This document shows, in pieces, positions 1 through 64,000 of a stretch of DNA of 64,000 nucleotides (the first letter of the stretch is position 1; every line of letters starts with the position of its first letter). Below the pieces are notes generated by a model. The model saw nothing but the letters and a program-made list of their open reading frames with translations, had not been told where the DNA came from and searched no databases. The position numbers and the translations under genes were made by a program. This stretch comes from Quercus robur (taxonomy: Eukaryota; Streptophyta; Magnoliopsida; Fagales; Fagaceae), in assembly GCF_932294415.1 (NCBI RefSeq), contig NC_065536.1:44476354-44540353 (forward strand), given 5' to 3'.

Positions 1-329
1 ATATTTTTACTAGTAAAAATTAATAATTTTTTTTTTTTTGGAAAAATATACAATTTACATCCTTAAAATTGGGGAATTATTATTAAAAATTGTTTTTAAT
101 ACTAAAAGGAATAAATTTTTTAGTTTTAAAAAAATATTTTTTTATTAGTTAACAGAGTTTATGGACGAGAAGTAGCATTGACAACAAACAAAAACGTTGA
201 GGACTAAAATGAACAAAATGAAACTTTAGACTATCTTGGTGTAAATAAGTTTATTAGATAAGAGAAAATAACATATTTTAAATCATGTTACAAATATACC
301 ACATATGTGTGTGTTTGTTTGTGGGTAAT
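1..329. other. AT-rich intergenic edge
   Basis: No open frame, RNA gene or clear element boundary is visible. The stretch is strongly AT-rich with several poly-A and poly-T runs. It ends where the inverted-repeat element at 330 begins. Confidence 0.6.
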
Positions 330-1716
330 GCTCACTTGGCACACACATGATTAATAAAATAAATAAAAAAATAAAATTTAATTGCTATTAAAAAAATGTC
401 ACACAAGCATTTTAATAAATATAAATACGCATCTGGAATAAAAAAGAACAAAAAAAAAAAAAAAAAAAATCTCATTCCTCATTTTTAAAGTAAAAATAAA
501 AAATAAAATGAACAAAAAAAAAAAAAAACCCAAGATTCCTTTTTTTTTTTTTTTTCCTCCCACTTACTTTTCTTGGCAACCAAACACAACAATAAATGTA
601 GAGAAAATCTCAATATAAGCTAGACATAACCCAAAGCATCGAGAAAATCCCCATCACTGCTTCAGCAATATTCTTTTACCAAATCAGTTATACACGACCA
701 AAAAGATTTACTTCTGGGGGAAAAAAATATCAATATAAAAACAGAATCAATGAAAATTGATTAGAGAACCAAATAAATCTACAAGAAAGTAATACAACTC
801 TAATTGTGACCTGAGCATGCGATACCCACAAAAAGTGATCTTAAATTCATCAAATGGCCTCCCACAATATATACATGTTTTTTCTATCACTTAGGCAACC
901 AAACAAACACACTGAGTAGCACAGCACACCCACCAAAAAAAAAAAAAGCCCCTAAATGCCCCATCAAACCAAATGAAAATAAACCCCTCACACCTTACCT
1001 TTCTGACATGGCACTCCATGATCTTCAACTGGGTGTCTCTAATTGAATTAGGTCATCAATCCTAATCGCCTTGAGCTGGTCCAGTCGATAGTACTAGAGA
1101 TTCGAGATGTTAGGGAATAAATCACGCATAATAATAATAATCTCCATGATCATGACCACATGGGTGTCTCAGCTTTCAATGATTTTTTAGGGTGATTGGG
1201 TTAGAATTCTTTGGGGGTTTGGAGGGCACTATCATAAATTTTAGCAAGTGAAAGGGAAGAGAGGTGGCACGGAGAGCGACCCAGAGAGAGAAGCACATTA
1301 AGGTGAAGATGAAGAATTGGAAATTAGGTTAGGGTTAGGGTTTTAAGTTTTGATGAAGTATGGGATTGAAATTTAGGTTTTTTTTTTTTTTTTTCCCAAT
1401 TTTTATTTTATTTTATTTGATAGGAAATCAAAAAGGGTTTAGGGTTAGGGTTTAGGTTTGACTTTGGCAGTGGTGATATTAGGTTTGAGAAAGCACACAA
1501 CACATGAGAATGAGTGTGTTGTATGGTTGGTTGCCAAGAAAGTGAGAGAAAATAAATTACAAATTTAGTTTTATTTTATTATTTTTTTAATTCACTTTTT
1601 ATTTTTAAATGAAAAAATTTGTGGATTTTTTAAAATTCGTTTTACTTGCTAATGTGACTTCTTTACTAGCAATTAAATATTTTTTATTATCTTTTAGTCG
1701 TGTGTATTAAGTGAGC
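330..1716. mobile_element. Long inverted-repeat element, Pack-MULE-like
   Basis: The left arm (330 to about 595) and the right arm (about 1495 to 1716, read in reverse complement) align over more than 200 bp with gaps. Both outer ends read GCTCACTT. Shared blocks include TTTAATTGCTA near 380 and 1670 and CTTGGCAACCAA near 572 and 1533. The middle part is not repeat-like: on the minus strand it looks like the 5' part of a host gene with an intron. Long arms around a gene fragment fit the Pack-MULE type. I could not find a 9-bp target-site duplication, so the exact ends and the superfamily are inferred. Confidence 0.5.
600..1490 (-). pseudogene. Captured host-gene 5' fragment with intron
   Basis: Read on the minus strand, this stretch has an AAACCCTAA-type telo-box region (about 1328-1455 in plus coordinates), a pyrimidine-rich leader, a short coding-like segment (about 1020-1140) and then a splice donor GTAAGG at 998 with a matching acceptor CCCCAG at 714. 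Telo-boxes are typical of promoters and leaders of plant housekeeping genes. A retained intron suggests that genomic DNA was captured and not mRNA. Short peptide segments such as LDQLKAIRIDDLIQLE appear, with stops around them. I do not recognise the donor gene. There is no complete reading frame, so it is probably non-functional as protein. Confidence 0.4.
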
Positions 1717-2766
1717 TTTCTGTAAGCTACGACAACCTTTTCTATCATTGAAATGATAGCGAAGACCAAAATGAAACATTGTTGAAAAACTCAAGGACCA
1801 AAACAAAAATTTTAAAACATAAAAACCAAAATGAAAATATTTCTAAAATATAAAGACTAAAAGTGCATTTTTGCCATATATATTACTCTTTAGATTAATT
1901 TATTTTTCTTTGATGTGTTAAGCTTGTTCCCTCCTTAAAAATTTATAATGCATTGTCACCACACTCACATGAGACTACCAACGACATTATTTTTATTTTA
2001 CACCAATCACAACCTGTCGTTTAACAATTCTGAAAAAAAAAAAAAAAATTTGTGAACTTAATGTGTCATTAGATTTATTAATTTGGGGAAACACTTTTAC
2101 AATTGCAGAGAATAGTTCATCAAGTTTGGAATAGGTTTGAATCCCAAATCAATTTGATGATAAGAGAGTTTATCAATTGAGCTAACCAGAACTCACGAGT
2201 CATCAAGTTTGGAGTCTTAAATTCTATTTTAAATAGTTGTGGAGTCACATGTAAACAAATAGATCCATATCTTGGTTCAAGTTAAATATTATGAATTTAA
2301 ATGTGTATTATTTAGTGTTATATAATTTAAAATTTTAAATGATGTTGCATTCTGTAGAAATAAACTCTTTCGTCTACTATTTTCATTTTAAATGAAATAG
2401 AGAGGATCTTCTTCTATGTGTACCAGAGACTATGATCTCCCAAAACCTTAACTTTTATTAATTTATAATTTATAGAAAAATTTTAACATCAGAGTGTGTA
2501 GTAAAAGAGACGTTATCATAAGTCATAACTAGTCTTTGAGGATATTATTACATTTTTTTTCCTTTTAGAGTTTATTACATTGATATGCTCATATATTGGT
2601 TTGTTATTCATATGTCTAGTCTAATGATTCCTATTTTTAAAAGAAAGTGAAAGGAACCCTTAGAACAACAAAATTTCTTTCTAGGCCTCTCTCTCTCTCT
2701 CTCTCTCTCAAAGTGAAAATTCTCAATGAAAATTTAATTATACTTTTTTTTTATAGATAAATTATT
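1717..2766. other. AT-rich intergenic stretch
   Basis: No gene is visible. It holds many A/T runs and a (CT)n microsatellite at 2687-2709. Phrases of the type AAGGACCAAAA, in the same orientation as phrases near 205, suggest decayed repeat sequence without definable ends. Confidence 0.5.
2687..2709. repeat. (CT)n microsatellite
   Basis: About eleven CT units in a row, just outside the LINE insertion site. Confidence 0.95.
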
Positions 2767-2784
2767 TTATTCAAGAGATGAACT
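2767..2784. repeat. LINE-1 left target-site duplication
   Basis: TTATTCAAGAGATGAACT, identical over 18 bp to 8479-8496. It directly abuts the poly-T (poly-A of the minus-strand LINE). Confidence 0.95.
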
Positions 2785-2994
2785 TTTTTTTTTTTTTTTT
2801 TGAGAATAAGGTAAGTCAATTTTATTTCGGCAAATCAGACTGGAAAACATCATCCAAATCCTGTGGTAGTTCTTCTAACCACACATCAGTATCAGCAGTT
2901 AAAACTACTCTTCTTGCCAGGGAGTGGGCTAAATTATTACCCCCCCTACTAACATGACAGAAACTACAAACTTGCAAATAAAGACTAGCTATTT

Positions 2995-5900
2995 TAATAT
3001 CTTCTATAATGTGGCCCCACTAAGTCCTACACTGTTTTGGACTATTGATGGCTTCAATTACCTTTAGTGAGTCACCCTCCATTACCACTCGTGTGAGACT
3101 TATCTCCTGCGCCAAAAGGATAGCACGTCGGGCAGCCATGGCTTCCACCGATTCTACAGAGCTGGGGAGCGGAATGTTCTGACTTAGAGCTGCGATTATC
3201 ATTCCTTCCACATCCCTAACTACCACCCCCAGACCTGCTCTACCAGAATTCTCGAAGATGGAACCGTCGAAATTCAGCTTATAAAAACCAGCACTTGGCG
3301 GCGTCCATGGCGGTCTTGTGTGAGACACCCTAGACCGAAATGGACAATCCTGAACGTCCCAAAATTCCTGTAACAGCTCACGAGCTCGCTGCACCGTCTC
3401 CCCTACTCCCCAAACACTTTGCTTCTCCCTCAGTTTATTCTGCCTCATCCAAATGCTCCAAGCAACCATCGAAAACAGAGCAGCTGTGGCTGGGCTTGCA
3501 TTAGCTAAAACCGCTGAAACAAGATCGCCAAAATTTCTAAAAATCTTTGGTCGGAATGGACAAAAAGATGGCTCTGAAAGCCAGATACATTTAACCCGAT
3601 CACACAGCCAAAGACAGTGAATAGTATCTTCGGTGTGTTCTTCACAGAGGCTGCAAATGTTCTCAGGTAGAATGTGCTGTGTAAATAGATTGAGCTTGGT
3701 GGGTAAAGATTCATTTGAGGCTCTCCAAATAAAGTGCTTAACTTTATTTGGAACTTGCATATCCCAAATTCTATTCCAAAAGGCTTTGCAACCCCCTGTA
3801 CCGGATGGACTGGGCAGAGCAGCTCTGGAATCAGCAGCCATCAACTGATAAGCACTTTTGACAGTATAGCTTCCATCCGTGGTGTGTGGCCATATAAGCA
3901 AGTCCTCCATCGGATAATGGCTGATAGGAATTCCTTGAATGCTCTCGGCTTCCCACGGTAAGAAATTTTGTTCAATGATCTCCTTATTCAAAACATGTGT
4001 CAGGGATGAAGAGATCCTTTACTGTGATCAGAGAAGGATCAAGTTGAGGAGATACAATCTGGCCTCCCCCTGAAGACTCCAGCCAACGGTGCTTCCATAT
4101 GTTGATCCCTGAACCATCTCCTATTCTCCACCGTGCTCCCTTGCATATAACCTCCCTAGCCTGTAAAATACTTTTCCAAGCAAAGGAACTTCGCGGGTTG
4201 AACTCAGCATCCAAGATACTCCCCACTGGAAAATATTTCGGCTTAAAGACTTTGTACAGTAACGTGTCCTTCTCATGGTAAAGTCTCCAAACCTGTTTAC
4301 CAAGAAGTGCATCATTAAATTGTCGAAGATCACGAAATCCCATACCCCCAAGAGACTTTGGAGAGCATAGTGTACTCCACTTCACCCACTACATTCTTCT
4401 TGTATTATCTTGATTTCCCCACCAAAATTTTCGAATCATCGTCTCAATATCCTTGATTAAGCCAATTGGTAACCGAAACACACTCATCAAATAAGTGGGA
4501 ATAGATTGAATAACCGCCTTTATCATGACTTCCTTTCCTGCTTGAGAGAGTAGCTTTTCCTTCCACCCTTACATTTTTGCCTAAATCCGTTCCTTGATCT
4601 GAATGAAGCAAGCTTTTTTTTTGTCTCCCCACAAATGACGGCAAGCCCAAGTATTTCTCATAGTGCTTGATAGCTGGCACCCCTAGCAATACCTTGATTT
4701 CTTGTTGAACCTCCTTCGATGTGTTTCTGCTAAAGAAGAGGGTTGTTTTGTCCTTATTCACCAATTGGCCAGATGCACCTTCATACCAATGAAGTAGTTG
4801 CTGGATTTTTTGACATTCATTTTTGTTGGCCCTGTAAAACAAAAGGCAATCATCTGCAAAGAAGAGATGAGTAATCTTTGGCCCTTGGCGACATAGAGAT
4901 AAACCCCTTATCTCCCCATTATCCGCTGCTTTGTTAAGAAGAGCATTTAGACCTTCCGCACAAAACAAGAAGAGAAAGGGGGAAAGGGGGTCACCTTGCC
5001 TCAACCCTCTGGATGGTTGTATAAACCCTCTTGGTTCACCATTTAAGAGTATGGAATAAGTCACTGTAGAAACACACTGCATAATCATAGCCACCCATGA
5101 ATCCTGAAACCCCATCTTTAACATGATTTTTTCTAGAAAACTCCACTCCACTCTATCATAGGCCTTGCTCATATCTAATTTCAAAGCCATAGAACCTTCC
5201 CTTCCTGAGCTTTGAGTTTTCATATAATGCAAGGATTCAAAGGCAATCAAGATGTTATCTGTAATAAGTCTATCAGCAATGAAAACACTTTGAGCTTCTG
5301 AAACTATAGAATTCAGAAAGGGTTTTAACCAATTAGCAATAACTTTACTAATAATTTTATAAATCACGTTGCATAAACTGATGGGTCTAAATTCCGAAAC
5401 CAATTTAGGATTATTAACTTTTGGAATCAAAGTAATGAAAGTGTGATTGATGGATTTGAGGAGAGTACCAGAATTTAGGCAAGATAGCACCGCTTCTGTA
5501 ACATCTAGGCCAATGTGCTGCCAAAAGGACTGGTAAAATAGGGGTGGCATTCCATCAGGTCCAGGTGCCTTCAAAGGAGCCATTTGTTTGATAGCAATAT
5601 CAACTTCCTCCATACTATATGGTTTCACCAATTCTGCATTCATATCTACTGTGACTACCCTTTTAACCCCTTCAAGGACTCGGTCAAGATCATGGAAATG
5701 TGATTGAGTAAACAATCTGGTATAGTACTCCACAAAGATTGCCGAAACCACTTCCTTATCTCTCTGCCAAACTCCTTCACCATCTTTGATACCCTTAATA
5801 AAAATTTTCCTCTTCCTTTGAGTAGCCACCCCATGAAAATATCTTGTATTTCTGTCACCCTTCGCCACCCACTATGTTCTTGCTCTCTGCCTCCACATTT

Positions 5901-6922
5901 TGCTTTCTCTGTCCAGCAAGACATTAAGTTCCCTTCACAACTGAACAACCATCCCATAACTCCCACCCTTGGCTGCTTCCTCTTCAGCTTTCCACAGCCT
6001 CTCCTTTTTATTAGCAATCTGTTTCTTGACGTTACCAAAATGATCTTTACTCCAAGACCTAAGCATCTTTTTACACCTCTTGAGTTTTTTGGACGCTTTA
6101 AACATGGGGTTGCCTTCTTGTGAAATCTCCCAAGCTCTTAGAACCGTATCACTACAGCCCCTATCTGCTAGCCACATTTCTTCAAAACGAAAGGGACGCC
6201 GAAACCACCTTTGTGACTCTCTATTAGGATCAAAAACCAGTTTAATGGGACGATGATCAGAGAAAAAACAATGAAGATGGCGGACTTGAGCTGCTGGGAA
6301 TTTGGCTAGCCAGTCATAGTTGGCCACCCCCCCTATCTAAACGTTCCCAAATCAGGTGACCGTGTCTCCTACTGTGCCACGTAAATTCTGGTCCTGTGAA
6401 GCCAAGATCCACAAAGCCGCAAACATCCAACACATCACGGAAAGCTTGCATCAGTGCATGCAACCTGATTCTACCACCTCTCTTCTCCTCCGACTGTAGA
6501 ATTTTGGTAAAGTCTCCCATACAGCACCACGGTAAGTGCGGTTTTGATCGTAACATCCTTAACATACTCCATGCTTCCTCCCTATAATGAGTGTTGGGTT
6601 CACCATAGAATCTGGTGAAACGCCAAGGTTCCGGACTTGTTCCATTCACCACTGCGTCTATATGGTACTTAGAGAAGCTGTCTACCTATACCGAAATATC
6701 TGATTTCCATAAAAGAGCCAAACCACCGCCCCTACTCGGACTAGGAACAGTGAACAAGCCTGCATATTTGATCTTACACCGTAACTTTTCTAACCGTTTT
6801 CTTCCAGACCAGGTTTCCGACAAGAAAACAATTAGGGGATCTTGTGCTCGAATAATGGTTTCAAGCTCATCCTCTGCTAGTGGGTTCCCAAGCCCACAGT
6901 AGTTCCAAGCAAGGCAACTCAT
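2995..6922 (-). pseudogene. LINE-1 ORF2: endonuclease, reverse transcriptase, RNase H (broken)
   Basis: The polyprotein starts with ATG at 6922. The APE-type endonuclease shows LSETW, GDF, RLDRG and SDHRPI (6920-6240). The reverse transcriptase (5868-4600) shows LKAPGPDG, the GLRQGDPLSP box and the catalytic FFADD. The zinc-binding zf-RVT region lies at about 3830-3590 (CSLCEEHTEDTIHCLW). The RNase H domain ends the frame (NFDGS, EA and EGDS motifs, about 3280-3030). Breaks seen: an in-frame TAG at 6686-6688, a frameshift in a seven-C run at 6327-6333, an in-frame TGA at 5935-5937 and a shift near 4610 after GRQKK. More shifts occur near 4440-4385 and 3990. The enzyme would not be made from this copy. 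Confidence 0.9.
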
Positions 6923-8313
6923 TGCTCTCGGCGGGGCTGTCCCGCAGCCTCTACCGTTTGCTGTTGTGTTGTGTCAAAGGAACAGAGCTTCTTCTTCAAA
7001 ACCCCGACTTCCATTTCATCCTCCTCGTCACGTACTGCTCTTTTTCTCTGCATGGGTGTATTCTGGACTTCTGCATAAGGCCGGTCACTAACTAATCTCT
7101 TCCACCCACGAGCCTTAAAATCATTTCCTTGTGGGCTTTTTACTGGGAGCATATCTTCATCTTCACTTAAAGCATGGCCCTTTTTTCCCAGCATGGTTGA
7201 TGTTTTATGGGCCTCAGCTTGGCCCAAAAAGGATGTATGTCCATTTGACTTAAGGTCCACCCCAGAATTATCATATTTTGAAATGGCTTCGTCAATCCCG
7301 CGTAACGTCTCCTGAAAATTCGTTACTCCGCAAGAATCACGTTCTGCATTAAATTCCGTACCTGGGATAACGGTAACGGAATTTGCGCCGGTTTCCTTGT
7401 TTGTAGGAAACGGTCCACAGGTCTCCTCCTTCTGCCGGCGGTTCCGGTCGTTCACAGGGCTGTTTCCATTCCTACTCTGGCGTCCTAAATCTTCCACTAC
7501 CTCTCCAATCGCCCCCTGGTCCGATCCACCATGCTTAAGGTTCACCTCATCTTCGCCACCCACCCGGATTGCCGAGCATTTTTTTGTGTTGAACAGTAGG
7601 GCACGGAGCCACACACCGAATTGTCTGTCACTTTCAGTAAGTGACCTATTGCTCCTAACCCATAGCTCATAGTCTTTGTCACTGTGAGAAAGTTTTCCGC
7701 ACCAGTAGTACATTATCGGTAGCCGCTCGTACTTGAAGCGTATCCAGCCAATCTCTCCATCCTCTCTACGGAGTTTTCGTCCTTGGCACAGAGGCTTTGA
7801 AGTATTAACCCGTACTCTAATTCGCATGAACATGCTGCCATCTTGATTGCCCCAGTCCCGAATACCCGGTTGCACTTCCCCACAGACCTTACCGATCTCA
7901 GCAGCCGCTTCTGGATTCATATCGCAGACTGGGACGTCGTGGATTTGAACCCAGAAAGCCGTTCGGTCAAACACTAAGTCCTTCACCGCACCATTTTTCT
8001 CCAACCTGCACAGAGAAACTAGATACTTGTCATAACTCCAAGGCTCACCTAGCAATACCCTGTCCGCATCTGTTTTGTCCGAAAATACAAAGAGAACTAC
8101 GTGATTGCTCATATCTTTGACTTCAAAACCCTTCTTCGTTAACCATAGTTGTTTAAAGGTTCGCGCAATGGCTTCCATATTGAGTACACGTCGTGTGTGA
8201 AACTTGGCCGCTATAACCTTTCCTCCGAGTGCTTCTACTGGCTTACCACTGTACTCACTATCCTCCTCTTCTGTTAATGAGAGATTTTTCCACATCACTG
8301 AGAGATCTTCCAT
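6919..8313 (-). CDS. LINE-1 ORF1, DUF4283-type nucleic-acid-binding protein
   Basis: An open frame of 464 residues with an ATG start. ORF1 proteins of plant L1 elements bind the element RNA. Residues about 30-170 read as the DUF4283 domain common in these proteins (for example EPWSYDKYLV and FWVQIHDVP). It is followed near residues 200-220 by a zinc-knuckle position. The knuckle is damaged: it reads YYWCGKLSHSDKDYELW, where the first and last cysteines of the usual CX2CX4HX4C pattern are tyrosines. The C-terminal half is polar and low in recognisable domains. Its stop overlaps the ORF2 start (ATGA at 6922-6919), which suggests translation re-initiation. The frame is uninterrupted, unlike ORF2. 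Confidence 0.85.
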   Translation of the reverse strand: MEDLSVMWKNLSLTEEEDSEYSGKPVEALGGKVIAAKFHTRRVLNMEAIARTFKQLWLTKKGFEVKDMSNHVVLFVFSDKTDADRVLLGEPWSYDKYLVSLCRLEKNGAVKDLVFDRTAFWVQIHDVPVCDMNPEAAAEIGKVCGEVQPGIRDWGNQDGSMFMRIRVRVNTSKPLCQGRKLRREDGEIGWIRFKYERLPIMYYWCGKLSHSDKDYELWVRSNRSLTESDRQFGVWLRALLFNTKKCSAIRVGGEDEVNLKHGGSDQGAIGEVVEDLGRQSRNGNSPVNDRNRRQKEETCGPFPTNKETGANSVTVIPGTEFNAERDSCGVTNFQETLRGIDEAISKYDNSGVDLKSNGHTSFLGQAEAHKTSTMLGKKGHALSEDEDMLPVKSPQGNDFKARGWKRLVSDRPYAEVQNTPMQRKRAVRDEEDEMEVGVLKKKLCSFDTTQQQTVEAAGQPRREQ

Positions 8314-8478
8314 TTTTGATACTATTGCAAAACAAAATCAGGAAAACAACCGTCTCACAACGTTCGGAAAACACAAAGCGTGGAGAACTGTAAAGCCTAG
8401 AGATAGGCACGACCTTCTACTGAGCAGCTAGGGTTTTTTTGACCCTAGACTTGCTACAGAGAAACTTTGTATTGCCAA

Positions 8479-8496
8479 TTATTCAAGAGATGAACT
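8479..8496. repeat. LINE-1 right target-site duplication
   Basis: Identical to 2767-2784. It abuts the 5' end of the minus-strand element. Confidence 0.95.
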
Positions 8497-8604
8497 AATT
8501 GTACTAGATTCCGAATGTAATGTTAAAAAGGCATAGTCTTTTATTACTTCAATATTTTAAAACCAAGTTTTTAAAGCTAGAATTGGATGTTAATGGTAAT
8601 ATTA

Positions 8605-8651
8605 TCTTTTGTTATGCCTCATGTATGTAGTTTCAACCTTGCCTCCTCGTC
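8605..8651. repeat. 47-bp direct repeat, left copy
   Basis: Matches 10497-10543 with two mismatches. It sits exactly at the left edge of the truncated LINE-2 fragment. Confidence 0.85.
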
Positions 8652-10496
8652 TCATGGTCGGTTTCTCACGCCGCTAGGGTTTTCTTTGGTTAGGGTTTTT
8701 TCTGGCTAGGGCTTCTCCTCTTTTGCGTGTAGAATTTTGTCCCTTACCTGGTTTAGGTCCTGTTCCCTTCTGTACTTTGGTTCGGATAGGTCGGATTGTT
8801 GCTTTTGAGGGTCCCGAGTTTCTTCATGATGGCAGGTTTGGAGGATTTATGGTCGAGGTTTTCTTTATCGGAAGAGGAAGTAAGAGGGGCAGATGTACCC
8901 CAATTGGGTGAAGCGACCATCTATTGCCTTGCAGGGAAATTCTTTACCAAGCGAGTAGTCAATGTTGAAGCTGTTGCACGTACATTCAAGCCATTGCAGA
9001 AAACAGTAGGCGAACTTAAGATTAGAGATAGTGGTGGAAATATTCTACTCTTCGAATTTGAAGATGAATTGGATCTGCTAAGGGTGCTGGAATTCGAGCC
9101 TTGGTCTTATGATAAGAATTTGGTGGTCTTTGAACATACCCCAAACATAGAATCTGTTCCTAATCTGACTTATTCAAAAACTCGTTTTTGGGTGCAACTG
9201 CATAATATTCCAGAGAAGAGAATGAATCAGGAAACTGGCGAGGCAGTGGGTAATAATATTGGTACCACAGTTCAGGTTGCTAATCCAGGGGATGAAGGCT
9301 CGGGTAATGAGTTTCTCCGGGTTTGTGTTGCCATTGATATAACAAAACCCCTTCCACACTGTTGCAAACTCAATTCCGAAGGAAAACAAATCAAATGGGC
9401 ACTCCTCAAGTTCGAACGGCTCCTAAATTTTTGTTATTGGTGTGATAGGTGTAACCAATTTTGAGAAGGATTGTGCTTTGTGGTTGGAAGGCAAGGGAAG
9501 ACTTAAGAAAGAAGACCAATAGTATGGCGAGTGGCTTAGGGCGGATCAGGTGAGGCGTTTCAGGAAAACTATAGTCGTGGTGTTCGGTAGTTCTCATGTT
9601 CCATGTTACTGGAAGAAGGGCCCTTCAATGGAAAAAAAATACGTCTACAGCGAAGACCTCAGTGAACAAGGTCTTAGTCCCTCAACCCAATCCGATGAGT
9701 GATGCTGAGCAAAGTTTGGATAAAGTTTCAAACGAGAATTTGCCCACCCCTAGTGCATTTCGAGCTCCTATCAAGTATGGTCTATCAAACGCTTCTAATC
9801 ATAATAGTGAGGTGGAAGCATTAGCCAGGTCTGTTGCGAAGTTGGGACGGACCACTAATACAGTTTCAACTGATTTTTTGGGGTGTGTAATTTTGGAGGA
9901 TGACAGCAGAACATCACTGCTAAGGTAGCATAGTAGCAATAGGCATGATCCAATTCATAACCCCTTGTGTGACATTTCGAATGTGGGGAGCCCTTTGGCT
10001 TCTCCAGTAATAGGCAGGAAGTGGAAAAAGCTAGCCTGAGAGGGTAGGGATGTTTCCTCAGTTGTTGAGATGGCAGTTGTTGAACATTGTCGGCCTTTGC
10101 TGGATGCTGGTGACACTGGGGTCTTGAATTAGAAGCGGTTGGACATGGGTATTGTGGAGAACAAAGAGAACTTCCCAGTGGTGGCTGGTCCCCAGCACCA
10201 CCAGTTCATATGAGTTGCCTTAGCTGAAACTGTCGTGGGTTTGAGAATCCACAGACAAAGAATGAGCTCGTTACTTTAATTAGTAACAAAGATCCCAAAC
10301 TGGTTTTCATTATGGAAACTAAAATGGAGAAGGATGGTTTTGAATGTATTCATCATAAGATTCAGTATGATCACATGTTTGTTGTTCCTCTTCATAATTA
10401 AGGTGACGGTCTTGCCTTGTTTTGGAAGAATGAGATTAGTGTGGCTGTCCAAAATTCTTCAAATAATCATATTGACACAGTAGTAGATTAGGCTTG
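8652..10496 (+). mobile_element. LINE-2 fragment lacking its 3' part
   Basis: It starts with a GC-richer leader (TAGGGTTT phrases, 8660-8720) typical of the 5' end of plant L1 elements, then ORF1 (8826 onward) and the first part of an endonuclease domain. The endonuclease translates as IMETKME, then GDGLALFWKNEISV around 10310-10450. The sequence stops near 10496 inside the endonuclease, with no RT and no poly-A. LINEs normally lose their 5' end, so this pattern is unusual. The 47-bp near-identical direct repeats on both sides act as an over-long TSD. Confidence 0.75.
8826..9930 (+). pseudogene. LINE-2 ORF1, DUF4283-type (broken)
   Basis: It begins MMAGLEDLWSRFSLSEEEV, closely parallel to the start of LINE-1 ORF1, and runs through the DUF4283 domain (FEPWSYDKNLVVFE, FWVQLHNIPEKR). 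The first CxxC of the zinc knuckle (FCYWC) is present. A TGA at 9462-9464 ends the frame inside the knuckle, and the C-terminal region continues in another frame at 9596-9928 with more stops beyond. ATG 8826 or 8829 is the natural start; the frame extends upstream without an ATG. Confidence 0.75.
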
Positions 10497-10543
10497 TCTT
10501 TTGTTATGCTTCATGTATGTAGTTTCAACCTTACCTCCTCGTC
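10497..10543. repeat. 47-bp direct repeat, right copy
   Basis: Offset 1892 bp from the left copy, with mismatches at the positions equivalent to 8618 and 8641. Confidence 0.85.
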
Positions 10544-13060
10544 CTTGACTATTTTCTTAAAAAAAACCTATTCGCCCCCCATCTTTTAATTTTTTTTTTT
10601 AATAAGAAAATTAAAAACCGATTGCCACTTGAAAATTGCCTCGTTAGAGCATGAAAGCCGATTACTATTACATCCATTGTTTTTGGCCCAAGGTTTCAAA
10701 AATTCCAACTAGTAGAACCCCTTTTGTATATCATTTTGTTAGTTTGGCAAACCATGACCTTGTGTAATCAAGTTTAGAATCTTAGTGTGTCTTGAGTGTG
10801 TTTGAAGCCAATATCAAGTAGAAGACAAGCCAAGGTTCAAGTTGTAAAGAACCCAAGGTGTTCAGAATCTTGAATCCCACTTGATTCTAGGTTCAACCTA
10901 TCGAGACCTTCTTACCTTGATCAATCGAAGCAAAATCTCAATAGATCGAGATTCTTGCAGATTTAGCTATCTAGTCTACAGTTTTTCAGCCATTTCATTT
11001 GAGGTTTCATGGTTTGTAAGTCAAATATAAAAGTAACCCTAGAGGACATTTTTCATAGACTTTTGGAGAGCCATGTTTTGTATACAAGCATTGGAGATAG
11101 ACTTACCATTGGAGACTTCCCAACTCTTTAGAATAATCAATCGGAGATCCAATTCAAGTTTTGAAGATTCGGTGATTGAAGTGAAGTTGCTGCAATCCAG
11201 ATTCGTCAAAGCTTTTGGTACAAATCTTCTAGCAAGTACTTGGAGTCATGAGCGGAAGGTTCAAGTGTAACAAAATCAAGAATAGAAAATTCTATAGATA
11301 TGGAGCTACTTGAGGTCACATTAGTATAATAGTATGTACTATATGAGTTAACTAATTTAGAGTTAAATTTATTGTATAAATTTCCATTCCATTCTAATGG
11401 ATTTTGTTTACCTTGGGTTGAAAGGTTAAACCCTCTTAGTGGTTTTTACTATGGGACAAGTTGTTCAATTGGCTTTTCTTAAGTCACCATTATGTTTTCT
11501 TGTGGTGATTTAATCATTGTGGCATGTTGTTTGATTTAACCATAATTGAACTACTTAACTATTTGGTTTAAAATTGGTAATTCTTGGTACAACAGGGCCT
11601 AAAACCCAAACACATTTTGATAACTAAACCAACAACCACCAGAAAGAAATTATCATAAACAAATCAAACAAATATCATTCTTGATGTTGGATGTAATGGC
11701 CTCCATGGGTATTGGAAGTGTGAATTTTTCAAGACTATAGTCATAACCACCAGAATTTACTGTATCTTGGAAGTGGATACAGAGAGTTTGCAATTCCTCC
11801 TTGTCGTACGTGGTCAAAGTTGTTGTCTCTTAATACATTTCAATTCAATCATTTGTCATCCATTAAATAGAGCTCTACACTCTTTTAAATTCCGAAATCA
11901 TTTGTGATTGATTCTCTAAAAAATTTTTCCCAGATTTATCTTTCAATATACAAAATCAAAGTAGGTTAAAAGATCATCTTTCAATTTTTTTGCGAAACCT
12001 AATTTGATAATATTAATGATTGAAAATGTTTGTTAACTGTACAAGTATAACCACTCTATAAACAAGTTGATAGACTATTAATTTTCTAGTATTTATCAGC
12101 CATTAACACAATTCATAAATATTTAATAATTTTTTGAAATCTTACTGCTAAACTACATAATCTTAATAATAGAGTGAAGTTTCATATTTTAAGCGTAGAA
12201 TTTCATTATTTATGAAGTGTGCAAGATATAACCTGTTCGCCAACAAACAAATATCATTAATTTAAAAAGCAATTCATGCACCTTTCGAGCATCTAGAGCT
12301 GAGCTAAGAATAAAAAACTTTATCGTATACCTACCAAACTGACAGTTTATTTATTTTAATTCAGAATATATTACAGCGCAAAAAATATGTACTCAATAGT
12401 AAATCTTAATTGTAAAGTCATTTTGTTGATAATGATTTGACAGTCTCTCAACGTAACAAGCCTTGGACATCTATGTTGCATGTCTCACTAAATGATTTAT
12501 AGTGGTAATTAAGTAAAGCATCATACATCATTTTTGAATTTTTGGATAAACGCTTTAGTGTATAAAATAAGATATATCACATCATGTCCTCAAAATGCCT
12601 TCTAATAATTTTATGAAGAGACATAGAATCATTTCTTATATGATTCGGAAAACAATTTTTTCCATCAACTCCTTTTCTAATTTCAATTCATCAATAATGA
12701 ATGCGCTAAAAAAAAAAAAAAAATTAAAAGGTTAAAAAGTTTTCTGCTAAAAAAAAAATTGAGATTAAAAATGAATTTTTAACTCTCCATCTCATCCATT
12801 AGTTTACTGTTACATTGTGCGATCTGGATCCGAGGTACACAAGCCCATTTTATTTCTACCCAAAAACAAAGAAGTAGTGCATATGGAAGCCCACCGCACC
12901 AGTGACCAAACACCTGGCTGCGTGTAGGTTCGAGTTTTACAGTGTGAATGACGACAATAGCAGTACTATAATAATATTCCTATTTGCCGAGTCGAAGTTT
13001 CCTATAAATTTATGGCATGTAACATATAGTCTTTAAAATATATAATTGCACGCGAGTTTA
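10544..13060. other. Intergenic stretch upstream of RBOH
   Basis: No gene is visible. The part from 10620 to 11640 is less AT-rich and reads like a decayed LTR or other repeat: it has AATCTCAATAGATCGAG-type phrases, a TATAAAAG at about 11025 and no long frame. I cannot place its ends or a primer-binding site. 11640-13000 is plain AT-rich sequence. Confidence 0.45.
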
Positions 13061-13079
13061 ATTGGCCTTTTGGGCACGT

Positions 13080-13118
13080 TTGACCTCCGCCAGGATTGAA
13101 AAAACTTAATGTTTGACC
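13080..13118 (+). promoter_or_regulatory. Pair of W-boxes (TTGACC) upstream of RBOH
   Basis: TTGACC occurs at 13080-13085 and again at 13113-13118, in the same orientation and about 160-195 bp upstream of the TATA box. TTGAC(C/T) is the WRKY-binding W-box of defence-responsive plant promoters. The role here is inferred from motif, position and gene type. Confidence 0.5.
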
Positions 13119-13274
13119 GTTAGTCCCTTTAAATAAATAAAACAATATATTATTTTGTGGTCGATCTGGCAACTTTGGTTGGTTGTTGCGTTTACGACTT
13201 TGTACACATAGAGGGGCGAGCCACACTGTTTATCGTAAATATCATCAATCTCTGACTTTTCTTACACCACCTCC

Positions 13275-13282
13275 TATATATA
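13275..13282 (+). promoter_or_regulatory. Probable TATA box of RBOH
   Basis: TATATATA lies 184 bp upstream of the chosen ATG. Transcription would start near 13305-13315. The leader would then contain a two-codon upstream frame (ATG TTC TGA at 13351-13359). Confidence 0.6.
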
Positions 13283-13465
13283 CATTTCTTTAACACCCCC
13301 ATTTTTCTCCCAAATCAACCGTAGCAAAGTTTTTATCAAAGTTTCTGAAGATGTTCTGAAGAGCAACAACAGAGGCTCCATTAATTTCATTTGTTTATTT
13401 TTATCGAAACTGTTTTGTTAAACCCACTTGCGTCAGTGTTGTTTGTTACCAAAAAAGAAAGAAAG

Positions 13466-16400
13466 ATGAGAGGCAACGATGGAAGAGGAGCTTATTCAGA
13501 AAATAATTCTGATACAGAAAGCTTGGGAGGAAATGACAGAAGTGGTTTTAGTGGTCCTTTGGGTACTCAAGAATTCAACAGCAATAGCAGAAAACCTTCA
13601 AAAAAGAGTGCTAGATTCAGTTTACCAGGTGACCAAATAACCAACGACGATGATGGCTACGTTGAGATCACTCTTGACATTCGTGACGATTCCGTTGCGG
13701 TTCACAGTGTTCAAACAACAGGTGTTGGTGGTGGTGATGTTCAGGAAGACCCTGAGCTTTCTTTGCTGGCAAAGAAAACTTTACGGAGCAAATCTAACTC
13801 CTTTGGTTCATACTTGCTCCGTAACACTTCCTCTCATATACGCCAGGTTTCTCAGGAGCTCAAACGTTTCACATCTCTTACAAGAAGACCTTCTGCTTCG
13901 ACACGTTTTGATCGAACAAAGTCTGCGGCCGCTCATGCTTTGAAGGGTCTCAAGTTCATCGCCGCCAAGACAGGTGGCGCTGCTGGTTGGCCGGCCATCG
14001 AGAAGCGGTTCGATGATCTCACCGCTTCTAAAAATGGACTCCTTCCCTCTTCCTTGTTTGGAGAATGCATAGGTAAATATTACAAGAGGATAAGGATATA
14101 TATATGTCGTATAGATTCAATCACATTCATTATTATCACGTCAGTTTTGTAATAAAATTTAATTTATAGCATACTTTGTTTTTGTTTTTGTTTTGTAACA
14201 GGAATGAACAAGGAGTCTAAGGAGTTCGCAGGTGAGATGTTCAGAGCACTCGCTCGGCGATATAACATAAGTGGTGATTCAATCAACAAGGCACAGCTCA
14301 AAGACTTCTGGGATCAAATCTCTGATGAAAGCTTCGACTCCAGGCTCCAAATTTTCTTTGACATGTAATTATCTCTTTATTTTACGCGGTTTTGAGTTTC
14401 ATAGTTTCTCATTAATTCGCACGCATGCTCCTTTTCTCATTCATTTTTTTTTTTTGGTAATGATTACAGGGTGGACAAAGATGCCGATGGAAGAATTGCA
14501 GAAGAAGAAGTCGCTGAGGTAGGCCACCGAACACTTCCGGCCAAATTGGACCACATTTGACCCGGCATTATATTAACTTTCTACGAATTATTCCACAAGT
14601 CTATAGAATTTGATCTTAGCATCATCATGATTACTTCTCTTTCCAGATTATCAGCCTTAGTGCTTCTACAAACAAACTTTCCAATATTCAGAAACAAGCC
14701 AAGGAATATGCAGCTTTAATTATGGAAGAACTAGACCCAGAAAATAATGGATACATCATGGTATGTTATTAAAAACTCTCTACTTTAAGTCCAATTAAGT
14801 ACTTGTTCTATATATATATATATATCTCTTTCTTTAGTTTGACTCAATTGGCAATTAATTACAGATATACCATCTTGAAACACTGCTATTGCAAGCTCCA
14901 AACCAATCTGTCAGAATAAGTGATAGCCGAATTATGAGTCAAATGTTGAGTCAGAAACTGAAGCCAACACAGGAGGACAACCCAGTGAGAAGATGGTACC
15001 AAAAGATTAAGTACTTTCTAATGGATAACTGGCAAAGGGTCTGGGTAATGATGTTATGGCTTGGGATCATGCTGGGTCTTTTTGCCTACAAATTTGTGCA
15101 GTATCGAAACAAGGCCGCATTCGGAGTGATGGGCTACTGTGTTTGCGTTGCAAAAGGAGGGGCAGAGACCCTTAAATTCAACATGGCTCTGATACTATTA
15201 CCTGTCTGCCGGAACACCATTACTTGGCTTAGAAACAAAACCAAATTAGGGACCGTTGTTCCCTTTGATGACAATCTGAATTTCCACAAGGTATATAATA
15301 TGATCTACCGAAAATGTTTACAGTCATTTGTTTGATTGATATTTTTTCGTATGAGTTATTGTCAAAACAAGGTCCTCTCCATTTCGAATATTTCATGACT
15401 ATAACATTTTATTTTTCGGATGTCCATATTGTTCTGTTATGGATACATTTCAAATGGAGAGGATCCTTTTTGTCATAGCAAAGGTCTCAAAAAAATGACT
15501 TAAAATGTTTTAACCCTTTATTGAATGTAAAACTCAGGTAATTGCGGTTGGAATTGGGGTCGGGGTTGGACTACACGCGATTTCTCATTTAACATGTGAT
15601 TTCCCAAGACTTCTTCACGCAACTCCGGAAGAGTACGAGCCCATGGAACCTTACTTTGGGGAACAACAGCCTACTAGCTACTGGTGGTTTGTGAAAGGAG
15701 TTGAAGGGGTCACGGGTATAATAATTGTGATCTTGATGGCCATTGCATTCACATTAGCTACCCCTTGGTTTAGACGAAACAAGCTCAACCTACCAAAGCC
15801 CCTCAAGAAATTTACTGGATTCAATGCCTTTTGGTATTCCCACCATCTTTTTGTCATTGTCTATACCCTCCTTATTGTCCACGGCATCAAACTCTATCTC
15901 GCAAAAAACTGGTATCAGAAAACGGTTAGTTTCATTTCTTTAAATCTTCTCGTGACCTTTTAACCTGTCCCCTCTTATTTTTTTAGAGTTGTGTTCTGAC
16001 ATTGTAGCTACTTTATTTTGTTGGCAGACATGGATGTATTTGGCAGTTCCTGTAACCCTTTATGCATGTGAAAGGTTAATTAGAGCTTTTAGATCGAGCA
16101 TCAAGCCTGTGAAGATTCTAAAGGTAATCAAATTATTATGCCTTTTTATCTCAATCCTAAAACCATTCTCTCAAACTCAATTACACCCTTTTGAGTCATA
16201 ATGCACTGATTGGATGTGTGTTTTGTTCAATTTGAAGGTTGCTGTTTATCCAGGAAATGTGTTAGCATTGCACATGTCGAAGCCTCAAGGTTTTAGAAAC
16301 AAGAGTGGACAGTATATGTTTGTCAACTGTGCTGCTGTCTCAGCCTTCGAATGGTAGGTAGTAGTACTACTATATTATATGTTGTGACATACAACTGGAT

Positions 16401-18582
16401 GCACATTGTTATTAGTGGCCGATCGGATTGACCAAAATTATAATAATTGTATGCTTACAATAAACCAAAACTATATGTTTATTTTTATCAAAAAATAAAC
16501 CAATTGTTGATTTTTTTTTTTTTTTTTTTTTTTGGGAACAGGCACCCATTTTCCATTACGTCATCACCAGGAGATGATTACCTAAGTGTGCACATTAGAA
16601 CACTAGGTGACTGGACACGGCAGCTCAAAACTGTTTTCTCTGAGGTTGGTTGTGGTTTAACAAGTGCTTTAGAAATCGTTGTGTTCATGATCAATTACTG
16701 CTTCAAGCTTTTAAATTAGCACTAAAACTTTCTGTTTTCATTGGTTAGGTGTGTCAACCTCCAACTGCTGGGAAGAGCGGGTTACTCAGAGCTGATATTA
16801 TGCAAGGAGGTAACAACCCCAGGTAAGATGATTGTTTTTTTAATTTTTTTATAATTTGATTGTTGGAGTGAGGCATTTTAGAACTCTAGATATCTATATT
16901 AGAAACACGAAGGGCTCGTTTGGTATGTGTATTTAAATAATAATTTTCAATTTTTTTAGAAATCGTTTTGTATGTGTATTTAAACAATAATTTTCAATTT
17001 TTTTAGAAATACGTATTGGTGAAAAAGTGTATAGAAATTGATGTAATATTATTTAAAAATTGAAAATATGTGTTTAAAATAATATACCAAACCCGAAAAC
17101 TACAAATTGAATTTGGAGACTTTGACCTTAAAGTCTTGATTATTAAACACTCAAGAACTAAAATTTTAGATAATTTTGAAAAAGACAGCACTGACTACTA
17201 ATAAACCCGTGTTGAATTTTGGAACTACGAGACTTTTGGCTTATAAGTCAAATTGTAGGGGTGAAAAGCACTCAAGAATTAAAGTTTTAGATAATTTTAA
17301 AAAGATAGTACTGACTATTAATAAACCCGTGTTCAATTTGGGAATGTGTTTTATACTTTTTTGTCACATGTATGCGGGTCATTCTTGTCAATCTTGTCCA
17401 TGTAATCTACATTTATGTGACACCGATATACCAATAATTTCTTGTTCAATATGGACACCTTTTGACATAAATAATAATTGTGTTATGCGTGTTCACACAT
17501 TGATTGACTATAGTTAATAACGCCAATCATGGAGTGGTCACTGTCGTGTAGAATCCGAACCAAAGAACTTGAATTAAGAAGGGGACGTTTTTTTAACCGA
17601 TTAATGCGCTCTATTATCATTAATTCTTCTTTAATTTATTTCACATTTACGGAGTCTCCAAACTCTATACTGTTTTTAATGTTGCCAGTCATTATTGATG
17701 TAGGCAATATAGTAGTTTTTTTTTTTTGGGGGTGGTTGTGTTTTGGTTTTGGGATTCTTAATTAATGTTGATTAAATAAATGAAATGCAGCTTTCCAAAG
17801 ATACTGATAGACGGTCCATATGGAGCTCCAGCACAAGATTACAAAAAATACGAGGTGGTGTTACTAGTGGGGCTTGGGATTGGGGCCACTCCAATGGTTA
17901 GCATTGTAAAAGACATTATCAATAACATCAAAAACAAAGATATGGAAGATCAAGATTCAACAACTGAGGCTGCTTTGGAAAGTGGGAGAGGTAGCTCTTC
18001 ATCAAGTCACAGTAAGAACAAGGGATTCAGGACAAGAAAAGCCTATTTCTACTGGGTCACAAGGGAACAAGGCTCATTCGAGTGGTTCAAAGGGATAATG
18101 AATGAAGTGGCTGAAATGGATGAGAAACAAATGATAGAATTGCATAACTATTGTACAAGTGTGTATGAAGAAGGAGATGCAAGATCAGCGCTCATAGCAA
18201 TGCTTCAATCACTACACCATGCCAAGAGTGGTTTGGATGTGGTGTCTGGCACAAGAGTCAAATCCCACTTCGCCAAACCCAATTGGCGACAAGTCTACAA
18301 GAAGATTGCTCTTCACCACCCAGATACACGAGTCGGTGAGTTTCACCTACCCTACTCCACTTTCTTTTTTTTTTGCCTAACACGTGTTGAAAAAAATACC
18401 TTATAGATGATTAAAAGTATTATGTATTCATATAAATAATATATAACCATAAATGTGGTCCAAATTATGCAGGAGTTTTCTATTGTGGGGCACCAGCACT
18501 AACCAAGGAACTTAGACAACTTGCGCTGGACTTTTCTCATAGGACATCCACTAAATTCGAATTTCATAAAGAGAATTTTTAA
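13466..18582 (+). CDS. RBOHD: Respiratory burst oxidase homolog (NADPH oxidase), RBOHD/C-like
   Basis: Plasma-membrane NADPH oxidase that moves electrons from cytosolic NADPH through FAD and two hemes to apoplastic oxygen, making superoxide for defence and signalling. Twelve exons: 13466-14072, 14202-14364, 14470-14518, 14647-14760, 14865-15290, 15538-15924, 16028-16123, 16238-16353, 16542-16644, 16749-16822, 17791-18335, 18473-18582. All introns are GT-AG, and the join gives 929 residues, close to the roughly 920 of the family. EF-hand [12 protein letters not shown] lies near residues 258-269, with a second one near 300-310. The first membrane helix is about 369-386. Heme histidines are in LHAISHL (466, 470) and HHLF/VHG (555-556, 568). 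FAD motif HPFSITS is near 654, NADPH-site GLGIGATPM 739-747, and the C-terminus HKENF. The N-terminus ([29 protein letters not shown]) supports the D/C clade; the paralogue letter is less sure. ATG 13466 is chosen because the frame upstream has no ATG. No defects seen. Confidence 0.95.
16912..17094. mobile_element. MITE in RBOH intron 10
   Basis: The ends read GGGCTCGTTTGGTAT and, in reverse complement, GGGTTTGGTATATTATTTT, an imperfect terminal inverted repeat. The triplet GAA flanks both sides. Inside, a segment of about 47 bp (TATGTGTATTTAAA... to TTTTTTTAGAAA) is present twice in tandem (about 16923-17010). It lies in a 968-bp intron and does not touch the splice sites. Confidence 0.5.
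17148..17344. repeat. Spaced duplication of about 77 bp in RBOH intron 10
   Basis: The segment starting CACTCAAGAA at 17148 is repeated at 17269 (offset 121 bp) with scattered substitutions, ending after CCCGTGTT...GGAA in both copies. It has no coding meaning and is probably an old local duplication next to the MITE. Confidence 0.7.
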
Positions 18583-19596
18583 AAGATAAGAAGAAGAAGA
18601 AGAAGATGGAAGGAAGCACATGTGAAAGTTTCGTACCCTAGTTGATTATTGTATAGAGTCTATAGACATAAACTGGGATAGGCTACTAGCTACCGCAATC
18701 AAGGGGGGGGTGCAAGTGCAAGGTAACTATAAAGTATTAGAAACTCTCACTTCGAAGAAGGTGAGAATGACAGTGAGAGGACCCACCTCAATAGAATGCT
18801 GGCTTATGGTGGGAGCCACTAGCACCTAATCGTATAGAGTGATGATAATTTTTCCCTTTTATTTTTTTCTTCATTCATTTTCTTTCTTCCTTGATTTTTT
18901 AATATGTATGTATAGTATACAAGTGTATTCTTGCTAGGATGTCACCCCTTAAAGTAAAGGCCTAAAGGCCACGATAGAATATAAATCTTCTAGAAAAGTT
19001 GTTTTATTGACCGACACTTTATATATCAAGGATGAATTGTGGATGGACGTCGAACTGTACCATCGTTGACAAAAAGGGTTTTTTTTTTTCTTTTTTTTTT
19101 TTGCCCAGCAGAGATCAGAATTTTCATTTTCTTCAAAAGAATTAATATAGCATATAAAATTATAAATTCAAATATATATAAATGATATTATCATGGATGG
19201 CCTTTGTCAAATTAATAAATATCAGTTTCACTAATCAAAGAAAACATAAATGTGTTAAATTAATTGATAAAATTATTTATTTTTTAACTGTTTAAGTTTT
19301 GAAGACAATCTATAATTTGATAGTCAATGTGAATGAACCTTACATAAGTATTTTGGCATAATCCTCAAGTTCACTCAAAAAAGAAATGATAAAGATTATG
19401 ATGTCGGCAAAAGACATTGGCTTAGTTTTACTATGAGATTGTGACATCTTGACATTTCAAGCTTACCTCCATGCTAACTACATTGATGTTGTGAAAATAA
19501 ACCAAAAGGCGCAAAAATATATATAAAAGAAAATTCAAAGCTACATCTTTGTTTTTCCCATTCTTCTGTCTCGATCTTACTGTTATCGACTTCGAT
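18583..19596. other. RBOH 3' flank and intergenic
   Basis: The first few hundred bases are the likely 3' UTR of RBOH, including a (GAA)n run right after the stop. No clear poly-A signal can be chosen. Beyond about 18950 there is AT-rich sequence without genes. Confidence 0.5.
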
Positions 19597-19998
19597 TAGG
19601 GGTGTACATCAACCATTATGGTATGGCCAGTTTTGGGAGGAGTTTAAGATGTGGCTGCCAAGGTCACTTTATTAAAAGTCAAATTTTCATCATACTGCTC
19701 CCAATGAATTGCAACTTTATCAGTGTCGATTACATTTGATTCGATGGTCGGTTGCCACCACAACATCTCCCAAGCATGAACCCACAGACTATGATCGGGG
19801 GATTTAAACACCAGTCCCACAACATATCAAACTCACATCGACTCTTAGTTTGTTAATGGAGTTGGCATTAATATGGAATGAAAAGAAGTAGATCTGCTTT
19901 GATCTACATGTGGTGGTCCACAACAACTTAGCGCGAGAGAGAGATGGAATAGAACAAATTTTCTTCGATCTATAGGGTGGAACGATTTTACACCCCCA
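19597..19998. mobile_element. Degenerate hAT-like MITE candidate
   Basis: The left end TAGGGGTGTACA and the reverse complement of the right end TGGGGGTGTAAA match at 10 of 12 positions, a hAT-type terminus. The 8-bp flanks ACTTCGAT and GATTGGAT match at only five positions, so the TSD is eroded or the ends are slightly wrong. No coding capacity. Confidence 0.4.
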
Positions 19999-21055
19999 GA
20001 TTGGATCGTTTCTTTATTGATTTTGTGATATCACGCTCATTTTAAATCTAATATCAGCCCATGAGTAAGCGATTTCGAAATCTTTAAGATAGTGAAGAAT
20101 TTGCTTTAATCAAACAATCAATTTTTTTGTTAAAGCTTAGTCAAACATGGTCAATGCTAGGGCTTGGCAAAAAGTTGATAAAATTTTCCATTTTGATGTA
20201 TTTTTTGTATTTGGACATCAATCAAACCCGATGAAAATTAGTCAAAGCATTTAATTTTTAGGGTTTGGCTTTAAATTTATGATAAGGTTTTTTCCGTTCA
20301 GCTATCACAAAGAAGGAAATTTTGATTCAATATACCTAGAAACACAATATCATACTCTGTGAGGTTGAAGTCCTTTACCTTAAGAAGCCGCGTCAAGATT
20401 TAGACAACTTTGCCTTCGACATTTTTTTGGACAACATTTCTGAATATTTAGACAACTAATTGCACATGTAGCAAATGTTTTGGACAATTTTGTAACTAAA
20501 TATGCTACTCAGACATGTTAAATTGTATATGTGAATGTTTGAGTAACTTCTACTTAAACACTAATTGCATATGCAAATGATGAAAATATCTTTAAATGAT
20601 GTTATGTATCCAATCTTGTTCATTTGTACTAAAAAATTTCTATCAAAAGGATAAATCATTAACAACCTTTAGTGGGCATATTTGACTAAGGATTTTCTTT
20701 CCAATACACATGCCTGCTATTATCATCCAAAATGGACAAAGAAAAAAACATAAAAAACCCAAGTTAAGCATAAGTGCATAACTACAACTTCACCAATAAA
20801 TTAAAATAATTTTCTTAATAGCAAGCTCAACAACATCAATTGTCACCATTGAACCCAAAATATAATTTCAATGTGTCAAGAAATATCAAGAAATGAATAG
20901 TTGCAAATTATTACAGTTGGTTTGTATTGTACGTCCTTGTAATGGTTTTTGTATAATACACACTTTAATTAATTTTGAAATGAGATGTCAAAGTGGGAAA
21001 ATTGTTTCAATATTTTTTCTCATATGCTACCTACATTTAGACCAATAATTGAACC
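19999..21055. other. Intergenic stretch
   Basis: AT-rich, no open frame of note, no recognisable element ends. Confidence 0.5.
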
Positions 21056-21063
21056 ACCACAAT
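21056..21063. repeat. 8-bp TSD of hAT MITE, left
   Basis: ACCACAAT, identical to 21628-21635. Confidence 0.9.
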
Positions 21064-21627
21064 TAGGGTTGTCCACCGGAGCCCATACCAGACCAACCCG
21101 AGGCAAACTGTCCAATTTGTACCCGAAACCAGCCAACCCGACATCGGTGACGGTCAACAGTGGGTTTCAAACTCCGGAAACCAAGACCGGCAGGTCGGTT
21201 GACGAGTCTGCTTTTCAAAATCCGATTCCAACCGATCCGACAGCCTATATATTGGAAACACCCACTGATTTTCTCAAGTATGAGGATTACCAATCATTTC
21301 TTGACAGATCCGTTGAGATCCGGTGAGATCTCTTCGAGAACTCGTCAAGATCTCTTCAAGATTTGGTGAGTACACTTAGAAATCTTGCTCGATCCAGCCA
21401 TGTTTAGGCCAGATCTAGTAGATTTCGACCAGTTTCAACCTAATTTTGCCTGGTTTCATCTTCCCTGAGTCCGACTGACCACCGACCGATCCGTACCCAA
21501 TATCCAAGTCGCCCGAACTGACTCATCTAACAGTTAGCAGCGGGTCTGGATGTTGGAGACTCGACGTGGTCGGGTTGGTTCCAGGTTGGGCACAAACCCG
21601 ACCCAAACCGACCTATGGACAGGCCTA
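21064..21627. mobile_element. hAT-type MITE, 564 bp
   Basis: The ends are TAGGGTTGTCCA and, reverse-complemented, TAGGCCTGTCCA (10 of 12 identical), flanked by a perfect 8-bp TSD, the hallmark of hAT transposition. The inside is GC-richer than the surroundings, with many ACCCGAC/GTCGGGT-like phrases near both ends that extend the inverted repeat imperfectly. A frame of 113 codons crosses the left half but looks like no protein. It is a non-autonomous element; no transposase is present. Confidence 0.9.
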
Positions 21628-21635
21628 ACCACAAT
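21628..21635. repeat. 8-bp TSD of hAT MITE, right
   Basis: ACCACAAT, identical to 21056-21063. Confidence 0.9.
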
Positions 21636-22590
21636 ATATAAACAAACACATGTTTCACAACCATAGACCATAAATTATAAATCATTTTTTTGTTTCTTGG
21701 AATTTAAATTATAAACCATAAATTAGGGATCTTAATCAACAAAATAAAAATAAAAATAAAAATAAAATTGAAAACGAGTCATTGTGGCCTTGCTCAAATT
21801 TTTAGCTATATTAAGTCCAAAAGTTCGATGTATAAATTGAATAGCAAGAGACTCAAAAAAATTTCTTATTCATTTTCTCAGTTATCTCAGTAAACAAACA
21901 AAGCCTAACGCAAGTAAATAAAACCAATTTACTAGACGGTAATGCCACTAAAAGCTGTTTAGTGATTTTGACTTGATGAACTTACAAGAGTAAGTTAATA
22001 TGCAATGAGAACAAAAAAAATTCTCACAAGAAAAAGTACAAATTCTAATGCCATTGTGCATGAAATACAATTTAGCATGAATAGGATATTTCCCCATGCA
22101 GTGTCAAGAGATTGATATGCAACATGAAAGTATCTTTCCCCGTATTTGACAATGGCCGCTTGGCCTAGTTGTGTCCGCATGCTTTCATGAGCGTAAATCT
22201 AAATTTAAATTTGTAATGTTATTTTCATTGACAAAAAGGACTAAAATAAATAAAATAAAACTCTTTCCCTCATTCTTAAATAGATAAATTATTAGTTTGT
22301 CTTTTTGACTCATGTCATGTGTTGCAAGAATAATGAAGTGCTTTATGCAGATAAAAATATCATAAGGAAATATCCTGACAAAATCATTACAATGGGCATT
22401 TTTTTTAAAGCAAATTCAACATAGTATAACCAGCTTTTGTAATACCAACATTGCACAAATATGCCTAAAATTATATAGTAGCCTAACAAAAGTTCAATTA
22501 AAATTATATAACGAACTTAAGGACCACAATTAACCACAAAAAAAAAAAAAAAAAAAAAAAAAGTGAATATAATGGATAATAAATCAGATA
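21636..22590. other. Intergenic stretch
   Basis: AT-rich with a 24-A run near 22540. Nothing else recognised. Confidence 0.5.
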
Positions 22591-22602
22591 CATATCCATA
22601 GC

Positions 22603-22948
22603 ATTTTTTTTTTTTTTTTTTTTTTTGGAGAGAAAATACTAAGCAATATTATTAAGAAGCTGAAAATTTAGAAACAACAAACTGAGAAATGTCAGGTGGA
22701 ACATGCTTCATTCAGACTAACAAAGGAAAAGAAACTCTTGCTCTCTTGACTACAGGCATGGGCTATACAATTGCCCTACTGCCTTGAATGAGAGAAAGAA
22801 AAAGTTCTACGAGAACTCATAATAGACAAAATGTCTTTTACAAACTGACCAATTGAGGAATGATCAAAATCTGCAGACTTCAACACGTTACTCACCACCT
22901 CAGAATCCCCTTCAAAAACAGAGTGATGAATGCCCAGCTTCATAGATG
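22603..22948 (-). mobile_element. 5'-truncated LINE with RNase H end
   Basis: The minus strand reads the C-terminal RNase H segment of an L1-type ORF2 (VFEGDSEVVSNVLKSADF, then one in-frame stop and NCIAHACSQESKS), a short 3' UTR and a poly-A tail (poly-T at 22604-22626). The TSD CATATCCATAGC is perfect over 12 bp (22591-22602 and 22949-22960). It is a classic 5'-truncated insertion of 346 bp. Confidence 0.9.
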
Positions 22949-23234
22949 CATATCCATAGCTATTGTGCTATTGAAGTGTCATACATACATTTATAACAAG
23001 CAAAATATAATTAGAATTTAATCTACAATATAACATAATATTATGACTCCAACAACGTATCATTCCCCCAACAAAAACAATTCCAATTAAATAGTGGCCC
23101 CAAAACGATTTCTCTTTAAGAAATTGGTTGTCCTTTCCTTCAACAATTTCTCTTCAAAAAGCTTGTAGAATCAAGCAAGAAAGAATATGTGAAGCATAAA
23201 AGTCCAAGTTTGCATTGTCAAGGTAAAAAACATG

Positions 23235-23900
23235 TTAACAATGACAAACTTGATGATTACTTAGTGATAGGGGTATTTCTGACCATAGCTCAAACACATC
23301 ATGCATAGGCACTGGCAACACCCTTAGGCCTGTCAGTCCCACATTAGCAGACGGAGGATCCAAAGTCATGCAAAGAGACGGGACCACATTATAAAGCTGA
23401 CGGACGAGAATCTCAACAGACGAAGGAGAGGCCGATGGGGCGAGCAAAAGCCCGATAGGGCAAGCATGATGCCAATGTGTCCAACAGAGTCTTGGTCCCC
23501 ACGAAAATCCATATAAGGGAATATCTTGGGTATTGCATATCACGCAGAGTGAATGTGCTACGAGGTCACATCTCCCTTATATGGAAAGACACCTTGTAAT
23601 CTCGAAAACCCTAAATGCCAAATCTTCCCCAAAAGAAAGGATCCCCATGCTCAAGGGATCTTGTCCTACTACTAAATTTCTTTATAAGCATGAGACCTCC
23701 TCTTTTCTCAAGTACGTAGAAAATCACTAGCTCTCTCACTAAAGAGTTGATAGAGATTTCTCATTCATTAACTTGACCTTTGGAGGATTTTTGGTTGGTA
23801 CCACACCGGTGCCTTCTGTTTGGTTCTATTGGAGTGACTTGGAGCCTACAACTCACTAATGATTTTAGCTCATCATCACTTAGGCTCAATCAAACTTCAA
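23235..23900. repeat. LTR-like fragment
   Basis: GC-richer than its surroundings, with a run of phrases (GACCTTTGGAGG, then GGTACCACACCGGTGCC near 23798) of the type found at the R/U5 end of some plant gypsy LTRs. No matching partner LTR, coding domain or TSD is visible here. It could be a solo-LTR remnant or another repeat. Confidence 0.35.
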
Positions 23901-25295
23901 AGAATCAACATAATTAATCATTGGAGAAGATAAACATAAAAAACAAAATAAACGTATTAGGACAATGCATGATCTGATTGCAATACATTCAATGATAAGA
24001 ATAAGTAGCAGAAATTAGAGCATAATTTGAAATTAAGGGACATCATTTGGGAAAGTGATGTAGGTTCCAAACAGGAAGAAACTATCAACTCAAAAGGTGC
24101 AAAAAAAAAAAACTTGACTTCAACATGCTAAGTAAAGGAAGAAAACGTCTGTTGTCAATCTGTTACTAAACCACTGTTAGATATTTATATAAGAAAAATA
24201 ACAACATAGGAACATTTTCACTTCTAGTGAAGGTTATACATAATGTTCTTAAAGGAAACCCTACAAAAATGAGTAAATATTTAGCAAGGATTGGTTACAG
24301 CAAAATCAACATAAACCTCTTAGTTTACACACACACAAAATAAAAAAATAAAAAAAAAAAAAAAAAATACTATTGTTCAAATAAGGGACCAAAATTATCA
24401 AGATTGATGACAATGACCAACTACGTTCTTGAACATAATGCACCAGAGATGACTGGATTAACACAATATTGTTAGGCCTCGAAACATTTTTTTTTTTTTT
24501 TTAAAGATACTACCACTCAACAAACTACAGTGACATGACCCATAGTGGTTATCAAGGTACAAAATAATGTTTCTCAATATGAGTTCATTTTGGAGAAAAC
24601 ATAACAACATCAAAAGTTGAAGCAATATAGGCTTCTTACTTTATCTATCTATCATAGTACACATCAACATAACAATAAAAATTCAACAAAGAAAAATTTC
24701 TCAACTAATTTGTTATTAGAAAGCCTTTTGTGCCTATCAATAAGAATAGGACAGAAATTTTCCTACATTAGAATGAAAAAACAGATTCCAACTTAGTCGA
24801 GTCTCACTACCAATTAGTAGAAATCCTCCAAAAACTGAAACTAAAAAAAATACACATTTCTTGGAAGCACAAGAAATTGGTGCAGAGACGCTTCAACCAC
24901 TGGTGTAGGGTTAAAGTACGTCTTATAAATAAGAGAGGAGAACGCCGCACTAGCAGGCACAAGTGATTTTAATCCCTAAGCTCAAAACTAATAATTTCAA
25001 AAATCACACAAAAAGAAATCAAATTTACCACCAACAAATCAATAAACAAAATTCTGACATTATTAATACTTTCCTTCCTTTTCCCAGCAACCAAATAAAA
25101 TTTATTAGAAAAAATGAATAAAAAAAAAAGAGAGAAAGGGAAAACCTACTAGGTGGTGGTCTAGTCGGAACTATCGATGCTAGGAAGCAGAGTAGGTGGC
25201 TATCACTAGGCACAAGGGGAATGGTGGAAGCAGCGACAGCGGAGTTGAGAGAGGTAGAGTCGCAACGAGTAGTGAGCGGAGAGTAGCCTCAGGAA

Positions 25296-25341
<46 letters not shown>

Positions 25342-26235
25342 GTGTGTGTGCGCGCACGCGTGCACATGTGTGTGTAATTTGAAATAATGAGATGCAGAAC
25401 TAAGAAAAAAAATCAACAAGTTAGGGTTTTTTCGTCTTCAAGGGAATGATGACGCGACACTTCACATAAGCCATTGAATTGAAGGAATGGCTAAGATTTG
25501 AGCTATTGCACACTGTGCAATACAACAAGATCTCAATTCATAGATGTCTCTTGTGAAGGATCCCTTATAAAGAAATCAAACATGCATACAAGAAAGTGAA
25601 TAGATGTATTAATGTCTTATCTAATTTGGAAAGATATTAACTTGAGAATTGTATGTTTTTTTAGTTTCCCACACCTTTGCTATTCTTTTTTTAATTTTTT
25701 TTTCTTGATTACTAAGTGCACCTTAGTCTCTTTAGTTCTTTCTAAAAAATTAAAAAATAAAGAGAGAGAGAGAGAGAGAGAGAAATATTCAAACTTGGGC
25801 AATCCAATTTAGTCATGGTTTTCAAACCTGAGTCGTTCGACCATGATTCACACAGTTGATTCGCTTTTTTGCATAGGCCAATTTTTTTTGGTTAAAAGAA
25901 CTGTCTTGATGAATCACAATTAATTGCGTCATACAGTGCGGTCTGATCCAGGTTTCGCAACCTTTACTTGTACATAGTACATGTGTGTTAGAGTTTCAAT
26001 CCTTATAACCCCAGGCTACTACTACAAAGCTTAAACCCTTTTGTAGTGGTACTCTAATTATGTAATATATTATAAGCCTGTTCAAAAAAACTCTATATAT
26101 TACTTTCGTGTTCGTGTGAGTATTACTGTTTCCTCCAAAAAAAAAAGTACATATGTGTGTTTATTTGTGATGCTATAAAATTATAAATAAGAATTATTTA
26201 TGTCTAAACAAATATGAAAACCATAATTGAAGACA
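23901..26235. other. Intergenic stretch
   Basis: No gene recognised. It contains poly-A/T runs (for example 24343-24367) and two (GA)n microsatellites (25298-25338 and about 25760-25782). Confidence 0.5.
25298..25375. repeat. (AG)n followed by (TG/CG)n microsatellite
   Basis: About 20 AG units, then an alternating purine-pyrimidine tract with TG, CG and CA steps, the kind of sequence that can form Z-DNA. Confidence 0.9.
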
Positions 26236-26244
26236 AACAACTTA
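26236..26244. repeat. 9-bp TSD of MULE, left
   Basis: AACAACTTA, identical to 33111-33119. Nine bases is the Mutator-type duplication length. Confidence 0.95.
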
Positions 26245-26507
26245 GGGATAATTACACTTTACCCACCTGTGGTTTGCCTTTAATTTGACTTGTCTACCCG
26301 TGGTTTCAATTTTGACACTTTATCCACCTATAATTCCCTCCGTTACTAATCCGTAATCCACCTCTCCTTCAGTCTTTACTCTAACACATAATATGTCAAA
26401 AACAAAAGTCCAAACAAATCAAAACACTCCTCACTCCTAAAACTCACTCCCATCCAACTTGCTCACCAAACTAAGATCCTAGATGCTACAATGCAATGTG
26501 CTTGAGA
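26245..26507 (+). repeat. MULE left terminal inverted repeat
   Basis: Matches the reverse complement of 32846-33110 with few substitutions and small indels; homology fades after GTGCTTGAGA. Confidence 0.9.
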
Positions 26508-27412
26508 TAACTGGGTTTTGATCGTTCAAGCAAACCGAGCCGAGGAAGAAGGAGACACAATTGCTCCTCTGTTCAGTTGTTGCAAGTAGATCCTTTTAAT
26601 TTTTGAAACCTAGGGTTTTAAAATTATTTCTTCGAAATTGGGTTTTTGCTTAACCATGGAACTGGTAGTGCTTGTGATCTAGTTCTAGTGTAGTTAAACA
26701 ACTATAATTGTATTCTTCTTTTGTTGTATACTTGCCTTCGTTAAGGTCACAAGGATTTTTCTTTTCCCTCTCAGGATTAGTACTCTTTCTAATAGCGCTA
26801 CCTTTTGAGTAGAGAATGGTCATATCAATTTCATCAAATTGGGTTTTTGCTTGCTATGTATCAGTGTAAGGAAGTACAAGCTTTTTGTTCTGTTAAACCT
26901 GAGGATTACTATGTTTTACATACTGTGAATATGTTCTGTTTTATAGCGTTCATGCCAACATATATACTCTGATTTTCAAACCAAATGTGACGGAAATTTT
27001 TGTTCCAATTACATCCATTTTGAGTCACCAACAAAGGAATATGCTTGTCATAAAAATTTTAAAAAAAAAAAAAAAAGGGGGGGGGGGGCAATGTAGACAG
27101 GTTCAATTCTAACCTATGCTTTTTCATGAAATTGGGGTTTTGCTTGTATTCTTCAATGTGGAGTTGCTGGACCATAGGATTAGGCTTCCTTCATCAATGT
27201 GGGACTCCATTGATTATTGCTTTTCATGATTTTGCAATAGTATTGATTATTGCTTTTCCGCTTTCCCTTTCCATGAGTTTGTCTCCCAAAAACAAAACAA
27301 AAACTTTTAATAATATTGTCTATTTCTGTATTTTGCTTTGTGTGGACCACAGGACCACATGATACTTTTCCACATGTAAGCCCATCTCATACTTTATTTT
27401 GTTGTATTTTAT

Positions 27413-30051
27413 ATGCAAATGGCTGACTTGACATTCAATTTTGAGATTCATCATGGTGGCCAGTTTGTGTGGAACCCAGATTTAGTATATTTAGGAGGTA
27501 GTACTTCTTTTATTGATGAGGTTGACTTAGATAAACTTAGTTATTTTGAAATACAAGATATTTTTTCTGATTTGGGAGCATTTAGTACAAGTATATTTCA
27601 TTATCTTATTCTTGGAGGTAATTTAAAGCAAGGGTTAAGGCTTATAAATGGCGATGATGATGTAGTTTATATGTGTGAGATTCATGCTGTATGGCCTACA
27701 GATAAGATAACACTATATGTTGACGGTGGTGAGGAGCCATTTGCAATTGAACAACAATTTGGTAATGAGGAAGTAGCAAATGATGAAGATGTGTATGAGG
27801 CACCTCAAAATGGTGATGATATGCATGAGGTGGGTGAGAATGATGATGATGTGCATGAGGCACCTCAGAATGGTGATGATGTGCATGAGGTGGGTCAGAA
27901 TGATGATGATGTGCATGAGATGCATGAGGGAGGTAATGTGGATGCTAAAGGAGGTGGTGGACAAGATTTTGATTGGTTGGAGGAAGGGTTTGAGGGGCTA
28001 GATTTTGATGATGACGTATTTGGAAATGTAGATGATGGGCCATCTACACATAATGGAGTCAGTGTCAGTGCAGCAACCCCACATAAGCCCTCTAAGGGAG
28101 ATAATGTCAATGCAACCCTATATAGGCCCTCTGAGGATCTACCTATGTATGCAGCCCCACATAGGACTACTGTAGCTGACAATGACCCACCTCTTGAAGA
28201 GAGTGAATGGATTGATCCACCTTTTAAAGATGACATGGAAAGTCTAGTAGGGTCTGATGATGATCAACCAGCACCAACTGCTGCAAAAGAACCTGAGTTT
28301 AATGTCCAAACTGACATGAGAAAACCAGAGTTAAAGAAATGAATGAAGTTTCCAAACTCTAAGGTATTTAGGGAGGCATTGAGGGAATATGCTATAAACA
28401 AGCCAGTAGATATTAAGTTCAAGCTGAATGAGAAGAAAAAGATATCAGCTTATTGCATAAATGAATGTGGATGGAGGTGTTATGCATCTCAACTACCTAG
28501 GGAGTTGACATTCCAAATAAAAACATTCAATCCAGAGTGCACCTACCCTAGATCCTTTAAACACAACCAAGTAACTGCAAGTTATGTTGCAAAGAAGTTT
28601 ATGCAGGAGTTTGACAAAAATCCCAATTGGAAAGTGGCTAATGTTCAACATCATGTGAAGCAAGCACTTGAAGTTGACATAAGTTATAGTCAGGTGTATA
28701 AGGAAAAAAGGAAAGCTACTGACTTGATTACTAGGGTTGAACAGTTGCAATATAGGAAGCTTAAAGATTATGCAGAGATGATAAGATTGACTGATAAAGG
28801 AAGTGGGGTTATTTTGCAAACTAAAATGGAAGATGAAAATGCACAGCCCAAATTTAAGAGAATGTATATAAGGTATAATGCACAAAAAGTTGGTTTTTTG
28901 GGAGGTTGTAGACCAATCATTGGTTTAAATGGGTGCCACTTGAAAGGGAGATTTAGGGGCCAAATACTTTTTGCCACAGCTAGAGATGCAAATGATAACA
29001 TTTTCTCAGTTGCATTTGCTGTTGTTGTGTAAGAGAACAAAGATTCATGGTATGGTTTCTGCAACAATTTTCAGATGACATTGGGAATCCAAAGCAACTT
29101 AGTTTGGTCTTCATCACTGATAGACAAAAGGTATGATCTACAATTGTACTAGCATATTTAACCCACATATTTAAAGTTCAATAATACATGCCTCAGTTCA
29201 TTTCAACATGTTTAACTAACATATTTACTTGATCTGTTTTGTATATGAATTAGGGCCTTATACTTGCAATTGAGATGCTATTCCCAACTTGTGAGCATAG
29301 GTATTGTGTGAAGCATATCTATAATAATTTTAAAGTGGATCATAAGGGCTTGGAGTTGAAGGATGCACTACGGAGATGTGCTAGAGCCACAACAATCAGG
29401 GTGTTTAAGAGAAGAATGCAGGAACTAGAGGATTTAGATGTCAAGGCATGGGAGTATCTTGCTGACATCAACCCTGCACAATGGTCTAAGTCTCACTTTA
29501 GTAGTAGAGCTTTGTGTGATTGTTTAGCTAATAACTAGAGTGAGTCTTTTAATGCCATGATCTTAGAAGCTAGGGATAAACCAATTTTAGCAATGTTGGA
29601 GTAGATCAGAGTTAGGCTCATGACCAAACAATACAAAAAGATGAAAGGTATAGCAAAATACACTAAAAAGGTGTGTCCTAATATTCAAGATAAATTAGAG
29701 AAGTTAAAACATGAATCTATACCTTTCAGTGCTACTCCAGCAGGCAGCTTCATGTATAAAGTTGATAATGGTTGTGAGAGAAATGTGGTTGACTTGGTTA
29801 GGAAAGCATGTAGCTATAGGATTTGGGATTTGACAGGACTTTCTTGCAAACATGGGATCTCTACTATTGTTAAGAACCTGGAGAAAGTGGAGGACTATGT
29901 GCATCCTTGTTACTTGAAAGAGAAATTTGTTGACACTTACAAAGAGATAATATAGCCAATGTCTGGCCAATCTGAGTGGGTTGAGACTAACCAACCTGCT
30001 CCTTTTGCCCCTCTTGTGTATAAACCACCTGGCAGACCACTAAAGCAAAAA

Positions 30052-30082
<31 letters not shown>

Positions 30083-30828
30083 TATCTTGAAGAGCCAAGA
30101 AACCCTTATAGAGTTTTTAGGATGAACAAGACAATCAAGTGTGGGAAGTGCCAGAAAGAAGGACATAATGCAAGAGGGTACAAGGCAAGCATCATTGGTG
30201 AAACTCCATGGTAGAGAAGAGATAGACTTGCTAAACCAAAAGCTGTAAGTATTTCCATGCTTTGAACTATATTCATTTCCTCATATATTTCATGTGTATG
30301 TAACTTGTACACTCCTTTTTGTAGGCATAAGGCAGTAAATCTACAAAAACAAATTAGACTACAACACCTCAAATTGCATCTTAGCCACCAAGTACTATAT
30401 CTCAGCCTGCATACAAAGCTTTTGGTCAAACTGCATCTCAACCTACACCAAACAATAGATCTGAGGCAGCAACTCAACCTCCAACTACATCTAGGGCCAA
30501 CTGGTTCTCTTCATCCTCACAACTAAGCTTTCATACCCCTAGAGAGATGTGAGATTCTTTACCATCTCAGGCACCTCTGCTTTCTTCTATTTTGTTTATT
30601 TTTTTCCTCTTACTTGCTATTGTTAGACCATCTTGCTAACTACTGGATTTTGGTTATGCAGCCAAGTGCACTGTGAGCACTAGTGGTGCACCAAGTCAAG
30701 GAAGTGGTGGTGGTGCTGTTAGGGGGTTTAAAGGCAGAAAGTTTGGTGTATCAAGGCCAACAAAGCTTCAACCAGTTGGTGGAAAGGGCAAGAAGGCTGC
30801 TGGCAAGGGCACCAAAAGCAATAAATGA
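27413..30828 (+). pseudogene. MuDR-type transposase (broken)
   Basis: Transposases of this family cut and move the element through a DDE-type RNase H fold. From ATG 27413: a PB1-like N-terminal domain, an acidic repeat region, the MuDR DNA-binding region (from 28343), the transposase core (28850-29540), a SWIM zinc finger (near 29800-29850, ACSYRIWDLTGLSCKH) and a zinc knuckle (near 30140, CGKCQKEGHNARGYK, last Cys replaced). An intron lies at about 29131-29253. Breaks: TGA 28340-28342, TAA 29030-29032, a one-base loss near 29052, TAG 29536-29538, TAG 29602-29604 and TAG 29953-29955. An A/AT-run expansion at 30047-30085 adds to these. The first catalytic Asp (usual LDGCHLKG) is Asn here (LNGCHLKG). 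No active enzyme is expected. The gene end at 30828 is inferred from a basic Gly/Lys-rich tail after a further intron. Confidence 0.9.
27779..27928 (+). repeat. 30-bp coding minisatellite in transposase
   Basis: Five in-frame units of ten codons, consensus NDDDVHEAPQ alternating with NGDDVHEVGQ. They make a strongly acidic, His-containing segment between the N-terminal domain and the MuDR domain. Confidence 0.9.
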
Positions 30829-31693
30829 AGATGGAAGATGTTAAAGTTTCAACCACTTTTTTTGTTATAGTTCTCACGCTTAATGTAACTAGTATTTGCT
30901 TAAGCATGGTCAAGTGTCAAAAACAATATTGGCAATTTCGGTTGGAAGATGTGTATGTCTGATGTGTGGTGGACTAGTAGTTGGGTTTTGGTAGTAAATC
31001 TGTCTGCATGTGACATAAAGTCACAATAATTGTCTTCACTTTTACTAATGTTAATGTGCATTGACACAGGATAAAGTATTTTGTTGTGTTGTGCTTGTCT
31101 TTTCTTTTTGTGGATTTATAAAGGCTATGTGTTTTGCTTGTCTTGTGCTTTTGGTGGATTTACACAGATGTATGTATTTACACAGCAAATCATGTGTATG
31201 TGTAAAATATGTTCCATTTATAAACAGGTGTAGCATAGAACCAAAATGAATATATATTAATCTACTTTGTGGCAATATATATGGATCCATTTATGGGTAA
31301 GAAAACAACATGTTCCATTTATGGGCAAGTGTGCATTGACATAGCAAATCTTGTTCCATGCTCCATATATATTCCATTTATGGGCAGGGCAATTGTGCAT
31401 TGACATAGCAAACAACATGTTTCATGTTCCATATATTAATCTTGCATTGACACAGGTGTATGTATTGAACCAAAATGAATATATAATATCATGTTTCATT
31501 CATGTTATTAACATTTTCACATAATACTTTGTGCCAATATATATATCAATCCCAGAATGAAGTAAAATATATATATATATATACTATAGAACATTTGCAC
31601 AAAAACAACACTTTCCATTTCAGGAGATAGATACAATAATTAAGGACTTTGTATTTCAATTACCTAATCACATTTCAATATCCCCCCCAAGCA

Positions 31694-32289
31694 TCATGGA
31701 AGATTAAGGTTCCTCACCCTTACATTGTTGTTCGCTAGGGCAAAACACAACAACAACATTACAAAAATGAAAAATAACCATGACAAAACTAGTGTCACCT
31801 TGTAAAATCTCCCACTCTCTCTAACCCTCTTATGTTTCTCCCTAACTTCTACATAAAGCTCATGAGCTTCTCTTTCCCTCTGGTTAGATCTTTCTTCCAT
31901 TTCCCTAGTTGTCATTTCTCTCTGATTTCCAAGTTGCAGTTCATTCTCAAGCATACTTATCCTTTCACAAACAAGTGGGGCAGTTTCACTCTTACAACTT
32001 TCGTTATCCACCCACTGGAAGAAGCCACATTTGGGACCAACCTGATCATTACAATTATAACAATTAATTTCATTGTTCACAATTAATCACAACTAATAAT
32101 TCAATTCAATTCAAATACAATAATGGAATTATTTCTTACATTAAATTGACCACAACCGAGGAATCTTCTTCTATATTTACTAGCTTTTCGACTTGTTCGT
32201 GGGGCACAATTCTCATGGGTATATAAATGACCATCTCGGGCACGACAGAAACCACTAGTTGTAGAGCCATTGCTAGTTGATGAAGACAT
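31694..32289 (-). CDS. GRF-type zinc-finger, coiled-coil, membrane-anchored protein carried by the MULE
   Basis: Two exons (32289-32140 and 32041-31694) with a GTAAG donor and a CAG acceptor give 165 residues without a stop. Residues about 15-62 form a GRF-like zinc finger: cysteines at 15 and 28, RRRFLGCGQF near 41-49 and KCGFFQWVD after the splice. Then comes a charged, Glu/Arg-rich coiled coil (about 75-128), and near the C-terminus a hydrophobic helix (VTLVLSWLFFIFVMLLLCFA) followed by a short Asn/Arg tail. Plants have many small GRF-finger proteins of this shape, annotated as At4g04775-like, function unknown. GRF fingers in other proteins bind single-stranded nucleic acid. The gene lies wholly inside the MULE and converges on the transposase, so I infer it is an element gene. 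A helper role or a captured host gene are both possible. Confidence 0.8.
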
Positions 32290-32502
32290 AGCAAAAATTT
32301 GTTACAAGCTTATAGACCAACAAATCTGTTACAAGTGGCATAGTTCAAATTTTCAGCATGTGTTTAAAGGAAGGATAATCCTATGAAGAAAAGTATCATC
32401 TAAAACAAGTTCCCTCACAGTACAAGTACAAGATAAAGAGACCTAGGGTCATGCAGCCCCACATTGATGAAGGAAGGTCGAACAGCCCCACATTGATGAA
32501 TA

Positions 32503-32543
<41 letters not shown>

Positions 32544-32845
32544 CACTATAGATTTGCATTTAAATTGTCCTTGCAACAACCCAATTTCGAAAAAAAAATT
32601 TAAAACCCTAGGTTTCAAAAAATCAGATGAACAAAGCATATGAAAGTAAAAAACCAAAACTTGAAGCTCACCCAAGCAACAGATGAACCTAGAATCAAGA
32701 GAAAACAAACGGATCAAATACAAAAAATCAAAAATATAATTATTGCACGATGAACTCACCCAAGCAACAGATGAACCCAGAATCAAAGCTCCTTCTTCCT
32801 CAAGTTACTTGCATGATCAACGCCTAGATGGTTCTCGGTCTAGAG

Positions 32846-33110
32846 TCTCAAGCACATTGCATTGTAGCATCTAGGATCTTAGTTTGGTGAGCAAGTTGGA
32901 TGAGAGTGAGTCTTGGGAGTGAGGAGTGTTTTGATCTGTTTGGGCTTTTGCTTTTTTTACATATTATGTGTTAGAGTAACGATTGAAGGAAAGGTGGGTT
33001 ACGGATTAGTAACGGAGAGAATCACAGGTGGGTAAAGTGTCAAAATTGAAACCACAGGTAGGCAAGTCAAATTAGAGGCAAACCACAGATGGGTAAAGTA
33101 TAATTATCCC
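32846..33110 (-). repeat. MULE right terminal inverted repeat
   Basis: Ends TAATTATCCC, the reverse complement of the left terminus. It would lie upstream of the GRF gene and may carry its promoter. Confidence 0.9.
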
Positions 33111-33119
33111 AACAACTTA
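33111..33119. repeat. 9-bp TSD of MULE, right
   Basis: AACAACTTA, identical to 26236-26244. Confidence 0.95.
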
Positions 33120-33243
33120 CCTTAACTTATGATCCAATGGCTTGAATTGTGGTCTATATAATCATATTACAATTTTCTTTTCTTTTTTTTCCCTTTGGAA
33201 AAATTATATAGCCAAATTTTAATTTTTTTTTTTATCATATTAA

Positions 33244-33504
33244 GTATATATTTGGATTCAGCGTTTGCGTCTACACGTTTCCTTCTCTTTTTTTTTTTTT
33301 TTGATGCATGCATTTCACTATTTCAGGAGACATAGAGCACTGTTTACCCACTATTCATGCACTGTTCACGGGACCCACAACCACTTTATTCAGAAAAAAT
33401 ATTAAAATGGGTCCCACAGTACTATTCACACATTTAAAAATTATTTTGCTATAGTTTTTTCAGTTTTCAGTTTTCAGCAAAATAATTTGTATCCAAACGG
33501 ACTC
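33244..33504. mobile_element. PIF/Harbinger-like MITE candidate
   Basis: Flanked by TAA (33241-33243 and 33505-33507). The ends GTATATATTTGGATTCAGCG and, in reverse complement, GAGTCCGTTTGGATACAAAT share the TTTGGAT core. The inside has GGGTCCCACA and CACTATTCA phrases and no coding capacity. Confidence 0.5.
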
Positions 33505-33507
33505 TAA

Positions 33508-35185
33508 GTCTCAAAATTTTAATTATCAATTAAAGTTTCAAATTTATGAAATTGTTTCAATTATTTTCAATTAAGTTTCTTGTCCATTTTCATTATTCAT
33601 TTTCGTTATTATGAACAATAACAATGCAAATAAAAGTGGGGAACTATTGACTATAGTCTGTGTTTCCTCTATGCTTTATTAATAAATCAATTTGACAACC
33701 TTTGAAGGGAGAGAGGATAGAAAGGGGGAAAAAAAAGCATCGTATAGTAATAATGGAAAGTTTCACTTAAAGCGAGGAAATAATTGTAATAAAATAGAAA
33801 TTAATTACCTAGGTGATATATAAAATTTGATAAACACTTTCCATTTTTTCCTTTTCTATTTTATTTTTATTCAAGATAGAATTTTACTCTAGTCTAATCT
33901 AAGTGTATATGTGTGTAAACTCCCTCATAGAGACTTGAAAGTTGAATCCTAACCCTTACCTCTCACACTTCACAAGCACTTATACTTGTGAAGTGACCAC
34001 CGCACAAACAATACACGGTGGTAAGCATTTATTACCTTTTGTCTCAGTTGGTGAAGTAACTAGTAATTTTTCCTTTCTTATACTTGCTACTGCTTAAAAT
34101 AATATAAATAAATAATATAGCTAGTTATGGGATTTAAATGGAAGTGATTTATGTTGGTTCTAGTTAGTTTAACTAGTAAAATTTCTGATAATTGAATAAG
34201 AGATTTGAAGTTTAATTTCCGCCTATACCAATAACTAACTGATGTCTTGTTTTGATAATAAAAAACTATTATCAGGAGTAGATGTTATAAGTTGAAACTC
34301 TCTCTAAAAAAAAATGGAAGCGATTTCATAAATTTGAGGCCATAATGGATAAAATTAACAATTTGTGACCAAAATATAAAATATTTTTGATAGAATACCA
34401 AATTTAAAATATACAGTATAAAGTATAAGCTCTTGGATTATAAATTTCACTTTTTGGGTAACGTGTCCCCCCTCTCTCTCACCCCTATAAATGCAACTTC
34501 TTCACGGATTCCTATTTGCAATCGGACGTGTCAATGTGTCATCAATCATCATCATATTTGTAATGAATTGCGCATTTGCTAACTTTAATATGTACAGTTG
34601 TTCCGCACCTCCAACGGTTCCCAAATATAGAAAGTGCGCAATATTAATTTGACCTTTAATTTGTTTATATACATATATGTTGAATGCATGTGTCCTACCA
34701 CTGAGTCAACCCCCTTTGTTTTGCTTACAACATTTTGTTTCGAATATTTCAGCGCCGTGATCCTGAGGGCAGTAGCCACGGAAATAAGCCCTGAAACTGA
34801 TAAAGTGGTTTCCTTAGGTAAAGCAACTACGACAATTTAAGCCCTTTTTTACTTTTCTTCTTACTTTTCTAAATTCTTCTATTTTTTTTTTTTTCCTAGT
34901 CAACTATACATAAAGGTGTTAGCAATATTTATTTCTCTTTTTCAGACTTTTCCAACACGATGTTGCCTTTGACCTCCCTCATCTCATGTAGTCAGGTCAG
35001 CGGCAACAGCTAGAGTCGGTAAAGAAATCCATGAGTTAGAGTATAAAGTATTAATGGAATTTTATGAGGGTATGCCGTAATAGAGGTTTGGCAATGTTGG
35101 CCTTCAATTCGAATTTTAATGGTAGACGAGTAATCTATGCTATTTATAAGATGATTTTTTTTTTTTTATTGAACTTTTATGTAGG
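33508..35185. other. Intergenic stretch
   Basis: AT-rich. Frames near 34634-34840 are short and resemble no protein. A CCTATAAATGC phrase at about 34485 looks like a TATA box, but no gene follows it. Confidence 0.45.
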
Positions 35186-35342
35186 GGAAATTATTGTGTA
35201 CTTCCGGAGTACCATAAATGCGTATTCCCTCCTCTCACATGAGTGGTGGGTCCCACTAATTAAATTCATGATAGAGCCCATCATTCATGTGAGAGGAGAG
35301 AGTATACATTTATGGTACTCCGAGAGTACCTAATAATTTTCC
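35186..35342. repeat. Inverted-repeat (hairpin) element
   Basis: The left arm (35186-35245) and the reverse complement of the right arm (about 35282-35342) match over roughly 60 bases, including GTACTCCGGAGTACC-like and CCTCTCACATGA phrases, with a spacer of about 36 bp. It could be a MITE of the foldback type. A transcript through it would fold into a long hairpin. Confidence 0.75.
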
Positions 35343-35790
35343 GTTTAATAGGGAAAAGACTTGAAAACAACCTGGTAAAAATTTATCTCCAACTTTACTT
35401 AAAATTCCTACAAAATAAAACACTTTCCTACTAATCCAGGTTTTCAAAACAAACATTTCCAATTTTTTTAAATGGAAAATTATGGCAATAGACTAGAAAA
35501 AGTCTTATCACACACGCTTAGATGAGACTAGTATAATATAATTAAGTGGTAATATTGGCTTTTGGTTTGAATTTTCATGATAGACTCATTCACTCGATTG
35601 ATTCGAAACCTTTTCCTTTTTTTTTCTTTAATTTATTTATAGAAACAATTGATTTGAAACTAAGTTCAAGCTTCTTCTCCAAAAAAGGAAAAAAAATGTA
35701 TAAGCTAAGTTTGATATTATTTTATAAGATGGCTTTATAAGACATTTCTCTCACAATATCTGTGGAACAATGGATCCCCCCCCTCCCCCA

Positions 35791-35794
<4 letters not shown>

Positions 35795-35880
<86 letters not shown>
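35795..35880. repeat. (AC)n(AT)n compound microsatellite
   Basis: About 26 AC units run directly into about 16 AT units. It is likely length-variable between individuals. Confidence 0.95.
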
Positions 35881-35882
<2 letters not shown>

Positions 35883-36010
35883 TACATGTTGTGAGAGAGA
35901 AGTCTCCTAAGATAATCCCATGTGACCACGTGATGCAACCATTAGAGAGAGTCGATTCCATATAATTTTAGGCCTATGCTAATAATTTCAAGTTAGATTT
36001 TTTTTTTTTG

Positions 36011-36015
36011 GGTTT
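36011..36015. repeat. 5-bp TSD of LTR element 1, left
   Basis: GGTTT, identical to 42617-42621. Confidence 0.8.
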
Positions 36016-36707
36016 TGTAAGGGCGTGATTTTGGTTCCTGAGCCCAAAGGGTAGAAGGATTTAGGACCAAAGAGCTCAACACAATAAATTTGTAAAGAGT
36101 GGGCTTAAAAGCTAGGCCTCAATGGATCAAGCAATGCGCACAATGGATCAAAGATATTAAGAAAGCAAAGAAAGACAAGTTTAAAGCAAGAAAATCCTTC
36201 CTCGGCGAAGTCCGAGGAGAATGATTCTTGAATTTAGTTCTTTTGGACTTGGATACAATTTCAGTTCTTGTGTGTTCTCTACAGATTTTTCCCTTTTTTC
36301 TTCCTGGAGGATCTCTTACATTATATAGCTCCCTTTAGATGATCTTGGCCCTCCATTGGTTAATCGTCCAGGCCACTACTTGAGTGCTTGTCCCATCAGA
36401 CACCTTCCCAAGCCCCTTATAAGTTGGGGTAGCCAAGGCGGCATTGTTTAGGAGTTTTCTCCACATAAATGCAGTTAGGAGGTTTGGTGGGATGCATTAA
36501 ATGTGGTGGTCGCCACCATCCATTCAGTCATGTCAGGGCTAACCCCCTCCCTGAAACTCTTTCTCTATAGTATGACCTCCTCTAGTAACGTGCCACTAAC
36601 GTAGCCTTATTGTCCGAGCATGTGACCTCCTTGACGTGATAATGGACTCCTCGGTTATGGGTATGACACGTGGCACAAGTACCTTATTTAAATTCTTGTG
36701 CCCCACA
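36016..36707 (-). repeat. LTR of element 1 (3' LTR), 692 bp
   Basis: In plus orientation it begins TGTAAGGGCG and ends CCCCACA. Its last 260 bp match 42362-42613 closely. The first part matches 41571-41860 only loosely. Confidence 0.85.
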
Positions 36708-37012
36708 ATAGCCCCTTGAAACTCCAGTTTTTTCCTTTTATCCGAGAAAAAAATGGGGTTTTGACTTTGGATAATTAATTCCGCATGGGTTTTGACTTTG
36801 GATAATTCATTCCGCACGTTTCTTTGATTTCCACATGTGAAAGCGTCACTTCACGTGCCCTGCAACCGTTCTAGCGCTTCAGAGTCCACAACGTCTCATT
36901 AAATGCTCCAGGCAGCGCTTTGTCCCCCACGTCCTACAGTGAGATGGAGATCCTACGGTTAGCATTTCTCCTCAAATTTTGGGCGGGATAACTCCCACCC
37001 AATTCCGCCTCC

Positions 37013-37020
37013 TATAAAAG
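37013..37020 (+). promoter_or_regulatory. TATA box for the opposite-strand gene of element 1
   Basis: TATAAAAG, followed by a pyrimidine-rich leader and ATG 37227. It is the equivalent of the TATA box at 59111 in element 2. Confidence 0.6.
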
Positions 37021-37226
37021 GCACCTGGGGGATTCATTTCTCTCACTTTACCAATCTTCGAACTCTCAAGACTTCCTAAATCTTCAAGCTCTCGAGAAGC
37101 TTCTGAAGTGACCCTTGTCTTTATTCTCGTAAGTTTCTTTGTTCTTAGGCTATTTTCTCATTGGCCAGTCTATTTTCTATTTTTGCCTTCACATAAGTTT
37201 CTCTCTTTTCTCCTTAGTCCACCTAG

Positions 37227-38570
37227 ATGGGTAGGTTCACTTATTTAGTATATTCCCCTGCTGGTATGGAGGGGTTTAGAGTCTTGTATCACATCCCCTA
37301 AGGTGTTTCCTTACGTTATCGCCCTCCAAGTGGGTGGCTTACCCACAGAAGGGAAGGGGGGTCATCATTCTTATGATTGCCTTCATAGAAAGGGGGATGA
37401 GGCTACCTATGGGGAAGGTGACTAAGGACTTCTTGATAGCCCATAGGATCTACCCTCACCAGTGCGCGCCCAACCTATTTAGAGTCTTGGGTACCCTAGA
37501 CGCTCTCAACAAGCAAATGGGGTTAAACCTCACCTGGCACAACATCGTTTAGATGTACGAGTGCCATCTGCTAGCAAACTCGGGCTACTACCTTAAGTTT
37601 AGGTCTTCAGTGGTTAAGCTCGTCTCATGTCTTTCCAAGTCCAATAAGGACATGAAGGATGACTACCTGATTGCCTCTAGTGAATGGCACGACGGTCTTC
37701 ACTGCCTAACTCAAGAAGGAGAGCCAGGTGGGGTACCCTAGGTTTAGGTTTTTTAACATGGGCACTAGTTCCTTAGTTTTGCTGCTCTCTCCTTTTTCTT
37801 TAGTATTTCGTTTCTTTCTGATGGAGGGCTTCATTGTTCTAACTATGGTTTTGCTTCTCGGCTATTTTGCAGATAAAAGATACGTGGCCCCCAACATTAA
37901 CTTCATCAACGTCGCGGACCTCAACAAAGTACTAAGGTCTGAGATGTTTGTGAGTGAGGACAGACAGTTGAGAGCCATCGATCTCATCCTCAACTTCTAG
38001 CCCTTATTCGACAAGTTCCAAGACATGAGCCATGCAATCAGGGCAGGCGATCCTTGGCTAGCTAGGATAGAAATCTTGATGCCCGAATTTTTAGCCCGAG
38101 ATGATATTGTGCCAGTTGAGATACCCTCCCGTCGCCCTTCCTGCAAAGCTGCAGTCTTAAGAGAATAGACAGCTTCATCGTGGCTGTCACTCAAGGCGGA
38201 GATAGACCAATTTCATCTCAAGGAAGAGGAATAGGGAGAACACGTGGTTCAAGTCTCGAACTCAGAAAATGAGCCCGATAGATTTTCAGGTGTTCACACT
38301 CCTGGCCTCATCATCGCACAAATAGACAACAACTCTGAGGAAGAAGGAGAGGAGATGGCCCTGAACAGGAAGAAAGGCCTGCATGAGCTTCTTGCAAATA
38401 GGGCTAAGGGGCTGTGCCCAAGGACACCTCTAGGTCCCAGCCTCTTCCTTGTCTCCCCCCCCCCCCCTACGGTTAACTCGTTTGTAGTGGCCAACTTGAA
38501 GAAGAAAAGGAAGGAGAAGGAGGTGGCCAAGGAGAGGGAGGTGGTCACCCAAAAGAAGCCTAAGCACTGA
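37227..38570 (+). pseudogene. Opposite-strand gene (aORF) of element 1, broken
   Basis: It runs on the plus strand, against gag-pol. From ATG 37227 the readable segments are MGRFTYLVYSPAGMEGFRVL, then IAFIERGMRLPMGKVTKDF, MGLNLTWHNIV and SEWHDGLHCLTQ. An intron follows (donor GTACCC near 37735, acceptor TTTTGCAG before 37873), then DKRYVAPNINFINVADLN and a basic Lys/Glu-rich tail ending at 38570. Such proteins are widespread in plant retroelements and have no proven function. Breaks: TAA 37299-37301, a frameshift in a G-run at 37356-37361, TAG at 37550-37552 and TAG at 37998-38000. The first and last join points are inferred. Confidence 0.7.
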
Positions 38571-38572
38571 CC

Positions 38573-41520
38573 GAGAGATGAATTGGTTTAGAGCAGCGGT
38601 CATCTCCGTTAACTTCTGGACCTCTTTGGGATTCCAAGGTGGCTGCAGTTTGTTGATTACTTTAATCTGGTCAGGGTTAGCTTCAATTCTGCGGTGTGTA
38701 ACCATGTACCCCAAGAACTTCCTGATCTGACCCCAAAAGAACACTTAGAAGTATTGAGTCGCAGCTTATGCCTTCTCAAGATCTCAAAGATATTCCTGAG
38801 GTCGTTAACGTGCTCAGATTCCAACTTACTCTTCACCACCATATCATCTATGTAAATCTCAATGTTTTTTCCTAATTGTGACTCAAACATCCTAGTCATC
38901 ATCCTCTGGTAGGTAGCCCCTGCATTCTTTAAACCAAAAGGCATCACCTTGTAATGGTAATTCCTAATAGGAGTAACAAAAACTATCCTTTCTTGATCAT
39001 CCAAAGCCAAAGATATCTGGTGGTAGCCTCGAAAGGTGTCCAAAAAGCTCATCCGAGGATGACTTATAGTGGCATCCACTAGCTAGTCTATCCGAGGCAT
39101 GGAGAAATGATCTTTTGGGCAGGCCTTGTTCAGATCTGTGAAGTCCACACATACCCGCCACTTTCCATTTTTCTTCTTCACAACCACAGTATTGGCCAAC
39201 CATTCAAGGTACAACACTTCTTTAATAGCTCCAGCCTGCTTAAGCTTCATTATCTCGTCTTTAACAGCGTCAGAACGATCCTTAGATAAGCGTCGATGTG
39301 GTTGTTTTCTGGGGATGACAGATGGATTGACATTCAAATGATGATAGATGGAGCTCGGATCCACCCCTGGAGCTTCGTAAGCATTCCATGCGAACACGTC
39401 AACGTTCCTCTTGAGAAAGTCTACCAGCTCTTCCTTCTCTTGAGGAGGTAGTTGAGCCCCAACCTAAAAAAACTTCTCCGGGTCATCACTGAAGACTTTG
39501 ACTGCTATAAGCCCCCCTCAGCACAAGTCAAGGACTCAACTGTGGGTTGATGCATAATTGCAGCCACGAGGCATTGCCTAACCATGGACTGACTCCCTAC
39601 AAGCTCCTCAATCCAGTCCCCTGATAGATACTTCACTTTCAAATACAGAGTAGAAGAGACGGCCCTTAGGGCATGAAGCCAAGGTCTAGCCACAATGGCC
39701 ATGTAGGGAGAGTATGTATCCACTACAATGAAGTCCACTTCAACCACCTTTGACCCTACTTGCACGGGCAACCTAATCTGACCCCTTAGGATGACAAATT
39801 TCCCATCAAAGCTCACCAAAGGTGAATCATAGGCTATCAGTTCCTCAGGCTTTAAGTTTAGCCTTTTGTACAAATCAGGATACATAATCTCTACACCACT
39901 GCCCTAGTCTACCATCACCCTCTTCACATCATACCCTTATATTCTGAGGGTGACCATCAAAATATCATCGTGTGGCTGGATGGTTCCCATCTTGTCTTCA
40001 TCCGAAAAACTCAGTGCCGGTCGAATCTCCACTCTAACCCTCTTCGGCTTGGAATTAGACTCCTCGGCTGATAGCCGAGCTATGGACATCACCCTAGAAG
40101 GATGAGAACCAGTCCTCCCAAATGCAGCAAAGATGACATTAATTGTGCTTAACAAGGGCCTTGAAGAAACGTTCCCCCCAGCCCTTAACCTTAATTGGTC
40201 TCCTTATCCGTTGGGCCGATACAAAAACTGCTATAACCTTCTCTCTCTGACCAGTTGCTCTAGATGATTCCACAAAGTTTTGCAGCCCTCAGTGGTATGT
40301 CCCTGCTCCTGGTGGTATTGGCAATGAAGGCTCTGATTGTGCCTCAAGGGGCCTCCTCCTATTTTGTTTAGCCATTTGAAGTATGTCTCGTTCTTGATCT
40401 TCTCCAAGACTTGATGCACTAGTTCTCGAAACATAATGTTATCTGCTTGAAGAGTTGTAGACCCAGATTGTCTAGCAAAATCCCTTCGAGGTCTGTTATT
40501 GTTGTAGCGGTCCGACCTGAAATCCCTCATCTCTTGAGGGATAACCTTACATTTCCCCTTTCCTTGCTATTAGTCTTCCTCGACTCTCTTGTATTCATCA
40601 ATGCAATCCATGAGTCTACGCACACTCCTTATCGGCTTCTTGGTCAAGGATTTTCTCAAATCATGCTCTGTAGGCAGGCTAACCTTAAAGGTCCTTATAG
40701 CCACATCATCAAAATCCCCATCAGTCTTGTTAAACATCTCCTAGTATCTGTCCGAGTACATTTTCAAGATTTCACCCTCTCGCATGGACATGGACAATAG
40801 AGAATCTAAGGGTCAAGGAACCCTACTGCACGTGATAAAATGAGATCCAAACGCCTGGGTGAGCTCCTTAAAGGAGCCAATGGAACCCGCTCCTAGGCCA
40901 ACAAACCATCTCATGGCCATGGGCCCTAAACTAGAAGGGAAAACCTTGCACATCAAAGCTTCATTTTTGGAGTGCACAACCATTCTCTGGTTGAAGTGGC
41001 TCATATGCTCCATAGGATCTGTCTTACCATTATACATGGTAAACGTGGGCTGGGTGAACCGCCGAGGAAGTCTCCCTCCCTCGATTCTGCGAATGAAGGG
41101 TGAACTGGAAATTTGGCTAATGGCCCTACTCATAGCATCATTCCCCAAGCCTTTGGAAGATGAGCTTCTGTTTCTGCGCTCATGATGGTAGTTCTCATCA
41201 TATGAGAAGGATTAACTAGGAGGAGTCTTTGATCTGCGTCTATAATTACCGTCCTCTTTGCCGTCAGAGGAGAAGTCCGAAATGGAGGGAGTTCGCCTTT
41301 TGCGTTCGTGGCGCAACTTCCTCTTTAAATGATCAATCTCTAACTGCATGTCCTCAGCATTCTTCCCATGAGAGATGCGACTTCCACCCCGTGACTAGCT
41401 CCTGGTATGGATAGTGTGCACACTTCCCTCCCGGTCTCTTCTTTGTTCAAGATCGCGGAAGTGATCTTGACGCTGAGACCCCATAGATTCTACCTGGTTT
41501 GGACATGAACCTACCATCGT
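38573..41520 (-). pseudogene. gag-protease-reverse transcriptase of element 1 (broken)
   Basis: Gag shows the conserved capsid-like stretch TMYNGKTDPMEHMSHFNQRM (about 41050-40990) and, nearer 40300, a region rich in Cys/His. The protease segment reads YPDLYKRLNLKPEEL and later IVARPWLHALRAV; its active-site stretch near 39912 has a TAG inside the D-x-G-S motif. The reverse transcriptase shows FRGYHQISL, MPFGLKNAGATYQ and the catalytic YIDDMVVK (about 38860). It runs to the LNQFISRS position near 38575 and stops abruptly against the tail of the opposite-strand gene, so RNase H and integrase have been deleted. Frames change at least six times. Confidence 0.85.
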
Positions 41521-41550
41521 CGAATGTTAGACTCACTATAACACCAGTAA

Positions 41551-41568
41551 TTCCCACAGACGACGCCA
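41551..41568 (-). promoter_or_regulatory. Primer-binding site of element 1
   Basis: On the minus strand TGGCGTCGTCTGTGGGAA starts two bases after the end of the 5' LTR, where a tRNA primes reverse transcription. I cannot name the tRNA with certainty. Confidence 0.7.
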
Positions 41569-41570
41569 AT

Positions 41571-42616
41571 TGTAAGAATCAGATTTTGACCTCCCAGTCC
41601 AAGAGATGGATGGACTCAGGCCCAAAAAACCCAAAACAATGAATTTTTAGAGAATATGTTGGAAAAGTGGGCTAAAATGAGTTGGACAACAAATTAAGTG
41701 GGATCAAGTGACAAGAAAATGAAGATGGACAAGTTTAAACTACAAAAAATCGTCCTCAGTACAGTCCGAGGAGATCAGTTCTTATATAATTACTCTTGAG
41801 TTTGATTACAAATTTGGTTCTTGTTTGCTACAGTGTTTTCCTCTTGATTTTTCGATCCCCCTCTCTCATTGCCCCCTTCTTCCTTTATACTTTCTTCACC
41901 TTTCATCCTTACCCTCCACGTGTAGACTAGACGGTTGGTGTTGATACTTGTCCCATCAGCACCTTCTTGAAGTCTTTGTGTAGTAGCTATAAGGCTGAAA
42001 ACCACTGTTCATGTATCACTTCCACATTAATGTAACCAGAGAGTTAGCTATAGAGCATTTAATGCGATGGTAGCAGTTTTCCCTTGAGATATTTCATGGA
42101 CTCCTTTTGTCCTGTTCCTTCTAGATACTTATCTTCATCAATGGAATCGTTCGGGACGTTGCTCTTGGTGTTGAACCGTACCTTCTAACCTCAACCGAGG
42201 GAGTATTCATCCTCGGACTGTCTTCTTAGTTGATCATGATCAAATTTCAACTATCCATTTACCAATATGGACCTTATAAAGGTGTTTACCCGTCCTTGGA
42301 CTACTTGATGTCCTCAGATTGGGCCCCTAATCCAATATACTTTACAGATACGTACTTGAAGGGTCTTCTCCACATAAATGCAATCAAGAGGTTTGGTGGG
42401 ATGCATTAAATATGATGATAGCCACCACCCATTCAGTCATGTCAGGGCTAACCCCCTCCCTGAAATTCTTTCTCTACAGTATAACCTCCTCTAATAACGT
42501 GCCACTAACATGGCCTTACTGTCCCAGCATGTGACCTCCTCAATGCAATAATGGACTCCTCGGTCATGGGTATGACACGTGGTACAAGTACCTTATTTAA
42601 ATTCTTGTGCCCCTTA
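41571..42616 (-). repeat. LTR of element 1 (5' LTR), 1,046 bp
   Basis: In plus orientation it begins TGTAAGAATC and ends CCCCTTA (the usual CA changed to TA). It is about 350 bp longer than its partner; the extra sequence is around 42010-42360. Confidence 0.8.
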
Positions 42617-42621
42617 GGTTT
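42617..42621. repeat. 5-bp TSD of LTR element 1, right
   Basis: GGTTT, identical to 36011-36015. Confidence 0.8.
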
Positions 42622-44411
42622 ATATATAAGATTTTCACTTAAATTTTTTGTTATATTTTGCTTGTTAATTAGAGAAAATTTTAAAAATAGAATTACTTAA
42701 TAATCTTGACATTCACAAAAAAAAAAAAAAAAAATTGGATCCAATTAAAATAAAATTGATAATACATTTATTCACATCAATTAATATTAAAAAATGGAAA
42801 AAAAAATTATTTGTCTTGAATGTAATCCGTGCCAATAGGCAATAAGTGTGAACTGTAAGGGGAAAAGAAAAGAAAAATTGACGATGACTTTTTGACTAAA
42901 GACATAGATATGTTTGATGGAAAGATAGAAAGACCTTTAAAGTTGGAGTGAGAACTAAGAACGAAAATATATAATAGAGATGTGTTTTTTTTTTTTTTTT
43001 TTAGTGAAAATAGAAATGCGTTTTTAGCCAAGCATGTATCACTTTTTTCTTTTAGAAAAGACTTGAAGATATCACAATGATAATTCGTAGGAAATACTTA
43101 CACGGCTCGTATTATTATTACTATCTTTGAGGGATGGGATCATGGGGCTCCATAGAGGTTAGAGGGTCATTCCCCTTTTAAAAAAAATAATAAAAAAAAA
43201 TAATCTAAATCTAAAATTTTCTATTTTATTCTTACAGTTGAATAAAATTTTGCAACGAAATATACGAGTGACCCCAAATTTTTCATAAATTTCTTGTATA
43301 ATTATCTCAAGTTTATGTTATATATAGCACTATTTTTGTCCAAATATGTTTAATTGTAAAGTTTACGTAATTTTCTAAAGTTATATTATGCAACATAAAC
43401 CGTGTGGGGTTAAAGCATGACTTGGGTACTAGTGTAGTTTGTCACTATTTAAATTCACAATTTTTAAATCGTAAGTATGATGGGTCACAACACTTCCTTC
43501 TACTAAGTCAACTCTCAAATGATCAACCGCGATACATTTAAAACTCATATACATAGATCCTATATACAGACACATTAAATCTCATCAATCCGTTCCGTCC
43601 CTTGAAGAAAAAATTCATGAATTTAAATTTCAACTTGATGAATTTACAAGCCATTCAAGAGAGAGGGGAAGAAGAATAAAAACTTACCTACCTATCCGGC
43701 TATTCACATCTTGTCATCATAGTCGTGCCCACTGCCTGACGCCCCTATTATGGGCTAGAATTAGTTGACAAGCAAGTTCTTCGCAAGCTATTATAGAATT
43801 TATTGAACACTTGTCCAGCATAATCACACTCATGACTATGACTCAACATTAGCTTAGGGACAGCACACCCTCACCATTAGCTCACGAACAACACACTTGT
43901 AATATAGATGGATGAGAATCAGGGCAATAAACGAGCTAAGTTTCGGTATGTAGCATAAGTTCAGGTTTGTTCATTTATTTATTTATTTTATTATGAACAC
44001 AAGCCAAGCTCAAATTCATCTCCAAACAAAATTACATGTTCAAGCTTGATTAATTTTTTTGTCCAATATACTCTTATTTTTTACAAGCTACTTGATTAAC
44101 AAATTTATGAATTTTTATTATAAATAAACTGTTTATATTATTATAATTATTATTATTATAAATAAACTGTTTATATTATTAATAAATTATAAATAATAAT
44201 CTGATATCATATGAACTTATTTACAAACTTATACAATAAAATATCAAGTTTATATAAGTACATTTTAGACAAATATGCATATAAAAATATAACATTATAT
44301 ATAGTTAAATTGAGCCCAATGTTCATGAGCTTGTTCATAAACTCATTATTATGTGTGCTTGACATGTTTAAGAGTCAAGCCTAAACTTGGGGCTTAAGAT
44401 TGGATTCTTTG
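42622..44411. other. Intergenic stretch
   Basis: AT-rich and without genes. A short tandem duplication (TTATAAATAAACTGTTTATATTA, two copies about 40 bp apart) lies near 44120-44182. Confidence 0.5.
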
Positions 44412-44427
44412 CTAAACAAATGAACAT
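44412..44427. repeat. 16-bp TSD of LINE-3, left
   Basis: CTAAACAAATGAACAT, identical to 47931-47946. Confidence 0.95.
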
Positions 44428-44489
44428 TTTTTATAGATAATGAAAAAATTTATTAATAAAGAAAAAGCCAACCCAAGTACATTGGGGAT

Positions 44490-45518
44490 GTGAATTACAG
44501 ATTCAGAATAAAGCTGTTTATAAAATCGAGAAATACATTTTGCTATGGCCTCCGAATTCGAAGACAGTTCTCCATCCACCATAAGCCTATCAATGGAGTT
44601 AAATCTCCTATAAGAATTGGCTATACAATGAAAGAATTTAGTATTCTTGTCCCCTTCTCTAATGCAAAGAACTCTTGATTTTTGCTTCCAACAAATTTCT
44701 TCCAAAAGAGAAGTTTTTTCCAACTCACCTCGGATTCTTTCCATATCCAACTTTTCCTCCTCCGTTAGAACACGACTATCCCCAATAATCTCTAAGTCAT
44801 TGAGCTCCTTCCACAATTTTTTTCCCCTGTTCTTCTACATTACCAAAAACCTTCATATTCCATTTTTTTAAAATCATTTTTCAACAGCTTTAATTTGTTT
44901 GCCAACACAAAGCTGAGAGCACCATGCAAGTGATAAGAATCCCACCAAGATCTCACCCTTTCCACAAAACCCTCATCCTTTAGCCACCTGTTCTCAAATC
45001 TAAACGGCCTCCTACCCCTATGAAAGGAGTAGTGAAAGCAGTAGAACCAACACGTTTGGAAGGAAATCTTACCACATTAAAATCACCTCCCACACACCAT
45101 GGAACATTCCACCAACTGATCAAGCCAAATAATTCCTCCCATAACAACCTTCTACCACCCACTGAGTTAGGACCATAAACTCCAATAAATGGCCATATAA
45201 ATTGATAAACCACACTCTTAAACTTACAAGAAACCGAAAAACTACCCACTGCCTCCTCCACTTTTTCCACCACCCGTGTGTCCACATCAATAATAACCCC
45301 CCCCCCCCCCTCGAAGCTCCACAAGAACCAAGGTAAGACCAATCAACATGATGGCCAACCCACAAACTACGAATCACAACTCTAGTTATCAACTCCATTT
45401 TAGTTTCTTGAATACAAACAATATCTGGCCTCCAGTTTCTAATCATATTTCGAACCCGAAGCCTTTTATCCTGCTCATTCAACCCTCTAACATTCCAAGA
45501 AATAATCTTTAAATTCAT
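44490..45518 (-). pseudogene. LINE-3 ORF2: endonuclease and pre-RT region (broken, truncated)
   Basis: From ATG 45518 the endonuclease begins MNLKIISWNVRGLNEQDKRL and shows IQETKME. A frameshift lies in a 14-C run (45297-45310), after which VYGPNSVGGRRLLWEEL and GGDFNVVRF are read. A further break is near 44985. The linker to the reverse transcriptase (REGDKNTKFFHCIANSYRR) follows and stops at the deletion join. No reverse transcriptase motifs are left. Confidence 0.8.
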
Positions 45519-45654
45519 TTTTGAACTACAATGGCCCGCTCCCTACTTGCACTCCTTAGATTATTTGAACAATACTCAACATTCAAAGAGCTCCTTAAAT
45601 TCTATAACTCCCGTTGACCTTTCTGCCCTGTTTTGACCAACTTATTTTGTTCAC

Positions 45655-47815
45655 CTACCACATTTTTTTTTTTCTAGCCTTAAGAGCTAGAAATAAATCT
45701 GTGATTTGCTCCTCAAAACCTTCCAGTGAAGTCCTCACAAATTTCCTAAATGCCTTAATTTGATTGGTTACCCATTGTGATAATTGTTTACTAGAAGCAT
45801 TCTCCTTACACATAATCTCCTTCCCATAATTAACTTCATCCTCCAAAGGAGCTTCTGTGGCCAAAGGAACCACAACTAGAGGCTCACCACCTCTCTCCCA
45901 AATCATCGACCTTTCATCAAATTCCCACAACTCATCCTCTGACCCAGTAGCAACAAACATAGAATCAACTATACCATCACTCTTATTTGTCAAACCAACA
46001 ATATGTCCCTCATTGACAAAAGGAGTATTACCTATTACAGCTTCCCTATACAATACTGAGCAATCCAACTCGGTCACAGGAGACCGATACAACGACAAAG
46101 GAAGCACCATCTGCCTTCCATCACACAGTTGTAACATCCAGTCTTTAGAATTACCCCAAGATTTATCCAAATCTCCAACCAATTCCCTAATTGTGGGGCA
46201 AGATTGATGGGCCACCTCAACGTTTGAAAAAGGAATAAACACTGCATCTTCCGAGCCCAACCTTTCCTCATCCCCAGCCTCCGTCATAGCCTGGAAAGAC
46301 TGAGACACCACAAGTAGCATCACTGGCAGAGTATGGGTCACCATCACTAGGATTGGCTCATTCTAGGTCAACACCGCTAGCGATAGTGGCTCGAAGGATG
46401 ACTGGGATGACTCTGCTGACAGTACCGGCCCACTGAATGACACCACTGCTAACTTTATCAACACGATGGAGGTTGGGGACACCTTCACTGACAAGTTCAG
46501 CGCAATGGTTGACTTAGTAGGCCTGCTCGGACTCAATCGGGCACAACTCTCACTACTGCTTGGAGCTTTCGGTGCTGTCAGAGCTTCCACAGGCAGATTG
46601 TGTATCGGTGGCAAAACGACAGAGCTCTTGGGATGTAACGCAGAGCTCGCACCGTTCTTTTCAATGCTCGGGCTAGAGGGACACAAAGGTAGTGGAACAT
46701 TCTGGCTCTTAGAACTTGGGCCACAATTAGCTTGGGAAGACTTAGAACATTCCCCATCCTCAAATCCACACAGGCCTAATGGGTGGGCTTATGAAATATA
46801 TGGGCCTAACCCCTCAGCAACTAAAATAGAATCCTTGTTCCCTTTTGCTACCCAACTGGCAGATTTATCAGCCACTTTATTATGCTCCCACATAACCTTC
46901 CTCTTTCCAGTCTCATTCAACTCCACAATTAGCCCCTTCCCTAACCAATGTGAAGTCCTAATTTCACGCTCTTTCCCAAAACCACCAAATTTTGAATTCA
47001 AATTAAACCTCAAGGGAAATCTGTGCTTATTTCCTTCTAGATTTTTTCACCTCAATTTTATTCACCAAATTAATACAACGATCTCTCCCCTCAACACCAC
47101 CCACGACAGTCAGTAAAGACTTTCCGACTTGAGATTCAAAAACCACAACCTGTGTACATGGTTTGTCTCTTGGATCCTCTTCTTTTTTCTCTGCTAATCT
47201 ATTCTTCCCCTTCTCTCTGATGATAGGCTACTGAATTTGTTTCATGTCCCTTTCCTATATAGGACCTTTCACAGATTCTACAAAGGTCTGAGAAGATTGA
47301 ATCTCTGAATATTGCTTAGGCCTATAAGGTATAAATTTTGCACCACCCTACGCATAATGGGTAGGTTCCAACATTCTTCTTAATTCAATCCCAAAAGCCC
47401 TCCAACCATGTTGTACCTTGCCTGCCGGAATAATGATAGATCTCCTAAGCCCTCCTACTTTTAGTTCTGTTACTGCTAAGTACTAACCAAACGAATTGGA
47501 ACCCCTTTGCAAAGTGTAAGTAGTATCTCCTTCCCTAATCATGAAAAAATGCTTAGGATTGGCCCCAATCATAGTATGTTCTATGTTAGGCATTAACCAA
47601 AATGCTACATTCTTACCCATAAAAACTGATTGCATAAAATATTTTCCCCATTCAAAAATCTTAAGGAAGAAAAAGCTCCCCACCTCCTTAACCACCAATT
47701 GAAACAACTTAGATTCAATAAATAAATAAAACTGTGAAATCCACCCATACCGATGTAAAGGGGGAAATGAAAACCAGTATTTCTGACTAATTTGAGGTAG
47801 CCGGGCCTCTACCAT
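45655..47815 (-). pseudogene. LINE-3 ORF1 (broken)
   Basis: From ATG 47815 (MVEARLPQISQKYWFSF) a DUF4283-like domain is read, then the frame changes several times (47013-46789, 46686-46363, 46347-45655). The C-terminal piece ends with a typical plant L1 ORF1 tail (LSQWVTNQIKAFRKFVRTSL, then EGFEEQITDLFLALKARKK). The stop at 45655 is probably the original one. It would bind element RNA if intact. Confidence 0.75.
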
Positions 47816-47930
47816 GCATCTATTGCATTCTCCTATGGAAAGCTTAAGGCCTAGTTCATTTTCTTATATAGCATTCTAAACTCAAGGAAGAGAATAAAAG
47901 AAAGAAAGAGTTTGGAACTACTCACTATTA

Positions 47931-47946
47931 CTAAACAAATGAACAT
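47931..47946. repeat. 16-bp TSD of LINE-3, right
   Basis: CTAAACAAATGAACAT, identical to 44412-44427. Confidence 0.95.
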
Positions 47947-49585
47947 AAACAAGCTTTTTCCTTAATCAAGTTCAAGTTATTCATTAAAAACTTGGATCAT
48001 TTACAACCCTAAAATGAAACAAATACTCCTTTTTACCATTATTGTTTGTTCCATTTTGCAGTTTGTTTGAAGTTTACAAAAGTAATAATCAAATGCTTAA
48101 ATTTTGAACTAAATATCAAATTCTTAAATCTTGTAAATGATCATTCGATCCTCACATTAATCTAGACATTAAAGTTTTGGGGTTTCAAAAATGCATCCCA
48201 ACATGGGTATGTGATATTGACATGGAATAAAAATAAAAAATAAAAAAATAAAAACAAAGGGTAGAATACAAAAATCATCCTGAAGTATGGGCTATTAAAA
48301 GGTAGTATTAAAAAATTTTCAAAAATATCTAATTATTTTCTTGACCAAAAATATTTTTTTAACTCTATTTGAAAATTCCCCTACTCCTCCAATTTAATTA
48401 TATATACTAACCTCTAAACACGCACCCACACGCGTGCTCAGAGGCTCTTCTATTTTTTGGGTAAGGATTAATTTAGAACATTTATTATACTTTAGGATTA
48501 CTATATTTTCCAATCACATTAGAATTAGAATTATGATATGAAACAATACGTATATTCCCACATTAGAATTTGAATTTAGAACCTTTTTTATTGCAACCAC
48601 CAAATCATCTCAAGGAACCTTTTGGTATGCTAATACTTAAGTTACATAATCATAATTATTTCTTTCCTAAACTTCTAATGAGAAAGTAGAGCATAAAAGT
48701 AAATAAAAATTGTCAGCAAGTTAATACAGTAAGTTATTAGCAGCACTGTTGAAGGCAGATTTAGAGGATTTTTAGTTCTATTGCGTCTCAATTCACTGTT
48801 TAAAAAATAAACAATCAGGAAGCAAAGGAATTTGTATAATTAAGAGCAAAAAGCATAAATATTAACAGTCGTCCTTGAATGTGTGCGTACCTTAGTTCAC
48901 TGGTGATTGAAGAGAGAAGAGGTCGAGAAGTTGAACGCCGATGTGGCTGAGAGAAAACAGCCCCATGTGGTCGAAGGTTAATGGTGGTTTTCGATGGCAA
49001 ATGGCGTTGTGGGCATTGCCGTGAAATGAGAGATAGTGATAAAATAAATTTTTTTTTTAAATGACAAAATAAATTGGTAGTGCAGATTGAATTTTGAAAA
49101 CAAACAGAAAAATGATCCAATTTTGTAGGCAATATTGTATGTGAAACTTAAATAGTAGTATAAATAATTTGCTAAATTTAAGGATATAGATGGGAAGTTA
49201 TAGTAATAGTTTTTTACTAAGTGTGTTTTTTGCTTTCCAAAAAAAAAAAAATAGGAGTGTTTTTTTTTTCTTTAAATTCAAAATAAATAAGAAGATATTT
49301 GAGGAAAAAAAAAAAAAACAACAACAACATGAGATCATGGAGTAAGGAAAGCAAATTCTATTAAAAAAATTTTGAAAACGTTTAACCAAAAGAGTGGTCC
49401 TATTTAATATTTATCACAAAAAAGTAGTTCTATTTTGTTGGCAATATTTTAGTGGGAATTAAAAGACATAGTTTTACTATATTATCCTTTAGTTTTGTCT
49501 CTACTTAAACCTAGGAAAATAGGGGTATTTTGGAACCTAGAAAAATCCGATCCAAATAGAGACAGCCCCTGAAATAGTAGTAGTA

Positions 49586-49633
<48 letters not shown>

Positions 49634-49752
49634 GCAATCATTTTACAAACTTTTAAAAACTATAGGAATCAAACTGGAAAATGACCAAACGTGATGTTTG
49701 CCCATGAAACATATCAATTTTTTTTAGTACATCAAAACATAACAACTTTTAC
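47947..49752. other. Intergenic stretch
   Basis: AT-rich. A (TA)n(GA)n microsatellite sits at 49587-49633. No genes recognised. Confidence 0.5.
49587..49633. repeat. (TA)n(GA)n microsatellite
   Basis: About 14 TA units followed by about nine GA units. Confidence 0.95.
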
Positions 49753-49755
49753 TTA

Positions 49756-49926
49756 GGCTGTCTTTAGTTTGACTAAAAATATTTTTCGACCGTAAAATAT
49801 TTTTAGGTGAAAGTATTTTTAGGAAAAGAAATTATATTCAAGTGTTTGGTTGTATTCTGAAAATAAAAAAATAAAAAAATAAAAAATAAAAAATAAAAAT
49901 TTCTTTTGATCGAACCAAACACAACC
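49756..49926. mobile_element. Tourist-like (PIF/Harbinger) MITE
   Basis: 171 bp flanked by TTA on both sides (49753-49755, 49927-49929). The ends GGCTGTCTTTAGTTTG and, in reverse complement, GGTTGTGTTTGGTTCG match imperfectly. The TTA target and the G-rich end are typical of Tourist-like elements. Confidence 0.6.
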
Positions 49927-50361
49927 TTAGTTGCAAGACTTAATTTTCAATTTAAGGATTTCCAAACTACCTTTCATATTTGAGTTATTATTAGAAAGTA
50001 GTAGTGTGGTGAAATTTGTGGGATTTTGAATTCATCACATACCATCCATTGGGATGCCATGCAACTTCTAGTATTGGCCCCAACAGATGCCTGCCATCTA
50101 TAATTATGTAAATGGGAACTAAACAAAACAAAAACAAAACAATTGAAAGATTATTATAATATGTTGTTAACTTTGCAGTTTGAAACTTTTCTCCTACTAC
50201 AACACTCAAAATGCACCCTAATTAGAGGATTCATATATGGAAATGCCAAAAAGGTAAAAATACATTTTGATTCACCAAAAGGCTACTTTATCTATTTTAC
50301 ATTACCACTTTAACAATAAACCCTATGTTTCGAGAAATTATAAGATTCACATGGTGGATAA

Positions 50362-50923
50362 TGCTCTGCTTGGGAGGAGGCAATGAAATGAAATGAAATG
50401 AATATTTTTAGAATATTCTTCCCTCTCTCTTGTTTGAGAGTTTTAATGAAGGAAATGGAAAGTTCATTCCCCTTATTTGCGAGTTTAAGTGGGAGGAAAT
50501 GAAATAGTTAAGAGGGAATACTCATTCCCTCCTAAGCTCTCAAAATCTCAAATTTTTGTTCCCCCGAAATTGGGAAGAATAGGAGGGAATGGATTTAGGT
50601 TTAATGAAAATTTTATTAAAATTCCCAAAATAACCCTATATATTCAACTATTTATTTTAAAATAGGGGTCTAATAGTAATATTGTTATAAAATGATTACA
50701 TTCCATTCCCTCCATATTGCTCCCAAACAAGATTATTTACATTCTATTCATTTTCATTCCTTTCCATTTCTTTATTTTAAAACATCCAATCAAAGTTACT
50801 TAATTCCATTTTTTTTCCATTCATTTTCTTACTTAAATCTATTTTATTCAATTTCATTCCATTCCTTTAATGATCATTTCATTCAATTCAATTTCATTTC
50901 TTTATAAACTCCCAAGCGGAACC
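50362..50923. mobile_element. Tourist-like MITE, 562 bp
   Basis: Flanked by TAA (50359-50361, 50924-50926). The ends TGCTCTGCTTGGGAG and, in reverse complement, GGTTCCGCTTGGGAG match at 12 of 15 positions. Internal (AATGA)n-like repeats near both ends extend the inverted repeat. Confidence 0.6.
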
Positions 50924-50926
50924 TAA

Positions 50927-52203
50927 GTGATGTGATCTACCATTCCACTAAAAAACTTCCACTTGTTTAAAATTGTTAGTTAGACAAGTGACGTGGTCCA
51001 CCAGAGGACTCTATAATTTCTCCTATGTCTCATACTCTATTCTCATACCATTCTATTTGTTCTATTTTACATTATCACTTTAACAATACACCTTACATCT
51101 CATTCTCTATTCTTTTTGTGAGATTTAAATAATTAAGGAATAAAATAATAGTGTTATAAAATATAAATATTGCTACAGTGGATATATTATTTTTATATGT
51201 TACTGTAGCAAAATGCAAAAATCTAAAGTGTGTTAAAGTACCGAGTGTGAGGTTTTTTAAAGAGTGTTAGGGTATCAAGTGTGAGGTTTATAAGGAATTG
51301 ATGCTACAGGAAAATGCAAAATAGCTAAAAAACACGCTTTAGAGCACCGGATCGGAACGCTCTAATAATATGTATCTTAAGTCATTCAAAGAACAGAGGA
51401 CTAGCGCGAAGTTCAAGGAAACATTTCCTCTTCGTAACAAAGTGTCTGGTTTTCAAACTAGTAAACTTATCTTGAGCAGAAACTAGTAACTTTGCCTCAG
51501 ATTGAGACTGCTTAACTGAAACTCAGAAAGTTGTACATCTAAGAAGAAACAATAAGAGCAAAGTAGCCAATGTTCATCCTCCAAAACTATCACAAGCAGC
51601 AATAACACAGGCATGGCTAAATTGAAATTTGTAAAATACGAATAAGAGACTATTGTGAGAGAAAATTAGGCTTCATGAAAAAAAGAGTGGATGTCTCGAT
51701 ATCAATGCCTCAGACATCTATAAATTTATGAGGCCATTCTGAGCATGTACACCAACAAAGACTAATATGCAAACATGGGTGGAATGTACCTAAGCATCAG
51801 ATGGAAGGCTTTATCTGCTATGCACTAGTCGGTTATCTGTCAAGCTGAACATATCCCTATTGCAAGTTCTCCAATGTGAATTTTTGTTGGCTTTCATTAA
51901 AATTCAAAATACCATTGTCTACTTCAAGGTAAGGGAAGGGAGAGGACACAATTTAGATTTTGAAAAAAGTACATCATCCAATAAACCAGACATTGGGTCC
52001 GGCCAATAAAGTGCTTTTGGGCTGAAAAGCACTTTTAATCCGAAATTGTGGTGTCTGGTAACCCATTAAAAAAGCTTGAAGTTGAAAACAGGTTTAAGAC
52101 TAAAATTGAACCAAAAAACTCTAAATTCACAGTTCATGTTCTACATCGCAAAATCTATTACTAAAACTCTACTTCCTACAATAATGCCAAACAGGCACAT
52201 TAA
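50927..52203. other. Intergenic, 3' flank of the TVP38-like gene
   Basis: No gene. The GCTACAGT...ACTGTAGC phrases at 51170-51210 and 51300-51360 resemble a decayed small repeat. The part right of about 51400 may include the 3' UTR of the minus-strand gene. Confidence 0.45.
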
Positions 52204-52609
52204 ACATTTAGAACACAATGCATTCCCAACCACAAATCATCAGTCACGGGAACAAAAAAAATATATTGCATAAAAAAACCATAGTTTAAAAAAACTGTCA
52301 TCATTGATTCTTTTTCAGGCCTTCACTTCCTACCTCACCAGACAAGTTTTGCAATGAGCCATCATTTTTAGAGTCATGAACATGCTCACTGGGAGACACT
52401 TCAGCCACATTTAGAACACAATGCATTCCCAACCACAAATCATCAGTCACGGGAACAAAAAAAATATATTGCATAAAAAAACCATAGTTTAAAAAAACTG
52501 TCATCATTGATTCTTTTTCAGGCCTTCACTTCCTACCTCACCAGACAAGTTTTGCAATGAGCCATCATTTTTAGAGTCATGAACATGCTCACTGGGAGAC
52601 ACTTCAGCC
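52204..52609. repeat. Exact 203-bp tandem duplication
   Basis: 52204-52406 and 52407-52609 are identical base for base by eye, including three A-runs. The unit covers the last 35 codons, the stop and the start of the 3' UTR of the TVP38-like gene. Confidence 0.95.
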
Positions 52610-55600
52610 AATGAGATATCAGTAGAGTACTTTCTGATTCTCAAGGAAATAAAAATGCTTGATATGATCCCAAGTGCAGGAAAAAGGTATGACCAAACCT
52701 GAGATTTCTGAGAACCAGATGCCGAAGCAACAGCGGCACCAGCAAGGCTGCCAATGGATGTGTTCTGCATGATCATTGGCAGGCATCCAATCACTGTTGG
52801 CAGAAGAAAATCCACAATGAACCCAACTCTGGTGGCAGCAAGGGCATAATTTATGACATATGAGGGCATGGGTGAGAAGCGAGCAAGGAGGACAAATTTC
52901 CAACCATCACGCTCAACTCCTTTGGAAAGGATATGGAAGTACTTGTTTTTCTGGACCCATTCTTTTGCTGAACTTGAGCTCCTGAATACTAACCTGCAAT
53001 AGCCCACAATATCATAATTGTCCTCACATAAGTTTGTGTTCATAAGTGAGAGAGAGAGAGAGAGAGTTGGACAATTTTAGAAACAAATTTGATATATAGG
53101 AACACTCTGGATACACACAACCAGGATAGCAATAATGCATTGAAAGCAGATGTGAACAGTTTTTATATCATATCGGGAGTCAGCCACACAAACTCTCATG
53201 CATAATCAAGCTCTAATGTAGAGCCAAATCTTCCCTCCAACGCATTCTCTCTAGCTACTCTTGTACTTGTAATGTATTCAACTTTAATTATATGACTTCA
53301 CTTTTCTTTTTATTAGAAATAAGCTTTTATTGACTACAAAGCAATACCTCAAGTAACTGGAAAAGGACTCCTCTTTAAAGATGCAGTCAATAGCAGTTTA
53401 CCTATGAACAACAAAAACTTTGCTCTCCTCAAATAATTAGTGCTACTTTTCAACTCATTCATACCTTTCACTTTATTGCAACTCATCCATCCAAACCTTC
53501 TCAATTTTGAACATGTCTCAATGCCCTTGACTAATCTATTTAAGGATCCATAGCCAACCCTTAAATTTTGGTTTCAATGCCCGAGTAATCTGTTGGAAAG
53601 AAACTCTTGGCAATAAATAAGCAACTAAAAATACTTGAGACGAATGTTCTAAAATAACTCTTCGCTATGCATGGTGCACCACCAACACCACACACAGCAC
53701 ACCCACCCTCTTTACCCCTTTTGGTGGGAGTGCTTATAAATTGTTGGCAAATAGATTGAAAGCGGTATTGGATAAACTAAACTTTGAGTCACAGAATGCA
53801 TTTGTGGGAGATAGAAAATTTTTTTACTCAGATCTTACTGCCAACTAGTGTTTGGATTGTAGGGGGAAGAGTCATATCCCAGGTATGGTTTGTAAGTTGG
53901 ATATTGAGAAATCTTATGACCTTGTAACCTGTGAGACTTTACTTTATCAGATGGAAAGGATGGGGTTTGGTTAGGAAAGGAGACGTTGGATTCATACTTG
54001 CATTTTTACTGCATGTTTCTCTGTTTTGCTTTTTATTTTGGCACTGCTACAGAAAACGGGTTCTATATCTCTCTCATATTTCACTTGCCGATTATACAAC
54101 TTTATTATGTAATGCAAATGCTAAACAAATTCTTTATATTAGATTGGTGTTAACTTACTTTCAAGCAATTATAGGTCTAAGAGTAAACCTTAGCAACACA
54201 GTAGGCAATATTGGCAGCATGAGATAGCTGGCAGACATCCTATGTTGAAAGATTGGGAGTTTCACGATAACTTATCTTGGAATGCCATCCTCTTTGGTGG
54301 GGTAGGATGCAGTTTGCTCTCCTATTACTAATGGAGGATTGGGTGTAAGGAAGTGAGGAACCTTTAATAAAATCTTATTGGGGAAATGGTTATGGCAGTT
54401 TGGGACAGAAAACACATTTATGGACACTGTAATAGCTACTAAGTACGGTGATTAATGGGGTGGATAAACATCCAAACCTATTAGAGGGACTCATTATAGT
54501 AGCTTATGAAAAAGTATTACAGCAAAATGGAATAGAAATCTAAGTTATGTGCACTTTGATTTAGGTGATAAAAATCGTGTATGGTTTGGGCATGAAAATT
54601 GGTGTGGGAATCATCCTCTGAAGGTGTTGTTCACAGATTTGTATGCATGCTCATTAGCTAGCGGCTAGCAATGCATTAATTTACAGTGTTGGTTGGTTAG
54701 ATTGATGGGTAGGCACAAAGCTGGAATGTTGTTCCCAGATTAGGGTCGATGAATCCCTTCCTAAATCTTCTTTTACTTAAATATACTAGGAGAGAAGGTT
54801 GACATAGAGTGAGTAGAAGATTGAATGGAGGTGGTAAATTTGATGGGTCAGTCATATTACGCTATCTTACGGGGTAACAGTGAAGTTTCTTTCCCTTAGA
54901 AGAGTATTTGGTGTGTTACAGCTACAAGGAAGGTTTCATTTTTTTTTTCTATGGACAACAGCTTGAGGTAAAATCCTTACTTGTGACAATCTCATGTAGA
55001 GAGATTTTCCTTTTTGCATTTAGTTTTTTTTTTTTTTTTTTGATAACATGGAACCTGACCAAGGCAGGTATTACTTTAGCAGGATAGTACTGGGGAGATA
55101 GTAAATCAAAAAATTGGTAAAAATGAATTGTAGCAAATGATTTGTGGAGTGTTGTTTTTAGATCTTTGGGATTCAATGAGTTTTACCTAAAAAGGTTATG
55201 GATCTCTTGTTTGGATGGAGGAATTATTTTGGAAAACATTCTTCAAATATTTGGAATCTAGTTCCTTCATGTTTGATATGGACTTTGTGGAGGGATCAAA
55301 ATTGTACTTTTTATTATTATTGATAAGTGGTAAGTTACACATGCACTAAAGGGACTTAAAGCCACAACATCACCCTCCATCCCATTATTATGGGAGGAGG
55401 AAGTACTAGTTGAGCTATAGCTCATTGGTAATCATTGTACTTTTAAAGATGCAAAACGTTCAGTAACTCAATTGCAATCATTGGTGTGACCAATTTACCA
55501 TTGGCAACACTACCTTTCATACCAAGAATTTGTGGTATACTTTGATTATCAAGCGTTGTGGCGGTTTTTCATCCAAGTCCAAGAGTTCATTTTCCAAATA

Positions 55601-57341
55601 AAATACAAGACTAGAGAGTTTAATAAAGTTGCAGATGCTTTGAGAAAGTGATCTTTGATGCCAAAAGTGATGACAAGCCAAGTTATTTGTATGAAAACAT
55701 CACTCCTGGGTATGAGCATAAAATGTAGCCTATCAAGGGCGAATGCCCCTAGATTACCCGACAACAGGTTCTGGCAGATGGGGTCAGTTGCCAGTAGGTT
55801 TACTAACTAGAGGTGAGTCCAACGCACTCTTCTTTAGAAAGGTTCCCTACGTTATCCACACACACACCAAAAAAAAAAAAAAAAAGATCCAATATGAAAA
55901 CAATCCATATTTAGGCCAAATCATTACCCAATTGTGAGAGCCAACACGAGTTAGTATGATGCCATATAAGTTACATGATGGCAACTTATCCAGGAGCTTT
56001 TGCTTTTTTGTCTAAGTTACTTGATATTTGTACTTTCCGTTCCACGCATCTGTTTTATTGATCATTTACTGAATCCTTTGTACACTGCCTGTGTACTTGG
56101 ATTCATTGTACTCTTTCGGTTGTTCTTCAATGAAGTCTTATTACTTATCAAAAAGGAGCAGATTATAAGGGAACTTTATGGTAATGGACTAATGATTTGG
56201 AGGGACATTTTGGCATATACAAGACACTGGCAATGGTATCTAATTGTTATTTCTAGCAGGGAATGTACAAAGATGTGGATAGGTTGGTAAGACGTCAAGC
56301 ATGCCAATTTGGTAAGGGAGTTCACAAATCACAGCTTTTACACACCATTGTGGAAACCTAATGATTTTTGGGTTCATTTAGGTATGGATTTTGTGTTGGA
56401 CTCCCAGAGACTGTAAACAGACATGACTCGATTCCAAAATGATGTATTTCATCCCTGGCTTGAAGACTTCTAAAGCTACACATACTGTTGAGTTATTTTC
56501 TAAAGAGGTGGTGAGACTACACAACATTCCATTGTCTATTCCAATACTAGAAAAGAACATTGAGAGACAGAGGGCATAGCAAGTGAAATGGGCATATGCA
56601 TCTCAAGTATATTAATAACTAGCACGGGATTTATTAATTGTGATAGAAGGCATCACCAAGATTGTATCTTAGCAACTAATAGACAAACAACATTATCATA
56701 TTCCTTCCCACAAGTCTGTTCCTATAACAAATTGCATTCAGTACTACCTCATCCAAAGCCAGTTTCGGTCTAATACCTAAAAGTAATTAGCGAGAGCATA
56801 CACATAAAAGAAGGGCTAACTGCACTTGGCTCAATACCCAAATCCATTTGATACCCAGACCCAGAGTCCAATACAAAGTACACACTGATACTTCTAACAA
56901 TCCTCAAATTTTAAATCAGGCATTTCAAAGTTGAAAACAAAAGCATAAACATCGTCGTAAAATTCGAAAAAAGAAATGGGAAATGAAAGTGGAAGCTTAC
57001 CTTCCGATCCAGAAGGAGAGGGAAGCGCCGAGGACCTTAGCGGAGAAGACGCAGACAACAGCAGGGAAGAAGCCGAAGATTAGAGAAGCAGTGGCCTCCA
57101 TGAAAACAGCGTAAGGCAAGCACAGCGCCAGAGTGAGAGTGTGGACCCCAACGTATGCGGGCATGGCCCACACACCCATGCGATCCGACCATTCTCCTAA
57201 CACCTTCATTGCTCCTTCCTTGTCCCATCCGTACCTTTTGCTCAGCTCCCTCACTCCTATTGCTGCTATTACCACCACCGCTATTTTCCACCATTTACGT
57301 CCACCGCCACCGCCACCGCCACCGCCACCGCTATCACTCAT
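52504..57341 (-). CDS. TVP38/TMEM64 family membrane protein (SNARE-associated Golgi domain)
   Basis: Two exons (57341-57001 and 52993-52504), GGAAG|GTAAGC and TTGCAG|G at the splice sites, 276 residues. Family members are multi-pass proteins of the Golgi/ER endomembrane system (DedA superfamily); yeast Tvp38 is a Golgi vesicle protein and relatives scramble lipids. Seen here: a run of ten Gly (5-14), a first membrane segment (about 19-30), then the conserved domain with [20 protein letters not shown] and ASLSFWIGR ending exon 1. Exon 2 continues with [38 protein letters not shown] and [20 protein letters not shown], a last membrane segment and a polar tail. Length and motifs fit plant proteins like At5g19070/At1g03260. 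The 4,007-bp intron is full of old retroelements. The terminal codons are duplicated downstream without changing the protein. Confidence 0.93.
53725..55030 (+). mobile_element. Degenerate LINE fragment in the TVP38-like intron
   Basis: The plus strand gives reverse transcriptase pieces ([20 protein letters not shown], then [12 protein letters not shown] and MERMGFG), then zf-RVT-like text ([15 protein letters not shown]). Stops and shifts are frequent. It lies antisense to the host gene. Ends are approximate and no TSD was found. Confidence 0.7.
55540..56590 (+). mobile_element. Ty3/gypsy RNase H-integrase remnant in the TVP38-like intron
   Basis: 55560-55650 reads the end of a gypsy RNase H ([20 protein letters not shown]). 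56155-56590 reads integrase ([41 protein letters not shown]) with several stops. The stretch between, ending in a 3' tail of the LINE type (CTGTGTACTTGG... to ACTTATCAAAAA at 56155), looks like a later insertion. Confidence 0.65.
57301..57333. repeat. Hexanucleotide run coding poly-glycine
   Basis: (CCACCG)n within exon 1 of the TVP38-like gene; it codes for the ten-Gly run and is likely length-variable. Confidence 0.9.
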
Positions 57342-58238
57342 TTCTTTGTTTTTTACACAGAGAACAGACCAGACCAGACCACCACCTTTCTTCAACAAAG
57401 CACTTTCCTCGGTCTGAATGTAAACTTCCTATTGATGGGCCTTGGTCAATCTTTGGGCTTCCGCTTTTTTTCGGCTTTTCTGAGATGACGAATTCTCTCA
57501 TCAACTGGCCCATATTTTCTCCCTTCTTCTTCTTCTTCTTCTTTTCTTTTTTTTAACTTCTCCCTTCTTCTTTGTTTTGTTTTTGTTTTTTTTTTTTTTT
57601 TTTAAATACTTAAATATATAATTATGGAAAATTACGCTTTTTCACCCTAAGTTTTCACCTCAATTACAATGTCCTCCCAAAGTTTAAAAATGCATGATTG
57701 ACCTCCCTCCTTCCCCAATTTTAAAATGTTACTACAATGTATTATCTATTGTTTATTTTGATGTTAACCTTGACGGAAATGTGACTAGCATGCGAAACAA
57801 ACTGAATGTTAAGAAGTTATGATTCTTATTAAGAATTTGTAAGAAGTTGTGGTGGAGATCAAAACACAAGCATGAAGGTGATTCAATTGAACTCGTGACC
57901 TCCCCCACCACTACCATATTTACATTTCTCACCTCTACATCGATCATCACTAATTTATTTCCCATTTTCACCATCACAATTCCCATCTCCACCACCACAA
58001 ACACATATCTCAATTCTAACGTCAACTCCACAACCACACCCCTCTTCTAAAAGTTTCCCACTACCACCTTAACCACCAAAACCCTAATCCAATCTACACT
58101 TATCATTACCACAAACACAAAAAAAACCCATATAATACCAAAGCAAACTACATAATTTACCCAAGTTTTAAGTAAAGGGTTGTCACTTGGTCAAAAGAGA
58201 GTGCAGCTACTTGCTGTAGAGAAAAGATAACCACTTGA
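57342..58238. other. 5' flank of the TVP38-like gene and intergenic
   Basis: The leader and promoter of the minus-strand gene should lie here, but I see no convincing TATA box. Pyrimidine-rich runs (57520-57602) and a stretch rich in CACCAC triplets (57900-58075) are present; no gene. Confidence 0.45.
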
Positions 58239-58917
58239 TGCAACTACAAATTTTGAGACCCAATCTTTATTATATAGTGATGATGCACAGAAAATCAGTA
58301 GATTGAATACTCCAGGCTTCGATGATCTAGTAATTGCTTGGAAATCCTGAAAAGAAAAACAAACGATCAAAAGAGACGGGGGTTAACCAACCAAGAACCC
58401 TTCGATGCCTAAGTTAGTTTCTCTCTTAAATTTTGGAGTTCCAACTTTTTCGAAGTTGTCTCAAACTTATCTTCATTTGTCATGAATGAGTGTTTATATA
58501 GTGTGCTTTTGAAATGGTTACTTGTCTTGTAACTTCCCCTATATTTGTGGAGGTCAGAGGGTTCAAGCTTAACTTCCACGACCGCTTTAGGAGTTAGAAT
58601 ATTTTTTCTATAACTGTTGTTGGAAGTTAAGTATTGAGTATAACTGTCGTTGGAAGCTAAGTATTGAGTAGGAAGCTATAGTGATGAACCAGGATTATAC
58701 TCATGCCTTGAAATAATAACATGTGGTTCAATTTTACTAGCTCTCGTAAATAAATATCTATGGAATTTTCCAAGTGTTGGGGGTCGTCCAGGTGCTTGCC
58801 TCATGGACGACCCATATGCTCTTGGACGACCATTCTGCTAGGTACAGCCATTCTTGCCTTCTTGGCTCGAACAACCCTCATGGACGAATGGGAGTTAAAA
58901 CTTTCATTTCACCATCA
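58239..58917 (-). repeat. LTR of element 2 (3' LTR)
   Basis: In plus orientation it begins TGCAACTACAAATTTTGAGA, parallel to the starts of the element 1 LTRs, and ends ACCATCA. The left boundary is inferred from this parallel; the partner LTR is outside the window. Confidence 0.65.
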
Positions 58918-59110
58918 GTTGCCCCCTTGTCCAAGGGTCGTCCAGAGCATTGTAAAATTTACAGCTATTCTTTAGACGTTCCTTTACATTGGTTGCTAAA
59001 CGTTGTGCCACGTTATTAGTTATTGGTCGCGTCGATTTACCTCTTTGAGGAATATGCCACATGTCGTTTTCTGGTTGGTTATGTCGTTTCAGATGCCAAA
59101 ATTTACCGCC

Positions 59111-59119
59111 TATAAATAG
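59111..59119 (+). promoter_or_regulatory. TATA box for the opposite-strand gene of element 2
   Basis: TATAAATAG, 168 bp upstream of ATG 59279, followed by a CT-rich leader. It sits between the LTR and the gene, outside the LTR. Confidence 0.65.
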
Positions 59120-59278
59120 CGAAATTCCTCTCCTACCCTTCACATTTCTCAAATTCTCTCCCTTGACATTCCTCGTTCAATGCCTCGTCTAGAAGTATTC
59201 CCGCATCCTTAGTCTTCCTTCATCTAGAGCCAGGTACTCTCCACATCCTCATTCTTAGGTTTTCCTTCAAATTTCAAC

Positions 59279-60881
59279 ATGTCTGAAGTTGTTGTCTCTT
59301 CGTCTAGTAATAGTGTAGATAAAGCTATAAAGAAGTACCATGACTCCACCAATTATAGTGGTTCTAGTAGCAGTAGTAGTAGTAGTAGTAGTAGTGGGAA
59401 TACCACGAATGAGGAATACACCTCTGGTGTTCCTAGGGTTCCTCTAGAGGTTTTCCAGGAACATCTTAGGATGAGGGCAACTTTCGGGTCTCGGGCTAGC
59501 ACCTCGACGAGTATTCCTTCGTCCCCTCCTTTAGACGAAGTAGAAACCGTGTACAATTGTGCTATAGGCATTCCTTCCAAAACAGATGAAAGGAGGCTTG
59601 CAGCACTTAGGAGTTAGTACCAGATCCTAAACGACCTTAACCCTAGGTTAGCCGTCCGTGGAGAGTGGTGTTGCAACCCTCGTTTTGGGATAGGCATCTA
59701 TGAAACTTATATTTTGGGGGGACTTAGGTTACCCCTTAATGCTTTTGCTAGAGAATTACTCACTAGGCTAGGTTTAGGAGTGTGTCAACTTAACCCTAAC
59801 TCATGGAGATTGATCATCTCTATGCAAGTTTTGTGGAGGGAGGTGTTTGAAGGGGATCTTCCTCTCATTGTGGATGAGTTCATCTTTTGCTACAAACCCT
59901 CTGAGATTAACCAATCTCTTGGCTTCTATCAATTCACAGCCAGGGGTAAAGATTGTAGATTAATCAAGTCCTTGGTAACACCTGACAGAAACTGGAAGAC
60001 GGAGTTTTTCTTCGTCTCTGGTTTCTGTTCTAGGCACCTTGTTAAGGTTGGCAGGGATCCATTTACCCCTTACACTGGAGAATTAGGAAACCTTCATCCT
60101 GAAGGTTTGTTTTGTTTTGCTTTGTTGTTGTTTTTTTTTTTTTTAAGTGTTTTTATCTTTTGCTTATAATCATCTAACTTTTTTTTTTTTTTTTTAGCTG
60201 TTGGACAACCCTCTTTAAGCAAATTCCACTATGGCCGTGTCCACAGAGCACGTCTACACGCTGATAGGAGTTTTCACTCATTGGTGACCCTTCAACATCT
60301 TTCTACATGGGGACTTGGTCCTGAGCCATCTGTTGAAGCCCTTGCTCACGAGCTCACTGTCCGCAGATATGAGTCTTCTTTTTACTTAGAAATTACCTAA
60401 GTACTATTTGACTTATACTTTTTAACTAACACTTTATGCTTTTCTTTTAGGGATGACAACCATGAAGGAGAATAAGGGGAAGGATGTGGTGGACAAGGCA
60501 ACTAGGCCTGAGGCTCAATCCCAGCCTTATCCTTCTGTTGCGGACAAAAGAAAAACTTTGCCCAAGACGCTGGACTTGGGAAACCCTCCCAGTCGTCGAG
60601 GGAAGAAGGCGAAGCATGGGTCGTCCAGGCCTAGGATTGCCAAGTCTAGTCTTCCCACCTCCCAGCCGTCTGTCCTAATTTTTGATGTTGACTCGTCCAT
60701 TCCCATTGAAGTCACTCCGGCCAAGACCACTGCTCCCATCTCGTCTCAACCTTCCCAGAGGGTCCCTATGAACCTTTTGGAAAATGAGGACTTAGCTTGG
60801 GAGAGGTTTAAAAAGGCTATAACTAGTGAGGACGTGGCTGCGTGCTATGACATGTCCTTGAAAGAATTTGAGCATTCATGA
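59279..60881 (+). pseudogene. Opposite-strand gene (aORF) of element 2, nearly open
   Basis: From ATG 59279: a Ser-rich N-terminus (MSEVVVSSSSNSVDKA, then a run of Ser), GVPRVPLEVFQEHLRMRATF, LGGLRLPLNAFARELLTRLG and FIFCYKPSEINQSLGFYQF. A GT donor follows at 60105 (after LHPE), acceptor TTAG at 60197, AVGQPSLSKFHYGRVHRARL, a second intron and a basic Lys/Pro/Ser-rich tail (60453-60881). One TAG at 59615-59617 breaks the first exon. The second intron has ATATGAG where a GTATGAG donor would be expected (60367). This class of retroelement protein has no established function. Confidence 0.7.
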
Positions 60882-62112
60882 TCTTTCCAAGGTAATCACT
60901 TTTACCTCGTCTTGTCTTAGTAATATGTATATGTATATTTGTTTTTTTTTTTTTATGAGGTCCATTGTTTAGGACCATTTAAAATTGTTCAAGTACATTT
61001 CACTCGTCCATATTACTTAGGACAAGCTTTCAAACAGTTGCCTTTTAGGCTTTTATTTTATAAGGGTTTTTGGACAGCGGTCATCTACCCTTTTTCTAAA
61101 CTGATGAATGAATATTTATTTCCATCACTTCTTTTATTTACTATTGAACATATTATTGTATGGACGAATTTTTTATTTTATTTTATTCATGTCATTCATT
61201 ATATTGGTTTTAAGTGTGGTCCGTCCACTTATGAAGGCATTTGTCTCGTCCATGACAAGAATTTCCTTGTTTAATATCTTCACCATTCTTTAAAAAAAAT
61301 TTACAAGTATAACTCGCCTTACGAATGGCATTGGTTTTGCCAGCTTTAATTGTCCAAAGACTTAATAACTGGTTTTATTTTTGTCCATGGGACTCACCTT
61401 TTAGGCAAGACGTTTCCAGCTTTTCTCTTCCAAAGATTGGATTGTTTTGGCTGGTTATACTTATCCCTGGACTCTGAATATTCTTATGCGCGCACATTTC
61501 AACATCCATAAGTTGGACGAATATGATTCAGGCTTTACCTCGTCCATTGTTTAGACGAATGTGCCTTTATTCTTTGCTTTATCCCAATTTAAGGAAAGCT
61601 TAATAGACATTACCTCCCTACGTCCTAAGATTTTACTTGTCTTAGGCCATTAGCCTTCTTGTGGATGAGATCATGAAGATTAGAAATTCATACATCACAT
61701 ATATTGGAAATCCAAACTGTATACGTAACATACACATCGTCCACAAGCATGGCACATGCTTTAGAAGCCAGTGCCTTAGGGAATTAAGAATACATATAGA
61801 TCATTTAGGACTTTGTCCATAGTGCATAGTTTAAAAACAAGTACACCTTTAGGAGATTAAAATACAACACATAGTTCTAATAAAGAACACATGTAACAGA
61901 AAGCAAACACGTAATAGAAAGTATCAAACTTTATTTCGTCCAGAGTGACGTCTAGGATGATTTCGTCCATGATGCTCGTCCAGGCTAACTCCTTATTGAT
62001 AATATCCTCTTAAATGCTCGACATTCCAGGGGTGCTCTAGCTTTCTCCCATCCAGGGCTTCCAAGTAATATGACATTTGCCTTTTGCAATTAATAACCCT
62101 ATGGGGTCCTTC
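60882..62112. other. Spacer inside element 2
   Basis: No coding sequence recognised. The heptamer TCGTCCA (or TGGACGA) recurs here more often than chance would suggest. Confidence 0.5.
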
Positions 62113-64000
62113 CTAATTAGGTCCCAGTTTCCCATAGGCTGGATTTCTAGTTGCCAAGGAAACCCTTTTTAGAACGAGGTCTCCAATGTTGAAGCGTTTG
62201 GGTTTGACCATTGCATCATATTGTCGAGCCATGAGGTTTTTATACCTCGCAATCCTTTGCTCTGCGTTCATCCTTACTTCATCTATCAGATCAAGGTTGA
62301 GGAGAAGTTGCTCCTCATTATCCCCGTCCTGATACTTCATCACCCTGTGGTTCGCCATGTGCACTTCTACAGATATCACTGCTTTATAGGCTAGTTTGAA
62401 AGGAGTTTCCCTTGTGGAAGTCCTCACAGTCGTCCTATAAGCCCTTAAAACTCCTGGTAACTCGTTTGGCCATACTCCCTTTACCCCCTCAAACCAAATC
62501 TTAATGATTTTCAACAAGGATCGGTTTACCACTTCTGCTTGACCATTTGCTTGCGGGTGGGATGGTGAGGAATAATGATTCTTAATTCCAAAGTGCTTAC
62601 AAAAGTCCCTGAAAAACGTGTTATCAAATTATCGTCCATTGTCTGATATCAATACCCTAGGCACTCCAAACCTGCATACATTGTTCTTCCAGACAAAATT
62701 CTTGACATTCTGCTGTGTGATCTTTGCTAGGGGTTTTGCTTCCACCCACTTAGTGAAGTAGTCAATCCCTACCCCTAAAAACTTCATCTGCCTGGTTCCA
62801 AGTGGAAAGGAACCCAAGATATCCAGTCCCCATTGTGCAAAGGGCAATGGGGCCATCATCGGGGTGAGATACTTTTATGACTGCCTGGGGATGTTGCTGA
62901 AGCGTTAACATTAGTCACACACCTTGACGTAAGCCTTTACGTTTGCTTAAATAGTTGGCCAGTAGTAACCTGCATGAATGACTTTATGGACTAGTGCTCT
63001 TGCTCCTGAGTGGTTTCTTCATGCTCCTTCATGAACTTCCCTTAACACATAGTTTGATTCGTCTGGAGCTAAGCACCTTAAGTAAGGCTGAGAGAAGCCC
63101 ATTTTATATAGTACTTCATCTATGAGAACATACTTGGCAGTTTTGATCCTCAATCTTCTGGCCTCATCCTTAGCCTTCGGAAGTCTACCATTTTTGAGAT
63201 TAAGTAGTATTGGAGTCATCCAATTTTCTTCATCTTCAACCTGCTGTATCTTTGGAAGATCTATACTCGGCATGTATTAGACTTTGTCATACTCGTCCAT
63301 GGCCCCTCCTGCTGAAGCTGCTTTTGCCAAAACGTCTGCTTCCATGTTTTCCTCCCTCGGGAGCTGAACAAAACTGGCTTCTTTAAATTTTTTGACTAGC
63401 TGCTTCACCCTGCTTAAGTACTTCTTCATTCGATCTTCTTTAGCTTCACACATTTCATTCACTTGATTGATAATCAACTGTGAATCCCCTTGGACGACTA
63501 CTAACTTTGCCCCTAAGGACTTAGCCAATTTCAATCCTTTAAGGAGAGTTTCATATTCTGCTTCATTATTGGTGATTTGGTATTGTAGACAGGTTGCATA
63601 TTTCAACTTATCTCCTTCTGGGAATTTAAGTATAACTCTAATTCCTCTAGCATATAACGTGAACGAGCCATCCACATTAATAACCCACCTTTGAACTTCA
63701 TCCACCCCATCTTGCTCACCTTGGTTGGGAGTGAACTCTACAATGAAATTTGCCAATACCTGAGCTTTTGTCGCATTCCTTGGTTGGTACCTGACATCAA
63801 ACTCGCTGAGTTCTATGACCCATTGGACTAGTCATCCTACGGCTTCCAATTTGTTCATTGCCTTCTTTAGTGGATGGGTTGTCAAGACATTTATGACATA
63901 AGCCTGAAAGTAATGCCTTAACTTTCTAGAAGCTGTGACCAAAGCAAATGCTAGCTTTTCCATCATGAGGTATCGTCCTTCTGCCCCTCTTAGCTTTAAG
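62113..64000 (-). pseudogene. pol of element 2: integrase and two RNase H domains (broken)
   Basis: At the right edge a gypsy RNase H end is read (LAFALVTASRKLRHYFQAYV, then THPLKKAMNKLEAVG). Next is a second RNase H of the archaeal type (63756-63280: INVDGSFT, NNEAEYETLLKGL, VVQGDSQLIINQV). Then comes the zinc-binding part of integrase (about 63080-62880), its catalytic core (62859-62629: GLDILGSFPLG, DYFTKWVEAKPL, ISDNGR) and its C-terminus (62532-62113: LPGVLRAYRTTVRTSTRETP). Stops or shifts at several joints (near 63275, 62880, 62628, 62535) show that the frame is not intact. Confidence 0.85.

Follow-up and report, generated by a model that had tools for sequence, protein, structure and literature searches.

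A decayed two-gene MULE and its genes

The stretch of Quercus robur DNA analysed here, hereafter the window (64,000 nt; assembly GCF_932294415.1, contig NC_065536.1, positions 44,476,354-44,540,353 of the forward strand), contains a two-gene MULE that has decayed and is probably a relic; its body occupies 26245-33110 with a TSD outside each end (Table 1). A sequence-only reading had proposed TIRs of about 264 bp and a perfect 9-bp TSD, and both were borne out: an outer (26245-26402/32953-33110) and an inner (26398-26507/32846-32955) pair of inverted arms, with 91% and 95% identity, respectively, make up TIRs of about 265 bp, and the same nine bases flank the element on both sides. TIRs of this length combined with a 9-bp TSD place it in the MULE superfamily. 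Each of the two converging genes sits behind one TIR, and the left TIR has 41 matches genome-wide (40 candidates scored).

Table 1. Features of the element, in window coordinates
Feature	Position	Strand	Details
TSD left	26236-26244	.	AACAACTTA, identical with 33111-33119
Left TIR	26245-26507	+	Precedes the transposase gene; inverted-repeat match to the right arm
MuDR-type transposase gene, broken	27419-30828	+	PF03108, reading frames and open-frame relatives L042, L043, L045
30-bp direct repeats	27765-27914	+	Within the acidic part of the transposase
Probable intron of the transposase gene	near 29132-29253	+	One intron
GRF gene exon 2	32041-31694	-	Finger (second half), charged stretch, hydrophobic C-terminal stretch and stop codon
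GRF gene intron	32139-32042	-	98 bp, GT-AG, predicted from sequence
GRF gene exon 1	32289-32140	-	Start codon, then the finger's first half
Right TIR	32846-33110	-	Precedes the GRF gene; inverted-repeat match to the left arm
TSD right	33111-33119	.	AACAACTTA, perfect 9-bp copy of the left TSD

The first gene is recognizable as a MuDR/MULE transposase through PF03108 (DBD_Tnp_Mut) in the window copy (28343-29029, E=2.3e-9) and through three domains, PF03108, PF10551 and SWIM, in the open frames of its relatives L042, L043 and L045. PF10551 reaches only E=0.031 in the broken window copy but passes its cut-off in three relatives whose frames are open. The gene carries at least six breaks, as had been claimed, because in-frame stops occur at 28340, 29030, 29536, 29602 and 29953, the frame changes somewhere from 29030 to 29130, and the gene is interrupted around 30050 by an A/TA repeat.

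The second gene had been described as a convergent, spliced gene for a 165-residue protein with a GRF finger and a C-terminal membrane helix. Its structure agrees at the sequence level, with two exons joined across GT-AG borders into one open frame of 165 aa that converges with the transposase. The finger matches PF06839 (19.2 bits, E=0.0013) but falls under the curated Pfam cut-off of 25.9, and we therefore call the window copy GRF-like. Whole-protein scores of the B (22.6) and C (25.2) subfamilies and of the PIF/Harbinger-type protein (25.2) are likewise below this cut-off; in the genomic scan it is exceeded by 20 loci of the PIF/Harbinger type and by some of the single-exon loci in the window's clade. 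The first cysteine of the finger, presumably among its zinc-binding residues, is missing in subfamily A, to which the window copy belongs, and present in B and C. The finger is similar in sequence to that of NEIL3 (7omk, E=9.4e-5) and weakly to that of APE2 (5u6z, 0.053); those two proteins, however, are repair enzymes according to PMC9266487, whereas the protein encoded here is small and separate, with a hydrophobic tail. As for the helix, the most hydrophobic 19 residues of the window protein are 134-152 (Kyte-Doolittle 2.91); in each of the six proteins compared such a stretch lies 0-17 residues from the C-terminus, and hydropathy alone predicts a membrane-type tail.

That this gene is open next to a broken transposase had been offered as evidence in its own right. 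This does not go beyond chance: six breaks in about 2.8 kb predict 1.06 breaks in 495 bp, none being expected with a probability of 35%, so that the intact frame of the window copy carries no weight. Since the substitutions private to this copy (21 changes) also have a pN/pS of 0.74, we rejected its open frame as proof of selection.

The GRF gene across the window's MULE clade

All genome comparisons refer to this one Quercus robur genome; the searches scored the best candidates only, and all counts are among the matches listed. The GRF loci of the clade were pooled from 123 places, drawn from those listed out of 185 matches in all with most exon-1-only and duplicate rows omitted, and joined with 134 rows of a subfamily C protein search. 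Among the matches listed, a GRF gene lies within 10 kb of 126 of the 150 related transposase loci (95 before the subfamily C protein was also used as a query), and 126 of the clade's 176 GRF loci are paired with a transposase. Every one of the 126 pairs is convergent, with the transposase on the 3′ side of the GRF gene, when random placement yields a mean of 0.8 pairs and a maximum of 4 in 200. The MuDR-like layout that had been suggested, with a convergent second gene, is thus present in the window and in its relatives. For the other 24 of the 150 transposase loci, no listed GRF gene was found within 10 kb, and three of these have a correctly oriented one within 25 kb. We rejected the notion that the gene is truly missing wherever none was listed beside a transposase: one such locus, C3:1790340, was retrieved as L045 and contains it.

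A match to the window TIR was found within the 1.5-kb flanks of 23 of 30 GRF loci (window included), beginning within the first three TIR bases in 18 of the 23. The two-exon structure was tabulated for 22 of the 30 GRF loci L009-L038, leaving out L009 (the window itself), L010, L013, L029, L033, L034, L037 and L038; the intron site is that of the window, GT-AG borders are present in 20 of the 22 and the intron measures 97-103 bp in 21. L039 also has a perfect 9-bp TSD and L040 an imperfect one only; the duplications at L042 and L109 fall in A-runs and are little informative. Three short elements examined have the same TIRs and no match to either gene, so window-type TIRs can be mobile even where neither gene is present in cis.

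The GRF gene occurs in three subfamilies, spliced in A, single-exon in B and spliced at the site of A in C. A single capture from one host locus was rejected because the gene is present in related MULEs too, whereas the suggestion that it spreads with MULEs is supported by its presence, in these subfamilies, at most of the related loci. Between subfamilies, represented by one copy each, dN/dS of the GRF gene is 0.42 for A-C, 0.47 for A-B and 0.40 for B-C, with bootstrap 95% ranges of 0.24-0.70, 0.27-0.76 and 0.26-0.61, all below 0.8; the Ka/Ks check that had been proposed therefore speaks for constraint, although that on the transposase is much stronger (0.07-0.11). Within the young B subfamily no constraint is visible (dN 0.013 exceeding dS 0.009), as expected of copies drifting after insertion. 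This analysis took only GRF sequences of at least 470 nt (40, with 32 open); for the B frames an open state is partly by construction, since the longest open ones were chosen. GRF and transposase distances per element are correlated both among 18 A copies (Mantel r=0.85, p=0.0002) and among 16 B copies (r=0.78, p=0.001). The second gene is an inherited component of this MULE lineage and has been under selection between lineages.

Recurrence beside other transposases

A second MULE clade, with 35-43% identity to the window's over the aligned transposase pieces, has a GRF homologue with the same intron site. The final pairing counts cover all 134 second-clade and all 150 PIF/Harbinger-type transposase rows and 93 GRF places. 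Among the matches listed, a GRF gene lies within 7.5 kb of 85 of the 134 second-clade transposases, including all 40 closest ones, and pairing declines with divergence (40/40, 11/15, 22/32, 11/26 and 1/21 by falling identity bin); 78 of the 93 listed GRF places are paired, all 78 convergently. In a hand-picked set of better rows (52 GRF, 51 transposase), 49 of each were paired. The TIRs of this clade are 269 bp long, and those of L110 end at a 9-bp duplication, AAATAATAA.

The gene also recurs beside a transposase of another type. L107 encodes a DDE_Tnp_4-type transposase (PF13359, E=2.9e-15), and L108 and L112 were assigned to the same PIF/Harbinger type by DNA similarity; the three have the left end GGGCCCGTTTGG in common. 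A search for the right TIR gave a best score no better than shuffled sequence. A GRF gene lies beside 25 of the 150 PIF/Harbinger-type transposase matches, all 25 among the best 29, and the 25 pairs are all convergent, in the same layout as in the MULEs.

Conversely, 99 of the 134 GRF-domain matches listed for the genome adjoin one of these transposases, all 99 in the same orientation (the loci are partly shared with the 126 pairs), and this count is unchanged between a smaller choice of rows (best 40 of 150 and 87 of 134) and all rows. The other 35 of the 134, for example L113, have no listed transposase nearby. The idea that MULEs have swollen the number of GRF genes is upheld by the full set and less so by the matches above the Pfam cut-off, only 26 of 44 of which adjoin such a transposase, the other 18 having none listed. 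Eight of the 134 matches were retrieved with flanks. As a control, among the 150 best PF10551 matches outside both MULE clade lists, only 3 have a GRF locus at a distance of up to 8 kb, all in one triplicated segment. The findings also suggest that plant annotations may contain many GRF-like genes that belong to transposons, a point to examine before such genes are treated as part of the host's own set.

Possible roles and known systems

The best explanation for the GRF protein, to which we give about an even chance, is that of a membrane-anchored, DNA-binding accessory factor. Because more than 100 relatives carry the gene and it recurs beside another kind of transposon, it looks like a helper gene and not like one acquired from the plant in a single event. 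The protein would act in a step that unrelated DNA transposons share: the GRF ribbon may bind single-stranded or gapped DNA arising from excision or insertion, the charged stretch could serve multimerisation or partner binding, and the hydrophobic stretch might fix the protein to the ER or nuclear envelope such that its finger faces the cytosol or nucleus, whereby transposon or repair intermediates would be held at a membrane site favouring reinsertion. More broadly, GRF membrane-type proteins could make up a portable helper module for the DNA transposons of plants. The module would go back to the common ancestor of two deep MULE clades, and a PIF/Harbinger-type lineage would have taken it up independently or through exchange, with a convergent layout in every case; the majority of GRF-like genes in this genome would then belong to transposons, and action at the membrane would concern a step shared by both transposase types. 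For this wider proposal, too, we see the balance as level.

The main rival, possible but rather less probable, is a silencing antagonist comparable to VANC of the Arabidopsis element Hiun, which would keep the element expressed by trapping either single-stranded RNA or DNA or a silencing factor at a membrane. An anti-silencing function is stated for vanC in PMC6446971, the presence of the gene next to transposases of two unrelated types hints at a host step confronting different elements, and the fast evolution of the GRF gene relative to the transposase would fit an arms race, yet some constraint persists (dN/dS 0.40-0.47) and DNA binding is the activity documented for GRF fingers in PMC9266487. 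Improbable, in our view, is a passenger: an ancestral MULE would have taken in a GRF gene of the host, which then multiplied with no advantage for the element. Host genes do get taken up by MULEs (PMC6446971), no constraint is visible among the young B copies, and there are GRF genes without a listed transposase; against this stand the constraint between subfamilies, retention in 126 of 150 loci, retention with an identical intron site in the second MULE clade, and the occurrence of the gene next to the PIF/Harbinger-type transposase. The same GRF matches without a listed transposase (35 of 134) could be taken to mean that GRF genes and transposons are mere neighbours, but for the window's clade this is refuted by the single orientation of 126 of 126 and 99 of 99 pairs, by random placement yielding about one pair or fewer, and by the position of the window gene between TIR and transposase, inside the TSD.

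By layout, the element resembles maize MuDR (mudrA and mudrB), whose TIRs are likewise long and whose two genes are oppositely oriented; the difference lies in the second product, here with a GRF-like finger and a hydrophobic tail. PMC6446971 reports mudrB as required for integration and describes it as of unknown function. According to its Table 1, the second gene of MUDR groups is likewise often antisense, but the named partner there is PMD, and the word GRF is absent from the main text of that article; the VANDAL element Hiun (vanB, vanC) is similar by description in being a plant MULE with accessory genes (PMC6446971). Among the matches listed in the open-access literature (titles and abstract openings), no report on GRF genes in MULEs or PIF/Harbinger elements was found. 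The role of the second genes of plant MULEs is an open question, which the authors of PMC9168764 ask outright of ORFR in the Abermu MULEs of grasses. In the present case that role is directly testable, because the second gene encodes a recognizable nucleic-acid-binding domain together with a membrane-type tail, is open in many copies and is found again next to an unrelated transposase. ORFR, too, is antisense, adjoins the transposase and is of unknown function, and neither GRF nor membrane occurs in the main text of PMC9168764; set beside the GRF gene by description, it has a Ka/Ks of 0.39-0.56, with Ka and Ks both above those of the transposase (PMC9168764).

The GRF gene in the window's MULE clade

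The GRF gene, encoding a small GRF-like zinc-finger protein with a hydrophobic C-terminal tail, is a core gene of the window's MULE clade, convergent with the transposase and inherited with it. The two-gene MULE proposed in the sequence-only reading is borne out by its target duplication, terminal repeats, transposase and convergent second gene (see the table), with one terminal inverted repeat (TIR) ahead of each gene. The same reading stressed that the second gene is open despite the broken transposase; the frame is indeed open, but openness is expected in about one-third of cases. Private changes of this copy give pN/pS values of 0.74 (GRF) and 0.55 (transposase stretch).

Features of the MULE in the window
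Feature	Position or length	Strand	Remarks
MULE	26245-33110		perfect TSD AACAACTTA at either end
Inverted terminal repeats	~265 bp		91-95% identity
MuDR-type transposase		plus	PF03108 match; at least 6 breaks
GRF gene		minus	two exons, 165 codons

The window's GRF protein has 185 matches in the genome: besides close copies with two exons, there is a group of single-exon copies at ~45% and a third group, which is spliced. A 229-aa open transposase stretch finds 150 loci among the matches listed. Within these first listed matches, 95 of the 123 GRF places and 95 of the 150 transposase loci form pairs no more than 10 kb apart (random placement: mean 0.49, maximum 6), all 95 convergent with the transposase on the GRF 3′ side. 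Once a search with the GRF protein of subfamily C was added (the clade comprises subfamilies A, B and C, the window copy belonging to A), 126 of the 150 transposase loci and 126 of the 176 GRF places were paired among the matches listed, all 126 convergently, leaving 24 and 50, respectively, without a partner. Moreover, a TIR of the window's family adjoins the gene at 23 of 30 loci, window included, within the 1.5 kb of flank examined. Single capture of a host gene is ruled out by this convergent pairing together with the TIRs, and the proposal that the gene travels with MULEs is upheld.

A second gene opposite to the transposase is likewise described for MuDR, for Abermu (ORFR; PMC9168764) and for MUDR groups with an antisense PMD gene (PMC6446971). 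GRF is absent from the main text of both cited papers, and the open-access papers listed included none on GRF genes in MULEs or PIF/Harbinger elements.

Related copies vary in form. At G000:C6:239900-247700, the inverted repeat reaches 547 bp at 95%, exceeding that of the window copy. Short elements of 1.0-1.8 kb (L002/L007, L004/L008 and L006; e.g. G000:C2:58108872-58109896) carry the window's TIRs with neither gene matched, one having a perfect 9-bp TSD, TAAATTTTA.

Recurrence beside other transposases

In a second MULE clade, exemplified by L109 (G000:C6:8.19 Mb) and L110 (C35:2.26 Mb), the transposase is 35-43% identical to that of the window's clade over aligned pieces, the TIRs measure 269 bp (97-98.5%), and a homologous, convergent two-exon GRF gene has the same splice site. 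L110 bears the 9-bp duplication AAATAATAA at its TIR ends; target duplications of this clade are A/T-rich. Among the 134 transposase matches listed for it, a GRF gene lies within 7.5 kb in 40/40 cases at identities of at least 90%, in 11/15, 22/32 and 11/26 in the next bins down, and in 1/21 below 60%. Of 93 listed GRF places, 78 are paired, all convergently.

The gene also recurs beside an unrelated transposase type. At L107 (G000:C1:10.29 Mb) and L108 (C37:55.49 Mb), a hydrophobic-tailed GRF gene is convergent with a PIF/Harbinger-type transposase (PF13359), and L112 (C40:41.71 Mb) holds a decayed relative. The left end of this element is GGGCCCGTTTGG; a right end was sought at these three loci and not found. 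GRF genes lie near 25 of the 150 listed PIF/Harbinger-type transposase matches, all within the best 29. Between L107 and L112, dN and dS are 0.144 and 0.476 for GRF, and 0.161 and 0.334 for a transposase piece.

Selection, introns and possible role

Purifying selection acts on the GRF gene between lineages. With one copy per subfamily, NG86 dN/dS is 0.42, 0.47 and 0.40 for GRF (bootstrap ranges below 0.8), and 0.11 (A-C) and 0.07 (A-B) for the transposase, whose dS is near saturation (1.8-2.8) and for which B-C is not estimable; medians among A copies are 0.44 and 0.30, respectively. In very young B copies, however, GRF dN (0.013) exceeds dS (0.009). Constraint is thus visible over the life of the lineage, without sign in recently inserted copies. 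GRF and transposase distances are correlated within A and within B, indicating that the two genes travel together. An open transposase frame carrying the DBD_Tnp_Mut, MULE and SWIM domains exists in each of the three subfamilies (L043 in A, L042 in B, L045 in C).

Subfamily B (L042 and others) lacks the GRF intron, and because A and C share its site with the second MULE clade, precise loss in B is suggested. Between B and C, silent divergence seems lower in GRF (17/47 four-fold sites) than in the transposase (29/54); this may be noise, or the lineages may have exchanged the GRF module.

A profile from six window-clade GRF proteins matches the GRF finger of NEIL3 at E=9.4e-5 and that of APE2 weakly, at 0.053. 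We call the window copy GRF-like because the subfamily A finger lacks the first cysteine and this copy scores under Pfam's cut-off. In all six proteins inspected (five transposon-borne and that of L113, G000:C40:8154700-8162900), the most hydrophobic 19 residues lie 0-17 residues from the C-terminus, which by hydropathy suggests a tail-anchored build. The protein would bind nucleic acid, be anchored in a membrane and act as a transposon helper, a role to which we give roughly an even chance. Since MULE and PIF/Harbinger-type transposases are unrelated by family, its target would more likely be a host step common to both, either DNA intermediates and repair or silencing, than the transposase itself. 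Were silencing that step, the protein could be an antagonist of it, a possible but less likely reading.

Genome-wide census of GRF genes

A Pfam GRF scan (E up to 1) gave 134 matches, 44 exceeding the curated cut-off; eight of the 134 were read with flanks. Ninety-nine are paired with one of the three transposases (23 window clade, 51 second MULE clade, 25 PIF/Harbinger-type), all convergently, and 35 are unpaired. Of the 44 above the cut-off, 26 are paired and 18 are not. These 18 include two clusters of four matches each, on one strand, at C2:64.56-64.80 Mb and C37:0.87-0.99 Mb; in the former, at L114, the GRF finger lies in one frame with a CCHC knuckle. Also among the 18 is the GRF match of L113 (4068-4199), which has a hydrophobic tail and adjoins LRR and C-JID frames of disease-resistance type, with no listed transposase nearby. 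The genes of both clusters and that of L113 appear to belong to the host.

As a control, the 150 best PF10551 matches, none overlapping the two MULE lists, included three with a GRF place no more than 8 kb away, all from one triplicated 30-kb segment; GRF genes thus belong with particular clades, not with MULEs generally. Three MULE copies at G000:C40:5.86, 5.89 and 5.92 Mb are spaced by 30,110 bp, each ~8 kb from another PF10551 gene, as though a 30-kb segment had been triplicated in tandem.
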